Assembly: GCA_016795505.1 (NCBI GenBank)
Contig: JAEUHH010000020.1
Span: 1 to 37,360, forward strand
Reading direction: 5' to 3'
Source: Verrucomicrobiales bacterium
GTDB lineage: Bacteria; Verrucomicrobiota; Verrucomicrobiia; Verrucomicrobiales; DEV007
Length of the DNA stretch: 37,360 nucleotides
The stretch's first letter is position 1. Every line of letters begins with the position of its first letter. This document shows positions 1-37,360 of this stretch, in pieces. Made by a program: the position numbers and the translations under genes. Under the pieces are notes generated by a model. That model was not told where the DNA came from. It saw only the letters and a program-made list of their open reading frames with translations, and made no database searches.

Positions 1-1287
1 ATCGACATCCGCGGCACCGGCGGTGCGGGCACGGGTGGCTTGAATACCGGGGTCCTCCTTTCAGAAGGCACTTCGGCCACCGTTGCCAATGGCGATCTGA
101 CCGTCGCCGGCACCGGCGGCACGGGCGGCTCGGCCACCAGCACCCAGAATCGCGGCGCGGTCCTTGAAAAAGCCACCCTGCGCAGCACGGGCGCTGGCGA
201 CATCACCATCGACGGCACCGGCAATGGCCTCGGCCACAAACATCTCGGCGTTGCCGTGGGCGCCTCGACCATCCAGGCCACCGGCACCGGCAGCATCGAT
301 ATCTCCGGCACCGGCTCGACCACCGGCAGCACGATGAACCACGGTCTCACCGTCTCCTCGTCCACCATCCAGACTGCGGGCGGCTCCATCGACCTCACCG
401 GCACTGGTGGCGGCACCCAGCGCAAGAATGACGGCATCGAGATCGACGGCGGTTCCAGCATCCGCGTCACCGCCGGAGCCGGCAGCCTGACCATCGCCGG
501 CACCGCAGGCAATGGCGACTCGGACAACGTCGGCACGGCCATCAATGCCGCCACTCTTTCCACGGTGAATGGCGACCTGGGTGTCTCCGGCACCGGCAAT
601 GGCACCAAGGACCGCAACCGCGGGGTCTTCGGCACCAAGGTCACCGCCACCACCACCGGCTCCGGCTCCCTGACCATCGCGGGCACCGGCTCGACGGCCT
701 CGACTGGCAAGAGCAACGAAGGCATCACCCTCGTTTCCAGCAGCACCCGGACGACCGGCACCGGCAACCTGACGATCACGGGTCACGGCGGACGCGGCAA
801 CGGCGGCAACCACGGCATCAACTTCAATGCCACCACCGCCACCAGCGCCAATGGCACGACCAGCCTGACCGGCATCGGTCATGCCAACGCCACCGGCACG
901 GCCAACGTCGGCATCGCCATCCAGAAAAGCTCCCGCGTGGAGGGAGCCACGCTGAACATGGCAGGCACTGGCGGCGGCGGAGCGTCGAAAAACTACGGCT
1001 TCTTCATGGTGGGCGGCACCGCCCGCGCCACGGGCGGCAGCCTGACCCTGATCGGCCAGGCCCGCTCAAACACCACCGGCACCGCCAACCTCGGAGTCTG
1101 GATCGAGAACAAAGTCACCCTCTCGGCCACCGGCGCCTTCGGCATCACCGGCACCGGCGGAGGCGGCACGGCTTACAACCACGGCGTCTTCATGAACAAG
1201 GGCATCACGGCAGCCGGAGCCAGCGTCAGCGGCACGGCCGGCTCGGGCTCGAAGTCCAAGGCCACGATCGGCAACTACTTCGCCTGA
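1..1287 (+). CDS. C-terminal part of a giant Gly/Thr-rich repeat surface protein
   Basis: The reading frame is open from the first base, so the N-terminus lies outside the window and 428 residues remain. The sequence is a run of roughly 25-30-residue coils rich in Gly, Thr, Ser and Ala, with recurring GTG and 'NHG/NRG' signatures. This pattern fits a right-handed beta-helix of the filamentous-haemagglutinin or adhesin kind (inference from composition). The coils match, in the same order, the C-terminal repeats of the next gene, so the two are tandem paralogues. A 59-codon stretch is duplicated in tandem (874-1050 and 1051-1227), giving this copy two extra coils. The protein ends in NYFA; the paralogue ends in DYFARR. 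No autotransporter barrel or sortase signal is visible. The likely role is an extracellular structural or adhesive protein. The TTG at 40 is an internal codon, not the real start. Confidence 0.8.
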   Translation: MDIRGTGGAGTGGLNTGVLLSEGTSATVANGDLTVAGTGGTGGSATSTQNRGAVLEKATLRSTGAGDITIDGTGNGLGHKHLGVAVGASTIQATGTGSIDISGTGSTTGSTMNHGLTVSSSTIQTAGGSIDLTGTGGGTQRKNDGIEIDGGSSIRVTAGAGSLTIAGTAGNGDSDNVGTAINAATLSTVNGDLGVSGTGNGTKDRNRGVFGTKVTATTTGSGSLTIAGTGSTASTGKSNEGITLVSSSTRTTGTGNLTITGHGGRGNGGNHGINFNATTATSANGTTSLTGIGHANATGTANVGIAIQKSSRVEGATLNMAGTGGGGASKNYGFFMVGGTARATGGSLTLIGQARSNTTGTANLGVWIENKVTLSATGAFGITGTGGGGTAYNHGVFMNKGITAAGASVSGTAGSGSKSKATIGNYFA

Positions 1288-1325
1288 TCCGCCACCCGGG
1301 TCGACTCCCCATCTCACCTCTCCCG

Positions 1326-1358
1326 ATGCGCCGCTGGGCTACCTGCCCACCGGCGCAT
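1326..1358 (+). terminator. Rho-independent-type hairpin after the first repeat protein
   Basis: TGCGCCG (1327-1333) pairs with CGGCGCA (1351-1357), and inside it TGGGC pairs with GCCCA around a five-base loop. An A-T pair at 1326/1358 extends the stem. A moderately T-rich tract follows. It lies 38 bases after the stop codon and before the next promoter candidate. Confidence 0.65.
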
Positions 1359-1423
1359 TGTCGTTTCTTCCGGCCTCTTTTTTGCCGTTTCGGCACCTCT
1401 AAATCGCATATTTTCGATAATTG

Positions 1424-1451
1424 TTGTAATTTTTAGTATTTTCTGTAGAAT
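1424..1451 (+). promoter_or_regulatory. Candidate sigma70 promoter for the second giant repeat protein
   Basis: TTGTAA at 1424-1429 and TAGAAT at 1446-1451 are separated by 16 bases. They sit in an AT-rich island (about 1400-1455) that stands out from the GC-rich surroundings. The ATG at 1487 is 36 bases downstream, leaving room for a short leader without an evident Shine-Dalgarno site. Confidence 0.45.
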
Positions 1452-1486
1452 AATTGGACCACCTGAACGTCCCAGTTAAACAGACC

Positions 1487-4400
1487 ATGCCAAGAATTCT
1501 CGCCTTTCGTTCCCGCTCCCTTCCCTCTGCCCTCCACCGTCCCTCTCCTCTCCTGGAGGCTCTTGAGCCCCGCACCCTTTTCTCCGGCGCCCCGATCGAG
1601 CCCGATCCGGCTCCGGAGGCCCCGGAAAGCGCCCACGAAGCTCCCGCGGCGCTGCCGGTCGCCGAGACCACGCCGCAGACACCCGCCGCAGACGATGTGG
1701 CCACCACCGCGGCCGAATTGGTCTTCGTCTCCACCGATGTGGCCCATCCGGAAGCCCTCATCGCCGGGATCGACCAGTCGCTTGCCCACGACCGCTCCAT
1801 CGCCTTCATCCGCATTGATGCCGGGGACGACGCGTTCGCCCGCATGACCGACATTCTCAGCCAGCGCACCGACCTGACGGCCATCCACATCCTGTCCCAT
1901 GGTGTCGAGGGTGGATTCTGTCTCGGCGGCGAGTGGCTGACGTTGGACAACATCGAAAGCCACGCCGACTCTCTCGCCATCTGGGGTGCCGCCCTGCGTC
2001 CCGGCGGCGACCTGCTCATCTACGGCTGCGATACCGCCGCCAGCGCACCGGGCGCGGCTTTCGCCCAGGCTCTCGCCCGCTACACCGGCGCCGACATCGC
2101 CGCCTCAGACGATGCCACCGGCGCCATCGATCTCGACGGCGATTGGACTCTGGAACAAACCACCGGCACCATCGAAGCCTCCGTCCTCGCCGCCCCGGGC
2201 TACCGTGCGATTCTCGCCCCGGCCACCTGGAGCCTCACTGGCAGCGATTCGGTCGACGAGGGCGAGGCCGCCGTCTATCGTCTGTCCCTCGATGGCAGCA
2301 TCCCCGGCGGACAGTCGGCCTCGGTCGATCTCGCGCTCGCCGATCTCACCACCGATGCCGCCGACCATTCCGACTTCATCGAAGCCATCAAGGCCGCCAT
2401 CAAAGACCGTAGCGATCTGGCCTTCGATGGCAACACCCTGACCTACACTCCCAGCGACACCTACACCGTCACCCACGACACCCGGACCTCCGGCTTCGAG
2501 GACATCTCCCGCTCCGACGACCGCAGTCGGATCCATCTGGACGACGATGACTCCTACGGCATCGGCATTGGTTTCGATTTCACCTTCTATGGCAAGACTT
2601 ATTCCAAAGTCCACGTCGGCTCGAATGGCTTCCTGACCTTCGACCAAGGCTCCGCCGACTATACCAACGAAGACTTCTCCGCCGGCAATACCCTCGACGA
2701 CCTGCCCGCGATCGCCGTACTCTGGGATGACTGGGACCCCGACGACAGCGACAGCGATGCCATCTACTACGAGACCGTCGGTAGCGCCGGCTCCCGTCAG
2801 TTGATCGTCCAGTGGCACAAGATTGTTCGCTACCGAGGCAGCAACCCCGGCACCTTCCAGTTGGTCCTCTCCGAGGCGGACGGCAGCATTGAATTCCGCT
2901 ACAAAGACCTCACCGTCGGCAGCGGCGCCAACAGCGGCGAGTCCGCCACCATCGGACTTAGCGACGGCGGCACCCGCTACACCCAGTTTTCCTACAACGA
3001 GGACTCGGTGCGCAAGAACGAGCGCCTCATTTTCCGCCCCGACGCCGCCTCGATGACTCCCCTCGAGATCACCCTCGCCACCACCGACGACCGCACCAGC
3101 GAGTCCGGCGAGACCTTCCGCATCGAACTGGGCAAGACCACCAACAGCGCGCTGTCCAGGGAAACCGCCGTTGAGACCGTCATCGTCGACAACGATGCCT
3201 CTCCGCCCACCGCCGGCCATGACACCCTCTCCGTTCTTGAGGATGGATCCACCAGCATCCGCGTCCTCGCCAACGACAGCGCCCCCGACGGTGCCCGCCT
3301 TCGCATCACCCATGTCGATGGGCAGGCCATCACCGATGGCGGTGACGCCGTCTCCGTTGCCACCGGCAGCGTGCGCCTCGTCGGTGACGAACTGCTCTAC
3401 ACCCCCACCGCCGACTACCACGGCGCCGCTTCGTTCACCTACACCGTCAGTGACGGCATCGAGTCCGCCACGGCCATCGTCAGCGGCTCCGTCCATCGCC
3501 AGGTCGAGACCATCACCCTCACCGACGCCACCGCCGTCGAGGGCGGCACGCTCCGTTTCACCGCCACTCTCGATCGCGCCGTCGCCGGTGGTTTCACCGT
3601 CGATGTGTCCAGCCTCTCCGGCACCGCCCTGTCAGGCACCGATTTCACCCCCCTCGCCACCACCCTGCGTTTCGCCGGGCACGCTGGCGAAAGCCTCACC
3701 TTCACCGTCAGTCTAGTGGAGGATTCCCTCATCGAAGCCAACGAACAACTCACCATCGCCCTCGGTAACGTGTCCAACGGCCGCGTCTCCATCACAGACA
3801 CTGCCATCGGCACCATCACCGACAACGACGCCCGCCTCGCCCCCACCGGACCCGGCACCGGCATCACCACGGACATCGAACTCGTCGCCAACGCCACCGG
3901 CGGCTTCGATCTCATCATCGAAGACACCGGCACCGACGCCACCGACGGCTTTGCCAGCGATGCCACCGACAGCGACAGCGTGGACAATCTGCAAATCTAC
4001 CGCCTCGGAGCCGACTACGTCATCCGCGACCTCGACGGTCACTGGCTCGGCAGCCCCATCGTCGGCGCCACCCGCGTCGGCACCAGCGAGATCCGCGTCC
4101 CCGCCGCTCTCGTCACCGGCTCCATCATCATCCGCACCGGCATCGAGGATGACACCGTGACCATCGGCGACCTAGGCGCCAGCCTCGCGGGCGGTCTCAT
4201 CGTGAATACCGAGGACCCCGCCGGAGCCACCAACGACTTCGACACCATCACCTACTCCGCCCAGCTCAGCCTCGGAGCCGGATTCGGCGCCACTTTCGCC
4301 GCCGACACCATCACCGCCCGTGCCGATGCCCGCCTCGCCGCCACCGGCGGCGGCACCATCACCTGGACGGCCGGACGCAACATCCTGATGAGCGGCCGCT

Positions 4401-6025
4401 CCAGCCTCTCCACTCAGAGCGGCGACATCACGCTACGGGCCAATCTCGACGATTCCGCCGACGGCAACTTCGCCGGCATCTGGCTCAGCGGCGCCACCCT
4501 GGCCAGCACCAGCGGTGACCTCGCCCTCACCGGACGCGGCGGCGACACCGGCCACTACAACGACGGCATCCGCATCGGCACCGACAAGGCCTCCGGAGCC
4601 ACCGCCTCCCTGACCACTGGCGGCGCCATCGATCTCGTCGGCACCGGCGGCACCGCCGGCTCGCAGGGAGCCGGCATCTATCTGCTCGCCACCGCCCTTT
4701 CCACCACCGGCACCGATGCCGGCAGCGGCATCTCCCTCCACGGAACCGGCGGCACCATTGGCGGCTATGCCCATGGCGTGCGCCTCCTCGGCGGCACCAT
4801 CCAGACCGTCGCCGGCGGCATCGACCTCGACGGTCAGGCCGGCGGCAGCGGCACCACCTCGTCCAATCAGGGCGTGACCCTGTCCGGTGGCGCGCGCATC
4901 CAGGCGGGTGGCAGCGGAAATCTTACCGTCAGCGGCACCGGCGGCGGCAGCCTCGGCGGACTCAATGCCGGCGTCGTCCTCATCGACGCCCACCTCACCG
5001 TTGCCGACGGTGACCTCGCCCTCGACGGATCCGGCGGATCCGGCGCCGCTGCCAAAAATTCCCAAAACCGTGGCATCGCCACCGAGCGCGCCAGCCTGCG
5101 CAGCACCGGCAGCGGCGACATCCGCCTCGTCGGCACCGGCGATGGAGGCGGCACCAAGAGTGCCGGCATCACCCTCGTCGCCACCTCGGTCGCCGCCTCC
5201 GGCACCGGGGACATCGCCCTCAGCGGCACCGGCGCCCGCAACGGCCAGACGCTCAACCACGGCATCACCCTCGCCACCGCCACGCTTCAGACCGCCTCCG
5301 GCGATCTCCAACTCAGCGGTCAGGGCGGAGGCATCCTGCGGAAAAACAACGGCATCGACATCTCCGCCAAGTCCCAGCTCACCGCCGGCGGCAGCGGAAG
5401 CCTCCAGCTCGACGGTACCGCCGGACGCGGCGACTCGGACAATCTCGGCGTTTTCGTCGCCACCTCCCAACTCACCACCGCCCACGGTGACCTCGTCCTC
5501 ACGGGCACCGGCAGCGGCAGCCTCGATCGCAACCGCGGCGTCGCGCTCGCCAAGAGCACCCTGCGCGTCACCGGCAGCGGCGACCTTGCTGTCACGGGAA
5601 CCGGATCCACCTCCGCGGCCGGAAAAAACAACGAAGGCGTCACCATCGCCACCAGCACCCTGCGCACCTTGGGCACCGGCAGCCTGACCATCCAGGGCTA
5701 CGGCGGCACCGGTCGCGGGTTCAACCATGGCGTCTCCATCCTGTCCAGCGCCCTCACCGCCTCCGACGGCCCGCTCGCCATCACCGGACGCGCCGCTGCC
5801 ACCGCCACGGGCGTCTACAATACGGGCCTGTCCGTTCAGCAAAAGAGCACCCTCAGCGCCGGCGGGCTGCTGTCCCTGACTGGCACCGGCGGAGGCGGCA
5901 GCGGCTACAACCACGGCCTGCTCATCAACAACCGTGTCACCGCTCCCGGCGCCCTGACCACCGGCACCGCCGGATCGGGCGCCACCTCGCTCGACACCGC
6001 CGGCGATTACTTCGCCAGACGCTGA
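1487..6025 (+). CDS. LEPR-XLL / DUF4347 giant repeat surface protein with Calx-beta domains
   Basis: This 1512-residue protein is probably exported and cell-surface. I use the ATG at 1487; an in-frame TTG at 1454 overlaps the promoter region. The N-terminus carries the LEPR-XLL signature (LEPRTLFSG, residues 26-34), known from giant surface proteins of Planctomycetes and Verrucomicrobia. A DUF4347 domain follows (about 77-235, with ILSHG and YGCDTA). Next come a Calx-beta-like segment containing a nidogen-like insertion (around GFDFTFYGK), a cadherin/Ig-like domain of the 'PPTAGHDTLSVLEDGS' type, and a clear Calx-beta domain (around AVEGGTLRFTATL). From about residue 955 onward the protein consists of 25-30-residue Gly/Thr-rich coils colinear with those of the upstream gene. 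Asp-rich loops suggest calcium binding (inference). No outer-membrane barrel is seen. An adhesin or matrix role is likely; the substrate is unknown. Confidence 0.85.
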   Translation: MPRILAFRSRSLPSALHRPSPLLEALEPRTLFSGAPIEPDPAPEAPESAHEAPAALPVAETTPQTPAADDVATTAAELVFVSTDVAHPEALIAGIDQSLAHDRSIAFIRIDAGDDAFARMTDILSQRTDLTAIHILSHGVEGGFCLGGEWLTLDNIESHADSLAIWGAALRPGGDLLIYGCDTAASAPGAAFAQALARYTGADIAASDDATGAIDLDGDWTLEQTTGTIEASVLAAPGYRAILAPATWSLTGSDSVDEGEAAVYRLSLDGSIPGGQSASVDLALADLTTDAADHSDFIEAIKAAIKDRSDLAFDGNTLTYTPSDTYTVTHDTRTSGFEDISRSDDRSRIHLDDDDSYGIGIGFDFTFYGKTYSKVHVGSNGFLTFDQGSADYTNEDFSAGNTLDDLPAIAVLWDDWDPDDSDSDAIYYETVGSAGSRQLIVQWHKIVRYRGSNPGTFQLVLSEADGSIEFRYKDLTVGSGANSGESATIGLSDGGTRYTQFSYNEDSVRKNERLIFRPDAASMTPLEITLATTDDRTSESGETFRIELGKTTNSALSRETAVETVIVDNDASPPTAGHDTLSVLEDGSTSIRVLANDSAPDGARLRITHVDGQAITDGGDAVSVATGSVRLVGDELLYTPTADYHGAASFTYTVSDGIESATAIVSGSVHRQVETITLTDATAVEGGTLRFTATLDRAVAGGFTVDVSSLSGTALSGTDFTPLATTLRFAGHAGESLTFTVSLVEDSLIEANEQLTIALGNVSNGRVSITDTAIGTITDNDARLAPTGPGTGITTDIELVANATGGFDLIIEDTGTDATDGFASDATDSDSVDNLQIYRLGADYVIRDLDGHWLGSPIVGATRVGTSEIRVPAALVTGSIIIRTGIEDDTVTIGDLGASLAGGLIVNTEDPAGATNDFDTITYSAQLSLGAGFGATFAADTITARADARLAATGGGTITWTAGRNILMSGRSSLSTQSGDITLRANLDDSADGNFAGIWLSGATLASTSGDLALTGRGGDTGHYNDGIRIGTDKASGATASLTTGGAIDLVGTGGTAGSQGAGIYLLATALSTTGTDAGSGISLHGTGGTIGGYAHGVRLLGGTIQTVAGGIDLDGQAGGSGTTSSNQGVTLSGGARIQAGGSGNLTVSGTGGGSLGGLNAGVVLIDAHLTVADGDLALDGSGGSGAAAKNSQNRGIATERASLRSTGSGDIRLVGTGDGGGTKSAGITLVATSVAASGTGDIALSGTGARNGQTLNHGITLATATLQTASGDLQLSGQGGGILRKNNGIDISAKSQLTAGGSGSLQLDGTAGRGDSDNLGVFVATSQLTTAHGDLVLTGTGSGSLDRNRGVALAKSTLRVTGSGDLAVTGTGSTSAAGKNNEGVTIATSTLRTLGTGSLTIQGYGGTGRGFNHGVSILSSALTASDGPLAITGRAAATATGVYNTGLSVQQKSTLSAGGLLSLTGTGGGGSGYNHGLLINNRVTAPGALTTGTAGSGATSLDTAGDYFARR

Positions 6026-6063
6026 AAATCCTCCCCGCCGCAACGCCCAGGCGCTCCCGGCTT

Positions 6064-6114
6064 TCTGATCAAACAGGGTATCCTCTCCGATCCTACCCTG
6101 TTTGATCGGAAACC
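6064..6114. repeat. Inverted pair of a dispersed ACCCTGTTT-core repeat
   Basis: GATCAAACAGGGTA (6067-6080) and TACCCTGTTTGATC (6094-6107) form a perfect 14-bp inverted repeat with a 13-base loop. The right half plus flank (6086-6114) matches 18425-18453 at 25 of 29 positions. It lies between the repeat protein and the convergent antiporter gene and could fold as a terminator hairpin for either, although it lacks a T tract. Confidence 0.7.
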
Positions 6115-6133
6115 ACCCGGGCCTCGCGGCTGC

Positions 6134-7870
6134 TCAGGATTCCGAGGGAGCGGATCGACTGGCGATCTGGAGGCCTTTGTCCGCGACGGCGCGAGCCGCG
6201 ACGCCCTCATCATGGACGACCACAGAGGCGCCGAGGCGCTCCAGCCGGGCCTGGTCGGACGAAAACCGCGCGCGGGCCAGGATGCACACTTCGGGATTCA
6301 ACTCACGCACATGGCGCAAGCCAGCGGCGGCGGATGACGCGTCGGGAAAGGTGAAAGCCACCAGCACAGCATCTCGCACCCGGGCCAGTTCCCAGGTCTC
6401 CTCGTGGGCGGCATCGGCGAACAGCACCGGCTGCCCATGCCGCATCAGCTCGTGGACGGTGTCGGCATTCAGCTCGATGACCAGGGTCGGCACGCCGGCG
6501 CCGAGCAGCGACTCATTGAGATGCCGTCCGACCGGGCCGTAGCCGCACAGGATGGCGTGTCCGGTGAGGGATTTGACCCGCTCGCGCATCGGGGCGGGCT
6601 GCGCGGCGCCCTTCGGCGTCTGGCGGCGGCCCCAGCCCACCCGGCCCATCCACGAGGCGACGGGATCGGCGAGCCGCATCAGGCCGGGGACGAGTGCCAT
6701 CGAGACGGTGCCGCTGGCGATGAGCGCCTGCTGCAGCTCGGCCTCCCACAGGCCCGCGGCGCCGGCTTTTTGCAACAGCAGCAGCGAGAACTCGCCCGCG
6801 CTGCACAGCGAAAAACTGCCAACCAGCGCGGCGCGATTGGTCTGGCCGAGCAGGAAGGCGATGCCGGTGATGAGCATGGCTTTCCCAGCCATGAGGATGA
6901 GGGTGAAGGCGAGAATTTCCTTCCAAGCCGGCAGGGCGACGCTGAGATCGATCATCAGGCCGACAGAGACGAAAAACAGGGTCAGGAACACGTCCTTGAT
7001 GGGCATGATGTCGGCCATGATGCGGTGTTTGTAGACCGATTCGCTGACGACCAGCCCGGCGACGAACGCGCCCAGCGCGAGGCTGAGCTGGAGCAATGCC
7101 GCGACCCACGCCAGGCCGATGCAACAGCCCACCACGGTCAGGGTGAACAATTCGCGGCTGCGGGTGCGGGCGACGGCATGGAGGAGATTGGGGAAAATCC
7201 ACCGGGCGATGACCCACGAGAGCAACACGAAGGCACCGCCCCGCCCGACCAGCCAGCCCAACTCGTGGTGGAGTGGCGCCCCGGTCGCATCTGCACTGCC
7301 GAGCAGCAGCGGCAGCACGACGAGGAAGGCAATGATGACCAGATCCTGAAAAATGGCGATCCCGAGGGCGAACCGGGCGCCGGGCGTGCCGGACAGCCCC
7401 ATGTCCTGAAAGGTTTTCAGGCTGACGGCGGTGGAACTCATCGCCAGGGCGACGCCGAGCACGATCGCCGCCGGCCAGGAAAGCCCGGAAAATTTAGCCA
7501 CCGCCATGGCCAGCACGCCGCACGCGGCCATTTGCAGGCCCCCGCCGATCAGGGAGAAGCGGCGCAGGTATTTCAGCTCGCTGATGGAAAATTCCATGCC
7601 GAGCACAAACATGAGCAGCATGACGCCGAACTCGGCCATCTGGCTGATGGCCATCTCCATGTCGCCGCCCTCGGTGCGGTCCATGAGTCCGCTGTTGGCA
7701 ATGATAATGCCGCAGATGAAATAGCCGACCAGCAGCGAGCCGCGCAGCCGCAGGAGCAGGAGCGACACCACCACGACAGCAATGAGCATGACCGCCAGCA
7801 GGGAAAAGAGCGGCGGCGCGGCGGCACCGGCAGCCAGGAGGGAGGTCAGAGGAAGGCTGATTTCGGGCAT
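6134..7870 (-). CDS. Kef-type cation:proton antiporter with C-terminal TrkA-N domain
   Basis: This 578-residue inner-membrane protein exchanges K+ (or another monovalent cation) for protons. The Na_H_exchanger (CPA2) region spans about residues 20-405, with roughly a dozen hydrophobic segments and the family motif GIAIFQD at 170-176. It is followed by a cytoplasmic Rossmann-fold TrkA-N domain starting near 438, with the nucleotide-binding GYGPVG at 443-448. This matches the KefB/KefC/YbaL layout at a normal length. A TrkA-C domain is not evident. The gene stands alone, convergent with the giant repeat protein and divergent from the porin-like gene, with 193 bases between the two start codons. 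Whether it is glutathione-gated like E. coli KefB/C cannot be told from the sequence, so no gene symbol is given. Confidence 0.88.
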   Translation of the reverse strand: MPEISLPLTSLLAAGAAAPPLFSLLAVMLIAVVVVSLLLLRLRGSLLVGYFICGIIIANSGLMDRTEGGDMEMAISQMAEFGVMLLMFVLGMEFSISELKYLRRFSLIGGGLQMAACGVLAMAVAKFSGLSWPAAIVLGVALAMSSTAVSLKTFQDMGLSGTPGARFALGIAIFQDLVIIAFLVVLPLLLGSADATGAPLHHELGWLVGRGGAFVLLSWVIARWIFPNLLHAVARTRSRELFTLTVVGCCIGLAWVAALLQLSLALGAFVAGLVVSESVYKHRIMADIMPIKDVFLTLFFVSVGLMIDLSVALPAWKEILAFTLILMAGKAMLITGIAFLLGQTNRAALVGSFSLCSAGEFSLLLLQKAGAAGLWEAELQQALIASGTVSMALVPGLMRLADPVASWMGRVGWGRRQTPKGAAQPAPMRERVKSLTGHAILCGYGPVGRHLNESLLGAGVPTLVIELNADTVHELMRHGQPVLFADAAHEETWELARVRDAVLVAFTFPDASSAAAGLRHVRELNPEVCILARARFSSDQARLERLGASVVVHDEGVAARAVADKGLQIASRSAPSES

Positions 7871-8025
7871 GCGGTGCGGTTCAGGAGCGGGCGGACCTCT
7901 ATTTCGGTCACTTTGTCCCCCATCTCAACCGCGAGGGTCGACAATTCGCGCCACGGATCGCGCAAATTCCGCGCAGACGGTCCCACGACGCCAGACCAAG
8001 CTGCGCCACGAAACGATTCAGACTC

Positions 8026-8054
8026 TTGACATCTGCAAACTATCTCGCTAAATC
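8026..8054 (+). promoter_or_regulatory. Candidate sigma70 promoter of the porin-like gene
   Basis: A perfect -35 TTGACA (8026-8031) is separated by 17 bases from a weak -10 TAAATC (8049-8054). The ATG at 8064 is only 9 bases further on, so a transcript from here would be nearly leaderless. No Shine-Dalgarno sequence precedes the ATG. Confidence 0.5.
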
Positions 8055-8063
8055 CGCATCACC

Positions 8064-9023
8064 ATGAAACGATATTCTCAACTCCTCGTATTCGGAGCCG
8101 TCGCTTTCTCGACGCTCGCCACCTAGGCCGGCGACCCCGCCGGTAAGGAAATCGTCATCGCCCCGCCGGTTGACCCGTGGGCCGATACCATCCGCCCGAT
8201 TTCCAACCCGACGCACTTCGATCTGGCCATCCCCCAGACGCAGTTGCACCCGATCTTCACCCACCAGCGGATGCCCGATGTGGTCGATACGATTCTGGGC
8301 AAAGTGCCGCTGGGCGGCGACTTCCAAGTCTACGCGGTGCAGGCCGAGATCGCGCTGAGCGAGCGCCTGTCCATCAATGCGACGAAGGACGGCTACATCG
8401 TTTTCGATCCGGAAAGCACGCTGGAAGACAGCGACGGCTGGGCGAACATCGCCGCGGGCCTGAAATACGCCTGGCTTTACGCTCCGGAAGACCGGCTGGC
8501 GTCGAACATCCAGCTCCTTTATGAAATCCCGATGGGCAATCAGGACGTGTGGCAGGGCGAAGGCGACGGCGTCTTCATCCCGTCGATCTCGACCCTGAAG
8601 CACCTCGGCGACTTCCAGTTGGCCCACCAGTTCGGCTTCAAGCTGCCGGTGGACAACGACACGGAGAGCACCATTTTCTACACCAGCGCCCACGTGAGCT
8701 ACAAGCTGACCGAATGGTTCCGCCCGCTGGTGGAAGTGAACTGGTTCAACGTGATCGACGAAGGTGACGGTGGTCCCCGCTTCGAGCCGCAACTCGGTGG
8801 CGCGCTGCCGTCGGTGATCGCCTTCGAAGCCGGTGACTTGGTCAACTGGGGTGCCAGCAATGCCGGTCTGAACCGGAATTTTGTCACCGCCGCCGCCGGT
8901 TTCCGCGTGCCGATCCCGAACAGCTCGATCGACCTCGGCTTTGCCTGGGAATTCCCGCTGACCGATCAGGACCAGGGTCTGATGGAAGACCGCTTCACCG
9001 TGGACATGGTGATCCGCTTCTGA
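8064..9023 (+). pseudogene. Outer-membrane beta-barrel (porin-like) gene interrupted by an in-frame TAG
   Basis: From the ATG at 8064 the frame reads a typical signal peptide (MKRYSQLLVFGAVAFSTLAT). It then hits TAG at 8124-8126 (codon 21) and continues open in the same frame to the TGA at 9021-9023. Without the TAG the product would be 319 residues. The mature part has alternating hydrophobic and polar strands with many aromatic residues, and ends in VIRF; the terminal Phe is a hallmark of proteins inserted by BamA. This suggests an outer-membrane channel, but I do not recognise a named family. A TTG at 8244 could restart translation but would give a product with no signal peptide. A good promoter and a strong terminator flank the gene, so it looks recently intact. 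CAG to TAG (Gln) is the simplest mutation. Readthrough, strain variation or a sequencing error are the alternatives. Confidence 0.75.
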
Positions 9024-9068
9024 TCGTTCTCGACGCCTTTTGTCTGCTTGGCGTTTTTCTGAAAAAAG

Positions 9069-9100
9069 AGGCGTCCGCCGATGAGGCGGGCGCCTTTTTT
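9069..9100. terminator. Strong bidirectional terminator between convergent genes
   Basis: AGGCG-T-CCGCC (9069-9079) pairs with GGCGG-G-CGCCT (9085-9095) around a five-base loop. T6 follows on the plus strand and an A6 run precedes it nearby. It can serve the porin-like gene on the plus strand and the HPP gene on the minus strand. Confidence 0.85.
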
Positions 9101-9118
9101 GTGGTCCGGACGGTCGGT

Positions 9119-9808
9119 TCACGGCTTTTCCGGGGGCGGACAGAGGCGGTTGACGAGCCGGACGAGATCCTCCTCCGAGATGTCGATGAAGGAGTCGAGA
9201 GAGCGGACCGCGGCGGCGATTTCGTCATGGGTCAGGGCGCGGCCGGCCACGGGAACCGGCACGGGACGGGGCGCGCGGCTGAGAATCGCAGGATAACGGC
9301 GCCAGCGGAACGGGAAATTGACCGCCACGGCCAGGATCACCATCACCAGGGCATTGAGAGCCACCGGACACCAGACGAAATCGAATCCACGGTCGCGAAT
9401 CGCCGCCCTACCGATGACTGCCGCCAGCGCCGTCGCTCCGCCGGGCGGGTGGATGCAGCGGCACTGAATCATCGCCCCGATGGCGAGCCCCACCGCGCAG
9501 GCGCCGGCGAGCGCGGTCGGCGCAATCCACCGGGCACAGGCGACCCCGATGATGGCCGACAGCACATGGCCGCCACATACCGGCCACGGCTGGGACAACG
9601 GGCCGTGAGGCACGGCAAAAAGCAGCACCGCACTGGCTCCCATCGAGGTCACGACGCTGATGACCGATGGCCCCGGGAGCGCCCAGTTCGTGATCACCAG
9701 TAGCAGTCCGATGGCCACGCCGCCGCCCAGGATGGCGACGGCTTTCTCGGCCAGACTGACTTCGATCATCTCCCAGCCGAGCCAGGCAACGAGACGTTTC
9801 AGAGACAT
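9119..9808 (-). CDS. HPP family integral membrane protein
   Basis: This 229-residue protein contains the family signature CIHPPGGATAL in a run of about four to five transmembrane helices, followed by a cytoplasmic C-terminal tail of roughly 60 residues. Some HPP proteins in plastids and cyanobacteria have been linked to nitrite transport. That function cannot be assumed here. The C-terminal CBS domains found in some bacterial members are absent. The gene lies 82 bases downstream of the YHS-globin gene on the same strand and may be co-transcribed with it. That would pair a candidate nitrogen-oxide transporter with a periplasmic globin (inference). Confidence 0.85.
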   Translation of the reverse strand: MSLKRLVAWLGWEMIEVSLAEKAVAILGGGVAIGLLLVITNWALPGPSVISVVTSMGASAVLLFAVPHGPLSQPWPVCGGHVLSAIIGVACARWIAPTALAGACAVGLAIGAMIQCRCIHPPGGATALAAVIGRAAIRDRGFDFVWCPVALNALVMVILAVAVNFPFRWRRYPAILSRAPRPVPVPVAGRALTHDEIAAAVRSLDSFIDISEEDLVRLVNRLCPPPEKP

Positions 9809-9890
9809 GGAAGGGTGAAGACGATCCGGAAAAGCGCCCGCCGCCCACGGAGACGGGCTCCGCGGCGACGGACGGATGAACGGGCAAAAG

Positions 9891-10505
9891 TCACTGAGCC
9901 GGTTTGGCCGCCGGCTTCCGATTGAGCACGTCGTCGCGGGTGCTGCCGGCGATGGCCATGACCTGATCGATCAACTCCTTGGGCACCTTGAGCTCCTCCA
10001 GAGTTTTCTGGAGATTCTCGGCGACGGCATTGAAGTGCGTGTCATTCAGGTCGGGCAGATTTTGATGGGCGGTGCGCATGTCCTTGCCCGTCCACGGCTC
10101 GGGACCGCCGAAGGCCGCGGAGAGGAATTCCTTCTGCTTGTTGTGCTGGCGGCGCATGTTCACGTCGTCGAAGAAGTGCTTGATGCGATCATCGGCGAGG
10201 ACTTTCACGTAGAAGGCATCCACCGCCGCATTGATGGCGGCCTTGCCTCCCAGCTTGTGGTAGAGGCTGTTTTCGCGGTCTTTCTGGAATTGCGCGCGGC
10301 AGGCCTCATCGGCGAACGCGTAGGTCTTGCCTTCGTAGGCGTAGGTGATTTTGGGATCGACCGGCTTTTTGGAAATGGGGCAGACTTGGTTGATCTCGGT
10401 GGCCGGCTTGGCACCGGCGGGATCGGCCGCCCGCAGAGTCGGAGAGGTCAGAGAACCGGCAAGGGCCAGGGTGAATGCGGTGGTCAGGATGACAGTGGAC
10501 TTCAT
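9891..10505 (-). CDS. Exported YHS-domain / group I truncated haemoglobin fusion
   Basis: This 204-residue protein starts with a signal peptide (about 1-26, ending LRA-ADP). A short YHS domain follows (about 40-79), with Cys42 in VCPISKKPVD and Cys69 in FADEACRAQF. A truncated-haemoglobin domain then spans about 80-195: it begins YHKLGG, has the B-helix FY pair at 98-99, and carries a probable proximal haem histidine His147 in DMRTAHQNL. YHS domains are small modules associated with metal binding. TrHbI globins bind haem and commonly react with NO or O2. Combining them in one exported polypeptide suggests a periplasmic haem protein for NO/O2 chemistry or metal handling (inference). The HPP gene lies directly downstream. 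Alternatively the YHS part may only be a folding or docking module. Confidence 0.85.
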   Translation of the reverse strand: MKSTVILTTAFTLALAGSLTSPTLRAADPAGAKPATEINQVCPISKKPVDPKITYAYEGKTYAFADEACRAQFQKDRENSLYHKLGGKAAINAAVDAFYVKVLADDRIKHFFDDVNMRRQHNKQKEFLSAAFGGPEPWTGKDMRTAHQNLPDLNDTHFNAVAENLQKTLEELKVPKELIDQVMAIAGSTRDDVLNRKPAAKPAQ

Positions 10506-10584
10506 GGTTGGTTGGTTTTGGTGGCAATCAATCTCAATGCGCCGCTACCCCACCCCGCTCCGGCACCCTTGCCGGGCTGAAATG

Positions 10585-10601
10585 TTGTATCAGCGATGCA
10601 A
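10585..10601. promoter_or_regulatory. Imperfect palindrome upstream of the globin gene
   Basis: TTGTATCAGCGATGCAA is a 17-bp imperfect palindrome 80 bases upstream of the globin start, next to an AT-rich patch. Its outer parts resemble a generic dimer operator. It is not a good FNR box. A hairpin (10560-10565 with 10570-10575) lies between it and the gene, inside the likely leader. Confidence 0.25.
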
Positions 10602-10733
10602 TTTTTAAATCACTCTTGCTCAGCGGCAACCGCACAATTGCGCCAGAAGAGGATTTCATAACCGCGGCCATTCCCGGAGGGCAAAAGGCCTTGCCCATGT
10701 CCGCTGCACCCGGTTTCTTGAGGTCACCCCGTC

Positions 10734-11354
10734 ATGCCGGACGATCCCACAGACACCACCACTCCACCGAACCCCGTGGTGACGCTGCCGGATGGCGGCC
10801 GGGCGCTGCTGCGGCCGCTCACGCCGGCAGACAAGCCACGGGTGCGCGAGGCCTTCCGCCGCCTGTCGCGGCAATCGCGCTATCACCGCTTTTTCACTCC
10901 GCTCGAGGTGCTCGACGGCAAACTGCTGGACCGCCTGACTTCGGCCGATGGGATCGACCATGTGGTATGGGCAGCGCTCGACCCCGATCATCCGGACGAT
11001 CCCGGCATGGGGGCCTCGTCTTTCTGGCGCTCCCGGACCGATCCATCGGAGGCGGAGTTTTCCATCACGGTCGCCGACGAACATCAGGGCCGCGGCGTGG
11101 GCACGCTGCTGCTGGCCACTCTCTGGCTACAGGCGCGGCGGCTGGGGATCGAGCGCTTCCGCCTCATCGCACTGACGGAGAATTTTCCCGTCATTCACTG
11201 GATGGAAAGCCTCGGTGCCACCATCGTCTGCGACGATGGTGCCACCTGCGACATGATTCTCGATCTCCGCGACGAGGCTCGCGATCGTATCCCGATGACT
11301 CCGGAAGGCGACTCGCTGCTTGCCTGGCTCAGCCATCCATTCGGGCCATCCTGA
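10734..11354 (+). CDS. GNAT family N-acetyltransferase
   Basis: This 206-residue protein has a single GNAT fold. The acetyl-CoA-binding motif A is clear as DEHQGRGVGTLLL (about residues 117-129), followed by a helix and the motif B region LIALTENFPVIHWMESLGA. The N-terminal part (LPDGGRALLRPLTPADK, then FRRLSRQSRYHRFF) resembles the acetyltransferase module of the Pat-type protein lysine acetyltransferases. No cyclic-nucleotide or acyl-CoA-synthetase domain is attached. The substrate is unknown; it may be a protein lysine or a small molecule. It is divergent from the globin gene (228 bases between starts) and convergent with the coiled-coil gene. Confidence 0.85.
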   Translation: MPDDPTDTTTPPNPVVTLPDGGRALLRPLTPADKPRVREAFRRLSRQSRYHRFFTPLEVLDGKLLDRLTSADGIDHVVWAALDPDHPDDPGMGASSFWRSRTDPSEAEFSITVADEHQGRGVGTLLLATLWLQARRLGIERFRLIALTENFPVIHWMESLGATIVCDDGATCDMILDLRDEARDRIPMTPEGDSLLAWLSHPFGPS

Positions 11355-11387
11355 AGCGCAACGCGGGCGGCATCGCCGGCAGGTCGA

Positions 11388-11837
11388 TCACTGCGGCTTG
11401 GCCCCGCCCAACCCAGACAGGGCGCCCACGATCTGCTCGACTTTTTGGCGCGATGCCTGGATCTCGGCGCGGGCCTTGTCCAGTTCGGCTTTCTGGGCGG
11501 TCCTTTGGGCCTCCTGATCGGCGAGGCTCTTCTTCAAAGCGGCGATGTCTCCCGCCGCCTGATCCGTGCGGGCTTTTTCCGCAGCGAGCGCGGCATCCTG
11601 AACTCCCGACCGGGCTTCGATCTCGCTCCGCAGGCCGGAGGACGCGGTGTCGAGCGCCGTTTTGAGCTGCGCCACCTCGCTGCGGAGGTTCGTCAGATCG
11701 ACCGCGAGCGAGTCGGTTTTCTTCGAGGCGGAAACATTGCCGGTCAGGTAGCCGGCGACAGCAAGGATCGCGCCGCCAATCAGCAGAGGCAGCCGTTTCG
11801 ATCCGGAGGAGGCAGGTTTGGCAGAGGGTTTGCTCAT
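11388..11837 (-). CDS. Small membrane-anchored coiled-coil protein
   Basis: I do not recognise a family. The ATG at 11837 gives 149 residues; an upstream TTG at 11903 is less likely. A basic N-terminus is followed by one hydrophobic segment (LPLLIGGAILAVAGYLTG, about 16-33). The remainder is a long charged alpha-helix with heptad-like Leu/Ala spacing (from about residue 40 to 135), ending GGAKPQ. The topology suggests a protein anchored in the inner membrane with a periplasmic coiled coil, perhaps an oligomeric spacer or scaffold. A GGTGGAG sequence sits just before the ATG. Its upstream region carries the 7-bp repeats described at 11920. Confidence 0.6.
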   Translation of the reverse strand: MSKPSAKPASSGSKRLPLLIGGAILAVAGYLTGNVSASKKTDSLAVDLTNLRSEVAQLKTALDTASSGLRSEIEARSGVQDAALAAEKARTDQAAGDIAALKKSLADQEAQRTAQKAELDKARAEIQASRQKVEQIVGALSGLGGAKPQ

Positions 11838-11919
11838 GGCTCCACCAAACACAATTCCCCATGCCATCGTCAAGCAAATTGCCCAACTTGATCGAGCCTT
11901 CAACTTTTCCGTAATATCG

Positions 11920-11975
11920 GGATCTTGGATCTTGGATCTGGGATCTGGGATCTGGGATCTGGGATCTGGGATCTG
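11920..11975. repeat. Heptanucleotide tandem repeat, eight copies of GGATCT(T/G)
   Basis: Eight consecutive 7-bp units run without interruption: two GGATCTT, then six GGATCTG, followed by a partial GGATTTT. The repeat lies between the coiled-coil gene and the 3' end of the protease gene. The even 7-bp period argues against chance composition, and related units occur at 16621 and 28662. Confidence 0.9.
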
Positions 11976-12024
11976 GGATTTTTAGAAATCCTCACAACAA
12001 ACTAAAAACAAACTCACTGCAAAT

Positions 12025-12052
12025 CTTTTTACTTTTCTCTTTTTACTTTTCA
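12025..12052. repeat. T-rich 7-bp tandem repeat, four units of CTTTT(T/C)(A/T)
   Basis: CTTTTTA, CTTTTCT, CTTTTTA and CTTTTCA follow each other in exact 7-bp phase. They resemble the ACTTTTA units at 16762-16775. The repeat lies just downstream (on the minus strand) of the protease terminator. Confidence 0.7.
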
Positions 12053-12073
12053 CTCCCCTCCCCTTTCCACAAA

Positions 12074-12107
12074 AAAGCCCCGCACGGCCTAAAACCGGCG
12101 GGGCTTT
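12074..12107 (-). terminator. Rho-independent terminator of the HtrA protease gene
   Basis: AAAGCCCCGC (12074-12083) pairs perfectly with GCGGGGCTTT (12098-12107). Read on the minus strand the stem is followed by a U6 run. It lies 27 bases after the protease stop codon. Confidence 0.85.
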
Positions 12108-12134
12108 CTTTAAATCAATCCCTCTCGGGTCGCC

Positions 12135-13673
12135 TCACTTCTCGATCGGAACCGCGAGGATGTCGCGGCGGCCCTGACCGAAGACTTGGAGGAGCAGCAC
12201 CTCGCCTTCGAAGCCCTTGCGTGCCTCATTGGCGGCCTTCACAGAGTCGACCGGCTTCTGGTTCACCATGGTGATCACCTGTCCGGCCTGCAGACCGGCT
12301 TCGGCGGCTGCGGAATCGCCTTCGACGTTGCGGATGACGACGCCCTTCAGGTCCTCGGGCAATTTCAGCGCCTCGCGCATCTCGTCTTCGAGTTCGCCGA
12401 TCTCGACGCCTTTCAGGAAATCAGCCGGCTTGGCTTTTTCACCACCACCGGGCCGGCCCTGACCGCCCATGGCGAGTTCGCCGGCGTCCTGGAGGTCGCC
12501 CAGCGTCACGGCAACCGTCTCGGTCTTGCCATTGCGAATCACCTCGAACTTTACCTCGCTGCCGGGCGCCGTGTTGCTGATGTCCAGTCGCAGTTGCGGC
12601 ATGCTCTTGGCTTCCGTGCCGTTGTAGCTGACGATCAGATCACCGGGCTTGAGGCCGGACTTTTCCGCCGGCGTGCCGGGACCGACTTCCGTGACCAGCA
12701 CACCCGTCTTGTCGCCGCGACCGAGCGCCTTGGCCATGTTGGAGTCGAGTTCCTTGAGGAAGACCCCCAGGAAGCCGCGCTTCACCACGCCATCGTTGTC
12801 GAGCAGGTTCTTGACGATGCCCATCGCCATATTGACCGGAATGGCAAAGCCGATCCCGATATTGCCGCCCGACATGCCGGACTGAATGGCGGTGTTGATA
12901 CCGATCAGCCGGCCCTGCGCATCGATCAGCGCGCCGCCCGAGTTGCCCCGATTGATCGAGGCATCGGTCTGGATGAAGTTCTCGTAGCCGCCGCCCGTGA
13001 TATTGAGGTCCTTGCGGCCGAGGGCACTGACGATGCCCGAGGTCACGGTCTGCTCCAAGCCGAAGGGATTCCCCACCGCCAGAGTCACATCACCCACGCG
13101 GAGGTGGCTGCTGTCGCCGATGACGGCATGCTTCAGGTCTTTGCCATCGATCTTGATCAGGGCCACGTCGGTTTGCGGATCGGCGCCGATCAGGGTGGCC
13201 TTGCGGTCGGTCTTGTCACCCGGCATCAGCACCATGATCTCATCGGCCCCCCCGACCACGTGATTGTTCGTCAGGATGTAGCCATCGGCCGTGATCACCA
13301 CCCCCGAGCCGAGCCCTTGCTCTTTGCGCGGCGGCATGTTCTCCTGATCGAAATCCTCGGGAATGCCGAAGAAACGGCGGAAAGTCGGATCATCGAACAT
13401 CGGATTCCGCGCCTGGGGCTCCGATTCCTTGGTCGAGTAGATCGTCACCACGGCCGGCATGATGCTCTCCAGCGCATCGGCATAGGACGCGACGTGGGTC
13501 GATTCCCGCTTCAGCGGCGAGGGATCGGTGGTGACATTCTTGCTCAGCTCCTCGTAGCTGATCGTCTTGTCGTCTTTCTTGTCCTGCGACTGGAGAACGG
13601 TGATCGATCCCGCGGCCAGGGCCGCAAGCGCGAGGAGATGGGTGAGATTTCGGTGGGTTTTCATGAGCTTCAT
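12135..13673 (-). CDS. DegP/HtrA (Do-like) periplasmic serine protease with two PDZ domains
   Basis: This 512-residue protein is an envelope quality-control protease and chaperone. An N-terminal signal peptide covers about residues 1-30. The trypsin-like domain has the full catalytic triad: His138 in LTNNHVV, Asp169 in QTDVALIKID and Ser245 in NRGNSGGAL. Two PDZ domains follow, the first from about 295 (RGFLGVFLKEL) and the second around 425-510 (GVVIRNVEGDSAAAEAGLQAG), as in DegP/DegQ. A flexible Gly-rich linker (MGGQGRPGGGEK) separates them. Length and layout are normal for the family. A second ATG three codons in is equally possible as the start. The gene is monocistronic with its own strong terminator and is divergent from moeB. 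DegP and DegQ cannot be told apart here. Confidence 0.92.
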   Translation of the reverse strand: MKLMKTHRNLTHLLALAALAAGSITVLQSQDKKDDKTISYEELSKNVTTDPSPLKRESTHVASYADALESIMPAVVTIYSTKESEPQARNPMFDDPTFRRFFGIPEDFDQENMPPRKEQGLGSGVVITADGYILTNNHVVGGADEIMVLMPGDKTDRKATLIGADPQTDVALIKIDGKDLKHAVIGDSSHLRVGDVTLAVGNPFGLEQTVTSGIVSALGRKDLNITGGGYENFIQTDASINRGNSGGALIDAQGRLIGINTAIQSGMSGGNIGIGFAIPVNMAMGIVKNLLDNDGVVKRGFLGVFLKELDSNMAKALGRGDKTGVLVTEVGPGTPAEKSGLKPGDLIVSYNGTEAKSMPQLRLDISNTAPGSEVKFEVIRNGKTETVAVTLGDLQDAGELAMGGQGRPGGGEKAKPADFLKGVEIGELEDEMREALKLPEDLKGVVIRNVEGDSAAAEAGLQAGQVITMVNQKPVDSVKAANEARKGFEGEVLLLQVFGQGRRDILAVPIEK

Positions 13674-13817
13674 TGCTATGGTGCTGGCAGGGGTTGAGTT
13701 TACGGCACGCCGCCGGGTTTGCCCAACAGCGCTTTCAAGTATTTCTGATTTTCACAGCGACACCCCGCCTGTTTTCTGTCTAAAAAAGTTTACGCCTCGC
13801 GGACCACGTTCCGATTC

Positions 13818-14996
13818 ATGCAATCCATCCTCCCGCCCGACCGACTGGCCAGCCTGCCCGGGCTGACCGCCTCCGAGCAGAGCCGCTATGCCCGCCACCT
13901 CAGCATCCCGGATGTGGGAGCCGACGGCCAGCGCCGCCTGAAAGCCGCCCGGGTGCTCTGCATCGGCGCCGGCGGGCTCGGTTCGCCGGTCGCCCTCTAT
14001 CTGGCGGCTGCCGGCGTGGGACGCATCGGCCTGGTGGATCCCGACACGGTCGACTTTTCCAATCTCCAGCGCCAGATCCTCCATGGCACCTCCGATGTGG
14101 GCCGATCGAAGCTCGACTCTGCGGCCGACCGGCTCCGCGAGGTCAACCCGGAGATCGTCGTGGACCTCCATCCGGTCCACTTCACGCGGGAAAATGCCCG
14201 CCAGATCGCTGAACCCTACGATCTCATCGTGGATGGGACTGACAACTTCCAAACCCGCTACCTCAGCAACGACCTCGCCGTGTTTACCGGCAAGGCAAAC
14301 GTCTACGGCTCCATCTTCCGTTTCGAAGGCCAGGTCTCCGTCTTCGCCTCCCACCTGGGCGGTCCGTGCTACCGCTGCCTGTTTCCCGAGCCCCCCGCCC
14401 CCGGCCTGGTGCCCAGTTGCGCCGAAGGCGGCGTCCTCGGCGTCCTACCCGGCATTGTGGGCTGTCTCCAGGCCAATGAGGCGATCAAGCTCATCCTCGG
14501 TATCGGCGACCCGCTCGTCGGCCGGCTGATTCATTTCGACGCCCTCCGGTTCCGGGTTCGGGAATTCCAATTGCGCCGCGATCCCCAGTGCCCCGTCTGC
14601 GGGGAAAATCCCACCGTGACCGATCTCATCGACTACGATGCCTTCTGCGGCATCGGGCGCGGCGGCCCGGCTCCCTCGCTGCCCGAGATCAGCGTGCACC
14701 AGTTGCGCGAGCGCCTCGCCCGACCCGAGCCTTTTGTGCTCGTCGATGTGCGCGAGCCCGACGAGCACGCCCTCTGCCGTCTGCCCGACGCCGTCCTCAT
14801 CCCGCTCGGCCAACTCGCCGAGCGGCTTCATGAGCTCGACCGCGACGCGGAGATCGCCGTCCATTGCAAAGCCGGCGGCCGCAGCGCCAAAGCCCTCGAA
14901 CTACTCCTCGCCCATGGCTTTGCCAATGCCTGCCACGTCGCCGGTGGCATCAATGCCTGGTCGCGCGAGATCGATCCCTCCGTGCCCCTCTACTGA
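13818..14996 (+). CDS. moeB: MoeB/ThiF-type sulfur-carrier adenylyltransferase fused to rhodanese
   Basis: This 392-residue cytoplasmic enzyme adenylates the C-terminal glycine of a small sulfur-carrier protein (MoaD- or ThiS-like) and, through its rhodanese domain, can pass on sulfur. The E1-like domain (about 15-265) has the nucleotide-binding GAGGLG at 50-55, the conserved DGTDNFQTRY near 139, a zinc site made of Cys184/Cys187 (CYRC) and Cys258/Cys261 (CPVC), and Cys201 in VPSCAEGG. The C-terminal rhodanese domain (about 290-390) has the active Cys350 in HCKAGGRS. This is the MoeZ/MOCS3-like fusion. The molybdopterin or thiamine partner is not encoded nearby, so the pathway is uncertain. 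It starts an operon-like run: 14 bases separate it from the Trm112-like gene. Confidence 0.9.
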   Translation: MQSILPPDRLASLPGLTASEQSRYARHLSIPDVGADGQRRLKAARVLCIGAGGLGSPVALYLAAAGVGRIGLVDPDTVDFSNLQRQILHGTSDVGRSKLDSAADRLREVNPEIVVDLHPVHFTRENARQIAEPYDLIVDGTDNFQTRYLSNDLAVFTGKANVYGSIFRFEGQVSVFASHLGGPCYRCLFPEPPAPGLVPSCAEGGVLGVLPGIVGCLQANEAIKLILGIGDPLVGRLIHFDALRFRVREFQLRRDPQCPVCGENPTVTDLIDYDAFCGIGRGGPAPSLPEISVHQLRERLARPEPFVLVDVREPDEHALCRLPDAVLIPLGQLAERLHELDRDAEIAVHCKAGGRSAKALELLLAHGFANACHVAGGINAWSREIDPSVPLY

Positions 14997-15010
14997 CCTG
15001 ATCGCTCCGC

Positions 15011-15241
15011 ATGTCCCATCGACCCGCCATTCCCGACGATCTCATCGCCGTGCTCCGGTGCCCCGAGAGCCGGCAGCCGCTCGCCCTCGCCGGCGCAGCC
15101 GAACTGGCCCGGCTGCGATCCCTGCCCGGTCAGTCAGCCCTGGAGGGAGCGCTCCTCCGGCAGGACGGCCAGAAAGCCTATCCCATCCGCGACGGATTTC
15201 CGATTCTGCTCATCGACGAAGCCCTCGACCTGCCGGCCTGA
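15011..15241 (+). CDS. Trm112-like small protein
   Basis: This 76-residue protein matches the Trm112/UPF0434 fold: an N-terminal LIAVLRCPESRQPL segment and a C-terminal AYPIRDGFPILLIDEAL segment that lines the hydrophobic core. Trm112 proteins act as partners that stabilise methyltransferases. Here only one cysteine is left (Cys17) and the usual CPxC zinc ligands are missing, so metal binding is unlikely. It is tightly packed between moeB and the glycosyltransferase (14- and 25-base gaps) and is probably co-transcribed. No methyltransferase partner lies next to it. Confidence 0.8.
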   Translation: MSHRPAIPDDLIAVLRCPESRQPLALAGAAELARLRSLPGQSALEGALLRQDGQKAYPIRDGFPILLIDEALDLPA

Positions 15242-15266
15242 GCCATTTCGCCGCCCGCCGATTCCC

Positions 15267-16670
15267 ATGGCCGATACCCGACCGCACCTGGCCTACGTGT
15301 TCGAGCGATTTCCCTCGTTCACCCAGACATTCTGCGTGCGCGAGATCCTCGAGTTGGAGCGCCAGGGCCTGCGCCCGCTGATTTTCTCCATTCGCGACAC
15401 CCGCGGCGAGATCCCGCGGCATTTTCCCGACGCCCTCTATGAGCGCGTCCATTTCCTCCCGCCGGAGAAGGAACTGGTCGACTCCGTGAAGCAACTCAAG
15501 TCCGACGGCCACCTGCCCCAATCGGCTGTCCTCGCTCTGCGCGAGTGGAAAGACCGACCCGACACCCGCGACAAGCAGCGCCTCTACGAAGCCGCCTGGA
15601 TCGGCTGGAAAATGCGCGAAGCCGGCGTCCGCCATGCCCATTCCCACTTCGCCGGGGTCGGTGCCCGCACCGCTTGGTGGCTCCGGCGGCTCCATGGCTT
15701 CACCTACAGCTTCACCGGGCACGCCAACGACCTCTGGAGCCGCAACGACCTGCCGCTCACGCTCGCCGACCTGATGCGCGACGCCTCCCTCGTCGCCACC
15801 GTCAGCGACTACTCTGCCCGCGACCTCCGCGAGCGCTTCCCCGAAGCCGCCGCCAAGGTCCGCCGCGTTTACAACGGCCTCGACCTCGCCCCATTCCGCG
15901 CCGCCGCCGCCCGCCGCGATCCCGCCGCCGTCTGGCAGGCTCCAGGCGGCCCGCTCATCCTCAGCGTGGGCCGGTTGATTGAGAAAAAGGGCTTCGACGA
16001 CCTCATCCGCGCCTGCGCCCGGCTCCGAGACTGCGGCGCAGGGCCGTTCCGCTGCGTCATTGTCGGCGACGGTCCGCTGGAGACCGAACTGGCCGACCTC
16101 ATCCGCCAACTCGACATCGCCGACCGCGTCACCCTCGCCGGACCGCGATCCCAGCCGGAAATCATCGACCTGCTCCAGCACGCCGCCCTTTTTGCCCTGC
16201 CTTGCGTGACCGAAGCCGACGGCGGCAAGGACAATCTCCCCACCGTGCTCATGGAGGCCATGGCCGCCCGCGTCGCCTGTGCCTCCACCCGCCTCGCCGG
16301 CGTGCCCGAGATGGTGATCGATGGCATCACCGGCCGTCTTGTTGACGAACGCCGCCCCGATGACTTCGCCGGCATTCTGGCCGAAATGATCGCCTCCCCC
16401 GACACCTGCGAGACCATGGGCCGCGCCGGAGAGGAGCGCGCCGCCCGGCTTTTTGCCCAGGAAGCCACCGCCCGTTCCCTGCGCCGCCTGCTCATCGGAC
16501 ACGGCCTCACCCGCTTCGACCCCGGACTCGTCGCCCGCGATCCGATCACCTCGGTCCAATACGCCCGCCAGATGCCCCTCCGGATTCGGCAAGCCTTTTG
16601 GAAAGCCGCGCATCGGGAGAAATCCGAAATCCGAATCTCGACATCCGAAACCATTTCGAATCAAGATTGA
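15267..16670 (+). CDS. GT4-family glycosyltransferase
   Basis: This 467-residue protein is a retaining GT-B glycosyltransferase of the group 1/GT4 type, likely building a cell-surface polysaccharide or glycolipid. The N-terminal domain begins VFERFPSFTQTFCVREI, and a conserved HAHSHFAGVGAR follows near 129. The C-terminal donor-binding domain contains LILSVGRLIEKKGFDDLI near 230 and the E-x7-E-type signature EADGGKDNLPTVLMEAMA (about 317-334). The layout resembles colanic-acid-type transferases (WcaL/AmsK group). The last residues (SEIRISTSETISNQD) are encoded by the 7-bp repeats at 16621-16648 and flank, so the natural C-terminus may once have been elsewhere. It is third in the moeB run, although no functional link is obvious. 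Confidence 0.88.
   Translation: MADTRPHLAYVFERFPSFTQTFCVREILELERQGLRPLIFSIRDTRGEIPRHFPDALYERVHFLPPEKELVDSVKQLKSDGHLPQSAVLALREWKDRPDTRDKQRLYEAAWIGWKMREAGVRHAHSHFAGVGARTAWWLRRLHGFTYSFTGHANDLWSRNDLPLTLADLMRDASLVATVSDYSARDLRERFPEAAAKVRRVYNGLDLAPFRAAAARRDPAAVWQAPGGPLILSVGRLIEKKGFDDLIRACARLRDCGAGPFRCVIVGDGPLETELADLIRQLDIADRVTLAGPRSQPEIIDLLQHAALFALPCVTEADGGKDNLPTVLMEAMAARVACASTRLAGVPEMVIDGITGRLVDERRPDDFAGILAEMIASPDTCETMGRAGEERAARLFAQEATARSLRRLLIGHGLTRFDPGLVARDPITSVQYARQMPLRIRQAFWKAAHREKSEIRISTSETISNQD
16621..16648. repeat. 7-bp tandem repeat inside the glycosyltransferase 3' end
   Basis: AATCCGA, AATCCGA, ATCTCGA and CATCCGA follow in exact 7-bp phase. On the other strand the unit reads GGATTTC, close to the GGATCTT units at 11920. 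The repeat encodes part of the glycosyltransferase C-terminal tail. Confidence 0.7.
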
Positions 16671-16719
16671 GCGAGTACTCGAACCGAGCGCCTCTCCCCA
16701 AGTGGACCATCAAACTCCC

Positions 16720-16775
16720 AACTTGAACTTCGAACCTTGAACTTCGAACCTTGAACTTCTAACTTTTAACTTTTA
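16720..16775. repeat. Heptanucleotide tandem repeat, eight units of AC(T/C)T(T/C)(G/T)A
   Basis: AACTTGA, ACTTCGA, ACCTTGA, ACTTCGA, ACCTTGA, ACTTCTA, ACTTTTA and ACTTTTA run in unbroken 7-bp phase. The run fills the gap between two convergent genes, and its last three bases supply the TAA stop of the PQQ-type gene on the minus strand. Confidence 0.88.
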
Positions 16776-18023
16776 CCCCCCCACCGCCACGAGATCGCCC
16801 CGGGCATTTCTCGCATAGACCAGCCCGCCGGACAGCACCGGCGGCGTCCAGCAGCGCCCGCCCAGGACCTGCGCCCGGCTCTCCGGCTCAAAGCCTTCCG
16901 GCGTCGCCGGGGCGACGAGCAGTTCGCCCCGCTCCGTCAGCACGATCAGCTTGCTGTCCCGCGTGCCGATCACCGAGCCGCAGCCGAGCCCCATCGACGA
17001 CGGCACCCGCCAGCGCTCCCGGCCACTTTCGACCTCCAGACAGACAAATTCCGTCGGACGGCCCCGGTGCGCCGTGCCGTCGAATCCATAGAGATAGCCA
17101 CCCATCAGCACCGACTGGTTCATGTGATTGCACATGGCCGTGTGCTCATAGCGTTTCGCCAGGCCGCCATCGACGATCTGAAACAGCGCACAGCCACGAT
17201 CATAGCCGGTCGAGACAAACAATGCCGAACCGTGCACCACCGGCGTGGTGGCATTGGTGTCAAACGGCGTTTCCCAACGTTCAAAAGCCAGCGTGCCGCC
17301 GTTGTTGCCGTCCAGCAGCACCAGCCCGTCCGATTTCAGCACCGCCAGCCGGAGCCCCGCCCCCTCGCCCAGCACCGCCGGTGAGCCGTAAGCAGGACGA
17401 AACGGCTGGCTGCGCCACACGATCTCCCCGGTGGACCGGTTCAACGCAAACGTCGCCCCCGCTTCCACGATCACCCGGTCGCCCATCACCACCGGCGATC
17501 CCGCGAAACCCCACTCCGGCGGCCCTTCCAAGCCCGAGTCGCGCCAGATGTCCCGCCGCCACACCAGCCGCCCGGAATCTGCCTCCAGGCAGCGCACCTG
17601 ACCGTCCTTGCTCAGCGCATAGACCCGGCCATCCGCCACCGCCGGCGTCGCCGCCGGACCGCCCTCGTGCAGATTGGGCAGCAGGGCCGCCTCGTAGCGA
17701 TCCGTCCAGAGCGTCGCGCCCGTCTTCGCATCGAGGCACCAGATCGTCTCCTGTCCGCCCGATTTCGCTCCATCGTGGCCCATCGTGTAGAGCCGTCCAC
17801 CCGACACGGCCACGCTGGAAAAGCCAATGCCCACCCGCGCCTGCCACCGGACCGATTCGGCTTCAAAAGTCGCTGGCACCGCCTCCCGCGCCACCCCGTT
17901 CCGATCCGGTCCGAGCCAGTGGGGCCAGTCTTCTCCCACCGCCTTTTCCGCCAGAGCCCATCCCATGAGTATGGCCAGCCCCTGACTGAACCAGATTCCC
18001 TTCATCGCACGCGGTCGCTTCAT
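16773..18023 (-). CDS. Exported PQQ-like beta-propeller protein
   Basis: This 416-residue protein starts at the ATG at 18023, preceded by GGAAG eight bases upstream; longer in-frame starts up to 18281 run through repeats. A signal peptide (about 1-30) is followed by DWPHWLGPDRNG, a typical opening for these proteins in Planctomycetes and Verrucomicrobia. Several blades then follow, each of the pattern G-G-R-L-Y ... C-L-D-A-K-T-G-A-T-L-W (for example ETIWCLDAKTGATLW, VRCLEADSGRLVW). No dehydrogenase active-site residues are evident, so it is probably a structural or binding propeller in the periplasm, not a quinoprotein enzyme. The TAA stop lies in the 7-bp repeat. The gene is convergent with the glycosyltransferase. 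Confidence 0.82.
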   Translation of the reverse strand: MKRPRAMKGIWFSQGLAILMGWALAEKAVGEDWPHWLGPDRNGVAREAVPATFEAESVRWQARVGIGFSSVAVSGGRLYTMGHDGAKSGGQETIWCLDAKTGATLWTDRYEAALLPNLHEGGPAATPAVADGRVYALSKDGQVRCLEADSGRLVWRRDIWRDSGLEGPPEWGFAGSPVVMGDRVIVEAGATFALNRSTGEIVWRSQPFRPAYGSPAVLGEGAGLRLAVLKSDGLVLLDGNNGGTLAFERWETPFDTNATTPVVHGSALFVSTGYDRGCALFQIVDGGLAKRYEHTAMCNHMNQSVLMGGYLYGFDGTAHRGRPTEFVCLEVESGRERWRVPSSMGLGCGSVIGTRDSKLIVLTERGELLVAPATPEGFEPESRAQVLGGRCWTPPVLSGGLVYARNARGDLVAVGG

Positions 18024-18153
18024 CCCGAGAGCTTCCATCCCCACCCCGCCCCGCGCAAATCCCGGCTTCGAGTCGGGTCCTCTGAAAAGGCAACCATCAC
18101 CACGGTCGGTTTGCCATCGCCAGAAGGGGCGGTCTCGTGAAGGCGGGCCCAAT

Positions 18154-18173
18154 CCGGTGGCTCTCGCCACCGG
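18154..18173. repeat. Perfect 8-bp hairpin in a gene-free block
   Basis: CCGGTGGC (18154-18161) and GCCACCGG (18166-18173) flank a TCTC loop. It is part of the 459-base gene-free stretch 18024-18482, which holds this hairpin, the long inverted repeat at 18283 and the tandem repeat at 18402. The open frames across it look repeat-encoded (GAGGTPAVP-type peptides), not like genes. Confidence 0.7.
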
Positions 18174-18282
18174 CTTCCATCCACGAAGCCTCCGGCTCCG
18201 GCTCGGAAAGTCCACCCTCGGCAGAATCTCGAAGCCTGAGCCGAATGCCCCAAAAGCGTCGGTGGCTCTCCAACAAGACAAA

Positions 18283-18358
18283 CCGGGACCGCAGGCGTCC
18301 CGCCTGCCCCGAAGCCTATGCCGGTCGCCCGGGGCACTCGTCCCGCCTGCGGTCCCGG
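18283..18358. repeat. 15-bp inverted repeat element (GGGACCGCAGGCG family)
   Basis: CCGGGACCGCAGGCG (18283-18297) is repeated in perfect inversion as CGCCTGCGGTCCCGG (18344-18358), with a 46-base loop that contains GCCCGGGGC. The arms resemble a short repeat I associate with verrucomicrobial intergenic regions. That association is from memory and not checked. Confidence 0.7.
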
Positions 18359-18401
18359 AGAGCTTTTTCTCTCACTCGATCCGCCACCCAAGCCCTCGCC
18401 G

Positions 18402-18454
18402 TTCCGATCAGACCCTGTTTCATCTCCGATTAGACCCTGTTTCATCGGAAACCC
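18402..18454. repeat. Tandem pair of the ACCCTGTTT-core dispersed repeat
   Basis: The 22-bp units at 18403-18424 and 18425-18446 differ at one base. The second unit plus flank matches 6086-6114 at 25 of 29 positions. A 14-bp piece (TTCCGATCAGACCC) recurs at 31602-31615. It lies 29 bases beyond the dnaB stop codon. Confidence 0.75.
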
Positions 18455-18482
18455 GACGGCCCCAAAACGGCCCCAAGGCCGA

Positions 18483-19997
18483 TCAACCCTCGAATTCGTC
18501 GTCGTCCTCGTCGGCGCGGTCTTCGAATCGCATATATTCCTTGCGGAACACGAGCTTCACGTCGCCGGTGGGACCGTTTCGTTGCTTCTGGATGGACAGG
18601 ATCGCCTTGCCGGCGGCTTCGGCTTTTTCCTCCTCGCTCTCGGCGTAGTACTCCTCGCGGAACAGCAGCCCGACGACGTCGGCGTCCTGCTCGATGGCGC
18701 CGGACTCGCGGAGGTCGCCCATTTTCGGCCGGCCACCGCCGCGGCTCTCGGGATTACGGTTCAACTGGGCGAGGACGATGATGGGGATGTTCAGCTCTTT
18801 GGCGACGGCTTTGATGCCGCCGGAGATCTCGGCCACCTCGATCTGACGGCTGTCCTGGGCCTTCTTGCTGTGGCTTTTGAGGAGCTGGAGGTAGTCGATG
18901 GCGATGAGCTGGATGTCGTAGGCTTTTTTGAGCCGGCGCGCCTTGGCCCGCAGTTCCATGATGGAGATGCCGGGTGTGTCGTCGATGTAGATCTCGCTCT
19001 GGGCGAGGTCGTTGGCCACCTGCATGAGGCGGGGGAAATCGCGCTGCTGGGAGAGGAAGCCACCGCGCAGCTTGCCCATCTCGACGCCGGCCCGCGAGCA
19101 GATGAGTCGGAGCACGAGCTGCTCGGCGGACATTTCCAGACTGAACACGGCGGTCGCCTTGCGTTCGGCGGCGTTGATCGAGATGTTCTCGATGATGTTC
19201 ATGACCAGCGAGGTCTTGCCCATGGAGGGGCGGGCGGCAACGACGAACATTTCCCCGCCCTGGAGGCCGCCGGTGATGCGGTCGAGATTGGCAAAGCCGG
19301 AGGAAAGACCGGTGACGCCCTTGCCCTGGTTCTTGAACGACTCCTCGATGGTGTGGACGGCCTTGAGGGCGTGTTTTTGGATGGGCAGGATGTCGCCCTC
19401 CTTTTCGGCGGCCTCGCGGATGGCGAGGATGCGGGTCTCGACGTCGTCGAGGAGGTCGGTGACGGCCTCGGGGGCGTCGTAGGCGCGGTTGGCGCACTCG
19501 CCGCAGTCCTGGATGATGCGGCGGAGGATGAATTTCTCCTTCAGCAGTTGCGCGTAGTGCTCGAAGAACTTCGGCGAAGGCACGTCGTCGAGCAGGTCGG
19601 CCACGGAGCCGGGGCCACCGACCTGGTCCATGAGCCCGCGGTCGCGCAGGGTGGCATTGAGGGTGATGAGGTCGAGATTGCCGCCGGGCCGGTTTTGATA
19701 CAGATCCAGCAGGGTCTGGTAGATGATGCGGTTGGCGGGGATGTAGAAGCACTCGGAATTGAGCTGCTCGACGGCCAGCCCGATGACGTCGTTGGGCGCC
19801 TTGAGCATGCAGCTCAGGGCGGCGCGCTCGGCATCGGCATTGACGGGCATGGAGCGGAGCACGTCGGCGAAGGCGCCGCCGCCCCCGTCGCCCTGCTTGA
19901 AGGTGGCCTGGCCACCACCACCTCCCGGCGCCCCATTGCCGGGATCGGATCCGGACCGGAATGGGGCAGCGTTCGAGTTCTTCTGGGGCTTGGGCAT
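18483..19997 (-). CDS. dnaB: Replicative DNA helicase DnaB
   Basis: This 504-residue protein is the hexameric 5'-3' helicase of the replisome. The N-terminal domain (about 50-155, starting MPVNADAERAALSCML) is followed by the linker and the RecA-like ATPase domain. That domain has Walker A in AARPSMGKTSLV (Lys261) and Walker B in LIAIDYLQLL near 352-360; the conserved LAQLNRNPESR and GDLRESGAIEQDAD follow. The first 49 residues are a Gly-rich, low-complexity extension. A second ATG at 19850 would give a protein starting at the usual position, but it lacks a ribosome-binding site too. It follows rplI on the same strand, as in the common rplI-dnaB arrangement, but a terminator-like hairpin lies only 7 bases before the ATG. 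Confidence 0.95.
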   Translation of the reverse strand: MPKPQKNSNAAPFRSGSDPGNGAPGGGGGQATFKQGDGGGGAFADVLRSMPVNADAERAALSCMLKAPNDVIGLAVEQLNSECFYIPANRIIYQTLLDLYQNRPGGNLDLITLNATLRDRGLMDQVGGPGSVADLLDDVPSPKFFEHYAQLLKEKFILRRIIQDCGECANRAYDAPEAVTDLLDDVETRILAIREAAEKEGDILPIQKHALKAVHTIEESFKNQGKGVTGLSSGFANLDRITGGLQGGEMFVVAARPSMGKTSLVMNIIENISINAAERKATAVFSLEMSAEQLVLRLICSRAGVEMGKLRGGFLSQQRDFPRLMQVANDLAQSEIYIDDTPGISIMELRAKARRLKKAYDIQLIAIDYLQLLKSHSKKAQDSRQIEVAEISGGIKAVAKELNIPIIVLAQLNRNPESRGGGRPKMGDLRESGAIEQDADVVGLLFREEYYAESEEEKAEAAGKAILSIQKQRNGPTGDVKLVFRKEYMRFEDRADEDDDEFEG

Positions 19998-20004
19998 GGC
20001 ACGA

Positions 20005-20040
20005 AAAAGGGCGGACAGTTATCTAACCGTCCGCCCTTTT
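20005..20040 (-). terminator. Terminator hairpin between rplI and dnaB
   Basis: AAAAGGGCGGAC (20005-20016) pairs perfectly with GTCCGCCCTTTT (20029-20040), and an inner GTT/AAC pairing extends the stem. On the minus strand it ends in U5 directly before the dnaB start. It may act as a terminator or as an attenuator controlling dnaB. Confidence 0.8.
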
Positions 20041-20078
20041 CAGGCAAATTGAATCTTGCGGCAAACCGGGAAATCCGC

Positions 20079-20570
20079 TCAGGCGTCGGCGCCTTCCTCG
20101 GCGGCAGCGTCTTCGGTCTCGGCTTTGACCTTGATGGTGAGGACGACTTCGATGTCGGCGTGGACTTTGACCGGCACTTCGAATTCGCCGGTGCCCTTGA
20201 TCGGCTTGTCGAGCACGATCTGGTGGCGATCGATCTCCACGCCGGCCTTTTCGGCAAGGGCCTTGGCGATGTCGGCATTGGTGATGGAGCCGAAAGCCTT
20301 GCCGCCCTGGCCGATGGACAGGAGCAGGGTCAGCTTGGCCTTGCGCAGTTTGGTGGCGACTTTCTCGGCTTCGGCGAGTTCATCGGCTTCGCGGCGGGCG
20401 CGGACTTCCTTGAGTTTGGCGATGTTGCGCAGATTCCCCTTGGTGGCCTCGTAGGCCTGGCCGGTGGGGATGAGGAAATTCCGGGCGTAACCGCGCTTCA
20501 CTTTGACCACGTCGGCTTCGGCGCCGAGGTGCTCTACTTTCTGACGGAGGATAACTTCTGTGGTGGCCAT
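20079..20570 (-). CDS. rplI: 50S ribosomal protein L9
   Basis: This 163-residue protein starts at the ATG at 20570 (MATTEVILRQKVEHLG), with the L9 N-domain signature VKVKRGYARNFLIPTGQAYEAT. The long connecting helix (rich in Ala, Glu and Lys) and the C-terminal domain (GKAFGSITNADIAKAL) follow. An acidic tail (AETEDAAAEEGADA) makes it about 15 residues longer than the E. coli protein. L9 binds 23S rRNA at the L1-side base of the ribosome. It sits upstream of dnaB, but the usual rpsF, ssb and rpsR are not present before it; a MarR gene is there instead, and rplI has its own promoter candidate. Confidence 0.95.
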   Translation of the reverse strand: MATTEVILRQKVEHLGAEADVVKVKRGYARNFLIPTGQAYEATKGNLRNIAKLKEVRARREADELAEAEKVATKLRKAKLTLLLSIGQGGKAFGSITNADIAKALAEKAGVEIDRHQIVLDKPIKGTGEFEVPVKVHADIEVVLTIKVKAETEDAAAEEGADA

Positions 20571-20613
20571 GATAACGCGGTGATTTTGGAATTGCGGAAA
20601 AAAACGAGCGGGA

Positions 20614-20642
20614 CGGATAAGTCCGAACCCCTCCCCTGTCAA
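20614..20642 (-). promoter_or_regulatory. Candidate sigma70 promoter of rplI
   Basis: On the minus strand a perfect TTGACA (20642-20637) is separated by 17 bases from TATCCG (20619-20614). Transcription would begin about 35-40 bases before the rplI ATG. Confidence 0.6.
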
Positions 20643-20697
20643 GCCGGCCGAAGCAGGTGGCGCCACATTCCGATCGCCGCGGCGCGGGTACGAAAAA

Positions 20698-20724
20698 ACA
20701 CCGTCGGGGGTGAGCCGACGGTGT
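20698..20724 (-). terminator. Rho-independent terminator downstream of the MarR gene
   Basis: ACACCGTCGG (20698-20707) pairs perfectly with CCGACGGTGT (20715-20724) around a seven-base loop. Read on the minus strand it is followed by a U run (the complement of the A6 at 20693-20698). Confidence 0.85.
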
Positions 20725-20918
20725 CCTCAGTTGTCGCCCCAGGAGTGGGTGCCAGAAAGGTGCTTTTCGTGTTTCGTTTGATCGCTGTCGGAAGTTTTGC
20801 CCGGCTTTCGCTGTCTTCGGCTCCGGCCTGTGGCGTCCAGCCCCGTGACACGGAGCGTTTCGCCAGACTCGGGGCCGGCAGCCGGGCATGAACCGCTCGG
20901 GGCGGTTCTGCATCCGGT

Positions 20919-21371
20919 TCAGCGGGTCTGGAGAAACTCTTTGATCTGCGAGTAGGCCTGAGGACCTTCGTCGTCACCCCCCTGGGTGGACATGACGGTG
21001 GAGATGTTCTCGGCGATGGCGTTGCGCAGACGGCCGACGAGGTCGATCCCCTTGCGGGTGATCTGGACCATCACCTTGCGGCGATCGTCGGCGGCGTGCA
21101 GGCGCTGCACATAGCCCAGCTTTTCGAGGCGATCGACCAGGCCAGTAGCGGCGGCGGTCGAGTGCCCCATCTTGTTGGAGATCTCGGTCATGGTGAGGTA
21201 GTCCTCATTGGCGAGATACCCGAGCAGGAAGAACTGGGCGTACGAGATGTTGCCGTTGTTCAGTTCCTTCGACAAGTCGAGCAGGAACGATCGCTGGGCG
21301 AACATGATGAAATCGGCCAGACGATCCACATTGGCGTCGACCGAGGGTTGGCGTGTATTGACTGTTTGCAT
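20919..21371 (-). CDS. MarR family transcriptional regulator
   Basis: This 150-residue winged-helix DNA-binding protein has a helix-turn-helix region LTMTEISNKMGHSTAAATGLV (about 59-79) followed by the wing LHAADDRRKVMVQITRKG. The N- and C-terminal helices would form the dimer interface. MarR proteins usually repress nearby or divergent genes and respond to small ligands or oxidation. No cysteine is present, so a cysteine redox switch is excluded. It has the best Shine-Dalgarno site in the window (GGAGG, nine bases before the ATG) and lies after an AT-rich promoter region. The target is unknown; no efflux gene lies next to it. Confidence 0.9.
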   Translation of the reverse strand: MQTVNTRQPSVDANVDRLADFIMFAQRSFLLDLSKELNNGNISYAQFFLLGYLANEDYLTMTEISNKMGHSTAAATGLVDRLEKLGYVQRLHAADDRRKVMVQITRKGIDLVGRLRNAIAENISTVMSTQGGDDEGPQAYSQIKEFLQTR

Positions 21372-21380
21372 GGCTTTTTA

Positions 21381-21385
21381 CCTCC
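21381..21385 (-). promoter_or_regulatory. Strong ribosome-binding site of the MarR gene
   Basis: GGAGG on the minus strand lies nine bases before the ATG at 21371 and fixes that start. Such a clear site is rare in this window. Confidence 0.85.
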
Positions 21386-21418
21386 TAGGGTGATGGATGA
21401 TAACAACTGAGTCCGAAA

Positions 21419-21447
21419 ATTTAATCTGAACATACGACCGAGCGCAA
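21419..21447 (-). promoter_or_regulatory. Candidate promoter of the MarR gene in an AT-rich island
   Basis: On the minus strand TTGCGC (21447-21442) and TTAAAT (21424-21419) are 17 bases apart. The surrounding 21405-21575 is strongly AT-rich compared with the genome and fills most of the 328-base gap up to 21699. I see no gene in that gap. A GC hairpin (21682-21687 with 21693-21698) lies next to the DUF3147 stop codon. Confidence 0.4.
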
Positions 21448-21699
21448 CTGAATTTTTAAATTTTTCATAATTACCACGTCTTTTGTATATTAGCGCCGGT
21501 CAGCAACTCGCGATTTATACCCCACTTCGTCATAATTCGCAAACGTAAACAATAAATTTAAAAAAATTATCACCTCTGAGAGGCGCTCCACGACTCCCTC
21601 GCGGCCGCGAATAACCCTGATTGCAGCGCCTTGTCAGGGCCATACCGCGCCAGACTCCCCTGGCACCCGTGAGCCGTCGTTCCGGCCGCGAGGGCCGGT

Positions 21700-22122
21700 T
21701 TACAGCGCGATACCGAAGCGCTTCAGCACGAGCGCCATGCCGGCGTAGAGGCCCATCGTGATCAGGCAGCAGAGCAGCAGATTGGGCCAGAAGGACAGCC
21801 CCTTGCGCAGGAGCCACGGGAAAATCAGGAACATCGGAAGACTCGGCAACACGAACCAGAACACGCCGGCCGAGTGGGCGGCGAGTTTTTCCGTCCGGGC
21901 CGCCGGATCGCCCTGCATGCCGTAGTAGATCCAGACAAAGGTGATCAGGGACACCAACGGCAGCGAGGCAATGAGGCTGCCCAGGGCGGGCCGACTGTGG
22001 CGGATGACCACTTCATTGACGACGTAGATCAGGCCGGCGGAGAGGGCCAGTTTGATGATCGTGAGCATGGCGGCGACGGGACGGAGGTTCGATGAGGCAA
22101 AAGGTCGGCAATCGGCATTCAC
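21700..22122 (-). CDS. DUF3147 family small membrane protein
   Basis: This is a small inner-membrane protein with four hydrophobic helices. The conserved segments IASLPLVSLITFVWIYY, FWFVLPSLPMFLIFPWLL and LSFWPNLLLCCLITMGLYAGM match the DUF3147 pattern. The function is unknown. The GTG at 22122 overlaps the moxR stop codon as GTGA, which suggests translational coupling and gives 140 residues. The ATG at 22068 gives 122 residues, closer to the family's usual length, so the true start is undecided. The stop is TAA. Confidence 0.8.
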   Translation of the reverse strand: MNADCRPFASSNLRPVAAMLTIIKLALSAGLIYVVNEVVIRHSRPALGSLIASLPLVSLITFVWIYYGMQGDPAARTEKLAAHSAGVFWFVLPSLPMFLIFPWLLRKGLSFWPNLLLCCLITMGLYAGMALVLKRFGIAL

Positions 22123-23132
22123 CCGCGGAGGGTGGCGGGCAGATCGACGGCCTGGGTCGGCACCTCGGCCAGCAATTCCTCGACCACCTGGCGGTTGGTC
22201 TTGCCATCGATGCGGGCATTGTACTCCAGGATGATGCGGTGCTGGATCACGGGCACGGCGACCGCCTTCACATCCTCGAACGAGGCATTGATCCGCCCCG
22301 CCATCAGCGCCCGCGCCTTGGCGGCGGAGGCCAGACTGAGCGCCGCCCGGGGGCTGGCGCCGAATTTGATCCCCTCGGCGGTCTTGGACTGGCCGGCGTG
22401 GGTGCCGTCGACGAGCCGGGCGATGTAGTTGGCCACCACATCGGGCAGATAGATCTGCCGCACCGTCTCCATGATCTCCTGCAGGGTCTCGGAGGTCATG
22501 ACAGGCTCCAACTCCGGCTCCACGCCCAGTTCGCGCTGCTTCACGATGCGCTCCAGGGTGGCGGCGGAATTTCTGGTCACCTCCAGTTTGAACAAAAAGC
22601 GGTCCAACTGGGCCTCCGGGAGCGGGTAGGTGCCTTCCAACTCGATCGGATTCTGCGTGGCGAGCACGAAAAAGGGCTTCGGCAGCGTGTGCGTCTCGCC
22701 CAGCACGGTGACACGGCGCTCCTGCATCGCCTCCAGCAAAGCCGACTGGGTTTTCGGCGAGGCGCGGTTGATTTCATCGGCCAGCACGAGATTGGCGAAC
22801 AACGGTCCGGGCTGAAACACGAAAGCCCGCCCCGACGCGGTCTCCTGGAGCACGGGATTGCCGGTGATATCGCCCGGCAGCAGATCCGGGGTGAACTGGA
22901 TGCGCTTCGTCACCAGCCGCAGCGCCTTGGCCAGGCCCTTCACCAGTTCCGTCTTGCCCAGCCCCGGCAAGCCCTCCAGCAGCAGGTGCCCGCGGGCCAG
23001 CAGCCCGGTGATCGCGAGTTCGACCAGAGTTTCCTGACCGTAGAGGATCGTATTGAGCGCGTCTTTCAGCGTCGCGATCTCCTTCGCCCGTTGTTGGATG
23101 ACTGCCTCGTCCAAAGCCATGATGGCCGGCAT
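22119..23132 (-). CDS. MoxR family AAA+ ATPase
   Basis: This is a protein of about 337 residues from the ATG at 23132 (a second ATG at 23120 is equally likely; the open frame upstream to 23435 lacks family similarity). It has Walker A GLPGLGKT at about 54-61, Walker B LVLADEINRA, and the conserved LLEAMQERRVTVLGETHTL and FVLATQNPIELEGTYPLPEAQLDRF. MoxR ATPases act as chaperones for assembling or activating other complexes, often with DUF58 and von Willebrand domain proteins. Those partners are absent here; the gene is coupled instead to a DUF3147 membrane protein. It is divergent from the cytochrome operon with about 220 bases between the starts. Confidence 0.9.
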   Translation of the reverse strand: MPAIMALDEAVIQQRAKEIATLKDALNTILYGQETLVELAITGLLARGHLLLEGLPGLGKTELVKGLAKALRLVTKRIQFTPDLLPGDITGNPVLQETASGRAFVFQPGPLFANLVLADEINRASPKTQSALLEAMQERRVTVLGETHTLPKPFFVLATQNPIELEGTYPLPEAQLDRFLFKLEVTRNSAATLERIVKQRELGVEPELEPVMTSETLQEIMETVRQIYLPDVVANYIARLVDGTHAGQSKTAEGIKFGASPRAALSLASAAKARALMAGRINASFEDVKAVAVPVIQHRIILEYNARIDGKTNRQVVEELLAEVPTQAVDLPATLRG

Positions 23133-23352
23133 GATGGCCGATCCGGCGGCGGCAGGCAATACCGGAAACGCAAAATCGTCACCCGTCTTCTGCGGACCGC
23201 AGTCGGGACGAAAAAGAGCCGGCTTACCGGCCCGATTAGCCGACCATACGCTGGCGCAAGCCCGTACCGACGCGAAGACGTACCCGCAAGAACCTCGCCG
23301 GGCGCCCTGCCGTTGGCTATCCTTCAATGAATTCCACACCCCACTCCCGCTC

Positions 23353-25935
23353 ATGGCTCCCACCCGTCTCTCCGCCATTCTAACGGCCATCCTCTCCGCC
23401 CCGCTCCCGGGCGCGCTTCTGGCGCAGCAGGCCACCCCGCCACCCGCCGCTCCGGCAGCCGCTCCCGCGCCCCCCGCCGCCGCTCCGGCTGCTCCGCCTG
23501 TCGCTCCCCCGCTGCCGGCGGCAAAGCTCTCATTTCAGTCGCCCGGCATCGCCCTCGACGGTCCGTGGTCCAGCCATCAGCTGATCCTGACTGACGCCGC
23601 CGGCAAGAACGAGCAGGATGTGACCACCTCGGCCCGTTACGCCGTCGAGCCGGCCGGCATCGTGACGGTCGACAGCCACGGCTTCGTGACCCCGGTCGGC
23701 AATGGCAAGGCCATCATCCAGGGCAGCCTCAGCGGCGCATCGGGCGAACCCGCCCGCGTCGAGGTCTCGGTGGCTAACTTCGAAAAGGAAGGCACCGTCA
23801 ATTTCCCCCACGATGTCGTCCCGGTATTCACCAAATACGGCTGCAACGGCGGCGGCTGCCACGGCAAGTCCGGCGGGCAGAACAACTTCCGCCTCTCGCT
23901 CTTCGGCTACGAGCCGTGGAACGACCACGAATACCTCGTCCGCGAGGCCCGCGCCCGCCGCATCGTGCCCACCGCGCCGGGTCACAGCCTGCTCCTGATG
24001 AAGGCCACCGGCGAACTGCCCCACGAAGGAGGCATCCGCTTGGAAAAAGGCGAGCCCCACTACGAAGTCATCACCCGCTGGATCCGCCAGGGCATGCCCT
24101 ACGAGCCGGAAAACGCCGCCAAGGTGGAGCGCATCGCCGTCTTTCCGAAGGAGCGCGTCGCCAAGCCCCACTCCAGCCAGCAGCTCGCCGTCACGGCTTA
24201 CTTCAGCGATGGCACCGTGCAGGACATCACCCGCCTGGCCATTTTCGAGGCCAATCAGGAGGACATGGCCGAGGTCGACGAGCACGGGCTGGTCGAACTG
24301 AAGGAGAAAACCGGTTCCACCTCCATCATGGTGCGCTTCCAGGAGCACGTCGATGTCTACCGCGCCACCATACCCCTCGGCGTCGAGATGAAGGGCCTGC
24401 CCCAGCCGAAAAATTTCATCGACGAGCAGATTTTCAACAAGCTCAGCCTGCTCGGTCTCCCGCCCTCTGAGATCACCGATGACGCGACCTTCCTGCGCCG
24501 CGTCACCGTCGATATCGCCGGCCGCCTGCCCACCGCGGAGGAGACCCAGGCCTTCCTCGCCTCCACCGACGCCGACAAACGGGCCAAGAAAGTCGATGCC
24601 CTGCTCGATTCGCCGGACTACGCGGCTTACTTCGCCCAGAAATGGGCCGGCATCCTGCGCAACAAGCGCGCCAAGGACACCTACCAGCGCGGCACCTACG
24701 CCTTCCATGACTGGATCCGCGGCAGCCTGCGCGACAACAAGCCCTTCGACCGTTTCGTGACCGAGCTGGTCACCGCCTCCGGCGAGATCGGCCAGAATCC
24801 CGCCGTCGGCTGGTATCGCGCCGTGAAGGACCAGAAGGAGCAGATGCAGGACATCGCCCAGGTCTTCCTCGGCATCCGCATGCAGTGCGCCCAATGCCAC
24901 CACCATCCCTACGAGAAATGGTCGCAGGATGATTACTACAGCTTCACCGCCTTCCTCTCCACCGTCGGCCGCAAGCCCGGCGAGCAGCCCGACGAGGAGA
25001 TCATCTACCACAAGCGCGTCTCCGCCTCGATGCAGAATCCCAACACCAAGGCCACGCTCAAGCCCACCCCCCTCGGCGCCGAGCCGCTCGACCTCGCCCC
25101 CGGCGATGATCCCCGCCGCGCGCTGGCTTCCTGGCTGACAGCCCGGGACAATCCGTGGTTCTCACGCATGCTGGTGAACCGCTACTGGAAGCATTTCTTC
25201 AGCGTCGGTCTGGTCGAGCCGGAGGACGACATGCGCGTCACCAATCCCGCGTCGCACCCGGAATTGCTCGACGGGCTGGCCCGCCACTTCGCCGAGAGCG
25301 GCTTCGACATGAAGGAGCTCATCCGCATCATCTGCAACAGCCGCACCTACCAGTTGAGCGCCGTGCCAAACGACCACAATGTCGCCGACGCGCAGAATTT
25401 CTCGCGCTACTACCCGAAACGCCTCCAGGCCGAAGTGTTGCTGGACGCCATCAATGGCGTTTCCAAGGCCAACGATGTCTTCCGCAACCAGCCCACCGGC
25501 GTCCGCGCGACCTGGCTGCCGGATGACAAATTCAATGCCGACTCCTACTTCCTCACCGTCTTCGGCCGGCCCGAGATGGACAGCGCCTGCGAGTGCGAGC
25601 GCGTCGCCGATGCGAATCTGGCTCAGAGCCTGCACCTCATCAATTCCGACACCATCCAGGGCAAGCTCAGCGGTGGCACTGGTCGCGCCGCGGCTCTCGC
25701 CAAAGCCACCGACCGTCCCGATGCCGAGCGCCTCACGGAACTCTACGTCCACGCCCTCGCCCGCCAGCCGCGAGCCGAGGAATTGACCGCCGCCCAGGCC
25801 CATCTGTCCAAAAAGCGCGCCAAAGCCGCCGAAAAGGCCGACGACGACATCACCCCCGAAAAAGTCGAACAGGAAGCCTTCGAGGACATCCTCTGGGCAC
25901 TGGTGAATACCAAGGAATTCCTCTTCAACCACTGA
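23353..25935 (+). CDS. Exported DUF1549/DUF1553 (PSCyt2/PSD1) cytochrome-type protein
   Basis: This 860-residue protein starts at the ATG at 23353 (MAPTRLSAILTAILSAPLPG), which opens a signal peptide followed by a Pro/Ala-rich linker. A Big2-like immunoglobulin segment is followed by YGCNGGGCHGKSGGQNNFRLSLFGYEP, which carries a CX4CH motif. Further on come the DUF1549 domain with a proper CXXCH (QCAQCHHHPYEKW) and DUF1553 (from about DDPRRALASWLT to NRYWKHFFSVGLVEPEDDMR). These domains define planctomycete-type secreted cytochromes, which are abundant in this superphylum and whose exact reaction is not settled. It begins a three-gene run of large exported proteins. Covalent haem attachment is plausible at the CXXCH site and doubtful at the CX4CH site. 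Confidence 0.9.
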   Translation: MAPTRLSAILTAILSAPLPGALLAQQATPPPAAPAAAPAPPAAAPAAPPVAPPLPAAKLSFQSPGIALDGPWSSHQLILTDAAGKNEQDVTTSARYAVEPAGIVTVDSHGFVTPVGNGKAIIQGSLSGASGEPARVEVSVANFEKEGTVNFPHDVVPVFTKYGCNGGGCHGKSGGQNNFRLSLFGYEPWNDHEYLVREARARRIVPTAPGHSLLLMKATGELPHEGGIRLEKGEPHYEVITRWIRQGMPYEPENAAKVERIAVFPKERVAKPHSSQQLAVTAYFSDGTVQDITRLAIFEANQEDMAEVDEHGLVELKEKTGSTSIMVRFQEHVDVYRATIPLGVEMKGLPQPKNFIDEQIFNKLSLLGLPPSEITDDATFLRRVTVDIAGRLPTAEETQAFLASTDADKRAKKVDALLDSPDYAAYFAQKWAGILRNKRAKDTYQRGTYAFHDWIRGSLRDNKPFDRFVTELVTASGEIGQNPAVGWYRAVKDQKEQMQDIAQVFLGIRMQCAQCHHHPYEKWSQDDYYSFTAFLSTVGRKPGEQPDEEIIYHKRVSASMQNPNTKATLKPTPLGAEPLDLAPGDDPRRALASWLTARDNPWFSRMLVNRYWKHFFSVGLVEPEDDMRVTNPASHPELLDGLARHFAESGFDMKELIRIICNSRTYQLSAVPNDHNVADAQNFSRYYPKRLQAEVLLDAINGVSKANDVFRNQPTGVRATWLPDDKFNADSYFLTVFGRPEMDSACECERVADANLAQSLHLINSDTIQGKLSGGTGRAAALAKATDRPDAERLTELYVHALARQPRAEELTAAQAHLSKKRAKAAEKADDDITPEKVEQEAFEDILWALVNTKEFLFNH

Positions 25936-26078
25936 GGCCACCTGCCTCACCGGCCCGAGCCGGGCGCGCGCCGTCCCCTGCCGGTTTCCGACCGGCGGTC
26001 CGGCCGACCCGGCTCGCCTGTTCCCGGCCCCGGCTGCTCCCCCTCCCCGCCGGGACCCATTTTCCGAAAATTCCCCGC

Positions 26079-28610
26079 ATGAAACCGAAAGACCTGCCAC
26101 TCTTCGGAACCCTCGCCGCCGCGCTTGTCGCCGGCTTCGTTCCGTCGACCGCCCGCGCCCAGTTGCCCACCGCGGAATTGCACACCCTGTTCCCGCCCGT
26201 GGCCGCCGCCGGCCAGACCGTCGAGGTCACCGTGACCGGGCTGAATCTGGAGGACCTGACCGCCCTCCAGTTTTCCGATCCCCGGGTGAAAGGCGAGCCC
26301 GTGATGCTTCCCGCGTCCGAGTTCCGCAAATACCCGGCTCAGGACGGCCTGAAGTTCAAAGTCACCGTCCCCGCCGATCTGCCCGAGGGCACCCTCGAGG
26401 TCCGCGCCGCCGGTTATCACGGCCTTTCGACCTCGCGGGCCTTTGCCATTGTCGCCAAGGATACCCCGGTCATCGCCGACGCCGGCGCCACCCATCACAG
26501 CCGCGAGACCGCCCCGGCTCTCGCCCTCGAAGCCGCTGCCTACGGCCGGACCGATGCCAGCCAGATCGATTGGTGGAAATTCTCCGCCAAGAAGGACCAG
26601 CGCCTCCTCATTCATTGCGAAGCCACCCGCCTCGACTCCAAAACCGACGCCACCCTCACCGTCGTAAATGCCACCGGCCATGAGCTGGAGCGCAGCCGCG
26701 ACGCCATCGGCCGCGATCCCCTCATCGACTTCACTGCCCCGGCCGACGGCGATTACTGGGTCGGCGTCCACGATTTCCTCTTCAACGGCGGCGCCGATTA
26801 CAGCTACCGCCTCACCGTGAGCGCCCGGCCCCATGTCGATGCCGTTTTCCCGCCCGCGGGCCAACCCGGTCAGGTCGTCGAAGTGACCCTGTTGGGTCGG
26901 AATCTCCCCGGCGGCAGCCCCGGCGAAGGCCTTACCATCGATGGCAAACCCGTCGAGACTGTCACCGCCCGCGTCACCGTGCCCCAGGAGCCCGCCGCGC
27001 CCGCCTTCGATTTCCGCCGCCCCGCCCACGGCGCCCTGCCGGGCTTTTCCTACCGGCATGAGCAGGCCAATCCCGTGCGCCTCGGCTTCGCCCACGCCCC
27101 GGTCGTCACCGAGCAGGCCGACAATCCCGTGCCGACCGTCACCCCGCCGGTGGAAGTCGCCGGCCGCTTTGATCGCGAGGGCGACACCGACGGCATCCGC
27201 TTTGTCGCGAAAAAGGGCACCACCTACTGGGTCGAAGCCATCGGCGACCGCCTCTCCGGCAAAGTCGATCCCTATCTCGTCGTGGAAAAAGTCACCAAAG
27301 CCGCCGATGGCGCCGAGACCTTCGCCACGGTGAAGGAGGGCGACGACGAAGCCAGCCGCGGCGGTCCCGCCTTCGACTCCGGCACCCGCGATGCCAGCCT
27401 GTCCTTTGCCGCCGATCAGGATGGCGACTACCGCGTCACCGTGGTCAACCAATTCGCCAGCGGCGGCCCCGACCGCATCTACCGGCTCGCCATCCGCGAG
27501 GCGCGGCCCGATTTCTCACTCCTCGCCGTCGGCCAGCGGCCTTTCCTCGATGCCAATCAGGCCTACACCGCCGCTCCCCTGGTCCGGGGCGACGGCACCG
27601 CCGCCGTGAAGGTGCTGGTCCGCCGCCAGGATGGCTTCGCGGGCCCCGTCACCCTCGCCGCCACCGGCCTGCCCGCCGGAGTCACCTGCGCCCCGGTCAC
27701 CGTCGGCGCCACCGAGGACAGCGCCTGGGTCGTTTTCAAAGGTGCCGCGAATGCCGCCGCCTGGGCCGGCTCGATCACCCTGCAGGGCACCGCCAAGATC
27801 GGCGAAGCTGACGTCACCCGCGCGGCCCGGTTCGGCGGCGTCGTCTGGGGAGCCGCCAATGTCACCACCGAGGCCACCCGGTCGCGCCTCGATACCGCCC
27901 TCCCGCTCGCGGTCAGCACGGTGGAGAAAGAGCCCGCCGTCATCGAAGTCGCCGCCGCCGGCCCCTTCAGCGTCGAGATGGGCCAAAAGCTGGAGATTCC
28001 CATCAAAGTCGTCGCCCGAAACGGCGCCAAGGGAGCCCTCAACGTCTCCATCGACGGCCTCAAGGGCCTCACCAAATCCCCCGCCGTGGACATCGCGGAA
28101 GCCGCCACCGAGGGCAAGCTCGCCCTCGAGTTCAAGCCCGTCGCCAACACCTTCACCCCCGCCGCCGGCACCTACAGCTTCGTCATCAAGGGCACCGGCA
28201 CCGCCAAATACCGGCAGAATCCCCAGGCCGTGGACCGCGCCACCGAGGAGCAGAAACTCGCCGACGACTTGGTGAAAAAATACACCGACGCCGTCGCCCA
28301 GACCAAGACCGCCCTCGACGCCGCCAAGAAAACTCTGGATCAAGCCAACCAAAACCTCGCCGCCGCTACCGCCGAAGCCAAGCCCCAGGCCGAAAAGACC
28401 GCCGCCGAGGCCAAGGCCGCCCATGACGCCGCCACCAAGGCCGCCGCCGAAGCCAACACCAAGAAGGCCGCCGCCGACAAGGCCAAAGTGGACGCCGCCG
28501 CCCGGCTCAAGGCCGCCACCGACAAGGCCAAGGAGAAAGACGTGAAATTCGCTGTGTATTCCCCCGTGGTCACCGTCGAGGTGAAGCCCGCCCCGGAGAA
28601 AAAGCCCTGA
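26079..28610 (+). CDS. Exported PPC-domain protein with C-terminal coiled coil
   Basis: This 843-residue protein starts at the ATG at 26079. A signal peptide ends about STARAQ. It is followed by an IPT-like segment (HTLFPPVAAAGQTVEVTVTG) and a first pre-peptidase C-terminal (PPC) domain (around IDWWKFSAKKDQRLLIHCEA). A second IPT-like segment and a second PPC domain (around DGIRFVAKKGTTYWVEAIG) come next. The C-terminal part (about 717-817) is an Ala/Lys-rich coiled coil. PPC and IPT modules bind ligands or partners extracellularly. Such proteins accompany DUF1549/DUF1553 and PSCyt1 proteins in planctomycetal and verrucomicrobial loci. No enzymatic domain is visible, so a scaffold or binding role is likely. 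A hairpin (25980-25985 with 25991-25996) lies in the 143-base gap before it. Confidence 0.82.
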   Translation: MKPKDLPLFGTLAAALVAGFVPSTARAQLPTAELHTLFPPVAAAGQTVEVTVTGLNLEDLTALQFSDPRVKGEPVMLPASEFRKYPAQDGLKFKVTVPADLPEGTLEVRAAGYHGLSTSRAFAIVAKDTPVIADAGATHHSRETAPALALEAAAYGRTDASQIDWWKFSAKKDQRLLIHCEATRLDSKTDATLTVVNATGHELERSRDAIGRDPLIDFTAPADGDYWVGVHDFLFNGGADYSYRLTVSARPHVDAVFPPAGQPGQVVEVTLLGRNLPGGSPGEGLTIDGKPVETVTARVTVPQEPAAPAFDFRRPAHGALPGFSYRHEQANPVRLGFAHAPVVTEQADNPVPTVTPPVEVAGRFDREGDTDGIRFVAKKGTTYWVEAIGDRLSGKVDPYLVVEKVTKAADGAETFATVKEGDDEASRGGPAFDSGTRDASLSFAADQDGDYRVTVVNQFASGGPDRIYRLAIREARPDFSLLAVGQRPFLDANQAYTAAPLVRGDGTAAVKVLVRRQDGFAGPVTLAATGLPAGVTCAPVTVGATEDSAWVVFKGAANAAAWAGSITLQGTAKIGEADVTRAARFGGVVWGAANVTTEATRSRLDTALPLAVSTVEKEPAVIEVAAAGPFSVEMGQKLEIPIKVVARNGAKGALNVSIDGLKGLTKSPAVDIAEAATEGKLALEFKPVANTFTPAAGTYSFVIKGTGTAKYRQNPQAVDRATEEQKLADDLVKKYTDAVAQTKTALDAAKKTLDQANQNLAAATAEAKPQAEKTAAEAKAAHDAATKAAAEANTKKAAADKAKVDAAARLKAATDKAKEKDVKFAVYSPVVTVEVKPAPEKKP

Positions 28611-28701
28611 TTTCCCTCCCATCCCGCCGATTCGAGCCCCGCTCCCCGTGGATTTCCCCCTGATTTCGGATTTCGGTCCCCAAAAGTCGATTTTACCCGC
28701 C

Positions 28702-31599
28702 ATGCGCTCCCATCCCATCCCCGCCCTCCTCGTCACCCTCGCCGGTCTCGCCACCGTAAAGGCCGAGCCGCTTCCCGTGGCCGATCTCAAGCGCACCGAG
28801 CCGGTCAACTTCGCGACCGAGGTTTACCCCTTCCTCCGGGCCAACTGCCTCGCCTGCCACAACAGCACCAAAGCCAAGGCCGACCTCATCCTCGAGTCGC
28901 CCAAGGACATGCTGAAGGGCGGCGACACCGGCCCGTCCATCGTGCCCGGCAAAGCCGACGATTCCCTCCTCTTCACCACCTCGGCCCATATCGAGGAGCC
29001 GACCATGCCCCCGGCCAACAACAAGTCGAAGGCCAAAAACCTCACCCCCGAGCAGCTCGCCCTGCTCAAGCTCTGGATCAATCAGGGCGCCAAGGGCGAC
29101 GCTGTCTCCTCCGCCGCGCCGGAGTCCTGGACGCTGCTGAAAGGCCCCCAACCCATCTACACCGCCGCCCTGTCCGCCGATGGCCGTTACGCCGTCGCCG
29201 GCCGCGGCCAGCAGCTCCACGTCTACGACCTGCGCCTCGGCAAACTCGCCGCCACCCTGCGCGACCCGAACCTCAAGGAGCCCGTCGCCCACCTCGACAT
29301 CGTCAATGCCATCGCCTTCAGCCCCGACGGACGCCTCGCCACCGGCGGCTACCGCGAAGCCAAGATCTGGGAACGCTCCGCCGCCAGCGCCACCGCGCCC
29401 CTGACCCTGCCCGGCGATGCCGGCGCCCTCGCCGTCACCGCCGATGGCAAGCACGCCGCCATTGGCACCGCCGACGGCACCATCCTCCTCGTCGCCCTCG
29501 ACCAGCCGGCCGATGCCAAGCCCGTCACCGTCAAGGACCACGCCGGCGCCGTCACCGGCCTCGCCTTCTCGCCCGATCAGGCCACCCTCTACTCCGTCTC
29601 CGCCGACAAGACCGTGAAACGCCGCCCCGTGGCCGATCCCACCAAGGCCGTTTCCCTCGCCCTCCCCGCCCCGGCCACCGCCGTGACCGTGCTCAATGGC
29701 GGCAAACACCTCGCCATCGCCGGCGCCGACCAGACCCTGCGCCTCTGCGCCGCCGACCTGACGCCGCCCGCCGCCCCCGCGGCCCCGAAACCAGCCACAC
29801 CACCGGCAGCCCCGGCCCCGGCTCCCGCTCCGGCCGCGGGTGCCCCGGCTCCCGCTCCGGCTACTCCCGCTCCGGCTGCTCCCGCTCCGGCTGCTCCCGC
29901 TCCTCCGGCACCGGCACCGGCTCCCGCTGCGCCGCCTTCGCCTTTTGTGGAGATCAAGCCCCGCACCAGCCCCCTGCTCGCCGTCGCTGCCGCCAATGCC
30001 GCCGGCACCGAGTTCCTCGCCGCCCATGAGGACGGCACCGTCGTCCATTTCAAGATCGATCCCGCCAAGCCCACCGCGGCCCCGGCCGAAGTCCGTCGCC
30101 TCGCCCATGGCGCCCCGATCAAGCAGATCGCCGTTGCCCCCGCCACCGGACGCCTCGCCACCGCCGCCGCCGCCGGTCCCGTGCAGCTCTGGAATCTCGC
30201 CGATGGCGCCAAAGTCGCCGAACTGAAAGGCGACCCCAGCCTCCAGCCCCGCATCGACGCCCTCACCGCCGCCAGCGCCGTCGCCACCCGCCTCAAGACC
30301 TACTGGGGCGCCCAGGCCCCCGAAGCCGAAAAGCTCTGGAAAGCCGAGGCCGACAAAGCCAAGGCCGCCGGTGACGAGATCGCCAAAGCCCGCCGCGACA
30401 TCGTGGCCAAGCGCGCCGACCTGAAAAAGCTCGAGACCCAGCTCCCCGCCGCCAAGCCCGAGGACATCACCAAAGCCGCCGAGGCCCTCGCCGGCGCCGA
30501 GCGCGCCCTCACCGGCGCCATCCGCAACCGCGACCTCTCCGCCCGCCTCGCCGGCGATTCCTTTGCCAAACAGACCTCCGCCATCGCCGGTGGCCAGGAG
30601 GCCGATGCCACCATCGCCGCCCTCAAGGCCGAAGTGGAAGCCCTCCAAAAACTCGCCACCGAGCAGGAAACCAAGACCCTCACCCCCGCCCTCGCGTTTT
30701 CCTCCGACGGCACCGTCCTCGCCCAGGGCCTCGCCGACGGCACCGTGCGCCTCCGCGCCGCCGACACCGGTCTCTGGCTCGAGGATGTCGCCGCCCCCGG
30801 CGCCGTGCAGCGCCTCGCCTTTGCCGGCACCGGCCGCGTCGTCACCGCCCGCGAGGGCAAGACCGCCCAGGTCTGGACCCTGCCCGGCGCCTCGTGGACC
30901 CTCGCCAAGACCCTCGGCGACGGCAAGACCCCCGACCCCTTCGTCGATCGCGTCACCGCCCTCGCCTTCAGCCCCGACGGCACCCGCCTCGCCACCGGCA
31001 CCGGCGTGCCATCCCGCTCCGGCCAGATCCGCCTCTGGGACACCGCCGCCTGGGCCGTCGTCGCCTCCAATGACGAAGCCCATGGCGACACCCTCACCAC
31101 CTTCGTCTTTTCCCCGCAGGGCGACCGCCTCGCCAGCGGCTCCACCGACCGGCTCATCCGGGTCTTCGCCGTCGAGACCCTCGCCCAGGAGCAGACCTTC
31201 GAAGGCCACACCAATCACGTCCTCGACCTCGACTGGAATGCCGACGGACTCACCCTCGCCAGTGCCGGCGCCGATTTGCAGGTGAAAATCTGGGATCTCG
31301 CCGAGGGACAGCAGAAGTCCAAAGTCGAAGGCTACGCCAAGGAAGTCGGCTCCGTCGCCTACGTCGGCGGCACCGACACCCTGCTCACCGCCAGCGGCGA
31401 CAAGACCCTGAAACTCGCCAACGCCCCCCTGCCCGATGCCGGCGACACCTTCCTGCACACCGCCGCCGCCAGTGCCGATGGCAAAGTCATCATTTCCGGC
31501 GGCCAGGACAGCGTCCTCCGCGTCCACGACGCCGTCGGCAAAAAGCTCCTCAAATCCTTCCCCTCCCCCGACGCCCAGGACGTCGCCGCCACGAAGTGA
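28702..31599 (+). CDS. Exported PSCyt1 c-type cytochrome / WD40 propeller protein
   Basis: This 965-residue protein starts at the ATG at 28702, with a signal peptide ending near TVKA (residues 1-21). A PSCyt1 domain has one haem-binding motif CLACH (49-53) and a later Met-rich TMPPANN. WD40 repeats follow (such as IVNAIAFSPDGRLATGG and VTGLAFSPDQATLYSVSADKTVKRR). They are interrupted by a Pro/Ala linker (about 354-414) and a coiled coil (about 511-666), after which more WD40 repeats run to the end. This suggests a periplasmic electron-transfer cytochrome on a propeller scaffold. It is third in the same run as the DUF1549/DUF1553 and PPC genes. The single CXXCH indicates one covalently bound haem. 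Confidence 0.88.
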   Translation: MRSHPIPALLVTLAGLATVKAEPLPVADLKRTEPVNFATEVYPFLRANCLACHNSTKAKADLILESPKDMLKGGDTGPSIVPGKADDSLLFTTSAHIEEPTMPPANNKSKAKNLTPEQLALLKLWINQGAKGDAVSSAAPESWTLLKGPQPIYTAALSADGRYAVAGRGQQLHVYDLRLGKLAATLRDPNLKEPVAHLDIVNAIAFSPDGRLATGGYREAKIWERSAASATAPLTLPGDAGALAVTADGKHAAIGTADGTILLVALDQPADAKPVTVKDHAGAVTGLAFSPDQATLYSVSADKTVKRRPVADPTKAVSLALPAPATAVTVLNGGKHLAIAGADQTLRLCAADLTPPAAPAAPKPATPPAAPAPAPAPAAGAPAPAPATPAPAAPAPAAPAPPAPAPAPAAPPSPFVEIKPRTSPLLAVAAANAAGTEFLAAHEDGTVVHFKIDPAKPTAAPAEVRRLAHGAPIKQIAVAPATGRLATAAAAGPVQLWNLADGAKVAELKGDPSLQPRIDALTAASAVATRLKTYWGAQAPEAEKLWKAEADKAKAAGDEIAKARRDIVAKRADLKKLETQLPAAKPEDITKAAEALAGAERALTGAIRNRDLSARLAGDSFAKQTSAIAGGQEADATIAALKAEVEALQKLATEQETKTLTPALAFSSDGTVLAQGLADGTVRLRAADTGLWLEDVAAPGAVQRLAFAGTGRVVTAREGKTAQVWTLPGASWTLAKTLGDGKTPDPFVDRVTALAFSPDGTRLATGTGVPSRSGQIRLWDTAAWAVVASNDEAHGDTLTTFVFSPQGDRLASGSTDRLIRVFAVETLAQEQTFEGHTNHVLDLDWNADGLTLASAGADLQVKIWDLAEGQQKSKVEGYAKEVGSVAYVGGTDTLLTASGDKTLKLANAPLPDAGDTFLHTAAASADGKVIISGGQDSVLRVHDAVGKKLLKSFPSPDAQDVAATK
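29851..29895 (+). repeat. 15-bp minisatellite coding for the Pro/Ala linker
   Basis: Three consecutive 15-bp units (CCCGCTCCGGCTACT, then CCCGCTCCGGCTGCT twice) and a decayed fourth lie inside the WD40 cytochrome gene. They encode a PAPAA-type linker, so linker length can vary by slippage in steps of five residues without breaking the frame. Confidence 0.75.
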
Positions 31600-31971
31600 G
31601 ATTCCGATCAGACCCGAATGCCACGGGGATTAAGACGGCTCAGCGGTCCAAACGGGTGTTTCGAGCGAAATAGATGCCGCAGGCATCACAGCTATTAGCC
31701 GGTGGTTGAGGAGCGTAGCGACGACACCACCGGATCAAATGGAAAGGAAACCGAGCATCCCGGAGGGATGCCGGGGATTGACTCTTCATGCGTAAACCTT
31801 CGGATCTACGGGCTTTTCTTCAAACGGAATCGGGGGTGTCCGGGGATGTTTTCGCAGGGTGGCGCAAGCCGTTTGTCATGCTTTGTCATGCTGGGCAGGC
31901 CTTCTTGAACCCGGCTTCCATCGAATTGGCGACGGAGCGTTTGATTGGCCAAGCCCATCTCCTGGCGACAG
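31600..31971. repeat. Structured intergenic element with three perfect hairpins
   Basis: No gene is credible in these 372 bases. Three hairpins follow each other: GATGCC/GGCATC (31673-31687), CCGGTGGT/ACCACCGG (31699-31733) and GCATCCC/GGGATGC (31755-31771). The pattern resembles a widespread verrucomicrobial repeat (from memory, not checked). A 14-bp copy of the ACCCTGTTT-family repeat start lies at 31602-31615, just after the cytochrome stop codon. It separates the plus-strand cytochrome run from the minus-strand restriction operon. Confidence 0.6.
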
Positions 31972-32706
31972 TCAAATTTCCACCCGCTCTAGCCGGTCTT
32001 TCCGCTGCCGCCAATCTGGCAATACCGCCTCGAGCATCTCGAAAAAGGCCCGATTGTGGTTCGGGTGACGAAGGTGGCAAAGTTCGTGGACGATGACGTA
32101 TTCGATGCAGACCGAGGGTGCCTTGATCAGTTCGGGGTTCAGGATCACCTCACCGGACGTTGTGCAGCTTCCCCAGCGTTTGGACATGTGGAGCAGGCGG
32201 AGGCGCGGCTTGGGGAGGTCGTAGGCACGCATCCGTGCGTAGGCTTCCTGGAGTTGTCGGTCGAAGCGTTCGCGGGCGTGGTTCCGATACCAGCCGGTGA
32301 CGGCCTTCTTCACGACCTGCCGGTCTGAAGGGCCCGGGGTTCTGACCTCCAGAAAGCCGCCACGCAGCCTCACGCCGGGCTGCTCATCCTTGATCACCTT
32401 TAGACGGTATTGGCTCCCCAGATACCGATGGGTCTCGCCGCCCCGGAACTGTCGCCTGCTTGTCTTCGGCATCCAAGAGAGAAACTGTCGCTGTTGGCTG
32501 AGAATCCATCGAGCCCGGCGCTTGACCCGATCAAGTATCGCGCTTTCTCGGGCTGTCGTCGGGGCAACCACCTCCACGCTGAGATCCGGATGCACCGTGA
32601 TCGCCATCGTCTTCCGATTCCGGCGTACCAACGTAAAATCGATGAGCTCCTGCCCGTATTGGACGGTCCTCAATCCGGTCGTCGAACTGGACGAGGGTTC
32701 AGTCAT
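31972..32706 (-). CDS. YgjP-like M48-type metallopeptidase next to hsdR
   Basis: This 244-residue protein from the ATG at 32706 overlaps the HNH gene by 8 bases. The zinc site is HELCH at 207-211 with a third ligand His217 (HELCHLRHPNH). The family motif SKRWGSC lies upstream. This matches the YgjP/DUF45 (SprT-like, M48) metallopeptidases, which are often encoded beside type I restriction genes. The substrate is unknown; it may process the restriction complex or a toxin-like partner (inference). It is the last gene of the hsdR-HNH-YgjP operon. Confidence 0.88.
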   Translation of the reverse strand: MTEPSSSSTTGLRTVQYGQELIDFTLVRRNRKTMAITVHPDLSVEVVAPTTARESAILDRVKRRARWILSQQRQFLSWMPKTSRRQFRGGETHRYLGSQYRLKVIKDEQPGVRLRGGFLEVRTPGPSDRQVVKKAVTGWYRNHARERFDRQLQEAYARMRAYDLPKPRLRLLHMSKRWGSCTTSGEVILNPELIKAPSVCIEYVIVHELCHLRHPNHNRAFFEMLEAVLPDWRQRKDRLERVEI

Positions 32707-33592
32707 GCCTCTGAAGTTCCTCAATGCGTTTCAGAAGCGGGATCAATGGTTGGTTCTTCGCGTAATTCGATCGCGCAAACTGCCGAAGGTAGAATTCAAT
32801 GTCGGCTCTGGTGAGGCGGTCCAACTTCGCGAGGTTGCAGGCTTCACAACTGGCCACCAGGTTTTCCCTTGCCGAATGGAGACGCTCTGAGAGCGAAATC
32901 TTTTTGATCCAGCTCCTGGGGATGACGTGATGAACATGCAGCGTTGCCTCAGGCCGCCCCTTTCCGCAAAAAAAGCAGGTGTAACCGTGGTATTGGAGCA
33001 CTTCGTTCTTTCGGCCCGGAGAGAGAGCCTGCTCGGCGGAACTCGACCCAGCCGAAAAATCGCGCAGCTCCGACCGTTTTTGGGACAGCTTCACTTTGCC
33101 TGCGAACTTCCCCTCAAACTCCTTCAGCTTATCCTCCAGATGTGGCTTCAAATAGTATCCTCGATGATGTCCGGCGAATTCCTCCAGAGCACGGATATAG
33201 GGAAGAATCCGGTCGCCCGCCTTGGCGAGAGAGAGCAGCGAGTCTTCGTCGAACCCCACTTCTGATAAGGGAATTGCCTCCGCAGGTTTGGCTCCTTCCA
33301 GGAGGTAGTTCACGTCATAGAGATTCCAGAAGTAACGGCGGGGACTGAAGTGCGCGCCCGACCTTCCCGTCGTCCCCAGAATTTCGTCCGGAAGCTCCAA
33401 CGCCAACATGAAGGAGTATTCCGAATCCATGGCGCTGGGGTCCTTTTCTCCCCGGAAAAGCTGCTGATGCAGGGCTACCTGCGCTTGATCTTCAGGTTCG
33501 TCACAATCCACAAAACCACCTCGCCCAGCGCGTATCCACGGAAAGGCGCAAAAAATGGCGGGAAGTTCGGTCGTTCGTTGGATCACTTTCAT
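32699..33592 (-). CDS. HNH endonuclease domain protein
   Basis: This 297-residue protein has a C-terminal HNH nuclease with zinc ligands Cys206/Cys209 (CFFCG) and Cys249/Cys252 (CEAC), the catalytic core HVHHVIPRSW (His221, His222), and Asn244 in RENLV. The first 200 residues contain no domain I recognise. Its ATG overlaps the hsdR stop codon as ATGA, so the two are translationally coupled; the YgjP gene overlaps its end. This position makes it part of the restriction operon and not a homing endonuclease. By eye the base composition looks less GC-rich than in the flanking metabolic genes, consistent with horizontal transfer. Confidence 0.88.
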   Translation of the reverse strand: MKVIQRTTELPAIFCAFPWIRAGRGGFVDCDEPEDQAQVALHQQLFRGEKDPSAMDSEYSFMLALELPDEILGTTGRSGAHFSPRRYFWNLYDVNYLLEGAKPAEAIPLSEVGFDEDSLLSLAKAGDRILPYIRALEEFAGHHRGYYLKPHLEDKLKEFEGKFAGKVKLSQKRSELRDFSAGSSSAEQALSPGRKNEVLQYHGYTCFFCGKGRPEATLHVHHVIPRSWIKKISLSERLHSARENLVASCEACNLAKLDRLTRADIEFYLRQFARSNYAKNQPLIPLLKRIEELQRHD

Positions 33593-36500
33593 TTTGGGTA
33601 GTGGTGGCGAGCCGCCTGGAGGATGTGGTCGAGGATGAAGTCGAGCGTTTCCATGGCGATCTCTCGCCCGGACTGGGCGAAGGACTCCAGCACGGCATCT
33701 TCCAGGGCGTTCTTAATCGAGTTCTGGACGTCGGGCTTGTTCTGCCAGTCCACCACGACTCGGCCCCGCACGACTCCGTCGAGCCGGGTGGCCAGCGAGC
33801 TCAGCCCTTGAACCGATTCCGGGGCGGCCTCGCCCTCATCGCCGAGAATGGCCTTGCGGAGCGTGTGGTAGAAGGCGAGCGCCGGAGGCCGGTCGCGGAG
33901 CGGTTCCGGTACGTCCTTGATCCCGTGGCTGCGGACCTCGTCGGAAACAGCCTGGGCGCGCTTCAGGTATTCAACCGCGGCGATGCGCTTGGCCTCGTAG
34001 TCCTCGATGACCTTGCGGAGCACTTTCGAGAGCCGCTCGAAAAACACCGGGTCCTGATCCATCCGCTCCGTGATCGTCTTCGAGGTGCGGTGGGCGATGG
34101 TGTCGGCGCGGGCCGCAGGGGTGCCGAACTTCTCGACCTCGGCCTCGAACTTCTCCTTGTCGAAGATATCCACCAGCGGAGTGAGCTGCCTCACCTCGTC
34201 GGAGCCGACATGGCGGTCGATCAGCTTCTGCATCTGTGTCTCGTATTCCTGGTAGTCGAGCTCCTCGGAGAAAAGCTGCCGAAGGTACCGCCGGAGATTC
34301 TCGAAGAACTTCAGGTCGTCACGATACATCGCCACCGTGGCCGCCGGGGTCTTGTCGATCCAGTCGAGACTGGAAAGGGCGATTTCCAGAGTGCGGGCGA
34401 ACTGCCGCAGCCGGTCGACGAACTCGTCGCGGATCGCCTCATTGCGCAGGATGTCCACATACTCGTCGAGATCGTGCCGGTTCCGGACTTTCTGGAAAAG
34501 GCTTTTCAGCGAGGCATGCAGATCGGCCAGCTTCGCGATTTCGGTGTCGATGGAAAACAGCGCCGTCTCGAGATCCTGCGGGTCGAAGCCCTCCAACTGG
34601 CTGTAGGTGGCGAGGGCCTTGTCCAGCTCGCCCAGGATGCCCCGGTAGTCGATGATGTAACCGAAATCCTTGCCGGGGAATTTCCGGTTCACGCGGGCGA
34701 TCGCTTGCAGCAGGGTATGATCGCGCAGGGTGCGGTCGAGATAGAGCACCGTGTTGCGCGGTGCGTCGAAGCCCGTGAGCAGCTTCGAGCAGACGATGAG
34801 GATTTCCGGCGACCCCTCGCCCTTGAAAGAGGTGACGAGGTTCTCGTTGTAGGATTCTTCCGAGCCATGCTCGCGCATCATTTCCTCCCAGAACTGCTGG
34901 ATCTCCGTCTCGGCCAGCTTCGAGGTGCTGGTGTGATCCTCACGCTCGTCGGATTTCGAGATGACCACCTCGCTCGTCACCAAGCCGATCTCGTCGAGGA
35001 GGCGCTTGTATTTGATGGCGGAAAGGCGGCTGTCGGCGACGAGCTGGCCCTTCAGTCCGGTTCCCTTGAAGCGATCCTCGAAATGCGTGCTCACGTCCCA
35101 AGCCACGAGCCTCATTCGCTGCTCGGCTTTGTGGAGGTGGCCCGCCGTCGCGAATCTCCGTTTCAACTCGGCTTTCTCCTCCTTCGACCGGTTCCGGGTG
35201 AGCCGGTCGAACCACGCGTCGATTTGCTTTTTGTCGACATCCTGATCGACGAGACGGCCCTCGTAGAGGAGGCGCAGCACCGCCGTATCCTTCACCGCCT
35301 GATCGATGGTGTAGGTGTCGATGAGCCCGCCGAACTGGCGCGCCGTGTTCTTTTCCCGCTTCATCAGGGGTGTGCCGGTGAAGCCGAGGTAGCAGGCACG
35401 GGGCAGCGCCTTTCGCATCATGGCGTGCATGGCACCGAACTGGCCGGAAAAATGCCGTCCATGCTGGCTGCGGTGGCTCTCGTCGACCAGCACGAAGATA
35501 TTGGCGTCGTCGTCGAGTTGCTCTTCCTTCTGGAGCGCACCCTCGAACTTGTCGATCAGGGTGGTGATGACCTCGTGGCGACCGCGAAGAAGCTCGCGCA
35601 GGTGCTTCCCGCTGCCGGCCCGCTTCACGTCCGTGATCCCGCAATCGGCGAAGGTGTCGCGAATCTGCTTGTCGAGGTCGATGCGGTCGGTCACGAGGAG
35701 GATGCGAGGCGCGGGCACTGCCGGGTGCAGGGCGAGATTCTTCGCCAGCATCACCATCGTCAGCGACTTGCCGCTGCCCTGGGTGTGCCAGACCACCCCG
35801 CCCTCTCGGCGTCCTTCGGGGCCGGTCTGCTGCACCCGTTGAAGAATCTTATGGATGGCAAAATATTGTGGGTAGCGCGCGACCTTTTTCTTCCCCGCGT
35901 CGAAAACGATGAACTTCCGGAAGATCTCGAGGAGCCGCTCGGGTCGGCAGAGAGCATGCAGGAGGCGGTCCTGCTCCGTGAGCTGACGGCCGTGCTCTTC
36001 TCGGGCGAAGATGGCCTCGTGACGGCCGATCTTATTGCCCACTGACTCGATCGCCTCGGCGATGCTGGGCGGGAGCGGACGGTTTACCACCGCCTCGATC
36101 ACGGCGGTGTTCGGGAGTTCCTCCCTCCATTCGGACCAAAATTCCGGCACCGTGGCGGTGGTGGCATAGGACGCCGCGTCGCGGCTCAACGCCACGAGCA
36201 GTTGTGAATACCAGAAGAGGTGGGGAATCTCCCCGGTCTTCTGATTGCGGATGTGCTGGGAAATCGCCTCGGTCAGGGCCTTTTTGCCGAGCAGCGGACT
36301 CTTGCACTCGATCACCGCGAGGGGGATGCCGTTGACGAAGAGGACGAGATCGGGACGGCGGGTGTCCTTGCTGCCCTGGCGCTCCACTTCGAACTCCTCG
36401 GTGACGTGGAAGGCATTGTTCTCGATCCGGTCCCAGTCGAAGTAGCGGAGCTGAGGATTCAACGCTCCGCCGTCCACGAACTGCTCGATGCTCTTGCCGA

Positions 36501-36804
36501 GGCAGAGCAGGTCGAAGAGCCGGTGGTTGGTCGGAATGAGCCCGTCGTCGCCGATTTCGGTGAGGGCGGCGATGGCCGACTCGATCCCCGTTTCGCTGAA
36601 TGGGTGCGTCCTGCCCTTGTAGTTGAATCGATTGATCGCGCCCAGCCGTTCGCGCAGCACGTTCTCCAAAAGGACGCCCTTCTTCCGCCCGCCACGCTCC
36701 ACGAGCGCCTCGCCGGGCGTCAGGTAAGACCAGCCCAGGTTGACCAGCAACTCCACCGCAGGGAGCTGGGACATGGGGTCTTCGCGGAAGGAGGGGCCGT
36801 TCAT
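33589..36804 (-). CDS. hsdR: Type I restriction endonuclease R subunit (HsdR)
   Basis: This 1071-residue protein cuts and translocates DNA in a type I restriction complex. The N-terminal nuclease has the PD-(D/E)xK core PDLVLFVNGIPLAVIECKSP (Asp152, Glu166, Lys168). The two-RecA motor follows, with Walker A HTQGSGKSLTM (343-347), DESH at 441-444, FTGTP at 475-479 and QAIARVNRKFPGKDFG. A long helical C-terminal region completes it, as in full-length HsdR proteins. It starts the hsdR-HNH-YgjP operon. No hsdM or hsdS is present in the window. They may lie beyond the right edge (past the divergent gene) or elsewhere; otherwise the subunit is an orphan. Confidence 0.95.
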   Translation of the reverse strand: MNGPSFREDPMSQLPAVELLVNLGWSYLTPGEALVERGGRKKGVLLENVLRERLGAINRFNYKGRTHPFSETGIESAIAALTEIGDDGLIPTNHRLFDLLCLGKSIEQFVDGGALNPQLRYFDWDRIENNAFHVTEEFEVERQGSKDTRRPDLVLFVNGIPLAVIECKSPLLGKKALTEAISQHIRNQKTGEIPHLFWYSQLLVALSRDAASYATTATVPEFWSEWREELPNTAVIEAVVNRPLPPSIAEAIESVGNKIGRHEAIFAREEHGRQLTEQDRLLHALCRPERLLEIFRKFIVFDAGKKKVARYPQYFAIHKILQRVQQTGPEGRREGGVVWHTQGSGKSLTMVMLAKNLALHPAVPAPRILLVTDRIDLDKQIRDTFADCGITDVKRAGSGKHLRELLRGRHEVITTLIDKFEGALQKEEQLDDDANIFVLVDESHRSQHGRHFSGQFGAMHAMMRKALPRACYLGFTGTPLMKREKNTARQFGGLIDTYTIDQAVKDTAVLRLLYEGRLVDQDVDKKQIDAWFDRLTRNRSKEEKAELKRRFATAGHLHKAEQRMRLVAWDVSTHFEDRFKGTGLKGQLVADSRLSAIKYKRLLDEIGLVTSEVVISKSDEREDHTSTSKLAETEIQQFWEEMMREHGSEESYNENLVTSFKGEGSPEILIVCSKLLTGFDAPRNTVLYLDRTLRDHTLLQAIARVNRKFPGKDFGYIIDYRGILGELDKALATYSQLEGFDPQDLETALFSIDTEIAKLADLHASLKSLFQKVRNRHDLDEYVDILRNEAIRDEFVDRLRQFARTLEIALSSLDWIDKTPAATVAMYRDDLKFFENLRRYLRQLFSEELDYQEYETQMQKLIDRHVGSDEVRQLTPLVDIFDKEKFEAEVEKFGTPAARADTIAHRTSKTITERMDQDPVFFERLSKVLRKVIEDYEAKRIAAVEYLKRAQAVSDEVRSHGIKDVPEPLRDRPPALAFYHTLRKAILGDEGEAAPESVQGLSSLATRLDGVVRGRVVVDWQNKPDVQNSIKNALEDAVLESFAQSGREIAMETLDFILDHILQAARHHYPK

Positions 36805-36837
36805 GATCGTGATGACGCACGCGTGGTTGGAATCGCC

Positions 36838-36866
36838 TTGGAAACTTCACCGATCCGAAGTACATT
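36838..36866 (+). promoter_or_regulatory. Candidate promoter of the divergent nuclease-like gene
   Basis: TTGGAA (36838-36843) and TACATT (36861-36866) are 17 bases apart in the 68-base gap between hsdR and the rightward gene. The ATG at 36873 starts only 6 bases after the -10, so the transcript would be leaderless. Confidence 0.4.
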
Positions 36867-36872
36867 CCGGCC

Positions 36873-37360
36873 ATGCTGCCGGTCCCCAAGCTCAAGTTCA
36901 GCGAACCCCGCCACAACCTGCCGGGTCGCAAGGGTGTCGCCACGGCGGAGGACCGCTTCACCATCGCCTTTGCCCGGGCCTACTCGGAAAAGGCGGTCTC
37001 GCTCCATACCGGCAGTCTCAAGACGGAGATGGCCCTGGCCCGCGAGATTCCCGTGCCCGGTTTCGGCATCGCGGATCTTCTCGCCGTCTCGTGGAATCCC
37101 GACGCGTCCGGGGCATCCACGCTCGACGAGTTCGTCGACGGAAGCGGATTCACGAGCCGCGCCTTCGAGGTGAAACTCGACGACTGGAAGTCGGGGCTCT
37201 CCCAAGCCACGCGTTACCACTTCTTCGCCCATCAGTCCATCCTCGTCCTGCCGCCGGCGACCTGCGAGCGTGCCTTGGTCTTCTTCGACACCTTCACCAA
37301 GGTCCGGATCGGGCTTTGGTCTTTCGACGCGGCCACGGGACGGATCACGGCCTTCCACAC
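36873..37360 (+). CDS. PD-(D/E)xK-like nuclease-fold protein, 3' end cut by the window
   Basis: The frame runs from the ATG at 36873 (MLPVPKLKFSEPRHNLPGRK) off the right edge, giving 162 residues without a stop. The pattern Glu52, GFGIAD (Asp68), FEVK (Glu99-Lys101) and a helix with SGLSQATRY (Gln111) fits a PD-(D/E)xK nuclease core. I do not know a named family. It is divergent from hsdR with 68 bases between the starts, so it probably belongs to the restriction island. A non-catalytic DNA-binding role cannot be excluded. Confidence 0.65.
   Translation, partial: MLPVPKLKFSEPRHNLPGRKGVATAEDRFTIAFARAYSEKAVSLHTGSLKTEMALAREIPVPGFGIADLLAVSWNPDASGASTLDEFVDGSGFTSRAFEVKLDDWKSGLSQATRYHFFAHQSILVLPPATCERALVFFDTFTKVRIGLWSFDAATGRITAFH

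Follow-up and report, generated by a model that had tools for sequence, protein, structure and literature searches.

An amber codon at the predicted signal-peptide cut of an otherwise intact outer-membrane channel gene in a Verrucomicrobiales bacterium: a probable recent nonsense allele

The window (the whole stretch of 37,360 nucleotides analysed here) contains the reading frame of a putative outer-membrane channel, running from ATG 8064 to TGA 9021–9023 and carrying one in-frame TAG as codon 21 (Table 1). The original prediction, made from the letters of this DNA, had placed the stop at 8124–8126, and it is truly present in the assembly, within a frame that is otherwise open. Codons 22–319 contain no stop and the protein ends in MVIRF, which, with a structural model of about 12 strands, bears out the complete barrel ending in Phe that had been described. 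The use of ATG 8064 as the start is supported because similar signal peptides begin at the same place in three relatives of the same genus (G001, G002, and G003). The signal-peptidase cut was placed by the A-x-A rule. The signal peptides of relatives end in A-G-(D/E) or A-G-x and the TAG stands in for the residue preceding this Ala; the stop would accordingly occupy position −2 of the predicted cut.

Table 1. Features of the channel gene and its immediate flanks, in window coordinates
Feature	Position	Strand	Basis
Promoter-like pair TTGACA-N17-TAAATC, 9 nt before ATG	8026..8054	+	direct reading; similar in G002 and G003, not in G001
Signal peptide, codons 1–20, up to residue −3 of the predicted signal-peptidase I cut (MKRYSQLLVFGAVAFSTLAT)	8064..8123	+	translation and relatives
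In-frame TAG, codon 21, residue −2 of the predicted cut (T-stop-A/GD, the slash marking the cut)	8124..8126	+	direct reading and relatives
Codons 22–319: final signal-peptide residue and intact mature barrel, about 12 predicted strands, COG4313/FapF fold, ending in Phe	8127..9020	+	
TGA, the normal stop of the gene	9021..9023	+	direct reading
Intrinsic terminator, 10-bp G+C-rich stem 9070–9079/9085–9094, 5-nt loop, T6	9070..9100	+	direct reading

The regulatory signals around the frame differ in quality. The promoter had been called good, and a TTGACR-N17-TA hexamer pair is indeed kept in G002 and G003, where it lies 10 nt before the ATG; however, the pair is absent from G001, it is only moderate in the window given its second hexamer TAAATC, and a consensus promoter scan did not report it. 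If the pair is used, its distance of 9–10 nt from the ATG implies that the mRNA may be leaderless or nearly so. The strong terminator was confirmed by direct reading, as a 10-bp stem followed by six T, while the terminator scan listed only a shorter version of it, with a count of 2 that is not clearly above shuffled sequences (mean 1.2, sd 1.2).

Upstream of the channel gene lies a divergent gene for a Kef-like antiporter, related to KefB/KefC and scoring below the NCBIfam cut-offs. An HPP-family membrane protein and a bacterial-globin protein, the latter also with a sub-threshold YHS match, are encoded at 9119–10505, between the barrel gene and an acetyltransferase gene; in G001, G002, and G003 the acetyltransferase gene directly follows the barrel gene. 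Kef-like antiporter and acetyltransferase genes adjoin the orthologue in these three genomes, and both neighbours were found at 4 of the 16 loci examined, one of which is a second record of G001 and all of which have short flanks. Further upstream, positions 1454–6025 encode a repeat-rich protein of 1523 aa with DUF4347, Calx-beta, cadherin-like, and nidogen-like domains, preceded at 1–1287 by a frame with similar glycine-rich repeats.

The channel gene is single-copy, one copy having been found in the genome. The window protein itself matched 0 Pfam and 0 NCBIfam families. Among the 26 aligned orthologues, 15 matched PF13557 (Phenol_MetA_deg; E up to 0.1, best 2e-10), a family that presumably overlaps with COG4313, and 12 matched PF13505 (E up to 0.1). 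The AlphaFold2 model, built from the 26-sequence alignment, has a mean pLDDT of 84.4 and a pTM of 0.83 and shows a barrel with about 12 long strands. Its top VIA-align match is the COG4313 channel 4rl8_C (Z 22.4, 2.6 Å over 235 residues, 11% identity), followed by FapF 5o65_C (Z 22.1, 2.9 Å over 234 residues), and the best Foldseek hits are likewise FapF and 4rl8. The product is thus likely an outer-membrane channel, assigned to the COG4313/FapF-type barrels by its predicted fold, and it probably works like one of these channels.

The comparison with the characterized members of this group shows both likeness and difference. COG4313 channels (Pput2725, PDB 4rl8; SphA; TcpY) are defined as 12-stranded monomeric β-barrels with the N-terminus in the barrel lumen (PMC4493636). 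The modelled window protein resembles them in its approximately 12-stranded barrel, yet it is only 11% identical to Pput2725. In the latter the lumen is filled by 14 residues at the N-terminus (PMC4493636), whereas about 37 residues precede strand 1 in the window protein. A mostly confident and conserved segment (approximately residues 11–37) precedes strand 1 in the model, and model residues from 29 onwards align to 4rl8_C residues from 1. FapF, the amyloid-secretion channel of Pseudomonas (PDB 5o65, 5o67, and 5o68), shares the barrel fold at 11% identity, but no fap gene was found among the identified flanking genes (Kef-like antiporter, HPP protein, globin, and acetyltransferase).

The comparison of orthologues suggested along with the original prediction was carried out at the stop itself. 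All six aligned orthologues have a sense codon there: AAC in G001, CAA in G002, ACC in G003, CAT in G015, AGT in L032, and CAG in L033. The column is variable, with N, Q, T, H, S, and Q in these six and other residues in further orthologues, and no stop was found at this column in the other orthologues whose N-terminus was read (the window locus L002 and the masked L115 set aside). It had been proposed that a change of CAG to TAG fits; this is possible, but not more, since the six orthologues differ at the column and do not fix the ancestral codon.

The remainder of the gene bears the marks of a selected frame. The window gene is 84% identical to its orthologue in G001, 81% in G002, 66% in G003, and 78% in G015, and the signal peptides of all four are open; a disabled frame with intact orthologues, the situation of a single-nonsense pseudogene, is therefore what was found with respect to these four genomes. 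The dN/dS values of the window gene, obtained at dS of 0.79–1.45 and so partly saturated, are 0.096 against G001, 0.175 against G002, 0.336 against G003, 0.105 against G015, 0.197 against L032, and 0.192 against L033, and lie within or just below the range of 0.107–0.339 seen in the 15 comparisons between intact genes. Of the 137 columns on which the other six sequences are unanimous, the window gene departs at 1, which is tied for the lowest of the seven; the same count for the others gives 1/137, 2/138, 20/156, 6/142, 1/137, and 10/146. With one departure, the neutral changes accumulated since the end of selection would number no more than about 0.015 per nonsynonymous site (a rough 95% upper bound, assuming about 2.25 nonsynonymous sites per codon). 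Because the rest of the gene is undamaged by both measures, the alignment indicates that the TAG is either very recent or absent from the population altogether.

One of the mechanisms by which an undamaged frame might coexist with an internal TAG is decoding of the TAG as a sense codon, through suppression or read-through, with the channel being made at some level. The fully conserved downstream frame would be expected in this case, and the variable column within a cleaved signal peptide means that any inserted residue might be tolerated. However, the genome offers little to sustain it, and the reading is left with a slim chance. In the original prediction it stood next to the observation that TAG is never a genuine stop in the window, which is true there (20 TGA, 2 TAA, and 0 TAG among 22 crude calls, at least one of which looks antisense) but does not extend to the genome. 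In a crude codon-usage prediction over 40 stretches and the window (784 kb of 6.55 Mb, with two C118 stretches overlapping by about 5 kb that was counted twice), 493 gene ends were called, comprising 410 TGA, 43 TAG, and 40 TAA. The probability of seeing no TAG in 22 calls by chance is 0.13. Zero TAG stops in a single window of a TGA-rich, high-G+C genome should not, as a matter of general caution, be taken to suggest recoding. The three stops are followed by coding-like sequence about equally often (TAG 10 of 43, TAA 10 of 40, and TGA 79 of 410), so TAG does not appear to be specially read through. Several orthologues of the channel gene themselves end in TAG (L007, L008, L010, and L011 among others).

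The decoding machinery agrees with the stop census. PF00472 has three matches in the genome, two of which are RF1 and RF2 over the NCBIfam cut-offs. A change of the genetic code was rejected on the presence of RF1 and the use of TAG as a stop. The suggested search for a tRNA with a CUA anticodon gave nothing: ARAGORN found no tRNA in the window, and CUA was absent from the 58 genome tRNA matches read, 56 by ARAGORN (run on 73 loci of this genome) and two from the sequence. The underlying genome search is non-exhaustive: cmscan found at least two array tRNAs that it had not returned. A tRNA cluster on contig C73 was considered as a possible source of a suppressor; CUA was also absent from the anticodons readable there by ARAGORN or by eye, where at least one degenerate element (approximately L089:10180–10255) is unreadable. 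A tRNA-Leu listed as "tag" was rejected as an amber suppressor; its anticodon is UAG and it reads CUA codons. The model of pyrrolysyl-tRNA synthetase (TIGR02367) has two matches, the better at 36.3 bits against a cut-off of 178.15. The suppressed or recoded codon that had been offered as an explanation is thus unsupported. A related proposal, slimmer still, is that the amber codon serves as a translational throttle, with low or conditional read-through by a near-cognate tRNA or under reduced RF1 activity, and that little channel is made; the inserted residue would then leave with the signal peptide and the mature channel would be unaltered.

The position of the stop at the cleavage site had also been taken as a hint of phase-like on/off variation, that is, switching of the surface channel by a reversible change at codon 21. 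Outer-membrane barrels are a usual target of phase variation, and the product is predicted to be one. However, the region 7870–9120 holds only two two-copy direct repeats (12–17 nt, copies 291 and 730 nt apart) and only two imperfect inverted repeats (12–14 nt, arms 938 and 316 nt apart). No run of one-to-three-base units was seen at codon 21 by eye, the repeat tool not covering such runs. With no slippage tract or close inverted repeats in this region, and with sense codons in the orthologues, switching has hardly any probability left. Restart downstream of the stop was considered as well. The next in-frame start after the TAG is TTG 8244, and a product begun there was rejected as a substitute, as it would be without the signal peptide and the conserved DPWADTIRPISNPTHFDLA segment.

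A match to the gene was found in 151 of 386 genomes of the order, which is why it is regarded as patchily distributed and dispensable. Among the 150 matches listed, the window's included and the signal peptides not covered, one has an internal stop. It belongs to G023, of another genus, whose orthologue (L012, C144:279–1154) has a single in-frame TGA where its congener G030 has Trp and is intact otherwise. In G089, G280, and G352 only C-terminal parts match, inside longer contigs, and no further part of the gene was found nearby; truncation or divergence would account for this. In G366 (C78) a short frame is cut by the contig end, and in G370 and G196 the match extends over nearly the full length. 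The channel gene is open to loss, yet among the matches listed a single nonsense change is an uncommon route to it. Recurrent nonsense loss under phage pressure was rejected on the same count, which shows no pattern. In the DnaB control over the same 386 genomes, internal stops occurred in the listed matches more often than for the barrel gene; these matches reach the end of dnaB and may include its own stop, so that no rate was drawn from them. No relative was found in viral contigs.

A further issue is whether the stop exists in the cells at all. It may be a consensus artefact, arising from a sequencing, polishing, or strain-mixture error or from the choice of a minority allele, with a working gene in most cells. 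This was the second of the three explanations originally offered, and it is the main rival: unlikely, though far from negligible. In its favour are the fragmented state of the assembly, with 120 contigs, and the lack of relaxed selection in the rest of the gene; an error of this kind would produce just one isolated stop. On the other hand, substitution errors are rare in well-covered assemblies. The contig also fits its genome, as its DnaB shares 83–85% identity with the DnaB of G001, G002, and G003, the three relatives of the same genus. A crude split-frame scan of the same 784 kb flagged 8 candidates downstream and 11 upstream, with the channel gene itself among the latter. The other 18 are weak, many look antisense or intergenic by eye, and the scan yields no assembly error rate.

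Of the three explanations, the fresh nonsense mutation is the best supported, because the sequence downstream of codon 21 is undamaged throughout and shows the same conservation as functional orthologues. A probability of about 0.7 is given to recent loss of function, by a nonsense allele, of an outer-membrane channel gene that is single-copy and patchily distributed, and next to nothing is reserved for readings other than those discussed. It is proposed that a very recent single change turned codon 21 into a stop. RF1 would terminate translation there, the product would end after 20 residues of the signal peptide, and the channel would not be made. The allele would be fixed, or at least in the majority, in the assembled population, as represented by one assembly. 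The loss of the channel may be tolerated or favoured, for example if the channel serves as a phage receptor or in an uptake that is not needed. Two findings count against the nonsense allele: the undamaged frame would equally fit a sequencing or strain-mixture artefact, and the rarity of internal stops in relatives suggests that the gene is not often lost by a single nonsense change. The locus resembles other single-nonsense pseudogenes of outer-membrane proteins, with one stop in an otherwise intact and recently selected frame; its only distinctive point is that the stop falls at the signal-peptide cut. As found, it matters little, being a broken or variant copy of an ordinary outer-membrane channel gene. 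If a stop/sense polymorphism existed, the locus would be a minor example of natural channel variation, possibly under phage pressure.

A separate observation was made on contig C73 of the same genome, where L089:9100–11350 holds a dense array of tRNA genes on one strand. It comprises 15 tRNA matches over the Rfam cut-off and one weaker; ARAGORN called 13 tRNAs, and some members have by eye odd T-loops, e.g., AGCGTTA. A frame from about 11602, near the array, looks like an HNH endonuclease. In a search of 19 genomes, DNA matches to the array recurred as clusters in G003 (C64), G006 (C38), G011 (C102), G012 (C156), and G037 (C48). Arrays of tRNA genes are described in mycobacteria, where one abstract names a putative role for them as an antidefense system (PMC12803027; PMC5966550). 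In this order, tRNA arrays with odd T-loops could merit attention.
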